From a virus: a DNA stretch of 43,770 nucleotides. The translations under genes and the position numbers were made by a program. Positions within the stretch are counted from its first letter, which is position 1. Each line of letters opens with the position of its first letter. Positions 1 through 43,770 of the stretch are shown in pieces. A model generated the notes under the pieces. The model had not been told where the DNA came from, did not search any database, and worked only from the letters and a program-made list of their open reading frames with translations. The DNA lies in IMG/VR virus record IMGVR_UViG_3300042090_001989, positions 1 to 43,770 of that record; one strand, given 5' to 3'.

Positions 1-130
1 GGGATGGTCCACGGATATCTGGGAGGCTTGGGACGCCTGGCAGCTTCAACCGAGACCCTTCAACTCATCAGTGAGTTTCTGAACGACCGATTTGCCAGGG
101 GGGCAAAATGAACGGTAGGCGGAATCGCTT

Positions 131-352
131 ATGGACAACGGGAGGGGGACGGCCATAGGGCTCCTCTTTCTCAAGTCCGTCGGCGAGGGTGCCGCGACCG
201 AAGTCTTTGCCGCAGTGAGTCCGAAGGCAGTGCCCCTGGCGGGCAACTACCTCGCCGACTCGAACGTGATGAAGCCCCGCGCCGATGCAGAAGACGCCGC
301 GCTCGCGACCCGGCTGTGGGCGGAGTCAGAGAAGATCGTTCAGGCGCTCTAG
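131..352 (+). pseudogene. C-terminal remnant of a short-chain dehydrogenase/reductase
   Basis: The reading frame matches the C-terminal tail of SDR-family oxidoreductases related to retinol dehydrogenases: a GAAT-V-A-SP segment, a G-Y-AD segment and a final helix with RLWAESEKIV. The Rossmann fold, the TGxxxGxG motif and the catalytic YxxxK are absent. The same frame has a stop at 80-82, so the body of the enzyme is not joined to this tail here. Its 3' end abuts another remnant. I read it as dead debris; a frameshifted gene running in from beyond the window start is the alternative. Confidence 0.55.
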
Positions 353-621
353 AGACGAAGCCTCTGCGCGTGGGAGACGCAAAGCACTCTTTTTGGCAGC
401 ACGGCCTCCGCTTGGGAGTGCATTGCAGTTTATGCTGCTCCGGTCTTATGGTGGTCTTGCTCGTGACCGGAGAGATGAGTCTCGGTGCGATGGCAATGGT
501 AGGTGTCGCGACAACCGTCGAAAGGCTCGCGCCGGGGTCCATGCGCTTCGCCGGGGTTACGGGTGTTGTCCTGATTGCCGTCGGAGTTCTGATAATCGCC
601 AGAGCTCAGGGCGTGCAGTGA
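352..621 (+). pseudogene. C-terminal remnant of a DUF2182 membrane protein
   Basis: The frame gives a HGLRLGVHCSLCC segment followed by two hydrophobic helices (GLMVVLLVTG and AGVTGVVLIAVGVLIIA). This is the end of DUF2182 proteins, predicted metal-binding integral membrane proteins whose C-terminal half carries the HG-x-YC-x-GCC-like motif. Only about 85 residues of the family's roughly 250 remain, and they begin exactly where the preceding dehydrogenase remnant stops. The junction suggests a deletion that fused two gene tails. No start codon with a ribosome site is visible, so expression is unlikely. Positions 622-805 after it hold no gene I can support. Confidence 0.6.
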
Positions 622-805
622 GCAGGCGCGTCCCCTGTGCCAAAAGTGTGCCAGAATCCAATCTTTTCATGCCATTGGGGTTAGCTTTGAGCAAAAAGCA
701 GATTCCCCAAATTGCTGAAAACACAGAGAAGTGAAAGTAGTTGATGGAGCTGTTGGAGTCGGATAGTGCGCGCCCAAGGCAGGCGTTCCAGAGGAGCGGC
801 TTACA

Positions 806-1219
806 TCATCTAAGAACATGAAAGGATTGGCGCCGTTTTGGACCAAAGCGAAATACGGCAAAATGAGCATCGAGGGACGCGACCTGGTTGATACCCAGAC
901 GTCGCATCACAGCGAAACTCGTGCGATCCACGATGGAAAAATCCTGGTCGCGCCAGGAAGCGCCAAGGTCCCACGCGACCTCAAGGTCCGCCAAAGTAAC
1001 CGTCTCGATCACTGCTATCCCGCTCCGCAAGCCTTCCCAAAACCGCTCCGCAGCTTTGCGGTCAAGCTTGTGGTGAAGCAACGTCCATGTTTCGACCAAA
1101 ACGTGATCCGAGGTCACCAGTGTTTCACCGGACTTGAGAATTGCTTTTGCTCGAGCGTTGTTGCGGTCGGAAGAGTCTGCCGCGGCCTACCAAATGGAAG
1201 TGTCGACAAATAAGCTCAT
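806..1219 (-). pseudogene. vapC: VapC-like PIN-domain toxin with an in-frame amber codon
   Basis: From the ATG at 1219 the frame begins M-S-L-F-V-D-T-S-I-W, the classic PIN start with the first catalytic Asp, then meets TAG at 1187-1189 where homologues have Tyr or a similar residue. After the stop the frame stays open for about 126 codons to 806 and keeps PIN features: TSDHVLVETW, then DQDFSIVDRTSFAVM with the C-terminal Asp cluster, then LDAHF. VapC toxins are ribonucleases of roughly 130 residues, so the gene is full length apart from one nonsense codon. It lies 12 bases after the antitoxin. One substitution explains the loss; amber readthrough or restart at a later codon (without the first Asp) is less likely. 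Confidence 0.75.
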
Positions 1220-1231
1220 ATGGCGAGATCG

Positions 1232-1489
1232 CTAACGGCGGGGCGGTTTCCTGCGCGTAGATCGGAAAGCCTCGGCGATCATGGAATCCTTGTGGCTCGC
1301 AATGTCTGAGCCGCCCGAAGCCCCGAGATCAAAGATACGATCCACGTGAGCCGCCGTCTCGGGACGAGCAAGATCACGTGCAAGTAGGCGGCGAAAATAC
1401 TCTGCCAGCGACACCCCGAGATCATTGGCACGTTGACGCGCGCGGCGCTGCATCTCCGTTTCAAGTGTGATCTGAGTCTTTGCCATCAT
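1232..1489 (-). CDS. vapB: VapB-like antitoxin (ribbon-helix-helix)
   Basis: About 84 residues starting MMAKTQITLE, with a short beta strand and two amphipathic helices (MQRRARQRANDLG, LAEYFRRLLARDL) typical of ribbon-helix-helix antitoxins, and a flexible C-terminal tail that would wrap the toxin. GGAG lies 5 bases before the ATG at 1489 and 8 before the ATG at 1486, so either start is possible. The frame is open far upstream, but that part belongs to an unrelated membrane-protein remnant. It forms an antitoxin-first operon with the broken VapC gene 12 bases downstream. By family it should bind its own promoter. The antitoxin is intact although its toxin is not. Confidence 0.7.
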   Translation of the reverse strand: MMAKTQITLETEMQRRARQRANDLGVSLAEYFRRLLARDLARPETAAHVDRIFDLGASGGSDIASHKDSMIAEAFRSTRRKPPRR

Positions 1490-1954
1490 GATGGCTCCAT
1501 CATACCACACCGTGCGGAGGAGTGCGGGGAACAGACAGAATGATAGTAAATGCCAAGCAATCGGCCTCGAAGTCAAAAGTGATCGCATCGTGGAGCGAAT
1601 CCCGCCATCGTGCGAAAACGCAGTTGAAACAATCCAAGCCGGAATTGCTGATCGAAAGAGAAGTAGGAATGCTAAGCCGACCGTAAGCCGGGTTTCGTCC
1701 CATAGGCTCGTGTGAGCCAGCATAACGGCCCAACAAAGCAGTAATGTAATAGTGAACCAGACGAACCTAAGGGACAACTTGGTGGCGGGAAGCCGAACCC
1801 CTCGATAGCTGAGCAGAATAGCTGCAACACTGGGACCAAATGTGCCGATGACCAGGAGACCGCTGGGTTGCTCATGAGTGCGGCACGCCCACAGCGCAGG
1901 AATCCACACGGTCCAGCTAAGAGCGAACGATACGATCAGGTGGGCGGAGCACTG
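1490..1954 (-). pseudogene. N-terminal remnant of a CPBP-type membrane protein
   Basis: The frame reads HLIVSFALSWTVWIPAL, then GLLVIGTFGPSVAAILLSYRG, then several hydrophobic stretches. This order (first helix with SW-W-P, then a G-FGP-AA helix) matches the start of CPBP-family intramembrane protease-like proteins. The catalytic EExxxR motif, which lies further on, is missing: the frame runs directly into the VapB antitoxin at about 1489. No good start codon was found at the 5' side. It is best seen as a gene cut by insertion of the vapBC module or by deletion. No separate gene is seen in the rest of 1490-2013. Confidence 0.45.
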
Positions 1955-2013
1955 TCTTGCTGAAGTTGCGCGTAGTTCTCCAATACTCGGCGCATGTTCG
2001 CTTATTGTCGTAG

Positions 2014-2988
2014 TTAGTCCGCCTTATCAAGCGAAGCTGACAAATGAGCATCTGACCCTGATTGCACGGTGATATCGCGCGACCATTCCTTGAAGCCAGA
2101 TTGGGTGACCCGAATTGTGTGCTGTCCAGGTGAAAGTTTCAGCGTGGCTGGAGCGTTCCCTATAAAAGCTCCATCCACATACACCTCCGCACCTTCGGGA
2201 GTCGAATGCACTTCGATACTCCCAGTTGCTGGCGTTCCGGCAGGTGCATTTGGAGAAGCTGTAGGCTGAGATGGTGTTGGTGTCCCCTGAGCATCTGCGA
2301 TTGCTTGGGTACTCGGTTCACTATTTGTATGGAAATTCTTGATTTCTAGCCGCACATCGCCATTCACGTATGCGGTGACTTCTGCACCCTTTGGGACAGT
2401 GATGTCCTTGCCATGCATGAACAAAAAGAATGGAGCGGCGGGAAAGAACAGAAGTCCAGTGGCAACGATACCTGCTGTCATGCCTACTGTATGGCTCCCG
2501 CCCTTTGCATCCTTGACTGCCCGAACTGCGGCTTTCTCCGTGTCCGCCAAGCGCACGTAGTCGAGAACTATTTCTAGCTTGCCTGCACGTCCCATCCTCC
2601 GTTTTGGCTGGGCCTCAGTAACAGTGCCGATAGCCACCGAACCTTTCGGAATCACCACGATCCCATTTGCCGCAACATCTTCCAATACTTCGAAATCCAC
2701 GGATTCGCCTTCGTGCGCCTCGGCAGACGACACGTTGCGGTTAAGCCGTAGCTTCACGGGAGTCGCATCCTGGAGAATGAACTGGCCTGGGAGCAGTGTT
2801 TTGGCAGTATCCGAAGAACTGGGAGTCGGCGCTGGCTGACTTGGTTCTGCTTGAGCTGGAGGAGCTGGGGGATTTTGTTGCTGCACAGGGGTTTGAGCCT
2901 GCGGGAGACCGGATACTGCCAATAAAGATTCGGTCTGGGCGAAGAGCAGGAGTAATGACAAGCCGAGCCGGTGGGTTGGATTTTGCAC
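2014..2988 (-). CDS. Secreted PEGA-domain protein
   Basis: 324 residues from a GTG start with AGAAAGGA about nine bases upstream. Order: a hydrophobic export signal in the first 25 residues; a Gln/Pro/Ala-rich linker to about 60; a beta-rich middle (about 65-215) with a hydrophobic hairpin GIVATGLLFFPAAPFFLF near 185; a second Thr/Pro/Ser linker; and a C-terminal PEGA domain (about 254-320) with the signature PEGAEVYVDG and a LSPGQHTIRV strand. PEGA domains are beta-rich modules of extracytoplasmic bacterial proteins, and this architecture is common in Acidobacteriota. The function is unknown; an envelope-associated role is inferred. It is divergently oriented from the small secreted proteins to the right and looks intact. 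Confidence 0.8.
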   Translation of the reverse strand: MQNPTHRLGLSLLLLFAQTESLLAVSGLPQAQTPVQQQNPPAPPAQAEPSQPAPTPSSSDTAKTLLPGQFILQDATPVKLRLNRNVSSAEAHEGESVDFEVLEDVAANGIVVIPKGSVAIGTVTEAQPKRRMGRAGKLEIVLDYVRLADTEKAAVRAVKDAKGGSHTVGMTAGIVATGLLFFPAAPFFLFMHGKDITVPKGAEVTAYVNGDVRLEIKNFHTNSEPSTQAIADAQGTPTPSQPTASPNAPAGTPATGSIEVHSTPEGAEVYVDGAFIGNAPATLKLSPGQHTIRVTQSGFKEWSRDITVQSGSDAHLSASLDKAD

Positions 2989-3185
2989 AATACGTCCTTT
3001 CTACTGGAACATTCGAGTGGTTGCCAAGAGACTAACATCCCAACCGGGCGACGACAAGAAGTCTCGGTTATCGGGAATAGCTATTACACAACACAGGCAA
3101 TACCGACGTTGTTGACCTATAACGACAATTCGCTCATGCTGCGCTTATAACCCTAGTACAAATCCACTATTCGGAGTACTCAACA

Positions 3186-3374
3186 ATGTCCAACAAGAGA
3201 TCGGTTCTCGCGGTCTTGGCCCAAGTCATCTTGTCGGTTCTCCTCCTCAATCAAGTTTCACTCAACATTAGCTCCGCGACCTGCACGGGTGCTGATCCGT
3301 GCCACGCCTGCAAGAATTGCAAGTACTGTAAGCATTGCGCGAAAGACGGCGGAAAATGCGGAGTTTGCAAGTAA
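3186..3374 (+). CDS. Small Cys-rich secreted peptide
   Basis: 62 residues. Residues 1-31 form a typical export signal (KR, then VLAVLAQVILSVLLLNQVSL, then a small-residue cleavage area). The mature part is only about 30 residues and holds eight Cys in a near-periodic pattern (CHACKNCKYCKHC, then CGVCK). Such density suggests a metal-binding or disulfide-knotted peptide. I do not recognise a named family. The next gene, also secreted, starts 27 bases later, so the two may be co-transcribed. Nothing about the target can be deduced. Confidence 0.6.
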   Translation: MSNKRSVLAVLAQVILSVLLLNQVSLNISSATCTGADPCHACKNCKYCKHCAKDGGKCGVCK

Positions 3375-3401
3375 ACATTTCACCGGAGCGTGGAGGTTGG
3401 T

Positions 3402-3770
3402 GTGAGAAAAACAAGGACTCTCCTTTTTCTGCTGATCGGCGTCATTCTTTTATCGCCAGTCCAGGCGCAGAAAAAGCTCACGGCAACGGAGGCGAAAGAG
3501 CACATTGGCGACAACGCGACCGTCTGCGGAAATGTTGTCAGCACGCGGTACGCATCGTCATCAAAGGGCGAGCCAACTTTTCTCAATCTTGATAAGCCAT
3601 ACCCGAATCAAATTTTTACTGTCGTGATTTGGGGGAGCAACCGAAGCAAGTTCAAAACTCCTGAGGAAGATTACAAAGACAAGAAGATTTGCGTAACCGG
3701 GAAAATCACTGCGTATGACGGAGTGCCGGAGATTATCGCTGATGATCCGAAGCAGATTCGGATCGAGTAG
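3402..3770 (+). CDS. Secreted OB-fold-like protein
   Basis: 122 residues from a GTG at 3402; GGAGG at 3392-3396 sits 5 bases before it and decides the start over the GTG at 3390. A signal peptide (LLFLLIGVILLSPVQA) is followed by a compact beta domain: a VCGNVVST strand, FLNLDKPYPNQIFTVVIWG, and ICVTGKITAYDGVPEII. This order of strands matches bacterial periplasmic OB-fold proteins annotated as nucleic-acid-binding-domain proteins. The ligand is unknown, and such secreted OB folds often do not bind DNA at all. It follows the Cys-rich peptide closely. Confidence 0.65.
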   Translation: MRKTRTLLFLLIGVILLSPVQAQKKLTATEAKEHIGDNATVCGNVVSTRYASSSKGEPTFLNLDKPYPNQIFTVVIWGSNRSKFKTPEEDYKDKKICVTGKITAYDGVPEIIADDPKQIRIE

Positions 3771-3807
3771 CATGAGTCGCTACAACCGAACCAACAACTG
3801 AAAACGA

Positions 3808-3996
3808 ATGCGCCTTTATTCTGGCACCACCAAATCGCTCATCGAAGATTCGACTTACAATCGTATTTCTACAAAGCTGAAGGATGCTTTTTTCACTGAA
3901 TTTCGTTTCCAGCCATCACCCGCAGAAGTAAATTCCTGGAACAATTCTCTCCGCGCCGTTTCACAGGTGTTTCAAGCTGGAGAGCTTCTTGACAGT
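3808..3996 (+). pseudogene. DUF2075 protein, N-terminal remnant cut by IS110
   Basis: The first about 62 codons from the ATG at 3808 resemble the start of DUF2075 (COG3410) ATPase/helicase-like proteins: YSGTTKSLIEDSTYNRI, then a helix pair ending VNSWNNSLRAVSQVF. The full family is 400-700 residues with a P-loop; none of that remains. At about 3990 the sequence switches without a break into a transposase reading frame. The gene was therefore destroyed by the IS or a later deletion at its edge. DUF2075 proteins often occur in mobile islands, so it may be cargo of the older element whose integrase start survives on the other side of the IS. Confidence 0.6.
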
Positions 3997-5233
3997 AACA
4001 CGAGAGGCTCTGGCGGCCTTTGCCGAGCGGCAACTCGCTCGGGAAGATCGCTTGGCGATGGAAGCCACTACGAATACCTGGGCAGTGGCTGGGGTGCTGC
4101 GACCGTTTGTGAAAGAGATCGTCATCGGAAATCCACTAAAAGTCCGGGCCATCGCCGAAGCCAAAATCAAAACAGACAAGGTGGATTCGCGAGTGCTCGC
4201 AGAGCTGTTGCGCTGCGAGTATCTGCCGATGGTGTGGCAACCGGACCAAGAGACGCAGCGTTTGCGGCGGCTGACCCATCGCCGTGCCGCGCTCGTGAGC
4301 GATCGCACGCGGTTGAAGAATCGCTTGCATTCGATCCTGCACCATACCCTGGTTCCGCTGCCGGACTGCGATCTATTCAGTAAGAGAGGGATCGCCTGGC
4401 TCAGGCAAGTGCCGCTAGCCCAGGAAGAAGCTCTGGCGCGTGAGAGCGATCTGCGTTTGCTGGAACTGACCGAACTGGAAATCGCGCAACTGGACGACTT
4501 GCTGGTGCGCGAAGCCTGGCAGGATGAGAAGGTGCGGCTGGTGATGAGTATCCCGGGAGTCGACTACACCGTGGCCCAGACCTGCTTGGCAGCCATCGGA
4601 GACATCGCGCGTTTTCCGAATGCCAAGAAGCTGAGCGCGTACCTGGGGTTGAATCCTTCCACGCGCCAGTCGGGAGCACACTGTTATCACGGGCCCATCA
4701 CCAAGCAAGGAAACGCACACGCGAGATGGCTGTTGGTGCAGGCGGCTCAGCATCTGGGCCAGTATCGTGGACCGCTGGGGCAGACCATGCGGAAAATCGT
4801 GAAGAGGAAAAACCGCAATGTAGCGGTGGTAGCGTGCGCGAGAAAACTGGCCGTGCTGCTTTGGCACGTGCTGAGTTCAGGAGAGCCGTTTCGCTACGCG
4901 CAACCGAAGACCCTGCAGGCGAAATTCTCGCGGCTGCGCATTCGAGCCACCGGGCGGCGGCGGAGAGGTGGAGTCGCCAAAGGCACACCGCGGTCGCCGC
5001 AGTATGGGCATGGAAGGACCAGAGCGCTGCCGTCGCTTCCGCAGGTGCTGGTGGAGAACGGCTTGCCGAAGATCGCTCCGCTTGCCAAGGGGGAAAGAGT
5101 CATGCTGGAACGAAAGAGGCTAGATACCTTTTATCGCGAGCTGCAAACAACTTCGCGCGTCCAGGCCAACACACTAACCCCTCAAGTCGAAGAACCGGAA
5201 GAGGATTTTAAATCTGAGTTGACACAATCATAG
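3989..5233 (+). pseudogene. IS110-family transposase, 5'-truncated (relic IS)
   Basis: The frame matches IS110/IS1111 transposases. The N-terminal DEDD domain shows EATTNTWAV, NPLKVRAIAEAKIKTDKVDS and RLKNRLHSILHH; the C-terminal Transposase_20 part shows SIPGVDYTVA, LSAYLGLNPSTRQSG and KQGNAHARWLLVQAA. The first about 35 residues, with the initial catalytic Asp (G-D-H motif), are missing: the frame emerges directly from the DUF2075 remnant and the listed TTG at 3989 is only the first possible start. IS110 enzymes use the DEDD Asp and a C-terminal Ser, so this copy should be inactive. The right end lies near 5230, at the last codons of the integrase remnant. No inverted repeats are expected for this family. 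Confidence 0.85.
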
Positions 5234-5404
5234 GTAGTATCCCTCGGGATGGACCTCGACTTTGCCGCGCACGCGAACCTTATCGCGGAGTTTACCGTTA
5301 GGCTCGACGACGGCAGGGTAGAGGTTCCAATTCTTGCCGACTTTGACTTTTTTGAGGATGTTGACGCGATTTTCGCTGCCGTAGCCGTTGCCTCGTTTGG
5401 ACAT
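5228..5404 (-). pseudogene. Tyrosine integrase, N-terminal remnant cut by IS110
   Basis: 58 codons starting M-S-K-R-G-N-G, continuing KKVKVGKNWNLYPAV, then NGKLRDKVRV and VEVHPEGYYL. This is the N-terminal DNA-binding start of a group of tyrosine integrases I associate with acidobacterial mobile elements (pattern: LYPAVVEPNG-L-DKV, then HPEG-YYL). The catalytic domain is gone because the IS110 edge lies at about 5230. The start codon is about 100 bases past the tRNA 3' end, in the same orientation as the tRNA, which is the usual layout for an element integrated at a tRNA gene. It marks an older element distinct from the prophage that carries the complete integrase at 7130. Confidence 0.7.
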
Positions 5405-5504
5405 GTCTGCCGCCCTCTTTTTCCGCTGTAAATACGGAGAAACCAGTGCAAAGCAGACACCATGATCGACACCATACCTCGTAAGTACAAGAAAATAAAA
5501 GGAG

Positions 5505-5538
5505 TGGCGGAGAGGGTGGGATTCGAACCCTCTCCGCC
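5505..5538 (-). other. attachment site: 3' end of a tRNA-Ser-type gene, with a 12-bp inverted repeat
   Basis: Read on the minus strand this gives a T-loop TTCGAAT (5521-5527), T-stem 3' strand CCCAC, acceptor 3' strand CCTCTCC, discriminator G and CCA ending at 5505. That is the 3' end of a bacterial serine tRNA gene. The sequence further 5' on that strand (positions above 5538) does not form the rest of a tRNA. The T-stem 5' strand has one mismatch with the 3' strand (A opposite A), so the exchange point probably lies in or near the T-loop and the conserved core is about 5505-5527. The segment is also a perfect inverted repeat: 5506-5517 against 5527-5538 with a 9-base loop. Confidence 0.65.
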
Positions 5539-5610
5539 GATTCATTCCTCATAAGTTACTGATTCTATTGTCCCTCCCCTTCCGCTCAAACCGCTAATTA
5601 ATCCCTAGAC

Positions 5611-5632
5611 GGGGACACACCGGGGACACACC
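5611..5632. repeat. 11-bp tandem duplication near attL
   Basis: GGGGACACACC is repeated twice head to tail between the attachment site and the first phage gene. Short direct repeats close to att sites can be arm-type binding sites for the integrase or excisionase, but only two copies are visible and I found no third one nearby, so this role is a guess. Confidence 0.4.
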
Positions 5633-5655
5633 CCTGGAAGAAAAGGCGAAGGTCC

Positions 5656-5946
5656 GTGACAAAACGAAAAAAACACGCTCCAAAACTCTCGAAGTTCGAA
5701 CAGTTCATCCGTGGATTCGGCGTCGACGCGATCGCCAGGCGGCTCGACGTGAACTCCTCGGCGGTCTACCACTGGCTCGGAGGCAACGCATCTCCGCATC
5801 CGACGAACGCCATCAAGATTCAGCGCATCGCCAAGCAGCGCGGCGTGACGCTGTCCCTCGATGAAATCTACCAGCACTTCCGCGAAGTCCAGAGCGAGCA
5901 GTACACCGTCGCTTCCCTGAAACCTGAACCCGCGCGCGTTTTATAA
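5656..5946 (+). CDS. Phage Cro/YdaS-like helix-turn-helix regulator
   Basis: 96 residues from GTG at 5656, the first phage gene after the attachment site. A helix-turn-helix lies at about 20-60: FGVDAIARRLDVNSSAVYHWL, where SSAVYHW is the recognition helix, and IQRIAKQRGVTLSLDEIY closes the domain. This resembles short Cro/YdaS-type repressors. No larger CI-like repressor with a peptidase domain is seen in the window, so how lysogeny is kept is unclear, and this protein is the best candidate for a switch regulator. The basic N-terminus (TKRKKHAPK) may add DNA contacts. Confidence 0.65.
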   Translation: MTKRKKHAPKLSKFEQFIRGFGVDAIARRLDVNSSAVYHWLGGNASPHPTNAIKIQRIAKQRGVTLSLDEIYQHFREVQSEQYTVASLKPEPARVL

Positions 5947-6001
5947 ACGCCGCGACCCACAACCACACACTACCCGTCCGAGCAGCTCCAGGAGGAAACG
6001 A

Positions 6002-6349
6002 ATGGATCACGAAAAAGAACAGGTGAGTCTCACGAACATTTGCGGCGGCGCGCTCGAGGAGGTGTTTCAGAAAGAGTTTCAGACCGTCCTCGCCAACATC
6101 GCCGACGTCAACACGGATCCGGAAGCGAAGCGCAAGGTCACTCTCGAACTCACGGTGAAGCCGTTCAAAGACCGATCGGGCGCGCAGGTGACGTTCTATT
6201 GCAAATCGAAAACGGTTCCGGTCCAAGCCGTCGAGGGCACGGTATTCCTGCAGCGCCGCGGCATGGTCCTGGTCGCTGTCCCGCACGACCCGCAGCAAAT
6301 CCGGATGTTCGACGCGAAGGCCGCGGCCGCGAACGACAAAACGAATTAG
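6002..6349 (+). CDS. Unknown early phage protein beside DUF2303
   Basis: 115 residues with a strong AGGAGG just before the ATG at 6002. The body is mixed alpha/beta: an N-terminal helix (LEEVFQKEFQTVLANIADV), strands VTLELTVKPF and AQVTFYCKS, then an Ala/Lys tail. I do not recognise a family with certainty. Small proteins of this shape often precede DUF2303 genes in phages, and the spacing of 37 bases to the DUF2303 gene suggests one transcript. A role in early DNA metabolism is inferred from position only. Confidence 0.6.
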   Translation: MDHEKEQVSLTNICGGALEEVFQKEFQTVLANIADVNTDPEAKRKVTLELTVKPFKDRSGAQVTFYCKSKTVPVQAVEGTVFLQRRGMVLVAVPHDPQQIRMFDAKAAAANDKTN

Positions 6350-6386
6350 GGCCGAGTACAAATCCAAAACGAAGGAGACGCACAAA

Positions 6387-7133
6387 ATGAAAGCGGAAGC
6401 TATAGAAAAAATCCTCTCGCTCGGCGTGCCGAATCAAATTCCGAAAGACGGGAAGCTCTACGTCGACAAGATCATGCACGTCATCGCGCCGGAAGTGCCG
6501 GACGCGCTCGCGTGCTCGACGCTGCAGGGCCTGGTGGACTTGCTGAACGGCAACCTCGAGGACGTGAAGGCGTCGGTCGATGTGCTGGTGCAGATTGAGT
6601 CACCGACGCGGGTGTCGCTGGTGGGCCGGAAGTCCGACGAATTCGGCCGCCGCCAGGTCTACGCGACGGCTGAATACCCGAGGGCGTGCAACGCGTTTCC
6701 TTTCGGGGTGTGGCACAACCCGGAAAACTTTCTCATCGCGTGCCAGATGGGTTTTCAGCGCGTGATGATCCAAAGCGATGACGGCAGCTATGCGAAGGAT
6801 CTGGACTACGTGATTCGCGCGGCGTCGAACATCGCGGCGGAGTCCGGCGTCACGAATGCCGACGACGGCATCGCGCAGCGCGTGGAGATGCGGCAAGGCG
6901 TGGTGCTGAAGGGCGAGACGACGCTGACGCCGCGGGTGAACCTCGCGCCGTACCGGACGTTTGCCGAAATCGACCAGGTGATTTCGACGTTCATCTTCCG
7001 GGCGCGTCCGAATGGAAACGCTGTGACGCTCGCTCTCTTCGAAGGCGACGGCGGACGATGGCGTCTCTCGGCAACGGCCGCAATCAAGGCGTGGCTCTCA
7101 GCACAAATCACGGGGAGCCCGATCATCTCGTGA
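6387..7133 (+). CDS. DUF2303 family (YfdQ-like) phage protein
   Basis: 248 residues from ATG at 6387 with AAGGAG upstream. The sequence fits DUF2303, found in many prophages including YfdQ of E. coli: an N-terminal part ending LQGLVDLLNGN, a central SVDVLVQIESPTRVSLVG, then YPRACNAFPFGVWHNPENFLIACQ-type motifs and a C-terminal FIFRARPNGNAVTLALFEGD. The length matches the family. Its biochemical role is unknown; it usually sits with recombination or replication genes. The stop codon overlaps the GTG start of the integrase (GTGA), so the two are translationally coupled. Confidence 0.8.
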   Translation: MKAEAIEKILSLGVPNQIPKDGKLYVDKIMHVIAPEVPDALACSTLQGLVDLLNGNLEDVKASVDVLVQIESPTRVSLVGRKSDEFGRRQVYATAEYPRACNAFPFGVWHNPENFLIACQMGFQRVMIQSDDGSYAKDLDYVIRAASNIAAESGVTNADDGIAQRVEMRQGVVLKGETTLTPRVNLAPYRTFAEIDQVISTFIFRARPNGNAVTLALFEGDGGRWRLSATAAIKAWLSAQITGSPIIS

Positions 7134-8152
7134 CAAAAATCCCCGGCATATTCGAGCGGCCGCCGAACTCCGGCGTGTTCTGGATTTCCTACACCGACAC
7201 CGACGGCAATCGCCGGCGGGAGAAGGCGGGGAAACACGCGGCGGCGCTCGATTTGCTGGGCCAGCGCAGGGCGCAGGTCAAGAAGAACGAATACATCGCA
7301 CCGCGGCAGAAACGGGTCTGGACATTCCGGCGGCTCGCCGCGGAGACGATCAAAAACAAAGCGCTGCGCCTCGAAGCGCTCACAGTCGAGACCGACGAGT
7401 ACCGCTTGGTGGCACTGCTCCCGCTCATCGGCCATGTGCGTTTCGACCGGCTCACGTCGGAACGCATCGCCGAAACTCTTGCAACGCTCCGTCAGTCCGG
7501 GCTCTCGACGTCGACGTGCAACCGCTACCGCTCGTTCATGAGCAGCTGCTTTACCTACGCGATGAAGATCAACCGTGCAGCGTCGAATCCCGTGGCGCGC
7601 GTCGAGCGCTTCAAGGAGAACGATCCGCGCGTGCGCTGGCTGCGGCCGGACGAAGAGGCGCGGATCCGCAAAGCGTTTGTGGCCGACTCGCACGAGTGGG
7701 AATTCGATCTGGCGCTCTATACCGGAATGCGCCGCGGCGAGCAGTTCGGCTTGCTGTGGAAGAACTGCGATCTGGGTCGCGGGATTTTGACGGCGAAGGG
7801 CAAGACCGGACGCCGGCACGTCATTGCGAATGAGGACGCCGTCTCCGCGCTTGGCAAGCTTCAGAAAATTTCCGGCGAGCGAGACTTCGTCTGTCCGGAC
7901 AACGACGGAACGATGAAGCGGGACTCGCGCACCTGGCTCGAGGAAGCCGTAGGCGAGGCCGACGTCCAGGACTTTCACTGGCACGATCTCCGGCACACGT
8001 TCGCCTCGCGCTTGGCGATGGGCGGCGTCGACATTCGCACCATCCAGGAGCTCCTCGGGCACAAGTCCATTTTGATGACGATGAAGTACGCGCATCTTTC
8101 GAGCGATCACCGCCAGAAAGCGGTCGCGAAAATAAAACCGGAGACGCCGTGA
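7130..8152 (+). CDS. int: Phage tyrosine integrase
   Basis: 340 residues. The start is set to GTG 7130, which overlaps the DUF2303 stop as GTGA; the frame is open further upstream but that would overlap DUF2303 by 75 bases. Order: a short N-terminal arm-binding region, a SAM-like core-binding domain (about 65-160), then the catalytic domain with Arg201 (TGMRRGEQFG), a likely beta-hairpin Lys225 (TAKGKTG), His285/Arg288 (HDLRHTF), His311 (LLGHKS) and nucleophile Tyr320 (MKYAHLS). All active-site residues are present. It should act on the tRNA attachment site about 1.6 kb to the left. The location within the early operon rather than at the very edge is slightly unusual. Confidence 0.93.
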   Translation: MTKIPGIFERPPNSGVFWISYTDTDGNRRREKAGKHAAALDLLGQRRAQVKKNEYIAPRQKRVWTFRRLAAETIKNKALRLEALTVETDEYRLVALLPLIGHVRFDRLTSERIAETLATLRQSGLSTSTCNRYRSFMSSCFTYAMKINRAASNPVARVERFKENDPRVRWLRPDEEARIRKAFVADSHEWEFDLALYTGMRRGEQFGLLWKNCDLGRGILTAKGKTGRRHVIANEDAVSALGKLQKISGERDFVCPDNDGTMKRDSRTWLEEAVGEADVQDFHWHDLRHTFASRLAMGGVDIRTIQELLGHKSILMTMKYAHLSSDHRQKAVAKIKPETP

Positions 8153-8475
8153 AGCACCCGATGCAGCCGAATCTCTTCCAGATTCTCGACCAGGCGCCGA
8201 CACCAGGCCGCGCGCGCCGGCGGGACCCGGACACTTCGAAGAAAGCGGCGGCGGCAGCTCCGGTCGCCGAGCTCGAGGCGCGCGTCCTCCGCGCACTCAA
8301 GATCACGCACGCGGGCCTGACAACTCACGAACTTGCGTGGCTCCTGAAGGTGGACCTGGTGTCCGTCTCGCCACGCATGAGGCCGCTCGCCGAGAAGGGG
8401 CTAGTCGAGGACTCCGGTGAGCGCCGGCGCGGGGATTCTGGGCGCCAGTCCATTGTGTGGAAGGCGGCGGCATGA
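8149..8475 (+). CDS. Small winged-helix protein
   Basis: 108 residues from GTG at 8149, overlapping the integrase stop (GTGA). The C-terminal half is a winged helix: VLRALKITHAGLTTHELAWLL, then VDLVSVSPRMRPLAEKGLVEDSG as recognition helix and wing, as in many small phage proteins. The N-terminus (DPDTSKKAAAA) matches a short motif common in such proteins. It may regulate the early operon or act as an excisionase-like partner of the adjacent integrase; the sequence does not decide. Confidence 0.65.
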   Translation: MKHPMQPNLFQILDQAPTPGRARRRDPDTSKKAAAAAPVAELEARVLRALKITHAGLTTHELAWLLKVDLVSVSPRMRPLAEKGLVEDSGERRRGDSGRQSIVWKAAA

Positions 8476-8588
8476 GCATTCGGGTGTGCTGCAACTGCCG
8501 GAAGCGGACGATTAAATCGGTCTGTCCGCGGTGCGATCACCGGCTGTGCGAGGGGTGCAAAAGGGCGCCGCCGAGAGGAAAAGTGTGA
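8472..8588 (+). CDS. 38-residue zinc-ribbon-like miniprotein
   Basis: A small frame not usually called: ATG at 8472 overlaps the previous stop (ATGA) and the frame ends at 8588. Cys pattern C-C-x-C, then CPRC, then C-x-x-C, with basic residues throughout. Two CxxC-type knuckles at this spacing suggest one bound zinc. The tight coupling and the metal motif support a real gene. Function unknown; similar tiny Cys proteins recur further along this operon. Confidence 0.55.
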   Translation: MSIRVCCNCRKRTIKSVCPRCDHRLCEGCKRAPPRGKV

Positions 8589-8683
8589 TTTTTCACTTGG
8601 CACCAGTTGGCACTCGTTTGAACGCGTTTTTTTCGTGTCTGTAGCGCGTTGAGGACAGGCGGTTTGTTGGGACGAAAGTCAAC

Positions 8684-8706
8684 CTACAGGTCTAAGTGTC
8701 CTGTAG
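8684..8706. promoter_or_regulatory. Hairpin ahead of the second early gene block
   Basis: CTACAGG (8684-8690) and CCTGTAG (8700-8706) form a perfect 7-bp inverted repeat with a 9-base loop in the 141-base gap between the miniprotein and the next gene. A TTGGCAC direct pair lies about 80 bases upstream. There is no T-run, so it is not a normal terminator; an operator or mRNA leader structure is possible. No convincing -35/-10 pair was found. Confidence 0.35.
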
Positions 8707-8729
8707 TTAAAAGCCGAAAGAGGTAAAAA

Positions 8730-9422
8730 ATGCTCGATAAACGTGATGCAGGCGGCGAGGTGGACGGCCTCAAAAAGGCGCAACTCCGGGGCGCGGAAGG
8801 TGTGCAGCTGTCGGCTCCCACAGCCGCTCCTAATGCGACGGAAGCGGCTCCTGGGGTGATCTGTCGCGGGTGCGGAAAACCGGCCAAAGGTCACACTGTC
8901 TGGCAGGGCGATCTGATCTGTCCCGGCATGCCGATCCCGCAGTCTGCCGCTGCAGAAAACCCGGCACCAGATGGGTTGTGGAGAGTGGGCGACCGGGTTC
9001 GTTTCCACCACATGGAGAAGCCGTTCGAGGTTTCGGCTACTTATCCGGCCGAGAAAATGGTCGAGCTCGCGGGAATGTCCGGGATGTTCGCGAACAGTCT
9101 GTTCCGCGCGCTGCCGAAAGAGCAGGGGAACTTCTACCGGCCGGCGGCGCCGCGTCAGCTCGACCCCAATAATCCCTCCAACGCGACGCTCCTCGAAATG
9201 GTGGGGTTCGCCGCGACCGGGCGGTGCATGGTTTGTGGTTTTGATTGCCAGGGAAAATGTTCAACGCGGCCGGCGGCGAACGAAGACATCCGGCTCCGGC
9301 GGGCGCAGCGGTCTCAGGTTCTCTCGCTCGCACGGCTGCTCGTTTCCGGCGGTCCTGGCAACAACGAAAATTTGCCTTCGAATCACGACGACATCCAGGA
9401 CGCCGCGGCGGGTGCTCGATGA
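8730..9422 (+). CDS. Unknown Cys-motif phage protein
   Basis: 230 residues with an AGAGG ribosome site before ATG 8730. Visible features: CRGCGKPAKGH near residue 45, possibly a half zinc finger; a central beta-rich stretch with VGDRVRFHHMEKPFEVSATY, which looks like a small SH3-like barrel of the kind that senses a cofactor or nucleic acid; and a second Cys group CMVCGFDCQGKC near residue 165. I do not recognise the family. It overlaps the next gene by ATGA. A role in early phage takeover is only a positional inference. Confidence 0.6.
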   Translation: MLDKRDAGGEVDGLKKAQLRGAEGVQLSAPTAAPNATEAAPGVICRGCGKPAKGHTVWQGDLICPGMPIPQSAAAENPAPDGLWRVGDRVRFHHMEKPFEVSATYPAEKMVELAGMSGMFANSLFRALPKEQGNFYRPAAPRQLDPNNPSNATLLEMVGFAATGRCMVCGFDCQGKCSTRPAANEDIRLRRAQRSQVLSLARLLVSGGPGNNENLPSNHDDIQDAAAGAR

Positions 9423-9748
9423 ACGGCCAGGTCTATTCGGCTCTACTCCTCAGCAGCGTGCGGGGACTGAACCCGGCTGAAGCGCTGACCTGGCTCGAGA
9501 AGTATCACGACAAATCCCTCGTGCGCGGTTTTTTCCGCAACCCCGCCGGCAACGGTTTCACCTGCATGAAGTGCGGAGCGCATCGCGAGGGACTCCGCGC
9601 GATGCAGCGTCACGTCTCGCGCTGGTACTGCGAGCCGCGACCCAAAGCGTTTTCTGGGCTCCGGATTGAAAGACGGCGCTTGGCGAAACACCCCAGGCTG
9701 AAAGGAGAAAAGGAAAATGCAGAAAAGTTTTTGCGATCGGTGCGGTGA
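9419..9748 (+). CDS. Unknown small protein with a single C2H2-like knuckle
   Basis: 109 residues; ATG 9419 overlaps the previous stop. A helical N-terminus (LNPAEALTWLEKYH) is followed by FTCMKCGAHREGLRAMQRHV, which has the layout of a C2H2-type finger (CxxC, then His residues), then a basic tail (RIERRRLAKHPRLKGEK). Nucleic-acid binding is plausible. The frame is open upstream, but the overlap and the preceding gene argue against a longer protein. Confidence 0.55.
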   Translation: MNGQVYSALLLSSVRGLNPAEALTWLEKYHDKSLVRGFFRNPAGNGFTCMKCGAHREGLRAMQRHVSRWYCEPRPKAFSGLRIERRRLAKHPRLKGEKENAEKFLRSVR

Positions 9749-9923
9749 CGAAATCCCCCGTGACGACGGCGAGCTCACGAAGTTCAAGGTGACGATCGAG
9801 TGCGAGGAAGAAGACCATCACGGCGACCTCGAGTCGACGCTGGAGGTCGAGGCCGAACTCTGCGGCGGATGCGTCGGCGTGGTCAAGAAGGCGCTCGTCG
9901 AAGTCGGTCTCAAGGTTCTGTGA
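9717..9923 (+). CDS. Small acidic zinc-ribbon-like protein
   Basis: 68 residues; strong AAAGGAG before ATG 9717, overlapping the previous gene by 32 bases. FCDRCGDEIPRDDGE at the start and LCGGCVGVVKKAL at the end provide two CxxC knuckles separated by an acidic beta segment (IECEEEDHHGDLESTLEV). This is the layout of small phage zinc ribbons. The function is unknown. Confidence 0.65.
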   Translation: MQKSFCDRCGDEIPRDDGELTKFKVTIECEEEDHHGDLESTLEVEAELCGGCVGVVKKALVEVGLKVL

Positions 9924-10126
9924 TGGCGAACATCGTGGTCGACCTGAGCAACGAAGCCGCGCGCGTGAGAGCGTTGCTCCCTCAGCTGGACGTGCGAAAT
10001 CGCGCCGAAGCGGAGCGGTCGCTTCGCTTCGCGGAGCGCGCGCTGCAGCAGCCGAACCTCGGCGAAATGTACGAATCTCTCGAAGAACTTCAGGCGATCG
10101 ACGCCAAGAGAGGCCAACGTCCATGA
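9923..10126 (+). CDS. Small helical phage protein
   Basis: 67 residues beginning at ATG 9923, which shares bases with the previous stop (TGATG). Helices AARVRALLPQL and EAERSLRFAERALQQ suggest a short helical hairpin. No family recognised. The stop overlaps the next ATG, so it is part of the same coupled operon. Confidence 0.55.
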   Translation: MANIVVDLSNEAARVRALLPQLDVRNRAEAERSLRFAERALQQPNLGEMYESLEELQAIDAKRGQRP

Positions 10127-10761
10127 ACGAAACCCGCTACCCGCTGTGCTGGCCGGCGAACTGGAAACGCACGACGAGCCGAGCGTCGGCGACATTTTCC
10201 AAGACTTCACACCGCGACGATGCGACGGGAGGCTACGTCGGAAGATCAAAGCTCTCAGTGCCGGCGGCGGTCGAGCGCATTTCCGTGGAACTCTTTCGCA
10301 TGGGGATCAAGGAAGAGGGAGTCATCGTCTCGACGAACGTAGCACTGAATCTGTCCGGCGGTCCTCGAGGCGATCGCGGCGAGCCATCGGATCCCGGCGT
10401 CGCCGTCTACTGGACGCGAAACGGCAAGTCACAATGCATTGCGATCGACCGATACAGGCGTGTCGCCGATAACCTTGCGGCTGTTGCTGCCACACTCCTT
10501 GCGCTCCGCGCGATCGAACGTCACGGGGGCGGTTCGATTCTCGACCGCGCGTTCATCGGTTTCGCCGCTCTGCCGGCTGCGCCCGTGGACTGGCGCGCTG
10601 TTCTATGCATTCACCCGCAAACGAACGTCACGCAGGAAATTATCGAAAACGCTTTCCGCGTTCTCGCGGTCCGCCGTCATCCCGACAAGGGCGGCACGCA
10701 CGACATGATGGCGGAATTGAACGCGGCGCGCGCTGAAGCGCTTAGGGAAAATCGCTGGTGA
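10123..10761 (+). CDS. Phage protein with C-terminal J domain
   Basis: 212 residues; ATGA overlap at 10123. The last about 50 residues form a J-domain end: VTQEIIENAFRVLAVRRHPD, with the HPD motif at 186-188 followed by KGG and a helix (HDMMAELNAARAEAL). J domains stimulate Hsp70 (DnaK) ATPase. The first about 155 residues have strands VAVYWTRNG and CIAIDRYRRVADNLAAVAATL and are not recognised. Such phage co-chaperones may recruit host DnaK for replication-complex disassembly, as lambda P does through DnaJ; that is an inference, but it fits the location next to the replication gene. Confidence 0.7.
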   Translation: MNETRYPLCWPANWKRTTSRASATFSKTSHRDDATGGYVGRSKLSVPAAVERISVELFRMGIKEEGVIVSTNVALNLSGGPRGDRGEPSDPGVAVYWTRNGKSQCIAIDRYRRVADNLAAVAATLLALRAIERHGGGSILDRAFIGFAALPAAPVDWRAVLCIHPQTNVTQEIIENAFRVLAVRRHPDKGGTHDMMAELNAARAEALRENRW

Positions 10762-11258
10762 CGCAGACGTACCCATTCCCGTGGCAGTTCGACCCGGCGC
10801 GCTATTCGGATATGTACCTGATGGGCCAGGTCACCGAGACTCAGGTGCAAAAGTCGATTGTTTCGTTTCTCCGCGCGCTGCTCGTCGACGTCGTACCCAT
10901 CGACGCCGGCGGCCGGCGTCAGCGCGGGCGGATGATCGGCGCCGCGAAAGCTGCAGGCGTCAATCTCGCCGGCGTGCAACACGCAAAGACGGGCGCCGCG
11001 ATCCCGGCTGGGTTCGCGGACCTCGAGGCCACGCTCGCTCCGAACGGCCGCGCGCTCTACATCGAAGTGAAAGCGCCGGCGTGGCGTGACGTCGACGGCA
11101 CCGTGATTCGTTCGTGTGGCAGCCCGTCGGGTGACCAGCTGCGGTTTCTGCTCGCCAAACACAAGCGCGGCGCTCTCGTCCTCGTGGCGTGGAGTTCAGA
11201 GGACGTCGAGAAGTTCTGTTTCGCCGACCTCGACCGCAATCTCAGGGCGCTGCGATGA
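10758..11258 (+). CDS. VRR-NUC domain nuclease
   Basis: 166 residues from GTG 10758 (GTGA overlap). It has the VRR-NUC layout of PD-(D/E)xK nucleases: helix TETQVQKSIVSFLRAL, then PAGFADLEA with Asp88, then ALYIEVKAP with Glu103 and Lys105, then a PSGDQLRFLLAKHKRG helix with Gln127 and the final strand ALVLVAWS. Stand-alone phage VRR-NUC proteins of this size are thought to resolve branched DNA before packaging. It lies between the J-domain protein and the replication protein. Confidence 0.82.
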   Translation: MTQTYPFPWQFDPARYSDMYLMGQVTETQVQKSIVSFLRALLVDVVPIDAGGRRQRGRMIGAAKAAGVNLAGVQHAKTGAAIPAGFADLEATLAPNGRALYIEVKAPAWRDVDGTVIRSCGSPSGDQLRFLLAKHKRGALVLVAWSSEDVEKFCFADLDRNLRALR

Positions 11259-11869
11259 CCGCCAATCGCTATGTGGCGGTCCAGCCGTCCCGCGTTAACG
11301 GCCGTAAACAAATCGGTCCGGCGTCCTACCTCGAGGACTTCCTCGTGGATCACCAGACCGACGCCGCCGGCAGCGTGTTTTACGGTAAGGCGATCAGCTA
11401 CGCGTGGATCCGGTCGAAATGGAAAGACGCGCCGCCGATCCGCACGCTGGAACGGCACATGGCTCGCTTGAAAGCTGCAGGACGCGTCCTCGTTCACCGG
11501 CTCACCTGGGGGCACGGGATGGTAGTGCGCGTACTCGGTTCGGTGAAATGGTCCGAGACGCCGCAGCAGCTCCCGCTTTTCCCAGCGCCGGCCGTGGTGC
11601 GGATCGCTGTTCCGGCTCCGGAGGTGGTGTTGATATCCGGTGCAAAACCTCTGAGTAAGCTGTCGAAACCGCAAACTCTCATACCGCCAAAAGTGGCGGT
11701 GATATACCGCCACTTTTGGCGGTTTAAAGAAGTTAAGAATCTAAGAAAGGAAACAACATACGGCGCTTCGCGCCCACCGGCGCGCGCCAGTCCTGTGGAA
11801 AACCTCGACGACCCCGTGCTCTCAGCCGAAATCGAAACGCTGCTACGAAAATTCAAAAGCGCTGGCTAG
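11255..11869 (+). CDS. Winged-helix phage replication protein (putative initiator)
   Basis: 204 residues from ATG 11255 (ATGA overlap). The N-terminal 80 residues contain a helix-turn-helix: SVFYGKAISYAWIRSKWKD, then IRTLERHMARLKAAGRV and the wing VLVHRLTWGHG. The middle is a Pro/Ala linker and the C-terminus a short helix (AEIETLLRKFKS). This resembles phage replication-initiator N-terminal domains that bind iterons, but the assignment rests on fold pattern and place. The gene itself carries a large nested palindrome followed by AT-rich DNA, as lambda O carries the lambda origin, which supports the replication call. Confidence 0.55.
   Translation: MTANRYVAVQPSRVNGRKQIGPASYLEDFLVDHQTDAAGSVFYGKAISYAWIRSKWKDAPPIRTLERHMARLKAAGRVLVHRLTWGHGMVVRVLGSVKWSETPQQLPLFPAPAVVRIAVPAPEVVLISGAKPLSKLSKPQTLIPPKVAVIYRHFWRFKEVKNLRKETTYGASRPPARASPVENLDDPVLSAEIETLLRKFKSAG
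11683..11723. repeat. Nested palindrome, candidate phage origin
   Basis: Two 18-base units, ACCGCCAAAAGTGGCGGT (11683-11700) and its exact reverse complement (11706-11723), are separated by GATAT. Each unit is itself a palindrome with 7-bp arms and a 4-base loop, so the site holds four ACCGCCA arms. It is followed at once by AT-rich DNA (about 11724-11760), a visible contrast in a GC-rich region. Inside a coding sequence such perfect symmetry is not needed for protein function. An initiator-binding site with an adjacent unwinding element is the simplest reading. Confidence 0.5.
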
Positions 11870-11883
11870 AGGAAAGGCACCCC

Positions 11884-12300
11884 ATGGACTGGATTGCCAA
11901 TCGGGAGCTCGAGAGGCAGTGGATAGAACAGGCGAGGCAACAGCGGCTCGCTGCACTCAAATCGCCGGAGGATGCTCTAAGGTTTCGCGTCGAGTTCGGC
12001 GCGCGGCTGTCCGATCACAAAAGAGTGTTCGCCGTTAGGAGGAATGCATGGGAAACACAACTCGCATCGAATGGACCGATTCCACCTGGAACCCCATCCG
12101 GGGATGCTCCCGCGTCAGCGAAGGCTGTCGGAACTGCTACGCCGAAGCCATCGCCGCGCGTTTCAGCAAAACCGGTCAGGCGTATGAAGGCCTCGCGACG
12201 CTCAAAGGCCTTGACGCGCGCTGGACGGGCGAGGTGCGCCTCATCGAAACGCATCTCGAGGACCCGATCCGCTGGAGGAAGCCGCGTAAAATCTTCGTAA
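11884..12300 (+). CDS. Short helical protein; 3' half overlaps next gene
   Basis: ATG 11884 follows GAGGAAAGG, a good ribosome site. The first about 55 residues are helical and charged (NRELERQWIEQARQQRLAAL, then EDALRFRVEFGARL) and look like real protein. From about 12048 the frame overlaps the DUF5131 gene in another frame and becomes Ala/Ser/Arg-rich, like a shadow. The stop is at 12298-12300, so a 138-residue product would be made if the gene is expressed. It may be real with an accidental tail, or a disrupted shorter gene. Function unknown. Confidence 0.4.
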   Translation: MDWIANRELERQWIEQARQQRLAALKSPEDALRFRVEFGARLSDHKRVFAVRRNAWETQLASNGPIPPGTPSGDAPASAKAVGTATPKPSPRVSAKPVRRMKASRRSKALTRAGRARCASSKRISRTRSAGGSRVKSS

Positions 12301-12884
12301 ACTCCATGAGCGATCTCTTTCACCCGGGCGTCAAAGACGAATGGCTCACGGAGATCTTCTCGGTCATGGCACGAGCTCCGCGGCACATCTACCAGATCCT
12401 CACAAAACGACCTGAGCGAATGCTGGAAGCGCTCACCGCCGGCGCGGAATCCGTCGCCGCAGCACTCTTCACAAACACTTTCGGACAGCCGTGGCCGCCG
12501 CTCAACTGGTGGTTTGGTGTCAGTGTCGAAGACCACGAGACCGCGACTCACAGACTGCCGATCCTCGCGAAGTGTCCCGCGTTCGTTCGTTTCGTCAGCT
12601 ACGAGCCCGCACTCGGTCCCGTGCACTGGGAATCGGCGCTCACTCTCCAAGAGCAGCGATCCGCGATCTCGTGGATCATCGCCGGCGGTGAATCAGGAAC
12701 CAACGCACGGCGGATGCATCCAGACTGGGCGCGTTCTGCGAGGCAGTTCTGCAACGACAACCACATCGCATTTTTCTTTAAGCAATGGGGCGAATTCCAT
12801 CCGAACGAAATCGCCAAAGTCGGCAAAAAGAAAGCCGGCTCCGTGCTCGACGGCGTCGAGTGGAGAGACTTTCCGCCGTGCTGA
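12048..12884 (+). CDS. Phage Gp37/Gp68 family protein (DUF5131)
   Basis: 278 residues; TTAGGAGG just before ATG 12048. Family hallmarks: TRIEWTDSTWNPIRGCSRVS, then Cys20, Cys27 and Cys30 (C-x6-C-x2-C), IFVNSMSDLFHPGV, ILTKRPERM, NWWFGVSVED, FVSYEPALGP, WIIAGGESG and FFKQWGEF. This is a radical-SAM-like fold widespread in phages, with no established substrate. Length and motifs are complete. The three-Cys cluster is consistent with an Fe-S centre, which is inference. It may modify a nucleotide or nucleic acid. Confidence 0.88.
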   Translation: MGNTTRIEWTDSTWNPIRGCSRVSEGCRNCYAEAIAARFSKTGQAYEGLATLKGLDARWTGEVRLIETHLEDPIRWRKPRKIFVNSMSDLFHPGVKDEWLTEIFSVMARAPRHIYQILTKRPERMLEALTAGAESVAAALFTNTFGQPWPPLNWWFGVSVEDHETATHRLPILAKCPAFVRFVSYEPALGPVHWESALTLQEQRSAISWIIAGGESGTNARRMHPDWARSARQFCNDNHIAFFFKQWGEFHPNEIAKVGKKKAGSVLDGVEWRDFPPC

Positions 12885-13147
12885 ACCTCTTCGTCGCGGT
12901 TTCGTTCATCGTGTTCGTGCTCGCTCTGCCGCTCTCCAAAAGCTGGAAGGACACTATGATCTGGGTGATTCAGTACACCGCACTTCCCCCTTGCTGGATT
13001 AGGGAACACGGCGACAACACCGTGGTGCTCGACGTCACGTTCCAGCGGAAATTCGCAAAAACCTTCACATCCTGCGAGGACGCGCGACACGAAATGCTCC
13101 GGCTCGGATTGACGACTACGTCGTGGCTCGCGGTGAACGTCGAATGA
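12878..13147 (+). CDS. Small membrane-anchored protein
   Basis: 89 residues from GTG 12878, just inside the end of DUF5131. An N-terminal membrane helix (VLNLFVAVSFIVFVLALPL) is followed by a short soluble domain with CWIREHGD and FTSCEDARHEMLRLGL. No family recognised. The longer frame starting at 12785 lies inside DUF5131 and is highly basic, so I prefer the GTG. Confidence 0.5.
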   Translation: MLNLFVAVSFIVFVLALPLSKSWKDTMIWVIQYTALPPCWIREHGDNTVVLDVTFQRKFAKTFTSCEDARHEMLRLGLTTTSWLAVNVE

Positions 13148-13782
13148 AAATCAGCGTCGATATCGACACCGAGCAAGTGGTGAAACTCACCGCAGCCGTG
13201 CTTCGCCAGCTGCCGTATGCCACAAACAACGCGATCACGCGCACCGCGAAGGAAGCGGTCGACGCCGGCCAGAAAGAAATCGCCGCAGACCTGCAGCTCC
13301 GCAAGAAGTTCCTTTTGAACCGCATTCGCATCCTGCAGTACTCGAAAATCGGAAATCTGACAGCGGTGATCGGCGTCGACACCAAAGTCCAGGGCGCGCC
13401 GCTCATTCTCGGTTTCCTCGAGGATGGCGGCACAAAAGAACCTATTCGCGGTCCTGAAATTGCGATTCCGCTCACTGGCGAAGCCGCGCGGCCGTCGTTT
13501 TCTGAATCCGTCATCACGGCAATGCGCTACACAAATTTGCGCTTCCAAAACCTGAAAGGCCGAAAGAGGACTTTCATCATTCCGAACGTCGGCATCTTTC
13601 AGCGTGTCGCTGCAGGCGATTCGCCCGATTCCACCGTGCTGATCTACTCGTTCAAGCCATCGGCGAAACTGCCGCAACACATCCATTTGCGCGACGCGAT
13701 GTTGAAAGTGATCGGTGAACGGTTCGCTCCGATCTTTTCTGAGGAGTTCACGAACGAGATTCTGAAGAAGGCGCGGCGCTGA
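13144..13782 (+). CDS. Minor tail protein Z-like (GpZ) protein
   Basis: 212 residues; ATG 13144 overlaps the previous stop. The pattern (LRQLPYATNNAITRTAKEAV, then a helix, strands around AVIGVDTKV, a long helix with RFAPIFSEEFTNEIL at the end) resembles lambda GpZ-type minor tail proteins, which act at the head-tail joining end. Length is near the family's usual 190-220. In lambda Z lies between FII and U; here the gene sits before the terminase, far from the other tail genes. The call is moderate and another structural role is possible. Confidence 0.5.
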   Translation: MKISVDIDTEQVVKLTAAVLRQLPYATNNAITRTAKEAVDAGQKEIAADLQLRKKFLLNRIRILQYSKIGNLTAVIGVDTKVQGAPLILGFLEDGGTKEPIRGPEIAIPLTGEAARPSFSESVITAMRYTNLRFQNLKGRKRTFIIPNVGIFQRVAAGDSPDSTVLIYSFKPSAKLPQHIHLRDAMLKVIGERFAPIFSEEFTNEILKKARR

Positions 13783-13791
13783 GTGACTCTT

Positions 13792-14088
13792 TCAGGACAA
13801 AGCAGGATTGTTGCCTCGAAACGGCATTTCGTGGATACAGCCGAACTCGGAAGGCCGCGATTCGCAGCTCGGGCAAAACGGAACGATCACTTTCACAACT
13901 TGTCCGCCGCCGGCGCAGATGTCTCGGAATCTCGCGTCATGAACCGAGATGAAGGCATCGATGATTTCGATAGGAGTGTTGCAGCTAGTGCACCGCTGGA
14001 GTTCGCCATCGGTGTGGCAGTGCTTCTCGATCCACTTCTGGCGCGCAATCGCGAACTCTGCGAGCGACGTCATGGAAGGCGTTTTCAT
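13792..14088 (-). CDS. Minus-strand zinc-ribbon-like protein
   Basis: 98 residues if it starts at 14088 (MKTPSMTSLAEFAIARQ). Two CxxC knuckles, RCTSCNTPIE and PFCPSCESRP, flank a helical/strand stretch (IIDAFISVHDARFRDICAG), a convincing zinc-ribbon layout, and the amino-acid mix is better than in the opposite frame. No strong ribosome site is seen. It would be transcribed against the phage operon and convergent with it at 13782. Function unknown; it may be a lysogenic-phase gene. Confidence 0.5.
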   Translation of the reverse strand: MKTPSMTSLAEFAIARQKWIEKHCHTDGELQRCTSCNTPIEIIDAFISVHDARFRDICAGGGQVVKVIVPFCPSCESRPSEFGCIHEMPFRGNNPALS

Positions 14089-14201
14089 TTGAGCGGCGGA
14101 ACAATACCAAACCGTGCGACGCGCTTTCAACCACAGTTTCGCAGCGGATGTTCGCTGCGATGTAGTCAAAACGTACGACCAGTAAAAGGAGAAACCACAC
14201 T

Positions 14202-14459
14202 ATGGGAATTGCAGAAATCGACGCTTTAACAGCTCAAGCTAAGGCCAACGAGGACGCTGAGGATTCCGCTGCGCTGGTGATCAACGGAATCGCCACGTCC
14301 ATTCAGACCGCCGTCGCCGCTGCTGACAGTTTGTCGGCAACAGACCGGGCGAACCTGGTAGCACTCACGGCAGCATTGAAAACTCACGCCGACGCGCTGG
14401 CAGCAGCCGTAGTTGCCAACACACCAGCAGCTGCGCCCGCAGCTGCGTCAGGGGCATAG
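14202..14459 (+). CDS. Small Ala-rich helical protein
   Basis: 85 residues, AAAAGGAG a few bases before ATG 14202. Mostly Ala-rich helices (IEALTAQ-type start, then VINGIATSIQTAVAAADSL and LVALTAALKTHADALAAAVV) with a Pro/Ala tail. Small proteins of this composition occur in many phage structural regions. No function can be assigned. Confidence 0.55.
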   Translation: MGIAEIDALTAQAKANEDAEDSAALVINGIATSIQTAVAAADSLSATDRANLVALTAALKTHADALAAAVVANTPAAAPAAASGA

Positions 14460-14502
14460 GCTCGGCGAGTCGCTGCTCGTGGCAGCCGCATGGCGCGTAG
14501 TG

Positions 14503-14530
14503 AGCGGTGAGTGCGGCGACACTCACCGCT
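14503..14530. terminator. 11-bp hairpin in a 253-base gap
   Basis: AGCGGTGAGTG (14503-14513) pairs perfectly with CACTCACCGCT (14520-14530) over a 6-base loop. It lies just after the Ala-rich protein and about 180 bases before the next gene. There is no T-run, so it may be a weak terminator, an RNA processing site or a structured leader. Nothing else is recognised in 14460-14712. Confidence 0.4.
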
Positions 14531-14712
14531 ATCTCTTGTGTCTTGTGTCGCTTGACTCTCAGGTGTTCGCAGGAGGGCGCGGACCGATGCGGGCGCTTCG
14601 CGTGAGGGTCCTCCCCGGCCGGTGCCGGGTCCGCGGGTGACGGCGACCGCGTGGGATGCCCTGGCACTGAACTTTTTTGACGGATTTCGTTTTTGTTTTT
14701 CGCGGAGGCGTG

Positions 14713-14943
14713 GTGAACGATCTGGAACTCGACGCACTTAAGGCTCACGTTGCCACTTGCCGCTTCTGTTCGGCCGCGAGCAAGCGGGTCAACGATTTTT
14801 GTCCGCTGGGCCAGCTGCTTTTTTTTGACTACGCGAAAGACCATGCTCCGGTCAGCGCGGAGGAAGTCGAAATCACCAAAGAGCAGTGCGACCGCCTCGT
14901 CGCCGAGATTACTCGCCGGCGGCAGAACTTCGGGAGGAACTGA
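14713..14943 (+). CDS. Small Cys-containing phage protein
   Basis: 76 residues; GGAGG at 14704-14708 sits 4 bases before GTG 14713 and decides that start. Helix LELDALKAHVATCRFC with CRFC and a later FCPLG, then an acidic helix ending RLVAEITRRRQNFG. The Cys pattern suggests a small metal site. No family recognised. It is the first gene of the run leading into the terminase. Confidence 0.5.
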   Translation: MNDLELDALKAHVATCRFCSAASKRVNDFCPLGQLLFFDYAKDHAPVSAEEVEITKEQCDRLVAEITRRRQNFGRN

Positions 14944-14945
14944 AA

Positions 14946-15140
14946 ATGATCGTGCGACTCGAAACCGAAGACGGGCGTCACATCGCGGAAGTCACCATCG
15001 CCGATGGTCGAATGTCCGAAGTTCTTTTGTGGCGAGACCGCGTGTTTTGTTTTGCTGGTGCGATTCTCACCGGCGGAGATCCCGCCGAGTCTCGCTACCG
15101 CGAGGCTTCCTGGACCCGCGTGGCGCTGGTCACCAGGTAA
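14946..15140 (+). CDS. Small beta-rich phage protein
   Basis: 64 residues; GGGAGG precedes ATG 14946. Strands MIVRLETEDGRHIAEVTIAD and SEVLLWRDRVFCFAG suggest a small beta sheet. It lies between the Cys-containing protein and the terminase small subunit with a few bases of spacing. No recognised family. Confidence 0.5.
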   Translation: MIVRLETEDGRHIAEVTIADGRMSEVLLWRDRVFCFAGAILTGGDPAESRYREASWTRVALVTR

Positions 15141-15144
15141 ACCG

Positions 15145-15648
15145 ATGCCAACCGTCGACGTCGGCTCCATCGCGCGCACCATGAATCTCACCGAGACGCG
15201 CGTCCAGCAGCTCGCGAATGAAGGCATGCCGCGCGCCGGCCGCGGTCAGTACGATCCCACCAAATGCATGCGGTGGTATATCCGCTATCTGCAGGCGGCG
15301 CTCGAGAAGAGGGCCGTGCCGACGACCGACGGCAGTTTCGTGAGCGAACGCGAGGAGCGCGTGCGCCTGCTCCGGGCCGACGCGGATCTCCGCGAGATGG
15401 AATTGGCGCGGGAGCGCTCGCAGGTTATCGCGCTCACCGACTACGAACGCACTCTCGCCGACCTCGTGCTCACCACGAAGGCCCGCATCATGGCGATCCC
15501 GCCGCGGCTCGCTCCCGACCTGGTGGGCGAAACTTCCCGCGTCATGATTCAGGCGAAGCTCGAAAAGGCCTGCAAGGAGTCCCTCGCGTATCTCGCGCGG
15601 GTGATCGACGATGGCGGATCCGCAGACACACCCAAGCGCTCTAATTAA
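15145..15648 (+). CDS. Terminase small subunit (Nu1-like)
   Basis: 167 residues from ATG 15145. The N-terminus has a winged-helix start (VGSIARTMNLTETRVQQLANEGMPRAGRGQYD) as in lambda Nu1, followed by a charged coiled helix (REERVRLLRADADLREMELARERSQV) and a C-terminal stretch with TTKARIMAIPPRLAPDLVG. It binds phage DNA to start packaging and recruits the large subunit, whose gene overlaps its end by 38 bases. The TTKARI-IPPRLAP segment is typical of this family. Confidence 0.82.
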   Translation: MPTVDVGSIARTMNLTETRVQQLANEGMPRAGRGQYDPTKCMRWYIRYLQAALEKRAVPTTDGSFVSEREERVRLLRADADLREMELARERSQVIALTDYERTLADLVLTTKARIMAIPPRLAPDLVGETSRVMIQAKLEKACKESLAYLARVIDDGGSADTPKRSN

Positions 15649-17533
15649 CCTCGCCGGCGTCCTCGCGCGCTCCTACGCGATGTACGATCCGCCGCCGGAC
15701 ATCACCGTCTCCGAATGGGCGGCGCGGCACCGCGTGCTCCCGAAAGGCACGACCTCGCGGCCGGGCCCGTTCAAAGCCGAGGTTTTCCAAATCGAAATGA
15801 TGGACGTGATCCTCAACCCGCTCGTCCACGAAGTGGTCATCCAGAAATGCACGCAGGTCGGCTACTCCGACGCCGTGCTGAACAACATCGTCGGCTATTT
15901 CATCGACGCCGACCCGAAGCCGATCATGCTGGTGCAGCCCACCATCGACAACGCCAAGGACTACGGCAAAAAAAGAATCACGCCGATGATCGATTCCTGT
16001 CCGCCGCTCCGCGTCAAAATCAAGCCGCCGACCTCGCGCCGCGCGGGGAACACGCTCGCGCTGAAAGAATTTCCCGGCGGGTTTCTGAAACTGACCGGAG
16101 CGAACTCTGGCGCAGGCCTCCGCAGCGACCCCGTCCCCGTGGTGCTCTTTGATGAGGTCGACGGCTATCCCATCGACGTCGCCGGCGAAGGCGACCCGGT
16201 CTCGATCGGAACACGTCGCACCGACGGCTACTCGGATTTTAAGATTGTGAAAGGCTCGACGCCGGCGAAGCCCAAAGGGATCAGTCCGATCGAGCGCGAC
16301 TTTCTCCGCAGCGATATGCGGCGCTTCCACGTCCCCTGTCCCTACTGCAATGCGATGCAGGTGCTCTGGTGGAGAGATCCGCTCTCGAAAGCGTACCGCC
16401 TCTTTTATTCCGTCGACACCGACGGCCAGGTCGACCCCGACAGCGTGGCGTTCGTTTGCGGCGCCTGCGCGAAGAAAATCCCGGAACGCTACAAACAGCA
16501 AATGCTTAACGCCGGCCGCTGGATTGCCGAGTTCCCGGACCGTCTCACCGTGGGGTTCCACATCAACGCGCTCTACTCGCCGTGGCGAGAAAACTGGCAC
16601 GCGCTCGCGCAGGAGTGGCACGAGGCCAACAAGGAACAGAATCCCGAGAAGCTGAAAGCCTTCATCAATCTCCGGCTCGGCGAAACGTGGGAAGAACAGG
16701 GCGATGCGATCGAAGCCGTCGCGCTGAAAGGCCGGCTCGAGCCGTACGCCGCCGAAGTCCCGGACGGTGTGGGCCTGCTCACCGCCGCCGTCGACGTCCA
16801 GAACGACCGCCTCGAAGTGGTGGTGAAGGGTTGGGGCGAGAAAGAAGAATCGTGGCTCATCGCCTACCAGCAGTGCTTCGGTGATCCCGGCCAGGAGTCC
16901 GTGTGGAACGAGCTCGACTCGTTTCTGCTCTCGACGTGGGAGCACGCGTCCGGTCAGAAAGTGAAACTCGCCTGCACCATGATCGACTCCGGCGGTCTGC
17001 ACACCGATTCGGTCTACCGCTTTGTGCGCGCGCGGCAAGGCCGGAAAATCTTCGCGCTCAAAGGCTCGAGCGAAGCTGGAAAGGAAATCCTCGGCAAGTT
17101 CAGCGTCAACAATCAGTACCGCGTGAAGCTGTGGCTCATCGGTACCGACACCGCGAAAGACCGCATCTTTGCGCGCTTGAAAATTCCCGCTCCCGGTCCC
17201 GGCTATATGCACCTTCCCGATTTTGCCGAGGAAGAGTACCTCGCGCAGCTCACGTCCGAGAAAGCCGTGCGGCGCTACCGCCGCGGCAAAGGCACCATCC
17301 GCGAATACATCAAGACGCGCGCCCGCAACGAAGCGCTGGACCTCGAGGTCTACGCGCTGGCGGCGCTCTACGTCCTCGGCCAGGCCGCGATCCGCAAGCT
17401 CGGCGAACTCGCCGCCGCGCTCCGCGTACCTCCTACGGAGCCTAGTGGCGGTCCACAGGGCGGCGCTGGCGGGTCATCTGGGGGGACGGGACGTGCCGGA
17501 GGCGGGTCTTCGTGGGTCCAGGGATGGCGGTAA
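15611..17533 (+). CDS. Terminase large subunit (GpA family)
   Basis: 640 residues, close to lambda GpA (641). ATPase: a GpA-type Walker A variant around KCTQVGYSD (about 79-87) and Walker B VVLFDEVDG (Asp181/Glu182). A zinc-binding insert with CPYC (243-246) and CGAC (283-286). The nuclease part starts at TAAVDVQND (Asp395) and includes MIDSGGLHTDSVY. The C-terminus is Gly/Ser-rich. It translocates DNA into the prohead and cuts it, so the phage should use cos-type packaging; I did not identify a cos site. The start overlaps the small subunit gene. Confidence 0.93.
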   Translation: MADPQTHPSALINLAGVLARSYAMYDPPPDITVSEWAARHRVLPKGTTSRPGPFKAEVFQIEMMDVILNPLVHEVVIQKCTQVGYSDAVLNNIVGYFIDADPKPIMLVQPTIDNAKDYGKKRITPMIDSCPPLRVKIKPPTSRRAGNTLALKEFPGGFLKLTGANSGAGLRSDPVPVVLFDEVDGYPIDVAGEGDPVSIGTRRTDGYSDFKIVKGSTPAKPKGISPIERDFLRSDMRRFHVPCPYCNAMQVLWWRDPLSKAYRLFYSVDTDGQVDPDSVAFVCGACAKKIPERYKQQMLNAGRWIAEFPDRLTVGFHINALYSPWRENWHALAQEWHEANKEQNPEKLKAFINLRLGETWEEQGDAIEAVALKGRLEPYAAEVPDGVGLLTAAVDVQNDRLEVVVKGWGEKEESWLIAYQQCFGDPGQESVWNELDSFLLSTWEHASGQKVKLACTMIDSGGLHTDSVYRFVRARQGRKIFALKGSSEAGKEILGKFSVNNQYRVKLWLIGTDTAKDRIFARLKIPAPGPGYMHLPDFAEEEYLAQLTSEKAVRRYRRGKGTIREYIKTRARNEALDLEVYALAALYVLGQAAIRKLGELAAALRVPPTEPSGGPQGGAGGSSGGTGRAGGGSSWVQGWR

Positions 17534-17536
17534 TTC

Positions 17537-17920
17537 TTATTTCGCAGAGGCGGCGGCCGTTCGTGTTCTCCGGCGCTTTACCGATTCCGACCGCTTCTTT
17601 CGATTCCCGGTGGTGGCAAGGAGACCGGAGAGTCTGATCGTGCGATTCGGGAGCACCGCGCGCAATTCCAGCGTACCGCCGAGCGCCTCGATGTAGTTCG
17701 AAATGCTGCTGAGCATCAAATTAGGGCGCCGCTCCAGACGCGACACCGCGACCTGCGTGGTTTTCATCTTTTTCGCCAGCTCCGTCTGCCGCACTTGAAG
17801 AGCCTCACGCAGTTCGGCCAGTTCCATCTTGGCCAGGTCCTTCATCGCGAGCTCATGAATACGGCGCTGCTGGTCCTTCGAAAATATTTCATTCTTAAAC
17901 TGTGTCCAGCTTTTTCGCAT
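17537..17920 (-). CDS. higA: HigA-like antitoxin (XRE helix-turn-helix)
   Basis: 127 residues from ATG 17920, overlapping the end of the toxin gene by 26 bases. A helix-turn-helix lies at about 55-85: MELAELREALQVRQTELAKKM, then TTQVAVSRLERR, as in XRE antitoxins of RelE/HigB pairs; then ISNYIEALGGTLELRAVLP, the usual C-terminal beta part. The toxin-first order is typical of higBA. It should bind the toxin and repress the promoter upstream. The basic C-terminus (GNRKKRSESVKRRRTR) is longer than usual. Confidence 0.8.
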   Translation of the reverse strand: MRKSWTQFKNEIFSKDQQRRIHELAMKDLAKMELAELREALQVRQTELAKKMKTTQVAVSRLERRPNLMLSSISNYIEALGGTLELRAVLPNRTIRLSGLLATTGNRKKRSESVKRRRTRTAAASAK

Positions 17921-18272
17921 TTTTCCTCTCCTCCTCGATTTCCTTGAGGTACTGCTCGTAGATTTTCTCGGCCTCCGGGATGGCTGTTTTGTACCACTTG
18001 TTGTCGGATTTCCGGCCTCCGACCAGCAGAATCCCCGTCTGATGCGGGTCAAACACAAAGAGCACCCGGTAAGGCTTTCCCGCGTGCTGAATTCTAAGTT
18101 CCTTCAGGTTCTTGATTTTCGAACCCTTGAGCGTGTCGACATGAGGTCGACCGAGAGAAGGCCCCTTTTCTTCCAGCAGGTCGACTTTCCTACCTATCGT
18201 CTCCTGCTCGGCAAGAGTGAGTCCCTCAACCCAACTTTGGAATTCGTCGGTAACTTCAATGCTCCATGCCAT
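17895..18272 (-). CDS. higB: HigB/RelE-family toxin (Gp49-like)
   Basis: 125 residues: SIEVTDEFQSWVEGLT, a helix pair, then LKELRIQHAGKPYRVLFVFDP, LLVGGRKSDNKWYKTAIPEAEKIYEQYL. This is the phage-derived Gp49-like/HigB pattern of ribosome-dependent mRNA interferases, with the conserved LKELR, YRVLF and Lys/Tyr-rich C-terminus. It is paired with the HTH antitoxin. A good promoter lies directly upstream, 6 bases from the ATG, so the mRNA is probably leaderless. Both genes run against the phage late operon and are likely expressed in the lysogen. Confidence 0.85.
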   Translation of the reverse strand: MAWSIEVTDEFQSWVEGLTLAEQETIGRKVDLLEEKGPSLGRPHVDTLKGSKIKNLKELRIQHAGKPYRVLFVFDPHQTGILLVGGRKSDNKWYKTAIPEAEKIYEQYLKEIEEERKNAKKLDTV

Positions 18273-18278
18273 GCATGT

Positions 18279-18307
18279 AATATACCGTAGACGTTATAAA
18301 CGGTCAA
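18279..18307 (-). promoter_or_regulatory. higBA promoter with overlapping operator
   Basis: On the minus strand TTGACC (18307-18302) and TATATT (18284-18279) are separated by exactly 17 bases, close to the sigma-70 consensus. ACCGT (18284-18288) and ACGGT (18300-18304) on the + strand form an inverted repeat overlapping the spacer, a likely HigA site for autoregulation. Only six bases separate the -10 box from the toxin ATG, so transcription should begin at or next to the start codon. Confidence 0.7.
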
Positions 18308-18442
18308 TGGTACCAAAGGCCTAGCGTCGACGTGGAGACACAAGCCGCCAGCGGGGCAGCAGTCCGACTTCTGGAATCTCGGTACTAAAGTAACATCGCG
18401 CCATCGCACGGGCCTTAGTAAAACTAAGGGTCTGGAGGCTCC

Positions 18443-19132
18443 ATGAAATCATCCGCAGTCATATTCCTGCTACTGGTCACCGCATCAGTGTCGGCAGCTC
18501 AGACTAGCCGTCCCACGGTCTACGTGGAGTCGAAGGATGAATTTGCTAACGATTTTTCGGCCGGTGTCATCCGTAAGAACGTGCCCGTCACCCTCACGGC
18601 GGACCGCCAGCAGGCCGGCTACGTCGCTCGTTTCACGTGGGCCACAAATGAGGGCTCGAAGACGCGTGGGATTATGACAACGCTCGCGACCGGGATCTAT
18701 TTGGACGGGTCGTATGAGCGCGTCTCCATGACCATCGTCGAGCGGAAAACAAAGAATCTCATTTACAGCTACACCTGCCAGAAGGGTGGGCGCCACGTGC
18801 AATCCGTGGCCGAGTGCCTCGCGAAGCACTGGAAGGATGAACTGGGCGGAGGAAAAATCACTATGCGTGAGTTCCAACCGACGGAGCTCGCGGGAATCGA
18901 AGATGGAGCAACCGAGGCGGTGTCCGTTCGAAAAGAGCACGACGCGGTGCCTGTGCAGATAATCGAACATCCCGCCGAAGCAACGCAGGCAGCAGCTCAG
19001 CAGCCCGAGACCGGCAGCTTTCCTCAAAACACCATCGCATCGGACGTTCCCACGGAGTCGGTAGCTGACGCCGCGCGCCGAATGAAGGCGGACAAAGCGG
19101 CTCGCGCAAAGGCGGCGAACCCACAACGCTAG
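18443..19132 (+). CDS. Secreted protein carried as prophage cargo (moron)
   Basis: 229 residues; GGAGG just before ATG 18443, and a small hairpin CCTTAG/CTAAGG (18413-18429) ahead of it. A clear signal peptide (SAVIFLLLVTASVSAAQ) leads a domain with VYVESKDEFANDFSAGVIRK, VPVTLTADRQQAGYVARF and RVSMTIVERKTKNLIYSYTC, then AECLAKHWKDEL. The C-terminal third is Ala/Glu-rich and ends in a charged helix. It resembles host lipid- or envelope-type secreted proteins rather than phage proteins. With the higBA pair it forms a cargo block, and its base composition is visibly less GC-rich than the flanking head genes. Confidence 0.65.
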   Translation: MKSSAVIFLLLVTASVSAAQTSRPTVYVESKDEFANDFSAGVIRKNVPVTLTADRQQAGYVARFTWATNEGSKTRGIMTTLATGIYLDGSYERVSMTIVERKTKNLIYSYTCQKGGRHVQSVAECLAKHWKDELGGGKITMREFQPTELAGIEDGATEAVSVRKEHDAVPVQIIEHPAEATQAAAQQPETGSFPQNTIASDVPTESVADAARRMKADKAARAKAANPQR

Positions 19133-19215
19133 GGTGTACAAAAGCGAACAGAAGCGTAGTGCCGTGGCGTTGCAGAATGCGACGCATCCAAAGTAAAGTC
19201 CACTGTTCCTAATTG

Positions 19216-19247
19216 CGGCTCCCCGGACCTGGCGGCTCGGGGAGCCG
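19216..19247. terminator. Hairpin terminator candidate after the moron
   Basis: CGGCTCCCCG (19216-19225) pairs with CGGGGAGCCG (19238-19247) over a 12-base loop, 84 bases past the secreted protein. The tail is only TTCCT, so termination may be partial. It would insulate the cargo gene from the head operon that restarts at 19325. No gene is seen in 19133-19324. Confidence 0.5.
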
Positions 19248-19324
19248 TTCCTACGGTTGGCTTCCAAGACACTGAGTAAGGCTCATAGTGCTTTTTGTGT
19301 GGCGTCGCACTCAGTCTAAGTGTA

Positions 19325-19936
19325 ATGCCGCCAGTCGTTCCAGACGTGATCCCCGATCACTTTCCGGCGGGGACGACGGTCAAATTCACCCGTTCGCTCG
19401 ACGACTATTTGCCGTCGGATGGATGGGCGTACACCATCTACCTGAACGGTCTCACCCAGAAATTCAACAAAGCCGCCTCTGTCGTCGACAACATCTTCCA
19501 GATTGAGTTCGTTCCCTCCGACACCGCCTCTCTGAACCCCGGTCCTTTCCGCTACGCCGAACGGCTCACGAATTCTGGTACGGGTGAGGTGTACGACCTC
19601 ACGGGCGACGAGCTCGTGGTGAACATCGAGCCCAACGTGGGAAGCGCCGCTGCAGGCGCATTCAACACCTGGGAGGAGCAGACTCTGGTCATCGTCGAAG
19701 CGGCGATCGCCGGCCGGCTCACTTCCGACATCCAGGCGTACCAAATCGCGGGCCGATCCGTCTCGAAGATCCCGATCGCGGAACTCCGCACGATCCGCGG
19801 TGAACTCCGCGCGGCGATCTGGCGCCAGAACAATCCCGGCCGGCTCGGTGTCGCGCACAAGGTTTCGTTTGACCTTGAGAACGAAGGCCAGGACTATCCA
19901 CCGACCTGGACGGACGTCACGGGGCTCGATCGATGA
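19325..19936 (+). CDS. Head-tail connector with GpW-like C-terminus
   Basis: 203 residues if started at ATG 19325. The N-terminal half is a beta domain (FPAGTTVKFTRSLDDY, WAYTIYLNG, FQIEFVPSDT); the C-terminal part shows VEAAIAGRLTSDIQAYQIAGRSVSKIPIAELRTIRGELRAAIWR, the helical pattern of lambda GpW, a short head-completion protein that follows the terminase. In lambda W is only 68 residues, so here it is fused to an extra domain of immunoglobulin-like look. The stop overlaps the portal ATG. Confidence 0.65.
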   Translation: MPPVVPDVIPDHFPAGTTVKFTRSLDDYLPSDGWAYTIYLNGLTQKFNKAASVVDNIFQIEFVPSDTASLNPGPFRYAERLTNSGTGEVYDLTGDELVVNIEPNVGSAAAGAFNTWEEQTLVIVEAAIAGRLTSDIQAYQIAGRSVSKIPIAELRTIRGELRAAIWRQNNPGRLGVAHKVSFDLENEGQDYPPTWTDVTGLDR

Positions 19937-21492
19937 GCTCGTCGAACTGGTTCCGCCGCATCACGAACTTCGTCACCGGAAAACGCGACACTACCGTTTT
20001 TCACGGTGCGATGGGCGGGCGCTTGACGATGGACTGGATAGCTTCGATCCTCTCCGCCGATCAGGAAATCAAAGGCAACATGCGGCTGCTCCGCGCTCGC
20101 GCGCGCGAACTGTCGCGGAACAATCCCGTCGCGAAGTCCTACCTCCGGCTGCTCATCGCCAACGTCCTCGGCGAAAAAGGCATCGGCTACCAGCCGCAGG
20201 TCCGCAACAACGACAAATCTTTGAACGCGGCATTTAATACGAAAATCGAGGACGCGTGGTGCGACTGGGGCAAAAAAGGAAACTGCACCGTCGACGGCAA
20301 ACTCTCGTTTCGCGCGCTCACCCAGCTGGTGCTGAAGAACATCGCGGTCGATGGCGAAGTCTTCGTGCGCAAAGTGAAGGGGTTCAAAAACGCTCACGGC
20401 TTCGCAGTCCAGCTCATCGACGCTGACCAGCTCGACCATCTCTTCTCGCGCGCAGTGTCGAAGTCCGAGAACGAAATCCGCATGGGCATCGAGGTCGACG
20501 CGTGGGGACGGCCGGTTGCCTACCACATCAACGAAAAACATCCCTCCGATCTCGGAGGCTCGCTCGTCCGCACGCGGATCCCTGCGGACCAGATCATCCA
20601 TCTGTACGACCCGGAGCGCGTGAACCAGACTCGCGGAATCAGTTGGTTTCATCCGTGCATGGTCGAGCTCCGCATGCTCGGCGGGTATGTTGAAGCGGAA
20701 CTCGTCGCGGCGCGCACGGGCGCCGCGAAGATGGGTTTTCTGCAGTACAGCGATGCGTCGACGTTCGTCGAGCCTGACCCCGACGCGAAGTACCGTATCG
20801 AGGCGCAGCCGGGCGTGATCGAGACGCTCCCACCAGGAATGGAGTTCCAGCCGTGGAGTCCCGAGCATCCGTCCACCGCCTTTCCCACGTTCATCAAGGC
20901 GATGATCCGGTTTGTTGCCTCATCGCTCGGCGTCTCTTACAACGCGCTGGCTTGTGACCTCGAGGGGGTGAATTACTCCTCGATGCGCTCCGGCCTGCTC
21001 ATCGAGCGCGACCAGTGGAAGATGCTCCAGTCCTTCATGAAGGAAAGTCTTTTGCAGCCGGTCTTCGAGGACTGGATTTCGATGGCGCTGCTCACCGGCG
21101 TTCTCAGTCTCGACTCTCGCGACCCGTCACGATTTTTAGCCGGCAAGTGGGAACCCCGCGGCTGGATGTGGGTGGATCCGCTCAAGGACGTACAAGCCGG
21201 CATTCTCGGCATCGGCGCCGGTCTCACTTCGCGCGACCAGCTCATTTCCGACCAGGGCGGCGACGTCGGCGAAGTGTTCGAGCAGCTCGCGGAGGAACAG
21301 TCGCTCGCGAAGGAGTACAAGCTCGATCTCACGATCTCGGCGAAAGCGCCAGTGGTGGACAAGGGTCCAAAGGACCAGGTCGAGGCGGACGACGAGGAAG
21401 ATGGCACCGACCCGGACTCCGAAGACGAGACGGACACGAAATCCGCGGCTGCAGGGGCACGCCGCCTCATTTCACTCAGGGGGAGCAAATGA
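19933..21492 (+). CDS. Portal protein (lambda GpB family)
   Basis: 519 residues, normal for the lambda family (about 530). The sequence has the family start (ADQEIKGNMRLLRARARELSRNNPVAKSYLRLL), KNIAVDGEVFVRKVKG, DADQLDHLFSR, DQIIHLYDPERVNQTRGISWFHP, and FVASSLGVSYNALACDLEGVNYSSMRSGLL near the middle. The acidic tail (EADDEEDGTDPDSEDETD) is common in portals. It forms the dodecameric DNA gate of the capsid. It overlaps the connector and the capsid fusion gene by ATGA motifs. Confidence 0.92.
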   Translation: MSSSNWFRRITNFVTGKRDTTVFHGAMGGRLTMDWIASILSADQEIKGNMRLLRARARELSRNNPVAKSYLRLLIANVLGEKGIGYQPQVRNNDKSLNAAFNTKIEDAWCDWGKKGNCTVDGKLSFRALTQLVLKNIAVDGEVFVRKVKGFKNAHGFAVQLIDADQLDHLFSRAVSKSENEIRMGIEVDAWGRPVAYHINEKHPSDLGGSLVRTRIPADQIIHLYDPERVNQTRGISWFHPCMVELRMLGGYVEAELVAARTGAAKMGFLQYSDASTFVEPDPDAKYRIEAQPGVIETLPPGMEFQPWSPEHPSTAFPTFIKAMIRFVASSLGVSYNALACDLEGVNYSSMRSGLLIERDQWKMLQSFMKESLLQPVFEDWISMALLTGVLSLDSRDPSRFLAGKWEPRGWMWVDPLKDVQAGILGIGAGLTSRDQLISDQGGDVGEVFEQLAEEQSLAKEYKLDLTISAKAPVVDKGPKDQVEADDEEDGTDPDSEDETDTKSAAAGARRLISLRGSK

Positions 21493-23606
21493 ATCCGATA
21501 GCAGAACGCGAGAAGGAAAAGCTCGGAGGCACGCTCCCGATGCTGATGCGCGAGTTCGAAGTTCTCGAAATGGTCCCCGTGGCGAAGCGGGAGAAAAAGG
21601 TTTTCACTCCCGAGGAAGTGAAAGCCCGGGCCGAGCGCGAGGAGCGACGGAAAACGGCCGCCGCGAAGGGCGAGAAGCCGGACCCCGAGGACGACGAGGA
21701 CGACGACGACGACGAGGAGAACTCGGCCGAAGCGGCCGGCAAACGCGACGAAGACCGTTTCGATATTTCGATCTCTTCGGAGTATCCGGTCGAGCGCTGG
21801 TTTGGCAAGGAAATCCTCGATCACTCCGCCGGCGCGGTTGACCTGTCGCGCGCCAAAAAAGGTCTCTCGTTTCTCGACTCGCACGACGCGAAATCCGTCA
21901 TCGGCATCGTCGAGAACGTCAAAGTCGGCGACGACAAAAAACTTCGCGGCCAGGTCCGTTTCTCTCGGAGTGCTCCGGCGCAGCAAATCAAGACGGACAT
22001 CCAGGATGGGATCCGGAGATTCATCTCCGTCGGTTACGGCGTCAGCGAATACACGCTCGACAAATCCTCGAAAGAGGAAGGCGACACGTACCGCGCGACG
22101 AAGTGGCAGCCGATGGAGGCGAGTTCGGTCGGTGTCCCCGCCGATCCGACCGTGGGTAACGACCGCAAGGCCGGGGACAGGCAGTACCCAGTTTTAGTTC
22201 GCAGTGCAAATCCGGCTTCCGAGCCGAATCTCAAGGAGGTCACCGTGGAACCAACAGCAGTCACCGTAGAACAGTCACGGACCGCCGCCGCTGAAATCAT
22301 CCGGCTCGGCAAGGTCCATCAAATCGATCAGGAGCGCGTTGCGAAGGCTGTCGGCGACGGAGAATCCGTCGACGCATTCTCGCGATTCGTTCTCGACGAA
22401 GTCAGCAAGCGCGGAGCGAAGGTGCTCCCGCAACCTGGCTCCGAAGACCAGGAACGTATCGAGCTCACCGACAAGGAACAGCGCGAGTACAACATCGCTC
22501 GCGGCATCATGACGGCGATCTCGAATGACGAAGCCTCGAAGTCCGGCAGCACGAAGCGTTTCAACTCGTTCGAGACGGAAGTCTCGCAGGAAATCGAGAA
22601 GAACTGGCGCGGCAGTCAGCACGGCGGTTTGTTCGTTCCGTGGTCTCTGCGTCACGCGTGGACTCCCGACCTAAGCAAGCGTTTTGGCCAGCAAGAAGTT
22701 CAGAAGCGCGCGGGCCTCGACTCCGGCAATGCCACAGCAGGACAGACGCTGAAGTTCACCGAACCCGGCGAGTTCATCCAGTTTTTGTATAACTCGATGC
22801 GCGTGAAAGAACTCGGCGCGCGCACCATCGCGGGCCTCCGCGACAACGTCTCTTACCCGAAGCAGACGGGCCGCGCTACTGGCTCATGGGTAGGGGAAAA
22901 CCCAGGCACCGACGTCGCGGACTCCGCACTGACGCTCGGCTCCATCGCCAGCTCCCCGAAGACGTACCAGTCTTCCTCGAGCTATTCCCGGCAATTGCTG
23001 GCACAAGCGGTCATCGACGTCGACACGCTCGTTCGCGAAGACCTCGCGCGCGACATGGCGCTCGCCGTGGACAGCGTGGCCATCGTGGGGGGCGGCACCA
23101 ACCAGCCGACCGGCATCGCGGCAACATCCGGCGTGCAGTCCTACGTCCTCGCGGCCGACACCGGCAACGGCGGCGCGATCGCGTGGAACGACGTGATCAA
23201 GATGACGGAACTGCTCGAGGACGCCAACGTCGACACTCTCGGCGGCGGCGCATGGCTCGGAACACCCGGCGTGAAGTCCTCCATGAAGCGCACAGCGCGC
23301 CTCGGGAACACCATCGGTTTGCCGATCTGGGCCGACGACAACACCGTCGACGGCTATAAGGCGGCGAGCTCGAACCAAGTCGCGAAGAACGGAACGAAGG
23401 GCACGGGCACGAACCTCGCTACGCTCATTCGCGGAATCTTCGAGACGATGGTCATTGGCATGTGGGGCAGCGGTTTTGAACTTGTCGTCGATCCCTACCG
23501 CCTCAAAAAGCAAGGCATGATCGAGCTCACGACCTTCATGCTCACCGACGTGGTGCTGAAATTCCCCACCGCGTTTGTCGTCACAAGCGCCATCGTCACC
23601 ACCTAG
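21489..23606 (+). CDS. Prohead protease fused to HK97-type major capsid protein
   Basis: 705 residues from ATG 21489 (ATGA overlap with the portal; the frame upstream is a shadow). Residues 1-85 are charged with an Asp/Glu run at about 66-77. Residues about 88-195 match HK97-type prohead proteases, with likely catalytic His132 (LSFLDSHDAKS) and Ser180 (RRFISVGYG). Residues about 200-340 are a helical scaffold-like linker. The rest is an HK97-fold capsid (FVPWSLRHAW, IAGLRDNVSYPKQTGRA, GTNQPTGIAA, VVDPYRLKKQGMIEL). Protease, scaffold and capsid in one chain ensure equal synthesis; self-cleavage in the linker region would release mature capsid. No stop or start signal separates them. Confidence 0.88.
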   Translation: MNPIAEREKEKLGGTLPMLMREFEVLEMVPVAKREKKVFTPEEVKARAEREERRKTAAAKGEKPDPEDDEDDDDDEENSAEAAGKRDEDRFDISISSEYPVERWFGKEILDHSAGAVDLSRAKKGLSFLDSHDAKSVIGIVENVKVGDDKKLRGQVRFSRSAPAQQIKTDIQDGIRRFISVGYGVSEYTLDKSSKEEGDTYRATKWQPMEASSVGVPADPTVGNDRKAGDRQYPVLVRSANPASEPNLKEVTVEPTAVTVEQSRTAAAEIIRLGKVHQIDQERVAKAVGDGESVDAFSRFVLDEVSKRGAKVLPQPGSEDQERIELTDKEQREYNIARGIMTAISNDEASKSGSTKRFNSFETEVSQEIEKNWRGSQHGGLFVPWSLRHAWTPDLSKRFGQQEVQKRAGLDSGNATAGQTLKFTEPGEFIQFLYNSMRVKELGARTIAGLRDNVSYPKQTGRATGSWVGENPGTDVADSALTLGSIASSPKTYQSSSSYSRQLLAQAVIDVDTLVREDLARDMALAVDSVAIVGGGTNQPTGIAATSGVQSYVLAADTGNGGAIAWNDVIKMTELLEDANVDTLGGGAWLGTPGVKSSMKRTARLGNTIGLPIWADDNTVDGYKAASSNQVAKNGTKGTGTNLATLIRGIFETMVIGMWGSGFELVVDPYRLKKQGMIELTTFMLTDVVLKFPTAFVVTSAIVTT

Positions 23607-23712
23607 TTTCTTCCCGCGCACGCATTCGCGCGGCGTTTCGACCCGGCGCGTGGACGGAATCGTTTCCGTCCACCTCCGCCGGGAATTTTCGCAGTCGGAA
23701 AGCAGGCGAGGT

Positions 23713-23964
23713 ATGTCAGATAAAACGCACAAGAAATTGAAGCTCACGCGGTCGCTGATTCTAAATCGCGACCACGCCGAGGCCGGCTCCATTCACCATG
23801 TTCCGAACGCGCTCGCGCAACGGCTCATCGGCGAAGGTTCCGCCGTACAAGATGGCGAGGAACAAGACGACGCTCCCACCACGGTGAACCGTATGGAGTC
23901 GCCGTCGAATCGCGATCCGGAAACGAAGCAGCTCGCTCCGGCGCCGCCGAAAGTCAAAAGATAA
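23713..23964 (+). CDS. Small protein after the capsid gene
   Basis: 83 residues; GCGAGG before ATG 23713, about 105 bases after the capsid stop. Basic N-terminus (SDKTHKKLKLTRSLILN), HVPNALAQRLIGEGSAV in the middle, a disordered Pro/Lys tail. Short proteins of this form commonly follow phage capsid genes. A head-accessory role is inferred from place only. Confidence 0.55.
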   Translation: MSDKTHKKLKLTRSLILNRDHAEAGSIHHVPNALAQRLIGEGSAVQDGEEQDDAPTTVNRMESPSNRDPETKQLAPAPPKVKR

Positions 23965-24336
23965 ATGCCCGCACCGTCCACGGCTCCGGCGTTCGGTGAT
24001 TCCGATATCCCCGCTTTGATGGCGGACATGGGTATCGCGATCAACGTCGGAGGCGTGGCCGGGATAGGTTTGCTCGACGAGGCGGATGAGATTCTCGTGC
24101 AGGACCAGACGCGCGGCGCGGTCATCGTCACGATGACTACACTCACCGTTCGCACCTCGGATTTTCCATCCGCGGCCGTCGATGCAGCCGTAGTCATCGG
24201 CACAAATAATTTCACCGTTCGCGAGCGGCTTCGCCAGGGCGACGGCGGTCTCACGAAACTTGTCTTGGGTTCCGGGCCCGTGGTACCTCCCGGCGGTCCA
24301 GGGCCTCAGAACATCCTCGACGGCGGCACGTTCTAA
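23965..24336 (+). CDS. Head-tail joining protein (GpFII-like)
   Basis: 123 residues, ATG directly after the previous stop. Helix SDIPALMADMGIAINVGG, then strands GAVIVTMTTLTVRTSDFPSA and NFTVRERLRQGDGGLTKLVL resemble the tail attachment proteins of the lambda FII type, which form the ring under the portal. The Gly/Pro-rich end (PPGGPGPQN) is unstructured. Position between capsid and tail genes fits. Confidence 0.6.
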   Translation: MPAPSTAPAFGDSDIPALMADMGIAINVGGVAGIGLLDEADEILVQDQTRGAVIVTMTTLTVRTSDFPSAAVDAAVVIGTNNFTVRERLRQGDGGLTKLVLGSGPVVPPGGPGPQNILDGGTF

Positions 24337-26958
24337 ATGGCGCTCCCCTACATCATTCTGCTCCGCCGCGGCCTGAAGGCGAATCTGCCGGCCAGTGCTC
24401 CGGACGGCGAGGCCTTCCTCACCACGGACACGCACGAACTGTTCGTCGGAACTGGCACGGGCATGCAGCCGATCGCGAGCGAAACCGGAAATGCCACGGC
24501 CATCAACGGCATCGCGGTTCTCGACCAGGTTCCCGATGAAGGACAAATCTTAATTTTCGACGGCGCCACTGGAAAGTACGTCCCCGGCGATCCGATTGTC
24601 AGCGGACCGGATGCGCCTGGTGTTCCTCCCACGCGGCCGCCGGTGCAAGTCGGCATTTTCGACGGCACGAATGTTCAGCGGCTGAAGGGCAACACCGACG
24701 GCACGGCCATCGTCAGCGTCGGGAACTTTCCCACGACGCAACCCGTCAGCGCTACGGCTCTCCCACTTCCCGCCGGCGCAGCCACAGATTCGACGCTCGG
24801 CGCGGTGGGCATGGTGGTCTCGGCGTTAACGAAGCCGACGGACACGCAGCTCGTCAGTGCAGCAGCTCTCCCCCTCCCTGCAGGCGCAGCGACGGCCACG
24901 AACCAGGCGACGGGAAACAGTTCCGTCGCGTCGATCGATTCGAAGACGCCGGCGTTAGCCGGCGGCAAGGTTCCGGTCGACGGTTCCGGCGTCACGCAAC
25001 CCGTCAGCGCGGCTTCGCTGCCACTTCCAGCCGGCGCCGCGACGAGCGCGAATCAGGCGGCTCTAGTTTCGGGACGTGTTCCCGTGGATCCCTCGGGCGT
25101 GACGTCGCCGATCAGCGCAGCGGCTTTGCCTCTTCCTTCCGGCGCGGCAACGGCAACGAACCAGGCGACGGGAAACAGTTCCGTCGCGTCCATCGATTCG
25201 AAGACGCCAGCGTTAGCCGGCGGCAAGGTTCCGGTCGACGGCTCCGGCGTCACACAACCTGTCAGCGCCGCTTCGCTTCCGCTTCCTGCCGGTGCGGCAA
25301 CTTCAGCAAACCAAGCTGCGCTCGTTTCTGGCCGGGTTCCCGTAGATCCGTCCGGCGTCACGTCGCCGATTAGCGCGGCGGCTTTGCCTCTTCCGTCGGG
25401 CGCAGCAACGGCGACGAACCAGGCGACGGGAAACAGTTCCGTCGCGTCCATCGACACGAAGACGCCAGCGTTAGCCGGCGGCAAGGTTCCAGTCGACGGC
25501 TCCGGCGTCACACAACCCGTCAGCGCGGCTTCTCTACCTCTTCCCGCCGGCGCATCGACATCGGCGAAACAGCCAGCTCTCGGCACCGCGGGCGCGGCAT
25601 CCGCGGACGTCCTCACGATCCAGGGCGCCGCTTCCATGACGGCGGTCAAGGTCGACGGCAGCGCGGTCACACAACCTGTCAGCGCAGCAGCGCTTCCGCT
25701 TCCTGCCGGCGCGGCAACTTCAGCAAACCAAGCCGCGCTCGTCTCTGGCCGGGTTCCCGTGGACCCCTCGGGCGTGACGTCGCCGATCAGCGCGGCGGCT
25801 TTGCCTCTTCCTTCCGGCGCGGCTCAGGACGGTACGGACGCTACGGGCGTTGCGCAAGCAACGGGCGCCGTCGGCATTCGCGGCTGGCTCTCGGGAATTT
25901 ATAACGTCCTGAAAAACAGCGCGATCAACGTCACGCAGACGACGGCGGCAAATCTCGCAGCACTCGCCAGTCAGGGAACGGCCGCGGCGCTCACCGCTGG
26001 CTGGCCGGTCCTCGCAGGTCAAACGGCGGAATCCACCGCAGCGTGGACAAGCGCCACGGCGCTCAACACGTCGCTTCAGCTGAATTGCGCCGGGTATTCG
26101 ACCGTGGTTGTCACGCTGAACATCGGCTCTACGATGACCGGTGGTGTTCTCACCTTTGAAGTGTCGGACACGACGGCCTTCACGAATGCCTACGCCGCGA
26201 CCGCGATGCCGTTCAACCCGACGAACGCGGCGACGACTCAGGCACAGATTGTGACGGCATTTGCTCTCAACGGTACACAGAGTAACAACGTCTCGTTTTT
26301 CATTCCTGTGGCCGGGTTCGCAGCGGTGCGCGTCCGTTTGAGCACTCAGGTTTCTGGAACCGGGACCGTCAACGTGGGGCTCGCGGCATCGAGTGCATCG
26401 GTCACCCCTCTCGTGGCGATGGTTCGTTCTTCCATCAACGCGAACAGCTCCGGGGATAACCTCACTTCGAATTCTAATTTTCCCTCGGCGAGCTCTCCTG
26501 TCGCGTTTCCGTTGCTGGTCGCCAGCCAGCTTTACGGCGGCGCGTTCAGCGGCACAGCCGACACGGTGCGCCAGGGGTGGTCAAAGGCGCGCACGCCCAC
26601 GGTTTTCAAAACCGTACAGGCCACTGCAAGCGGAAGCACCGCGGTGTGGACTCCCGGCAGCGGAAACAAATTCCGCATTCTCAAATTCCGCGTGCAGGTT
26701 ACCGCGAACGCGGCCATGAGCTCGGGTGGAGTGCTCACCATTTCGTTGCTCGATAGCAGCAGCTCCATGAATCTCTCGACTGATGTTTTCGTTCCCGCAT
26801 CGGCAGGCGCGGCGATGGGCGGCTACGACTCCGGATGGATGGATCTCGGTTCTTTTGGCGTGCTTTCGAGCACGGCCAATAACGCTCTGAACGCCAGCCT
26901 GTCGGCCGCGCTCACGAGCGGTAACGTGCGTGTGCTTGTCGCGGGAGTGGAGGAATAG
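24337..26958 (+). CDS. Large repeat-rich virion fibre-like protein
   Basis: 873 residues. The first about 50 residues (YIILLRRGLKANLPASAPDGE, then FLTTDTHELFVGTG) match the short capsid/tail-attachment module found at the start of phage fibre proteins. Residues about 140-500 are repeats built on VSAAxLPLPAGAAT and on GKVPVDGSGVTQ or GRVPVDPSGVT, encoded by 258-bp DNA repeats. The C-terminal third has beta domains (VVVTLNIGSTMTGGVLTFEV, WTPGSGNKFRILKFRVQV). It lies between head-tail joining and tail terminator genes, so it could be a head or neck fibre rather than a tail-tip fibre. No enzymatic motif seen. Confidence 0.6.
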   Translation: MALPYIILLRRGLKANLPASAPDGEAFLTTDTHELFVGTGTGMQPIASETGNATAINGIAVLDQVPDEGQILIFDGATGKYVPGDPIVSGPDAPGVPPTRPPVQVGIFDGTNVQRLKGNTDGTAIVSVGNFPTTQPVSATALPLPAGAATDSTLGAVGMVVSALTKPTDTQLVSAAALPLPAGAATATNQATGNSSVASIDSKTPALAGGKVPVDGSGVTQPVSAASLPLPAGAATSANQAALVSGRVPVDPSGVTSPISAAALPLPSGAATATNQATGNSSVASIDSKTPALAGGKVPVDGSGVTQPVSAASLPLPAGAATSANQAALVSGRVPVDPSGVTSPISAAALPLPSGAATATNQATGNSSVASIDTKTPALAGGKVPVDGSGVTQPVSAASLPLPAGASTSAKQPALGTAGAASADVLTIQGAASMTAVKVDGSAVTQPVSAAALPLPAGAATSANQAALVSGRVPVDPSGVTSPISAAALPLPSGAAQDGTDATGVAQATGAVGIRGWLSGIYNVLKNSAINVTQTTAANLAALASQGTAAALTAGWPVLAGQTAESTAAWTSATALNTSLQLNCAGYSTVVVTLNIGSTMTGGVLTFEVSDTTAFTNAYAATAMPFNPTNAATTQAQIVTAFALNGTQSNNVSFFIPVAGFAAVRVRLSTQVSGTGTVNVGLAASSASVTPLVAMVRSSINANSSGDNLTSNSNFPSASSPVAFPLLVASQLYGGAFSGTADTVRQGWSKARTPTVFKTVQATASGSTAVWTPGSGNKFRILKFRVQVTANAAMSSGGVLTISLLDSSSSMNLSTDVFVPASAGAAMGGYDSGWMDLGSFGVLSSTANNALNASLSAALTSGNVRVLVAGVEE
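24901..25560 (+). repeat. 258-bp direct repeats inside the fibre-like gene
   Basis: The anchor AACCAGGCGACGGGAAACAG starts at 24901, 25159 and 25417, exactly 258 bases (86 codons) apart. Copies one and two are full; the third is partial, and a further half unit occurs around 25697-25826. Many differences are silent, so copies have drifted under selection for protein sequence. Such in-frame repeats allow fibre length to change by recombination. Confidence 0.85.
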
Positions 26959-26960
26959 CC

Positions 26961-27236
26961 ATGGCGGGGATCATCACACTTTCCAGTCCGGCGGTTTTCA
27001 CCGTCACGTCGGTCCAGGTTGTTTTCGGCGTTTCGATCACCTGGACTCTGACCGACGCCAACGGCCGTTCCATCATCGTGACCGTCGACCTGGTCGCCAA
27101 CACATTCACATCGCCGTTTGCGAGCGGGCCGCTGAACTCAGCGCAGCTCGCGACTCTCGCGGCGGCGATTCCGGCGTGGCTCGCGAATTCCGGCACGATG
27201 CTGGCCGGCACGGCTATTCCGGGCACAGCTTCTTGA
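26961..27236 (+). CDS. Small beta-rich structural protein
   Basis: 91 residues; GGAGG two codons before ATG 26961. Strands GIITLSSPAVFTVTSVQVVF and ITWTLTDANGRSIIVTVDLV followed by a helix (SAQLATLAAAIPAWLANSG). It sits between the fibre-like protein and the tail terminator; a virion role is inferred. No family recognised. Confidence 0.5.
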   Translation: MAGIITLSSPAVFTVTSVQVVFGVSITWTLTDANGRSIIVTVDLVANTFTSPFASGPLNSAQLATLAAAIPAWLANSGTMLAGTAIPGTAS

Positions 27237-27247
27237 AGGAGTTTTAA

Positions 27248-27700
27248 GTGTCTTCGATCCGCGAACAAATCATGGTCGCTCTCGTGGCGGCTCTCGACAC
27301 CGGCGGTCCTTCGGGACTCACCGTTCACCGGGAACGCACCCGCGCGATCGAGGTCGATTCGCTTCCCGCGATCATGATCTACGCGGATGACGACGTTCCG
27401 AAGACTCTCGGCCAGCAGGTGTATGCCGCTCCTCTCACCGAGCGGCAGTTCTCGCTGGCACTCGAATGCCGGGCGCAGGGTTCGACCAGCGTTTCGCCGG
27501 ACGAGGCGCTCGATCCCGTGCTCGTGTTTGCGGCGCAGACGGTACTCGCGAACGAACAGTTCGGCGGTCTCGCGAGCGGCGTGGAAGAAGGGCGGACAGT
27601 GTGGAGTTCCCGCGAGGGCGACGCTCCGATTGCTACGGCCAAGCTGAATTTTACGATCAGGTACCGGACGAGCAGGCTCGATCCGACTTCGAAGTCTTAG
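27248..27700 (+). CDS. Tail terminator (GpU-like)
   Basis: 150 residues from GTG 27248 with AAGGAG upstream. Helix SSIREQIMVALVAAL, then HRERTRAIEVDSLPAIMIYADDD, ERQFSLALECRAQG, and a C-terminal strand KLNFTIRYRTSR. This matches GpU-type proteins that stop tail tube growth and bind the head side. Gene order (before the tail tube gene) supports the call. Confidence 0.72.
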   Translation: MSSIREQIMVALVAALDTGGPSGLTVHRERTRAIEVDSLPAIMIYADDDVPKTLGQQVYAAPLTERQFSLALECRAQGSTSVSPDEALDPVLVFAAQTVLANEQFGGLASGVEEGRTVWSSREGDAPIATAKLNFTIRYRTSRLDPTSKS

Positions 27701-27712
27701 GAGGAAACAACT

Positions 27713-28507
27713 ATGAGCATCATTTATCCCGTCCCACACATTCCGATGCTCGGCAAAGGGTCCATCCTGCTCGATCGTTTCGATCCGACCAGCGGACTCC
27801 CCACCGGGCTGCAGCATCTTGGCAACTGTACAAAGTTCGAGCTCGACCTGAAGGACGACATTGCCGAGCTCTACCAGTCGATTAACAAGAACGTGACGCT
27901 GATCGCGACTGCCGTGAAAAAACGCCAGCCGAAGATCAGCATCACCGGCACCGACTTTTCCTCGGTCCACATTGCCATCGCGCAAATGTCGGCCGGGAAA
28001 ACCTCGGTCGCAACTGCGGCCGCGACGTTCACGGCTGAGGCGCTCATCAGCGCGGCGCAGGCTCCCAACGCCATCGGGCGCTATTTCCGGCTCCTGAACC
28101 GCAACGTCGACAACGTCACCACGCCGCCGGTGCTCACTTCCAACTCCGCCATGCTCACCGTCGGCACCGACTACATCGTCGCCGACCCGATCCAGGGCCT
28201 CATCTACATTCCCGCGGGTTCGACGATCTCGACGCACGCGGTAACCGCAACCTACAACACGCTCGTCGGCAGCAACGATCACGTCGCCGGCGCAACGGTT
28301 CCCTTCGTTCAGGGCCACATCTTGTTCGTTCCGGATCCCGTCGACGGCCAGAAAATCGGCTGCGATATCTGGCGCGTGAACCTCAACCCCAACGGCAATC
28401 TCGGACTCATCGCCGACGACTACGGCAACTGGTCCCTCGACGGCAACATTCTGGACGACACCGCGAACCATCCGACGGCGCCGTTCTACGACTACACGTT
28501 CTTCTAG
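27713..28507 (+). CDS. Major tail tube protein
   Basis: 264 residues; TTAGGAGG before ATG 27713. Features of siphovirus tail tube proteins: LGNCTKFELDLKDDIAELYQS at the start, KISITGTDFSSVHIAIAQM, then VGTDYIVADPIQGLIYIPAGS and a final GNILDDTANHPTAPFYDYTFF. It polymerises around the tape measure. It is followed by a strong terminator, so it is probably the most abundant transcript end of the tail block. Confidence 0.82.
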   Translation: MSIIYPVPHIPMLGKGSILLDRFDPTSGLPTGLQHLGNCTKFELDLKDDIAELYQSINKNVTLIATAVKKRQPKISITGTDFSSVHIAIAQMSAGKTSVATAAATFTAEALISAAQAPNAIGRYFRLLNRNVDNVTTPPVLTSNSAMLTVGTDYIVADPIQGLIYIPAGSTISTHAVTATYNTLVGSNDHVAGATVPFVQGHILFVPDPVDGQKIGCDIWRVNLNPNGNLGLIADDYGNWSLDGNILDDTANHPTAPFYDYTFF

Positions 28508-28566
28508 AGCGATGGGGGATCGGCGCGGTTTCTTTCCGGGCCGTTCAAGGGTAATCGCTTTAGGAC

Positions 28567-28615
28567 CGTTTGCGGGGAGCCGAGAGAAAACGGCTTCCCC
28601 CGCAAACGATTTTTT
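28567..28615 (+). terminator. Strong rho-independent terminator after the tail tube gene
   Basis: CGTTTGCGGGGAGCCG pairs with the complementary arm at 28591-28608 (one 2-base bulge), with an 8-base A-rich loop, and the stem is followed by six T (28610-28615). It separates the tail tube gene from the tail chaperones. Some readthrough must occur, since no new promoter was recognised before 28654. Confidence 0.85.
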
Positions 28616-28653
28616 GAGAATTGAACGGGCGGCACTCCCGTCCCGGAGGATGA

Positions 28654-29118
28654 ATGACTGAAACCATCACGCTCGACGGCAGGAAGTTCTTAGGAATCAC
28701 GCAAGCTCTCACCGCAAGCCAGGACGACTACATCCTCGCGCATCTCCGGCGCGCCGGCGCTATCGATGTGCTCGGTGACGCCGACGGCGTCAAGCGCACG
28801 CAGGAAGACCGGGCGGAAGAATTGCTGACGCGCATTCTGCTCTCGGGCCGCACGCACCACATCCTGGCCGGCTGTCTCACCGAGGAAGGCAAACTCTGGA
28901 ATCGGGCGGACGCCGAGGCAAACGCGGCGCGCTTCGCGGGGATCAGCCACGTCGAAGAGAAAACAATGATGCGGAAATTCATTGTGGCCTTTGTGATCCA
29001 TTTTTTTTCGTTAGGGGCACCATCGTCGGAGACTTCCCAGAAATCTTCGAGCCCGACCGCAAAGGTCCCCCGTACAAAGAGCGCGGCGGGCGGGATCTCG
29101 GAGACTTCGCGCCGCTGA
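28654..29118 (+). CDS. Tail assembly chaperone, short form (G-like)
   Basis: 154 residues from ATG 28654. Order: ETITLDGRKFLGITQALTASQDDYILAHLR, then DRAEELLTRILLSGRTHHILAGCLTEE, DAEANAARFAGI. Such proteins bind the tape measure during tail assembly. The last about 36 residues after the run of T (positions above 29008) are Ser/Lys-rich and not conserved-looking, as expected when the main meaning continues in another frame. It is equivalent to lambda G by position (tail tube, then chaperones, then tape measure). Confidence 0.7.
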   Translation: MTETITLDGRKFLGITQALTASQDDYILAHLRRAGAIDVLGDADGVKRTQEDRAEELLTRILLSGRTHHILAGCLTEEGKLWNRADAEANAARFAGISHVEEKTMMRKFIVAFVIHFFSLGAPSSETSQKSSSPTAKVPRTKSAAGGISETSRR

Positions 29119-29324
29119 TTCGCGAGGTCGCGAAACACGACCTTGACCGGATTTGGATGGTGATGGACTGGCCGCTTCGCGATTTACTGCTCGCATACGT
29201 GGAGTGCATGCGCGTTTCGGCGAGACGGAGCTACGAAATCGAGCTCCTGGTATGGAGCGCACTCGCTCCGCACCAGCGCAGGAAGATCGACCCTCCGACG
29301 CTGCCGAGGGTTCTGAAAGGGTAG
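28654..29324 (+). CDS. Tail assembly chaperone, -1 frameshift form (GT-like)
   Basis: If ribosomes slip back one base at 29001-29008, codons 1-118 join the -1 frame, giving about 223 residues that end at TAG 29322-29324, just before the tape measure ATG. The -1 frame reads VRGTIVGDFPEIFEPDRKG, IWMVMDWPLRDLLLAYVEC, RRSYEIELLVWSAL, RKIDPPTLPRVLKG. It is well formed, fits the T-domain pattern of tail chaperones and has no start codon of its own near its beginning. Lambda and most siphoviruses make G and GT by the same device. A sequencing error in the run of T would also join the frames. Confidence 0.75.
29001..29008 (+). other. Slippery run of eight T for -1 frameshifting
   Basis: In the zero frame the codons are CAT TTT TTT TCG. 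The heptamer T-TTT-TTT allows both tRNAs to slip back one base with perfect re-pairing, the canonical X-XXY-YYZ rule. It lies where the conserved chaperone sequence leaves the zero frame and continues in -1. Confidence 0.7.
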
Positions 29325-29327
29325 ACG

Positions 29328-31877
29328 ATGGCTGACGCTGCTCCCGAAATCAAAGTCAAACTCACCGCCGAGGACACGGGTGTCGCCGCTGCCATCAAGG
29401 AACTCGGCGCGCAACTCAAAACCCTAAAAAAGCAGGAAGACGAAACGGCGCAGTCCGCCCGCAACATGGGCGAGGGCCACAAGGTTGCCGCCGCCGAAAT
29501 GCATGAGGCACGCGGAGCCGCGAAGCTCCTAAGCGAAGAACTCGGCATCGGACTGAACCGGCATCTCGCCGGCGTGCTCGCGAGTTCGGAGGCGCTCGGT
29601 CCGCTTTTGAGCGCAGCGTTCCCGATCGCGGCAGCTATCGGTTTTTTTGAAGTGATCAAACAAGGCGCCGAAAAATTCTCAGAGCTGATCGCCGACACGT
29701 TCATTTTCACGGAAGAGATGAAGGAGGCCTATAAGCACCAAGTCGAGGTCAACACGGAAATCGACAAGAGCGTGAAGCACACCAAAACGCTCAAGGACGA
29801 CTTCGAACTCATCGGCCTGACGGGAGTGCAGAAGGACATCGTTCTGCTCCGGCGCTTGAGCGATCAAATCTCAGCGACGCAGGAGGAGTACACCGATCTC
29901 CGGAACAAGATGTTCATCCACAAATACGACACCGGGGACACGGAGTCTCCGGAGTACCAGAAGGAGGAAGCCGATGCCGGAGCGGCACACGCGAAGCTCG
30001 ACGAGCTAAATCAGGAGAGTTTCAATCTCGAGAAAGACCTCCTAATCGAAGACCAGAAAGAGAAGGACGCCGCGGCTGCCAAAACGGTAGCGCTCGCGAT
30101 CAAGGAGCAGGAACGGCAAGAGGCCGCGTTCCACAAACAGACCAGTGCGCTCGAAAAATCCCTTCAGGACGACCTGGCACTCTACAAAGAGAGCGAGAAG
30201 CAGCGCGAACAAACGGATAAAGGCTTCTACGACCGGGGGCTCCTTTCGCTCGATGCCTACTTCGCGCAACGACGGAAGGATCTCGACTCGGAAAAGGCGA
30301 AGGAACTCGCGCTAATCCAGGCGCAGATTGACGCGGCTCAAAAAGAGGCGGATGCCGCCGGAGACGACGCTCGGAAAGACAAAGTTAAGTCCCAACAGTC
30401 CGGGGGCGCGACCACCGAGCTAGGCGGGCAGTGGGATGCCGCGGCGCAGCGGAACTTTTTGCTCCAGCAGGAAATGATCGAAAAAATCACAGACCTTAAG
30501 AGCAAACAGCAACTCACCGAGCTGGAATTCCAAACGAAGGTCGACGCGCTCGAGACCGAGCAGTTCAAGGAGACCGAGGAGAACCAGCAGAAAATCGACG
30601 CGTTCGATAAGAAGCGAGCGCAGTCGGAGGGCCAAAGACTCGCGGCGGTCAAAGCCGAACTGGACACGGAGACGAAGCAATACCAGCTCGCGCTTCTGAA
30701 GCAAGGAACGGATTCTCCGGCGCAAATCGATGCGAAGGTCGCAGGGTTCAGAAAGCAAATTGAGGCGCAAGCCGAATTCGAACAAGCGGAGCGTAAGACG
30801 CAGGAGGACATTCTCGCGTTCGAAACGAAGAAGCGCGGCATCGAGCTCGAACTTAAGAACGGGCTGATCACCCGGCAGGAAGCCGAAAAACAAATCAACG
30901 CACTCATTCGCGCGCGCCTTCCTCTGCTCCAGCAGGACGCCGCGGCGGAAGCGACGGCGGCCGCCAGCACCAACGACCAGGCAAATATCGCCAAATCGCA
31001 AGAGGCGGCGCAGAACATCACAAATCTGAGCGAGTCCACCAACGCGCTCCAGAAGCAGTTGAGCGGCGAACTCACGAACGACTTCGAGTCGTTCTTTTCC
31101 AACATCACCAAAGGGACCGAGAGCGTCGGGAACGCGTTCCGGTCTCTGGCGGCATCGATCTTCCAGTCGTTTGCAAAGCTCGCGGAGCAACAGATTTTCA
31201 AGCAACTATTCGGCGACCCGAAAGACGGCGGCGGCGGTGGCGGCGGAATCCTTTCCGGAGGACTGAATAAGCTGACGTCCGTACTCACGGGCGGGAAAGG
31301 GCAGGCCTCGGCTTCGCCGCAACTCTCGGCAGCGGCGACGCAGCTTCAGACCGCGGGGGCGTCGCTGCAGTCCGCGGCCAGCGCGCTACAAGCAAGCGCT
31401 GGCGCCAGCGGCGGCGGAGGGTTGGGGGACGCCGGCGGAGGCGATGACGGAGACAGCAGCGGCGCTGGTGGAATTTTCGGAACGTTATTGTCAATGTTGC
31501 CCGCGGCGGAAGGCGGATTGATCAGCGGTCCTGGCGGACCGAAATCCGATTCAATTCCGGCGCGTCTCTCGGACGGCGAGTATGTGGTGAAGGCGGACGC
31601 CGTCTCGGCGTTCGGCGTGCACAACCTCGAGGCCATCAATCGCGGCTTAAAAATTCCGTCGCTCTCGCACCTCGCGCTCCCGAAGTTCGCCGACGGCGGG
31701 CTCGTGGGCACAGCGGGAATGAGCAGCGGCGGCGACTCGAACATCAATCTCGGTATCGGCCTCGACGAGGGTTTGATTCTGAAGCACCTCTCGAGCAAGG
31801 CCGCGGGAAACATCGTCCTGCAGCACCTCACGAACAATCCGAAGGCCGCAGCGAAGGCGCTTTCGAGGAGCACATAG
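29328..31877 (+). CDS. Tape measure protein
   Basis: 849 residues starting 3 bases after the chaperone GT stop. The N-terminus has IKVKLTAEDTGVAAAIKELGAQLKTL, then a hydrophobic segment near 85-110 (LGPLLSAAFPIAAAIGFFEVI), a long charged coiled-coil (about 130-600, many Glu/Lys/Gln repeats), then a Gly/Ser/Ala-rich stretch and a C-terminal domain with GGLISGPGGPKSDSIPARLS and SDGEYVVKADAVSAFG, typical of tape measures. Its length would set a tail of roughly lambda size. A trans-acting peptidoglycan hydrolase domain was not seen. Confidence 0.9.
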   Translation: MADAAPEIKVKLTAEDTGVAAAIKELGAQLKTLKKQEDETAQSARNMGEGHKVAAAEMHEARGAAKLLSEELGIGLNRHLAGVLASSEALGPLLSAAFPIAAAIGFFEVIKQGAEKFSELIADTFIFTEEMKEAYKHQVEVNTEIDKSVKHTKTLKDDFELIGLTGVQKDIVLLRRLSDQISATQEEYTDLRNKMFIHKYDTGDTESPEYQKEEADAGAAHAKLDELNQESFNLEKDLLIEDQKEKDAAAAKTVALAIKEQERQEAAFHKQTSALEKSLQDDLALYKESEKQREQTDKGFYDRGLLSLDAYFAQRRKDLDSEKAKELALIQAQIDAAQKEADAAGDDARKDKVKSQQSGGATTELGGQWDAAAQRNFLLQQEMIEKITDLKSKQQLTELEFQTKVDALETEQFKETEENQQKIDAFDKKRAQSEGQRLAAVKAELDTETKQYQLALLKQGTDSPAQIDAKVAGFRKQIEAQAEFEQAERKTQEDILAFETKKRGIELELKNGLITRQEAEKQINALIRARLPLLQQDAAAEATAAASTNDQANIAKSQEAAQNITNLSESTNALQKQLSGELTNDFESFFSNITKGTESVGNAFRSLAASIFQSFAKLAEQQIFKQLFGDPKDGGGGGGGILSGGLNKLTSVLTGGKGQASASPQLSAAATQLQTAGASLQSAASALQASAGASGGGGLGDAGGGDDGDSSGAGGIFGTLLSMLPAAEGGLISGPGGPKSDSIPARLSDGEYVVKADAVSAFGVHNLEAINRGLKIPSLSHLALPKFADGGLVGTAGMSSGGDSNINLGIGLDEGLILKHLSSKAAGNIVLQHLTNNPKAAAKALSRST

Positions 31878-33053
31878 ATGAGCGTGAAAATTGGCACCGC
31901 GACCGACTACGGCGACTTGCTGAATGTCCTCGACACGTTTCTCACGTCGACGGGGATGGCGCTCACGCCGGCGTTCTCGGGTGCGGGGAATGGCACCATC
32001 GCTGCGCTCGGCGGCTCCGCCGGCGTCGCCGAGACCATCACCGTGACGTTCACCAGTGCGACGGCTTTCGGCGTGGTGGGCTCCGTCTCGGGTTCGCTCG
32101 GCACGGGAACGGTGGGAAGGGCGTTCGTGTCGGCGAAGGCGAATCTCACCATCACCGCCGGCGGGACGGCGTTCGGCTCCGGCGATGTTTTCACATTCGC
32201 GGTAACGCCGCCGTGGACGTCACTCCGTCGCGTAAGCGGTTCGGAGATGATCTGGCAGGGTCCGGGGAACGGAGGCCTCGACGAGATCATTGTGGGGGCG
32301 AAAACGTTCAACGACGTAGGCACCGACTACTACAACTGGAGGCTCGGCGGGTTCACGGCGTACAACGCGGGATCCGCTTTCAATCAGCAGCCGGGGTATC
32401 TCGGCGGCGCTTCGCAGGCGCAACCGTCTCCCGTGCTGACGCTCTGGGACTCTTCGATTCCCTACTGGATCATCGCGAACGGCCGGCGCGTGATCGTGAT
32501 CGCGAAAGTCTCAACGATCTATGTCACGGCCTACCTCGGGTTTCTGTCCTCGTACATGGCGCCGGGCGCTTTCCCTTACCCGCTCATCGTCGGCGGGAAT
32601 CTCGCTTTTGAGACCGAGCCGGGGACGACGGGTTCTAACTGGCGGTGGAGCTACACAGGAAACGAGATGCGGAATTTCGCACTCCCGTTTGCCGCGGGGA
32701 TGAGTTTCGACTATCAGAGTTCGCTGCAACTCCGCAAGCCGGACGGCTCCTGGCGCGGGTTCGATCTCTCGAATGCCGAGCAGAGTTTCGGCCAGGTGTG
32801 GCCGGCGGCATACGTCGACCAGAGCACCGCCTATGACTGGCGTCCCAATCTCGACGGCGGATACCCGTTGCTTCCCGTGGTTCTCTTCGATCACACCCCG
32901 AACATCTACGGCGAACTCGAGGGAGTCTTTGCAACGACCGGCTTCGCGCAGGGAGCCGAGAACACCATCACCATCAATGGGATTTCGCACCTCGTGGTGC
33001 AGAACGTTTTTCGCAACACGAAGGCCGATTTTGTCGCGGTACGACTGAGCTAG
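31878..33053 (+). CDS. Tail structural protein A (paralogue pair)
   Basis: 391 residues, ATG directly after the tape measure stop. N-terminus DYGDLLNVLDTFLTS; a beta insert (about 30-115) with TITVTFTSATAFGVVGS; then SLRRVSGSEMIWQGPGNGGLDEIIVGAKTF, IPYWIIANGRRVIVIAKVST and YVTAYLGFL. The second part resembles the following gene in layout and motif order. Proteins like this occur in tails of related prophages, but no function is known. It likely belongs to the tail tip or distal tail. Confidence 0.6.
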   Translation: MSVKIGTATDYGDLLNVLDTFLTSTGMALTPAFSGAGNGTIAALGGSAGVAETITVTFTSATAFGVVGSVSGSLGTGTVGRAFVSAKANLTITAGGTAFGSGDVFTFAVTPPWTSLRRVSGSEMIWQGPGNGGLDEIIVGAKTFNDVGTDYYNWRLGGFTAYNAGSAFNQQPGYLGGASQAQPSPVLTLWDSSIPYWIIANGRRVIVIAKVSTIYVTAYLGFLSSYMAPGAFPYPLIVGGNLAFETEPGTTGSNWRWSYTGNEMRNFALPFAAGMSFDYQSSLQLRKPDGSWRGFDLSNAEQSFGQVWPAAYVDQSTAYDWRPNLDGGYPLLPVVLFDHTPNIYGELEGVFATTGFAQGAENTITINGISHLVVQNVFRNTKADFVAVRLS

Positions 33054-33060
33054 GAGAGCC

Positions 33061-34059
33061 ATGCAATATCAAAACGGGAGCGCGACGTCCTCGACCGACC
33101 TGGTGCAGCAGCTCGCGGCCTGGCTGGTGGGGCTCGGCTGGACCGAGGACCGGAGCGCCGTGGAGGGCGCGGGCTGGACGGCATCGCTGCACAATCACGC
33201 GAACTACGTACACTTGCGCGCAGTCGAGAACGAATCCGGACAACCGTGGCACGCGAATCTCGGAAGCGCGCACTACGGCGTTCACATGTACACGGGGACC
33301 GGTTTCAATTCCGGCCAGCCATTCAACAATCAGGCGGGAGCTCCGGTCTCGACGTCGACGTATCCGATCGGCGTCGGAATGCAACTCTCGGCGGGTCCTT
33401 TTGCGAACTACTATTTTTTCGCGGACTCGACGGCCGACAACATCGTAGTGGTGGTCGAGAAGACTTCCGGTTTTTTCGTGTATCTCGGATGGGGCCTCTC
33501 GATTCAGAAGGCCGGCGCGTTCACCGGCGGTGCTTATTTTTTCGGCTCCACCTCGGGCTACTACACGAGCGCCGTCTCCGCCTATGCCAACACTCCCGGA
33601 CTGACGATCACCTCGGATCCACCGTTCGTAAATGTCGACGGCTTGGGCGGCGGCTCGGGGTTCGTTCGAGCCGATGTGGATTCCTGGACCGGAAAGTGGG
33701 TTGGCATCTATAACGCGACGACCGGGGCCGACCAGGGTTTCACCGGAAAGCAAGGCGACAGTTCGGTGCGCGGCAGCATTTCGACGATGAAGACAAATTT
33801 TCCGACGTACGCGCAGCTCGCCGGAAACTACAACTTTCAGAACGAGCAGGTCAGCGCGCAGGACGGCCGCGCGAATCTTCTCCCGCCGCTCCTCTGGGTG
33901 CTTCGCGACGGCACCACGACGGGGTTTTCGCTGCTCGGGTCACCGCCATTTGTTTTCGTTTCGAACGCCGTCGGCAACGGGTTTTCGAGCGGCGACGAAT
34001 ACGTTCTCGGCGCGACGACGTACAAGCTCTTTCCCGGTTTCGCAGTCGTGAAGCAATAG
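33061..34059 (+). CDS. Tail structural protein B (paralogue pair)
   Basis: 332 residues; GGAG before ATG 33061. SSTDLVQQLAAWLVGLGWTED, WTASLHNHANYVHLRAVE, then FFADSTADNIVVVVEKTSGFFVYLGWGLS, parallel to the ANGRRVIVIAKVST-YVTAYLGFL region of the preceding protein. Without the beta insert it is shorter. Probably a structural partner in the distal tail. No enzyme motif. Confidence 0.6.
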   Translation: MQYQNGSATSSTDLVQQLAAWLVGLGWTEDRSAVEGAGWTASLHNHANYVHLRAVENESGQPWHANLGSAHYGVHMYTGTGFNSGQPFNNQAGAPVSTSTYPIGVGMQLSAGPFANYYFFADSTADNIVVVVEKTSGFFVYLGWGLSIQKAGAFTGGAYFFGSTSGYYTSAVSAYANTPGLTITSDPPFVNVDGLGGGSGFVRADVDSWTGKWVGIYNATTGADQGFTGKQGDSSVRGSISTMKTNFPTYAQLAGNYNFQNEQVSAQDGRANLLPPLLWVLRDGTTTGFSLLGSPPFVFVSNAVGNGFSSGDEYVLGATTYKLFPGFAVVKQ

Positions 34060-34066
34060 AGGGGCG

Positions 34067-35782
34067 ATGACGGATTTTGCTGGAATCATGATCGGCTTTC
34101 CGGGTCGGCTGGACCCGACGAATCGTTCGTCGAACATCGCCGCGGGTGTGTTCGCCGCGTCGCTTGTTCCGGGACTGGGCACTCTCCCGCTCTCCGGCAA
34201 CGCCGGCGGCGGCGCGCCGGCTGTCGCGATCGCTCACCGCAGCGTCTCCGGAGAGCGCGTCGAGACGTTCGGCGGCCAGCTTTTCGGGAAGGTGATCATC
34301 ATTCCGGGGACCAAGGCGCTCGGGTTCGTTTTGACGGCGACACAGTTTTCCGTCGAGGTGTGGAACTCTTTCCGCGACGCCAACCAGACGCTCGAGTCCA
34401 TCGCCATCACCGGCACGGGAGGCTTGACGCTGGCCGACCCGTACGGAGAACCGCTCCTTTTTGCCGCGCTCGATTCCTACATCTACCAGGCGACGGTGCC
34501 AAGCGCGGGGCCACCGCAAATCGGCCAGCTCATCGCGTTCACCTTTCTCAGCGGGATTCCCGGCGCAGACCTCAGCGTCACCGGCTCGCGCATAACGCTG
34601 TTCTCGGTGGCGCCCGAATGGGGCGAAGGGATGGAGGAGACTCTCGAGTATTTGACGGACGTGCTTCGCGCCTATTCCGACAACGAGCAGCGGCGCGGCT
34701 TGCGCCAGCTCCCGCGGCGCGCGATGCGCTACCGCGCGCTGACGCTCAACGCGCGGGATGCCGCCGGAATGGAATCGCTTATATGGGGATGGCAAAACCA
34801 GCCCTATGGCGTCCCGTGGTGGCCGGACGCGCAGCCGCTCACCGCGGACGTTGCGGCCGGCACGTTTGTCATTCCGGTCGAGACGGCGGACCGGCAGTTC
34901 GCGGCGGGCGGTCTGCTCGCGATCTGGACGAGTGAGTTCACCTTCGAGGCGCTGGCCATCGATAACGTCGACGCGGATTCCGTGACCTGTTCTTCACCGA
35001 CGCAGTACGCATGGCCGGCCGGGGCAGGCACTCGCGTGATTCCGATTTTTCTGTGCCGGCTGCCGGCCGCGGTCGACGTCTCACGGTTTAGCAGCGAAAT
35101 CGATCAAGTGGACTTGAACTTTATCGGCGAGGCCTCGCAGCCGGCGCCGGCGCCGACGACTTCACCGACGCAGTTCAAAGGGTTCGACGTTTTGGAAATT
35201 TCCCCGAACTGGGAGAAGGCTCCGCTGAAACGCAGCTACAAACGATCGATGATCACCATCGACCCGACCATCGGACCGATCGAGGTCATCGACAAGGGCG
35301 GCACGGCACTCGTCGGCCAGGAGTTCCCTTACTGGCTCGACACCCATCCGAACGTGACGCAATTCCGCGCGTTCGTGGGACGGCGTTTCGGCCGGCTTAA
35401 TCCGTTTTGGATCCCGACCTGGGACCAGGACCTGGTGCTCTTTCAGGATGTGCTCTCGACGGACACGGGAATCCGCATCCAGTCGGAATTCTATTCGCGG
35501 TTTTTCTTTCCTTCCGCGGCGAGGCGTTTCCTCGCGTTCATCCCGGTTGACGGCTCCGGCAACGTGTACGCGCAGGTAACAGCGGCTTCCGACAACGGCG
35601 ACGGCACCGAAAGCCTGACGCTCGCAGCACCGGCCGGGAAGAATTTCGCAGCCGCCACGACGATGGTTTCGTTTTTGACGTTCGCACGGCTCGCCGAAGA
35701 CCGCGTCTCGATCAAGTGGGACAGCTCAGAACACGCGGAGTCGATCCTCTCGCTCGTGGAACTCCCGAGGGAACTGCCATGA
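34067..35782 (+). CDS. Distal tail/baseplate protein
   Basis: 571 residues, ATG 34067 after GGGG-rich spacing. N-terminal part is beta-rich with a Gly-rich start; the middle shows EETLEYLTDVLRAYSDNEQRRGLRQLPRRAMRYRA, a motif of phage distal-tail proteins, repeated in a second half that contains KGFDVLEISPNWEKAPLKRSYKRSM and FRAFVGRRFGRLNPFWIPTWDQDL. The two halves look like a duplication of one tail-tube-like domain. It directly precedes the DUF2163 gene (ATGA overlap), the usual order at siphovirus tips. Confidence 0.62.
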   Translation: MTDFAGIMIGFPGRLDPTNRSSNIAAGVFAASLVPGLGTLPLSGNAGGGAPAVAIAHRSVSGERVETFGGQLFGKVIIIPGTKALGFVLTATQFSVEVWNSFRDANQTLESIAITGTGGLTLADPYGEPLLFAALDSYIYQATVPSAGPPQIGQLIAFTFLSGIPGADLSVTGSRITLFSVAPEWGEGMEETLEYLTDVLRAYSDNEQRRGLRQLPRRAMRYRALTLNARDAAGMESLIWGWQNQPYGVPWWPDAQPLTADVAAGTFVIPVETADRQFAAGGLLAIWTSEFTFEALAIDNVDADSVTCSSPTQYAWPAGAGTRVIPIFLCRLPAAVDVSRFSSEIDQVDLNFIGEASQPAPAPTTSPTQFKGFDVLEISPNWEKAPLKRSYKRSMITIDPTIGPIEVIDKGGTALVGQEFPYWLDTHPNVTQFRAFVGRRFGRLNPFWIPTWDQDLVLFQDVLSTDTGIRIQSEFYSRFFFPSAARRFLAFIPVDGSGNVYAQVTAASDNGDGTESLTLAAPAGKNFAAATTMVSFLTFARLAEDRVSIKWDSSEHAESILSLVELPRELP

Positions 35783-36576
35783 GTTTCGACGTCATAGAAA
35801 CATCCGGCTTCGGCGCGGAACCGTACGAACTCTATTTGTTCCAGGGCACGGGAATCTCGTTCGCTTTGACGAGCGCCGATGTCGCCATCACCTACCTGAG
35901 CCAGAACTATGTCCCGTCGACGATCACGCGGACGGAATCCGAGCAGTCCAACGAAGTCGTTTCCGGCCAGCTGAAGGTTTACATTCCGAAGGATCACGCG
36001 CTGGCGCAGCTGCTCCTCCCCTACCTGCCGGCGTCGCCGATCGCCATCACCATTTTCGGCTCGCACTACTCGGACTCCGAGACCGTGGTGCTTTTCACCG
36101 GAACGGTTGCGTCCGCGCGGTTCACGGACCGGTGCGAGCTCACCTGCAACTCCGCGCAGTACTTGCTCCAGCGGAAAATCCCGCAGCAACTCTATCAGGC
36201 GCCGTGCTCGCACATTTTCGGCGACGCGGGGTGCAGCGCGAATCTCGGCGACCACACGTATGCCGGCGTGGTGACGGCGATCGACTCGACCGGAACGGTG
36301 CTCACGGTCCCGGCGTTCGCATCTCTTCCGGACACGCTCAAAGCCGGCTACCTGCAGCATGGGAACGATTTCCGGATGGTTGTGGCGCACGCGGGCGCCA
36401 CGGTGACGCTCATCTCGCCGATCTCGGGACTGGCGGACGGCGCGGCCGTCAGCGGCACCGCGGGATGCGCTTTGGATTTTTCGACGTGCGCGCATTACGG
36501 ACGCACGATCAGTTTTCTCGGGTTCGATCTGATTCCCACGGTCAACCCGTTTGACGGCAGCGCGAGCGTCGGTTAG
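35779..36576 (+). CDS. Tail tip protein, DUF2163/BR0599 family (GpL-like)
   Basis: 265 residues from ATG 35779. N-terminal DUF2163 (SADVAITYLSQNYVPSTITR, LKVYIPKDHALAQLLL) and C-terminal BR0599 domain. Four Cys occur in two pairs: Cys143/Cys152 (APCSHIFGDAGCSAN) and Cys230/Cys237 (GCALDFSTCAHYG), the same two-pair layout as in the family and as the Fe-S-binding Cys of lambda GpL. An Fe-S cluster here is inferred by that parallel. It forms the hub below the tail tube. Confidence 0.78.
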   Translation: MSFDVIETSGFGAEPYELYLFQGTGISFALTSADVAITYLSQNYVPSTITRTESEQSNEVVSGQLKVYIPKDHALAQLLLPYLPASPIAITIFGSHYSDSETVVLFTGTVASARFTDRCELTCNSAQYLLQRKIPQQLYQAPCSHIFGDAGCSANLGDHTYAGVVTAIDSTGTVLTVPAFASLPDTLKAGYLQHGNDFRMVVAHAGATVTLISPISGLADGAAVSGTAGCALDFSTCAHYGRTISFLGFDLIPTVNPFDGSASVG

Positions 36577-36617
36577 CTCGATAAAGGTGAGGTGACGTCT
36601 TCTTCTGGCTACTACTT

Positions 36618-39458
36618 TTGCTGTTCGTCGCGACAACCGTAGTAGGCGTTCTGCTCGCTCCGCATCCCCGCGGGCCGCAGCCATCGGCGCTCGGGGATTT
36701 CTCCGTTCCGACGGCCGAGGAAGGCCGCGCGATCCCGGTGGTCTTCGGGACCTGCATGATCAAGGGCGGGAACACGGTTTGGTGGGGCGATTTGAAGAGC
36801 GTCGCGGTGAAGACCGGTGGCGGCATCCTCGAGCTATTCCGCACCCAGGTGAGCGGGTTCAAGTATTACCTCGGCTGCCAATTCATGCTTTGCCACGGTC
36901 CGGTCGACGCGCTGGTCGAGATTCAGGCGGATGTAAAGAACATCCCGAACACCACGGCGGTCATCGACAACGGCGACGGCAGCGAGAACTACATCGAAGT
37001 CACGGCCAACGGACCGAATCTTTTCGGCGGCACGGGTCCGGGCGGCGGCGGCGGGATCTCCGGAATCATCAACTTCTACCGCGGCCTCCAGACGCAGCAG
37101 CCGGACGACTACCTCAGCGCGAAGCAGGGGCGCATCGTAGCGGACCAGTCCGGAATCGGCGACGACTTCCACGGCGTGGGAAACGGCACGATCACTTCCC
37201 TCTCGGCCGGCAGCCGCTCGCTCGATGAAACCTTCACGATCACCGCCGCCGGCATTGACGGAAACGCGACGCACTCGACCTACGGAAAAATGCGCTTCAC
37301 CGTGATCGGTACCGTCTCGGGCGCCCTGGTGAACACCACGTACAACTCCGACGGCTCGAACGCGTGCTGGGCGGACCAGGCCTTTTCCTGCTCGCGGATC
37401 AATCTCACGATCGCGACGGGCGCGACGCAGTTCGCAAACGGCGATTACTTCACCATCGTCACCGCACACGCGACCGTCGCGTCGGCCTATCGCGGAAAGT
37501 GTTTCGCCGTTTTCAAGCAGCTGTATGTCGGAACGTCGAACTACCTGAAGCCGCTTGCGTTCGTTGTGCGGCGCTGTCCGGATCCGCTCGCGCAGGGCGC
37601 CGGCGTCGCGAACATCGCGGGCGACGCGAACCCCGCGCTCGCGATCTATGAATGCCTCACGAGTGTCGACTACGGCCTCGGGATCCCTGCGATCCGAATG
37701 AACGCGTCGAGTTTTGAAGCCGCGGCGGTGACTCTCGCGACCGAAGGTCTCGGGATCTCGATGATGTTCGACACCCAGGCGAGCGCCGACCAGCTCATCG
37801 GCGAAGTGCTCCGCCATTGCGATGGCTTGCTGTATACGGACCCGGCGACCGGGCTCTGGACGATCGTGCTCGCGCGCGGCGGCTACGATCCGACAACGCT
37901 CCCCGTGCTCACCGTCGATAGCGTTATCGCGACGCCGGATTTCTCCCGCGGCTCGTGGGAAGAGACGACCAATCTCATCAACATCCGGTATACATCGCGC
38001 GGGGCGAATTTCGACGACCGCACCATCCGGGCCTACGATGCCGCGAACTTCGCCGTCACGGGCGAGGTGCGGCCGCAGACCATCGACTTCAAAGGACTGA
38101 GTTCAGAAGCCGCGGCGGGCCTCGTGGCCATTCGCGTTTTGAAAACGTTCACGTATCCGCTTGGGAAGATCAAGCTGGTAGCGAACCGCACCGCCTGGCA
38201 GTTCCGTCCTGGAGGACTCTTTCGCTTTACATGGGTTCCGCTTGGCGTGGTGGACCAGGTGTTTCGCATCACGCGCATCGCCTACGGCGAACTCACCGAC
38301 GGAAAAATCTCGATCGACGCGGTCGAAGACATTTTCGGAATCAACAGCGCGGCGTTTGTCGCGCCGCCGGCGTCGGGATGGGTGAACCCCCTAGGCGGCG
38401 CGACGCCGTGTTCGGCCGAGCAGCTCGTCGAGCTCCCCTACTGGATCCAGCAGAGCGAGGCGCTCGCGGCCGGCATCTACGCGATGGCAATGGCGGGGCG
38501 CGATCCGGCGGTCAACGAGAAGTCTTTCGAGATATGGCTCAACCCCGGTAGCGGCTTTGCGGACTCCGGGCTGGCCTCGAGTTTCTGTCCCGTGGGCACG
38601 CTCAACGCTGCTTATCCCGCGAGTGTTCCGGCTTTCGATTCGACAGGCTTTGTTTTGGCTGCGACGGGGGGCGCCGACCTCGACGACCTCGCACCGGCGT
38701 CCGCTATCGATTTCGCGAACGGCGTCAATCTCTGCATGGTCGACGCCGAGATCATGGCCTGGACGACGCCGACCGAGAATGCCGACGGCACTTATTCGAT
38801 CGCCGGCGTCGCGCGCGGCTTGCTCGACACGGTACCGGCCGATCATGCAATGGGCGCGCAGGTGTTTTTCTTTTCCCATGGGGCGAACGTGACGCAGGCG
38901 ACGCCGTATCCGTCGGACCTCACGGTGACGGCGCGCTTCACTCCGAACTCCGCCATCGACCAGCTCGCGGTGTCCTCGGCGTCCGATGTGACGCTCACGA
39001 CGCGTTCGCGGAGCGCGCGGCCGTACCCTCCCGGAAACATCAGCGTCAACGGGCAGGCGTACGGCGTTCGGCCGGCGATGACTCTCGGCGATCTCACGGT
39101 CACTTGGAAATCGCGGAACCGGCTCACGCAAGTTCTCACGGTCCAGCAGGACGCCGGCGACGTCACGGGCGAGGACGGCCAGTTCTTCACCGTTCAGAAA
39201 AAAATCGCCGGGACGGCCGTCGGAGCTCCGATCAACGTCGGGGCGGACGAAACGTTCACCTACACGGCGGCCGCGCGCGGCGCGGACGATCCCGACTTCA
39301 CGAAGCTCACGACACTGGAGATCTCCTCGAACGTCGGAGCGCTGGCCAGCTATTTTCCGCAGGTGGTCTCGACGACGATGTTTGGAACGGCCACGACGCT
39401 CCCATCGCCGGGACGCTATGAATTTCCCGCAGTCTCGGTCGGAGGCCTTTACCTGTGA
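36618..39458 (+). CDS. Large tail tip/host-contact protein
   Basis: 946 residues as listed from TTG 36618. A hydrophobic start (FVATTVVGVLLAP) is followed by SALGDFSVPTAEEGRAIPVVFGTCMIKG and WWGDLKS, motifs of the central tail tip proteins of Gram-negative siphophages (lambda J analogues), an insert with Gly-rich and beta regions, then ADQLIGEVLRHCDGLLYTDPATGLW, EVRPQTIDFKGLSSEAAA, and a C-terminal fibronectin-like part. No ATG or GTG lies in the correct frame: stop TGA at 36588 and no standard start until TTG 36618, although hydrophobic codons continue upstream to 36597. GGTGAGGTG at 36586-36594 would fit an unusual start near 36597. Confidence 0.72.
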   Translation: MLFVATTVVGVLLAPHPRGPQPSALGDFSVPTAEEGRAIPVVFGTCMIKGGNTVWWGDLKSVAVKTGGGILELFRTQVSGFKYYLGCQFMLCHGPVDALVEIQADVKNIPNTTAVIDNGDGSENYIEVTANGPNLFGGTGPGGGGGISGIINFYRGLQTQQPDDYLSAKQGRIVADQSGIGDDFHGVGNGTITSLSAGSRSLDETFTITAAGIDGNATHSTYGKMRFTVIGTVSGALVNTTYNSDGSNACWADQAFSCSRINLTIATGATQFANGDYFTIVTAHATVASAYRGKCFAVFKQLYVGTSNYLKPLAFVVRRCPDPLAQGAGVANIAGDANPALAIYECLTSVDYGLGIPAIRMNASSFEAAAVTLATEGLGISMMFDTQASADQLIGEVLRHCDGLLYTDPATGLWTIVLARGGYDPTTLPVLTVDSVIATPDFSRGSWEETTNLINIRYTSRGANFDDRTIRAYDAANFAVTGEVRPQTIDFKGLSSEAAAGLVAIRVLKTFTYPLGKIKLVANRTAWQFRPGGLFRFTWVPLGVVDQVFRITRIAYGELTDGKISIDAVEDIFGINSAAFVAPPASGWVNPLGGATPCSAEQLVELPYWIQQSEALAAGIYAMAMAGRDPAVNEKSFEIWLNPGSGFADSGLASSFCPVGTLNAAYPASVPAFDSTGFVLAATGGADLDDLAPASAIDFANGVNLCMVDAEIMAWTTPTENADGTYSIAGVARGLLDTVPADHAMGAQVFFFSHGANVTQATPYPSDLTVTARFTPNSAIDQLAVSSASDVTLTTRSRSARPYPPGNISVNGQAYGVRPAMTLGDLTVTWKSRNRLTQVLTVQQDAGDVTGEDGQFFTVQKKIAGTAVGAPINVGADETFTYTAAARGADDPDFTKLTTLEISSNVGALASYFPQVVSTTMFGTATTLPSPGRYEFPAVSVGGLYL

Positions 39459-40846
39459 GTTGCTCATTCGTTCAATCCAAGAGTGCGCACTCGGCATCCG
39501 GCGCGTCGGTCTCGGCGACCTTCGTTTCGAACATCGCGGCCGGCAACGGTCTGCTCGCCGCGGTGACCTGGATAGACCCGAATGAAAACGGCGCGGCGTA
39601 TCCCACGATCACGGTCGCGGACACGAGTCACGGCGCTTGGGTGCCGAAGACATCCAACGGCGTGACGCTCGGCGGCGACATTTTCACGCAGGTATTCTTC
39701 ATTCCGTATTCGAAGGTGGGGCCGAACGGCGCGGTGGTAGCAGAGGCGACGGCTCCTGGTCTCATGTTTATTTCGATCCACGAAGTCGCGCCGGATGCCG
39801 GAGAGATTTTCCAGTTCGACGCGTCGGGCATCAACGCGGGCATTGGATGGGCCTCGCAGTTTTCTTTCCCGCTCGGCACGCTCGTCGAGACGATCCCGAA
39901 TCCCGCTTTCAATGACGACGGTTATTCGCTGCTCGTGTTCTCGACGCGCAGCGGGAACATCAACCCGACCGTCGCCGGGATGACCGCGCGGGAGTACGAG
40001 GCCAACACCACGCCGGTTGGGTCCATCGGCGTTCTCGGCTCGCAGGCAACGTTCGACGAAGTCGCGAATTTCTTCGGCGGTCCGATCGAAGCAAATCCGG
40101 TCTGGAGTTATCCGTCCTCGATCGTGAACGCCGTTTTGATCAACATCGCGTCGACTCCGGCGGTCGCTTCGCCGCCGACGAGCGACCACGCCACGGGAGA
40201 GTTCAGCTCGCACCAGACCGTCACGCTCCTGCAGGCGCAGGGTCTCGAAATTCACTACACGCTCGACGGCACGACGCCGACGGGAAGTTCGACGTTGTAT
40301 TCCGGGCCGGTCAGCATCGCCACGCCGACGACGATTAAGGCGATTGCCGTCCAAGGCTCGACCGCCGGATGGCCAGGGGGATTCTGGGCCGACAGCACGG
40401 TCGCCTCGTGGACACTCGATATATTCACCGGCGTCTGTCTCAACCCGATGAACATCATCGACGGCAACGACACCACATTCGCAACGCTCACCAGCTCCGG
40501 CGCGGCCGGGGATATCGTCGCCGCAAAAGCCAACATGATGAACGGGACGACCGGCGGCACGGGACACCTCTACGTCAATTTTGAGGTGACGCAAAACGAT
40601 CTTGTGGCTCCATCGCAGACGCTCCCGGCGTGGAAGGTGAGCGCGTTTATCGGCGGGATGGAGACGGTGCTGGCATCGGCGGCGCCAGGCGCCGGAACCG
40701 TCGCGAGAAACACGGTTTCCCAGGCTGTCTCCGCCGGCGTCTCGGCGCCGACGCTCGCAGCAAAGATTTCGGCGATTTGCCAGATTGCGGGAAGCACAGG
40801 AGGCGTGGCGCTGAAAGTGTACGCGGCTTATTTCGCGGAACCGTAG
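39455..40846 (+). CDS. Tail fibre/receptor-binding protein with chitobiase-C-like domain
   Basis: 463 residues from GTG 39455 (GTGA overlap). N-terminal half: a beta domain resembling lectin-type jelly rolls (GLLAAVTWIDPNE, then SLLVFSTRSGNINP). Residues about 240-320 match the chitobiase C-terminal/Fn3-like module (GEFSSHQTVTLLQAQGLEIHYTLDGTTPTGSSTLYSGPV, split in parts: the YTLDGTTPT core is visible). The end is a discoidin-like beta part (NPMNIIDGNDTTFATL). These modules bind sugars or surfaces. As the last tail gene it is the likely host-recognition protein. Confidence 0.62.
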   Translation: MSCSFVQSKSAHSASGASVSATFVSNIAAGNGLLAAVTWIDPNENGAAYPTITVADTSHGAWVPKTSNGVTLGGDIFTQVFFIPYSKVGPNGAVVAEATAPGLMFISIHEVAPDAGEIFQFDASGINAGIGWASQFSFPLGTLVETIPNPAFNDDGYSLLVFSTRSGNINPTVAGMTAREYEANTTPVGSIGVLGSQATFDEVANFFGGPIEANPVWSYPSSIVNAVLINIASTPAVASPPTSDHATGEFSSHQTVTLLQAQGLEIHYTLDGTTPTGSSTLYSGPVSIATPTTIKAIAVQGSTAGWPGGFWADSTVASWTLDIFTGVCLNPMNIIDGNDTTFATLTSSGAAGDIVAAKANMMNGTTGGTGHLYVNFEVTQNDLVAPSQTLPAWKVSAFIGGMETVLASAAPGAGTVARNTVSQAVSAGVSAPTLAAKISAICQIAGSTGGVALKVYAAYFAEP

Positions 40847-40859
40847 AGAGGACGGATGT

Positions 40860-41132
40860 TTGAGCAGACGAGACGACGATCACACCGACACACCCGAGGG
40901 ACGTATAGCCGTGGTAGCGGCGGCGCTTTGCGTTCAGATGGAAACACCAGGGTACGTCGACTTTCGCGAAGCGCTCCGGCCGTTCGTGCAACGGGAACTT
41001 TTGCGGGCGCGCATTCACGAAGCGCGGCAGACCTCGGGCGCGATCCTCACCGCACGCGTGAAGGAGCTCGCCCGGGAGCTCGAGGCGCTGCGCTTTCCCG
41101 ACAGTGCGGACTTGCGAGGTGCCAAAACATGA
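40860..41132 (+). CDS. Small helical protein before the lysis genes
   Basis: 90 residues from TTG 40860, with GAGAGGA about 8 bases upstream. Charged helices (IAVVAAALCVQMET, FVQRELLRARIHEARQ, LTARVKELARELEALRF) and no membrane segment. The ATG at 40856 opens another frame that is a shadow. The stop overlaps the next ATG. Function unknown. Confidence 0.5.
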   Translation: MSRRDDDHTDTPEGRIAVVAAALCVQMETPGYVDFREALRPFVQRELLRARIHEARQTSGAILTARVKELARELEALRFPDSADLRGAKT

Positions 41133-41359
41133 CGCCCGATGACCTTAAATTCCTGGCGTCGCTCGCCTTCGGCGCCGGCGGCGCGTGGTTTCTGATCAAG
41201 CAATCGCGGAAGGACGTGAACGGCCTCGGCGCGAAGGTGAACAAGGAAGTCAGCGTCTCCGCGCGCCGGCACATCAACACCGCGCTGTCGCTCATGCTGC
41301 TCGCGCCGTCGGACGAAATTCGCAGCAAGCTGGTGGACCTGTTGAGGGAGGACGAATGA
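41129..41359 (+). CDS. Small membrane protein of the lysis block
   Basis: 76 residues from ATG 41129 (ATGA overlap). One hydrophobic helix (FLASLAFGAGGAWFLI) then a helical soluble part (VNKEVSVSARRHINTALSLMLL). It directly precedes the endolysin with another ATGA overlap. A holin-class or accessory membrane role is possible; a second hydrophobic helix is weak. Confidence 0.5.
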   Translation: MTPDDLKFLASLAFGAGGAWFLIKQSRKDVNGLGAKVNKEVSVSARRHINTALSLMLLAPSDEIRSKLVDLLREDE

Positions 41360-41946
41360 ATTTTCCGCTATCCGTGGAACTCATCTCGGCGATCCTCGGG
41401 CGGCTCGGACCGTTTCCGAACGTGACCGCGAACTGGCCGCTGGTCGAGGCCTCGCTCGATGGCTGCCAGATTTACTCGCCGCTCACGGCCGTGGCCGCGA
41501 TCGCGACTATCGCCGTCGAGACGGGCGCCTTCTGTCCGCTCAAAGAGCGCGGCGGACCGGCGTACCTCACGAACCTCTACGAGAATCGCAGCGACCTCGG
41601 AAACGACCAGCCGGGCGACGGCGTGAAGTTCCGCGGTCGCGGTTTCGTGCAGATCACCGGGCGCTGGGACTACCAGCACTTTGGCGAAAAAATCGGCGTG
41701 GATTTGCTCGGGAATCCGGACGCGGCTCTCAACCCCGCGATCGCCGCTGAAATTCTGGCGTGGTACTTCGCAGAACGCCAGATCCGGCAGTACGCGGACC
41801 AACAAAATTGGGAGATGGTACGGCGCCGAGTTAACGGTGGTCTGAATGCCTGGCAGCAGTTCATCGATGCCGTCACTAAGCTCGTTTCCGCTCTCAACAA
41901 CCCGCCGGCGACGGCGGGCATTCCACAGGAGGCTACAAACACATGA
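41356..41946 (+). CDS. GH19-family endolysin
   Basis: 196 residues. GH19 (chitinase/lysozyme-like) hallmarks: AVAAIATIAVETGAF with the catalytic Glu55, CPLKERGG with the second Glu64, YENRSDLGNDQPGDGVKFRGRGFVQITGRWDY, then NPDAALNPAIAAEILAWYF. Such phage enzymes cut peptidoglycan. No signal peptide, so release through a holin is expected; holin-like genes follow. The protein is complete. Confidence 0.88.
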   Translation: MNFPLSVELISAILGRLGPFPNVTANWPLVEASLDGCQIYSPLTAVAAIATIAVETGAFCPLKERGGPAYLTNLYENRSDLGNDQPGDGVKFRGRGFVQITGRWDYQHFGEKIGVDLLGNPDAALNPAIAAEILAWYFAERQIRQYADQQNWEMVRRRVNGGLNAWQQFIDAVTKLVSALNNPPATAGIPQEATNT

Positions 41947-42155
41947 TCGGTTACTTCGCAGTGGCAGGTGTAACGGGAGTTGCGGGAGTGGTGGCAGGAA
42001 TTCTCGGGCACGCGTTTCTGGCCAAGGAAGAGGGCGCGACGATCGCTGAGATCAAGAACTGGCGCTCGAGGCTCAAGGAAGCGGCGATCGCCGATGCCAC
42101 GACCGCCAAGCAGTACATCCTCACGCTGGTCGAGGACATCGAGAAGAAACTCTAA
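41943..42155 (+). CDS. Small single-span membrane protein
   Basis: 70 residues; ATGA overlap with the endolysin. Gly/Val-rich N-terminal helix (YFAVAGVTGVAGVVAGILGHAFL) and a charged amphipathic C-terminus (IKNWRSRLKEAAIADATTAKQYIL, EDIEKKL). Fits a lysis accessory or spanin-like protein. Family unknown. Confidence 0.55.
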   Translation: MIGYFAVAGVTGVAGVVAGILGHAFLAKEEGATIAEIKNWRSRLKEAAIADATTAKQYILTLVEDIEKKL

Positions 42156-42167
42156 CGGGAGGCCGGC

Positions 42168-42416
42168 ATGGATTTTCTTCGCAACGCGGCAAACAAGCTC
42201 CTCCAAATCACGCACGGAAGAACGACGGCGTTCTTCCTTGCGTTTTTCGTTACGGGGCACGTGGTGACGTTCCTGCATCTGCTCACACCGACCTATATCG
42301 GATTCATGGGCACGCTGGGCGGCCTGGTCCTCGGCCATTCGATCAAAGAAGACTACGCGGAAGCGCACGGCGCACCACAACGAACAGGAGGAATCGATGC
42401 TGACGCCAAGAGTTAA
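42168..42416 (+). CDS. Holin-like protein
   Basis: 82 residues; GGGAGG before ATG 42168. Two hydrophobic helices (AFFLAFFVTGHVVTFLHLL and YIGFMGTLGGLVLGHS) with a short loop and charged ends, as in class II holins. It follows the endolysin by one small gene and overlaps the next gene. No sequence family identified, so this is a topology-based call. Confidence 0.6.
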   Translation: MDFLRNAANKLLQITHGRTTAFFLAFFVTGHVVTFLHLLTPTYIGFMGTLGGLVLGHSIKEDYAEAHGAPQRTGGIDADAKS

Positions 42417-43023
42417 GCTCGAAATCGCGGGGATCCTCGCGATCGTGGCGATCGGAATCGTGGGCGGCAGCTGGCTCGGCGCACGCGAGGAAGGCATTCG
42501 CCTGAAGGCCACGATGGACGCACAGAATGCGGTCCTCGCCGGCGCCGCCAAACGGGAAGCGGACCGCGACGCGCTTCTGAAGCAGTCGCTGGCCTCGATC
42601 GAGGATGCCAAACAAGCGACCAAGACGCCCGTGGAGGCGCTCGAGCGATTGCCGCAGGTCCTACCGCTCCCGCAGCCCATCTACCTCACTGCGGCGACCC
42701 CAGCGTCACCGGGCACGTCCCGAGCCGAGCTCCCGTCCGCGCCGCTGCCGCAAACGGCCACGATCCCGGCGGCGGACCTGAAACCGCTGTACGACTTCGC
42801 GGCCGATTGTAAAGAGTGTCAGGCGAAGGTCGCAACGCTCGAGCAGGACAAAACCGACGACGGGGTGAAGCTCGATGCGCTCACGAAGGAGCGCGACGCG
42901 GCGATCACGGCAGCGAAGGGCGGCGCGAGATGGGTGCGGGTGAAACGCGCTGCGAAATGGTTTGTGATTGGCGCGGCCGCCGGCGCCGTGGCCGCCGCGG
43001 TCGCCGGAGCAGCACATCGTTAA
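42397..43023 (+). CDS. Spanin-like membrane protein, last phage gene
   Basis: 208 residues; AGGAGG before ATG 42397, overlapping the holin gene by 20 bases. N-terminal membrane helix (IAGILAIVAIGIVGGSWLG), a helical region, a PLPQPI-containing Pro-rich stretch, a second helix with CKECQAKVATLEQ, and a C-terminal hydrophobic helix (WFVIGAAAGAVAAAVAGAA). It could span the periplasm as an inner-membrane spanin, or be an unrelated phage membrane protein. Ends the structural operon. Confidence 0.5.
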   Translation: MLTPRVKLEIAGILAIVAIGIVGGSWLGAREEGIRLKATMDAQNAVLAGAAKREADRDALLKQSLASIEDAKQATKTPVEALERLPQVLPLPQPIYLTAATPASPGTSRAELPSAPLPQTATIPAADLKPLYDFAADCKECQAKVATLEQDKTDDGVKLDALTKERDAAITAAKGGARWVRVKRAAKWFVIGAAAGAVAAAVAGAAHR

Positions 43024-43052
43024 TTGCCGTTCTTCACAAGTTTTCCACAGTT

Positions 43053-43072
43053 CCGTGCCGCCAAAGGCACGG
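43053..43072. terminator. Hairpin after the phage late operon
   Basis: CCGTGCC (43053-43059) pairs with GGCACGG (43066-43072) around a 6-base loop, 30 bases past the last phage gene. Only CTTG follows, so it lacks a proper T-run; it may end the late transcript weakly. The rest of 43024-43303 is AT-richer and has a CTAAGTG/CACTTAG inverted pair (43106, 43162) and a repeated TACGTTCTT, but no gene. Confidence 0.4.
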
Positions 43073-43303
43073 CTTGTACAGTATTGAACAGTCTTCCTAG
43101 TACCGCTAAGTGATACGTTCTTCCCCTTCTCGTTATGCATCAACTGAGAATAACTAAGAAGCACTTAGTCAGAATGGCTATGGATAACGTTACGTTCTTG
43201 GGAAGTCAACTTAGGGGAAATGCAGATTCGACAACCGCGCTTTTCTCTGTTTATATGAGAGAGTACGGCTGGCTTCCGGAGAACCGAAAGGGAACGGCAC
43301 GCT

Positions 43304-43537
43304 ATGGAACGGCAAGAGGAAACGGCCACGGTGTTTCGGGAGAAGCATTACACGGTGGGCGAGCTCGCCGAGATGTTGAGTCTCAGCGACGATTCGATTC
43401 GCCGCACGTTCGAGAAAGAGCCGGGAGTTCTGATTTTCACCGAGGGGCGGAGGAGTTCGCGGCGGGTGTACCGCACGCTGCGGATTCCAGAACATGTGTT
43501 CGAGAGGGTGTACAAGCGTTTGTCAGGATCCGCGTAG
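43304..43537 (+). CDS. Small MerR/excisionase-like helix-turn-helix protein
   Basis: 77 residues from ATG 43304. Helix-turn-helix KHYTVGELAEMLSLSDDSIRRTFEKE followed by a wing (GVLIFTEGRRSSRRVYRTLRIPEHVF), the pattern of excisionase-type and MerR-like small regulators. An integrase gene starts 12 bases after its stop, so it is probably the partner excisionase or a regulator of that integrase. It may belong to a different element than the phage operon. Confidence 0.65.
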   Translation: MERQEETATVFREKHYTVGELAEMLSLSDDSIRRTFEKEPGVLIFTEGRRSSRRVYRTLRIPEHVFERVYKRLSGSA

Positions 43538-43548
43538 GGAGGCTCATC

Positions 43549-43770
43549 TTGGCAGTTTACATCTTCAGGCGTCATTCGCGATCGTGCCCGTACCGCCGGG
43601 AACCGCGCGTGCGCGACGCGCGGCTGTTCGACCGCTGCCAGTGCTGGATCTGGGCAAAAGGCGCTCCGCTCCGCGACAAGCGGAGTCTCAATACCAGGGA
43701 CCGCACGGAGGCGCTCGGCCTGGCGCGAGATTTGGAACTCGCCCTTCCAGGTTCCATCACCCCCCCCCCC
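43549..43770 (+). CDS. Tyrosine integrase, N-terminus only (runs off window)
   Basis: From TTG 43549, with AGGGAGG seven bases upstream, the frame reads AVYIFRRHSRSCPYR, a Cys pair DRCQCWIWA, then LNTRDRTEALGLARDLELA. This is the start of a tyrosine-recombinase type I associate with acidobacterial elements: an N-terminal zinc-like Cys region followed by the arm-binding helix. The catalytic part is outside the window; the last codons are in a run of C and may be wrong. It differs from both the phage integrase and the remnant at 5228. Confidence 0.6.
   Translation, partial: MAVYIFRRHSRSCPYRREPRVRDARLFDRCQCWIWAKGAPLRDKRSLNTRDRTEALGLARDLELALPGSITPPP
43760..43770. other. Run of eleven C at the window end
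   Basis: The sequence ends in an uninterrupted run of C that would add a string of Pro to the integrase. Nothing comparable occurs elsewhere in the window. It looks like a contig-end or sequencing artefact rather than genomic sequence. Confidence 0.6.

Follow-up and report, generated by a model that had tools for sequence, protein, structure and literature searches.

Why should a long, perfect palindrome lie wholly inside a protein-coding gene? The question is raised by positions 11683-11723 of the 43,770-bp IMG/VR virus record analysed here (the window), which fall within the gene for a protein that we label P0001. An earlier note on this DNA had likened the region to an origin made up of iterons plus an unwinding element, placed in the initiator gene as in phage lambda. 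The comparisons reported below support that reading, in that the layout is kept in homologs and the geometry fits that of the lambda iterons. We consider, at a probability of about 85%, that the region is a phage replication origin of the lambda plan in a minimal, in-gene form with two iterons, and that the gene product is its initiator.

The palindrome and the gene that contains it

The region consists of two 18-nt arms that are 100% complementary and are separated by the 5-nt spacer gatat (Table 1). Each arm is itself a perfect 7-4-7 dyad, so that ACCGCCA occurs four times in alternating orientation, and the start spacing of the two dyads is 23 bp. This 18-5-18 repeat is the longest perfect inverted repeat in the window at spacers of up to 10 nt, the runner-up having arms of 12 nt. 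The 41-bp palindrome as a whole exists only because this phage has one dyad copy inverted, as is visible in the dyad centres. The nested perfect palindrome described in the earlier note was therefore borne out, as was its symmetric count of four ACCGCCA arms, but the repeating unit is an 18-bp dyad present twice rather than four free arms. The note had also held that the symmetry is stronger than coding needs, and this too stood: arms reached at most 12 nt in 500 synonymous recodings of P0001 with phage codon usage, whereas the observed arms are 18 nt. Two perfect 7-4-7 dyads arose in 92 of 20,000 synonymous recodings, a null that is generous because the dyads helped write the amino-acid sequence of P0001. 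The symmetry of the palindrome is not forced by protein coding.

Table 1. Positions of P0001, its dyads and neighbouring features in the window
Feature	Position	Strand	Basis and remarks
phrog_9210 neighbour, HPDKGG motif	10123..10761	+	phrog_9210 E 3e-40; DnaJ E 0.004, below cut-off; conserved in L004
Endonuclease-like neighbour	10758..11258	+	phrog_93 E 8e-9; gene order same in L004
P0001 gene, proposed replication initiator, 204 aa	11255..11869	+	ORF; winged helix, disordered linker and C-terminal helix (AlphaFold)
Predicted recognition helix, codons 62-74 (IRTLERHMARLKA)	11438..11476	+	AlphaFold; residue 66 covaries with positions 2 and 3 of the half-site
E66 codon; R67 codon	11450-11452; 11453-11455	+	In predicted recognition helix
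Iteron 1	11683..11700	+	ACCGCCA-AAAG-TGGCGGT, perfect dyad
Iteron 2	11706..11723	+	ACCGCCA-CTTT-TGGCGGT, perfect dyad, inverted relative to iteron 1
AT-rich tract, proposed unwinding element	11724..11763	+	70% AT; contains AAAGAAGTTAAGAA
C-terminal helix, codons 187-202	11813..11860	+	AlphaFold

The AT-rich tract that the note had placed after the arms was confirmed in the 40 bp past the second dyad; the gene ahead of the dyads is 38% AT, and fewer than 0.05% of the 40-bp stretches of the window reach the AT level of the tract. AAAGAAGTTAAGAA or close variants recur after the second copy in several relatives, in different reading frames. Two extra ACCGCCA arms (11258-11264 and 11274-11280, spacing 9) flank the P0001 start codon. 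The right arm of this pair encodes a conserved Y-V-A-V stretch, no arm pair was evident at the gene starts of those relatives that were read, and we treat the pair as a coincidence.

P0001 has no Pfam or PHROG match of its own. Fold searches gave no decisive match, the structures returned being repressors of the winged-helix type and HTH proteins of phages; the weak PDB neighbours include ArsR- and Fur-type repressors and TubR. AlphaFold without an alignment gave a mean pLDDT of only 33, and the model used was made from an alignment with 17 homologs. Residues 12-100 of that model are confident (block pLDDT 79-97 across residues 11-90), with predicted helices 12-20, 23-32, 49-55 and 62-74 and strands 78-82 and 89-93 forming a winged helix. 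Residues 120-183 are of low confidence, and the dyad-encoded residues fall inside this stretch, which is predicted to be a disordered linker ahead of the C-terminal helix. As modeled, P0001 follows the general plan of winged-helix phage replication initiators, namely an N-terminal winged helix, a disordered linker and a C-terminal part. At a guess, the C-terminal helix contacts a helicase loader or helicase.

The phrog_9210 protein encoded two genes upstream of the initiator has a C-terminal J-domain-like stretch containing HPDKGG. Host DnaJ is required for lambda replication, and a phage-borne J-domain adjoining the initiator may be more than chance. The genes downstream of P0001 (11884-12300 and 12048-12884) gave a weak match to phrog_15405, and DUF5131. 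None of the genes tested was recognised as a lambda P-like helicase loader, and none of the window genes tested as a helicase, primase or polymerase; the lack of the latter matches fits a phage that depends on its host, but the evidence is weak, because many proteins of this phage match nothing.

Conservation of the dyads among relatives

As a lone query P0001 retrieved no relatives from viral contigs, phages or plasmids. A single relative, L005, was found in genome contigs, in an Acidobacteria MAG, with 54% identity in the best segment. A profile seeded with L005 and with four dyad-carrying contigs that have a visibly homologous gene (L004, L013, L016 and L025) was searched by protein conservation alone and recovered 18 viral loci, with two dyads at the same gene position. 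With near-duplicates left out, 16 clear homologs (viral or MAG loci) remained besides the window, and all 16 have the two dyads at that position. The same position occupied by a different arm sequence in related phages, a check suggested in the earlier note, was thus found in 16 of 16, with arms that compensate one another. The start spacing is 23 bp in 14 of 17 members (window included), 22 bp in L039, 24 bp in L045 and 33 bp in L053, the last corresponding to one extra helical turn. AT-rich DNA follows the second copy in every clear homolog (55-70% AT where the dyads were automatically placed). The dyads themselves are varied, with GCCA..TGGC cores and outer ACC, CCC, GGG or CCG, more divergent arms such as CCGTCCA (L047), GGGGCAA (L051) and GGTGACA (L053), and mixed GACA/GCCA halves (L043 and L048). 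They are degenerate in two more distant homologs, L086 and L094.

In L039, L053, L054, L055 and L086 the initiator frame closes 12-21 bp past the second dyad and lacks the C-terminal helix, which may reflect a real truncation, a split gene or a frameshift. The locus L003 was rejected as a relative: its double ACCGCCAGAAATGGCGGT dyad (L003 807-850) lies between two structural genes, outside any initiator, and is possibly a terminator or another use of the same dyad. No further family member was found in 396 genomes of the MAG's phylum, where the dyad pattern occurs in a single extra place, in a contig fragment that has no phage gene. Matches to phages by short-DNA blastn were at chance level only.

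The arms are under selection as DNA. Arm cells are paired in 90.3% of cases, compared with 70.2 ± 2.3% in shuffles, and arm covariation is 0.453 compared with 0.122, with none of 500 shuffles as high; the covariation is lost when the partner is slid by 1-3 columns. The two copies within a phage match at 13.1 of 14 arm positions, the copies of different phages at 9.3. Where a dyad has asymmetric mismatches (L005, L043, L048 and L049) these are present in both copies, which points to one protein reading its site twice and not to a hairpin. Every reading frame is used across the copies, with phases 2 and 0 represented for the first and all three phases for the second, and the peptides encoded vary among relatives. 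Since the arms change together and the copies occur in all three frames, selection acts on the DNA and not on the peptide.

A protein-blind scan for the GCCAAAANTGGC dyad occurring twice within 30 bp matched 33 viral contigs. Ten carriers with intact HTH-type genes were chosen from outside the family, and each of them matched a PHROG family of replication initiators or helicase loaders (10/10; the L034 protein contained a one-letter error, and some start residues were set to M). Other scan matches look unrelated, being tail-fibre-like or low-complexity repeats (L012, L015, L021 and L029), and because several are of this kind the dyad pattern alone is no proof. Several members of phrog_270, phrog_7498, phrog_428 and phrog_678 (replication-initiation and DnaD-like helicase-loader families) have in-gene GCCAAAANTGGC dyads like those of the window. 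Most of these proteins differ from P0001 in that their C-terminal domains are longer and their dyads often number three or more, and P0001 itself gave no match to them. Members of the P0001 family match replication PHROGs weakly (7498, 270 and 428; best E 0.0015). The earlier term "replication gene" rests on these comparisons, because the gene itself has no family match.

Covariation of the recognition helix with the dyad arms

Mutual information was calculated in 19 phages for each of 128 protein columns paired with each of the seven half-site positions. Residue 66, midway along the predicted recognition helix, was the top column for half-site position 2 (z 6.5); for position 3 it came second (z 5.7), after the dyad-encoded residue 144. 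Most of the other top columns for these positions are dyad-encoded residues, outside which residue 66 is the best predictor of position 3. For residue 67 the ranks were second at position 6 and third at position 4. A Glu or Gln at residue 66 goes with C at half-site position 3, Lys with GG or GT, and Arg with CG. Two relatives were found after this rule was formed: L094, with degenerate dyads, conforms to it, and L086 breaks it, having Gln with CGG/GGT halves. Helix and site both differ in the close pairs L046 (R, CCGGCCA) and L048 (E, CCCGACA), L038 (E, CCGCCA) and L040 (K, GGGGCCA), and L041 (Q, CCCGCCA) and L047 (R, CCGTCCA).

Parsimony on the tree requires at least 6 changes of EQ/KR residue class and at least 7 of base class. 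A pair test on well-supported branches yielded 3 independent pairs, concordant or not differing, which are too few for significance, and phylogeny is therefore controlled mainly through the other columns, which share the same tree. Among distant carriers, with residues assigned by rule, Glu or Gln occurred with C in 5/5 and other residues in 3/10 (Fisher p 0.026); this test is only supportive, because the rule chose the wrong frame or register in L008, L009, L014 and L036.

The covariation of residue 66 with the arms supports the view that P0001 recognises the iterons. We give somewhat less than an even chance to a broader code, in which the recognition-helix residue that follows R-T-L (E/Q, K or R) would set the outer bases of the iteron arm (C, GG/GT or CG, respectively) and be predictive across families without other detectable homology. 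If this code were true, the origin sequence and cross-compatibility of such phages would be predictable from the protein alone. No paper on the dyad motif or the residue code was found in the open-access literature.

Comparison with lambda and alternative readings

In the lambda record, 18-bp iterons begin at 39034, 39054, 39078 and 39101 within gene O, giving start spacings of 20, 24 and 23 bp, and the AT tract after them is 78% AT. The window resembles ori-lambda in its 18-bp iterons of inverted-repeat character, their A-tract centre, a regular spacing within 20-24 bp, their location in the initiator gene and an adjacent AT tract on the 3' side (PMC3349717, PMC7466680). O proteins act as dimers on imperfect inverted repeats (PMC7466680). 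Work cited in PMC7466680 puts the minimal lambda unwinding fragment at two iterons plus the AT tract, the same elements that the window family carries. The Stx phage origins (P27 and 933W) likewise combine in-gene iterons and an AT tract with dimeric O proteins (PMC7466680) but have six iterons, of lambda-type sequence, and an O-family protein. The window differs from ori-lambda in having two iterons rather than four, dyads that are more nearly perfect and have GCCA..TGGC type arms, one inverted copy and no recognised lambda P-like neighbour. Profile comparison of P0001 with lambda O using hhalign gave a probability of 0.5%, that is, no detectable homology, and there was no O-like PHROG match and no P-type helicase loader downstream. 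By analogy, the site would work like ori-lambda, with an initiator whose sequence does not place it in the lambda O family.

Among the alternatives, the one that survives best, although we consider it improbable, is that the dyads are an operator through which P0001 regulates its own gene or operon rather than the start of replication. A winged helix and dyads would fit a repressor, as would the weakly scoring ArsR- and Fur-type PDB neighbours. However, the sites lie ~140 codons into the gene, no promoter-like match was found at 10000-13000, the AT-rich tract follows the dyads in every clear homolog, and the ten other dyad-carrying genes match replication-initiation or helicase-loader families.

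Function as mRNA hairpins, in an attenuator, a terminator or translational control, is less probable again. A role in RNA would not account for the fixed 23-bp spacing, asymmetric mismatches retained in both copies are expected of protein sites, and neither a terminator-like site nor an Rfam match was found at the dyads. Each unit could form a 7-bp hairpin, and compensatory changes would appear identical in that case, but G-T accounts for just 2 of 22 non-Watson-Crick arm pairs, so that wobble pairing shows no sign of being tolerated.

Dyad pairs are common in centromere-like and recombination systems, and the presence of TubR among the fold neighbours might suggest a site of this kind for another protein. 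We find this a little harder still to credit, since the covariation points at the gene's own recognition helix and the same dyads in other families belong to replication initiators. That the symmetry is a by-product of a conserved peptide repeat has almost no chance of being correct: PPKVA- or QKW-like peptides do recur in many members, but the 22- or 23-bp spacing sets the copies in different frames, such frame changes contradict the reading, and the same kind of dyad encodes PPKVA, RQKWR, TAKSGG or GDRCV in a stretch predicted to be disordered.

We therefore favor a replication origin of the lambda plan. A winged-helix dimer of P0001 would bind each 18-bp dyad with one recognition helix per half-site, residue 66 contacting the outer arm bases at positions 2-3. 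Two dimers 23 bp apart, about two helical turns, would lie in phase and could together build a small protein-DNA assembly that assists strand opening in the AT-rich tract immediately downstream. The host helicase would be loaded there. The dyads can sit inside the gene because the disordered linker that they encode tolerates almost any peptide. On this model the origin would be located to about 80 bp in a group of uncultivated phages, and the lambda plan would recur, in a minimal two-site form, in a protein family for which no homology to lambda O is detectable. The paired changes of helix and site seen among close relatives would be natural specificity switches, and they bear on the joint change of origin and initiator where the origin must also encode protein.

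The earlier note had further suggested cumulative GC skew as a check. Its maximum does lie near 10-12 kb, but near 11-12 kb (window 10001-14000) the skew turns from positive to negative, the reverse of what is conventionally expected at an origin, and it is uninformative here. The source phage is of temperate type and its host probably a soil bacterium; the soil and Acidobacteria link is drawn because one MAG contig carries the relative L005. A palindrome with 12-nt arms, GGCGGAGAGGGTGGGATTCGAACCCTCTCCGCC at 5506-5538, lies near the integrase gene (7058-8152) and resembles the end of a tRNA T-arm. ARAGORN found no whole tRNA there, and the palindrome is a possible attP core. A small gene at 6002-6349 matches phrog_997, "replication terminator" (E 2e-22).
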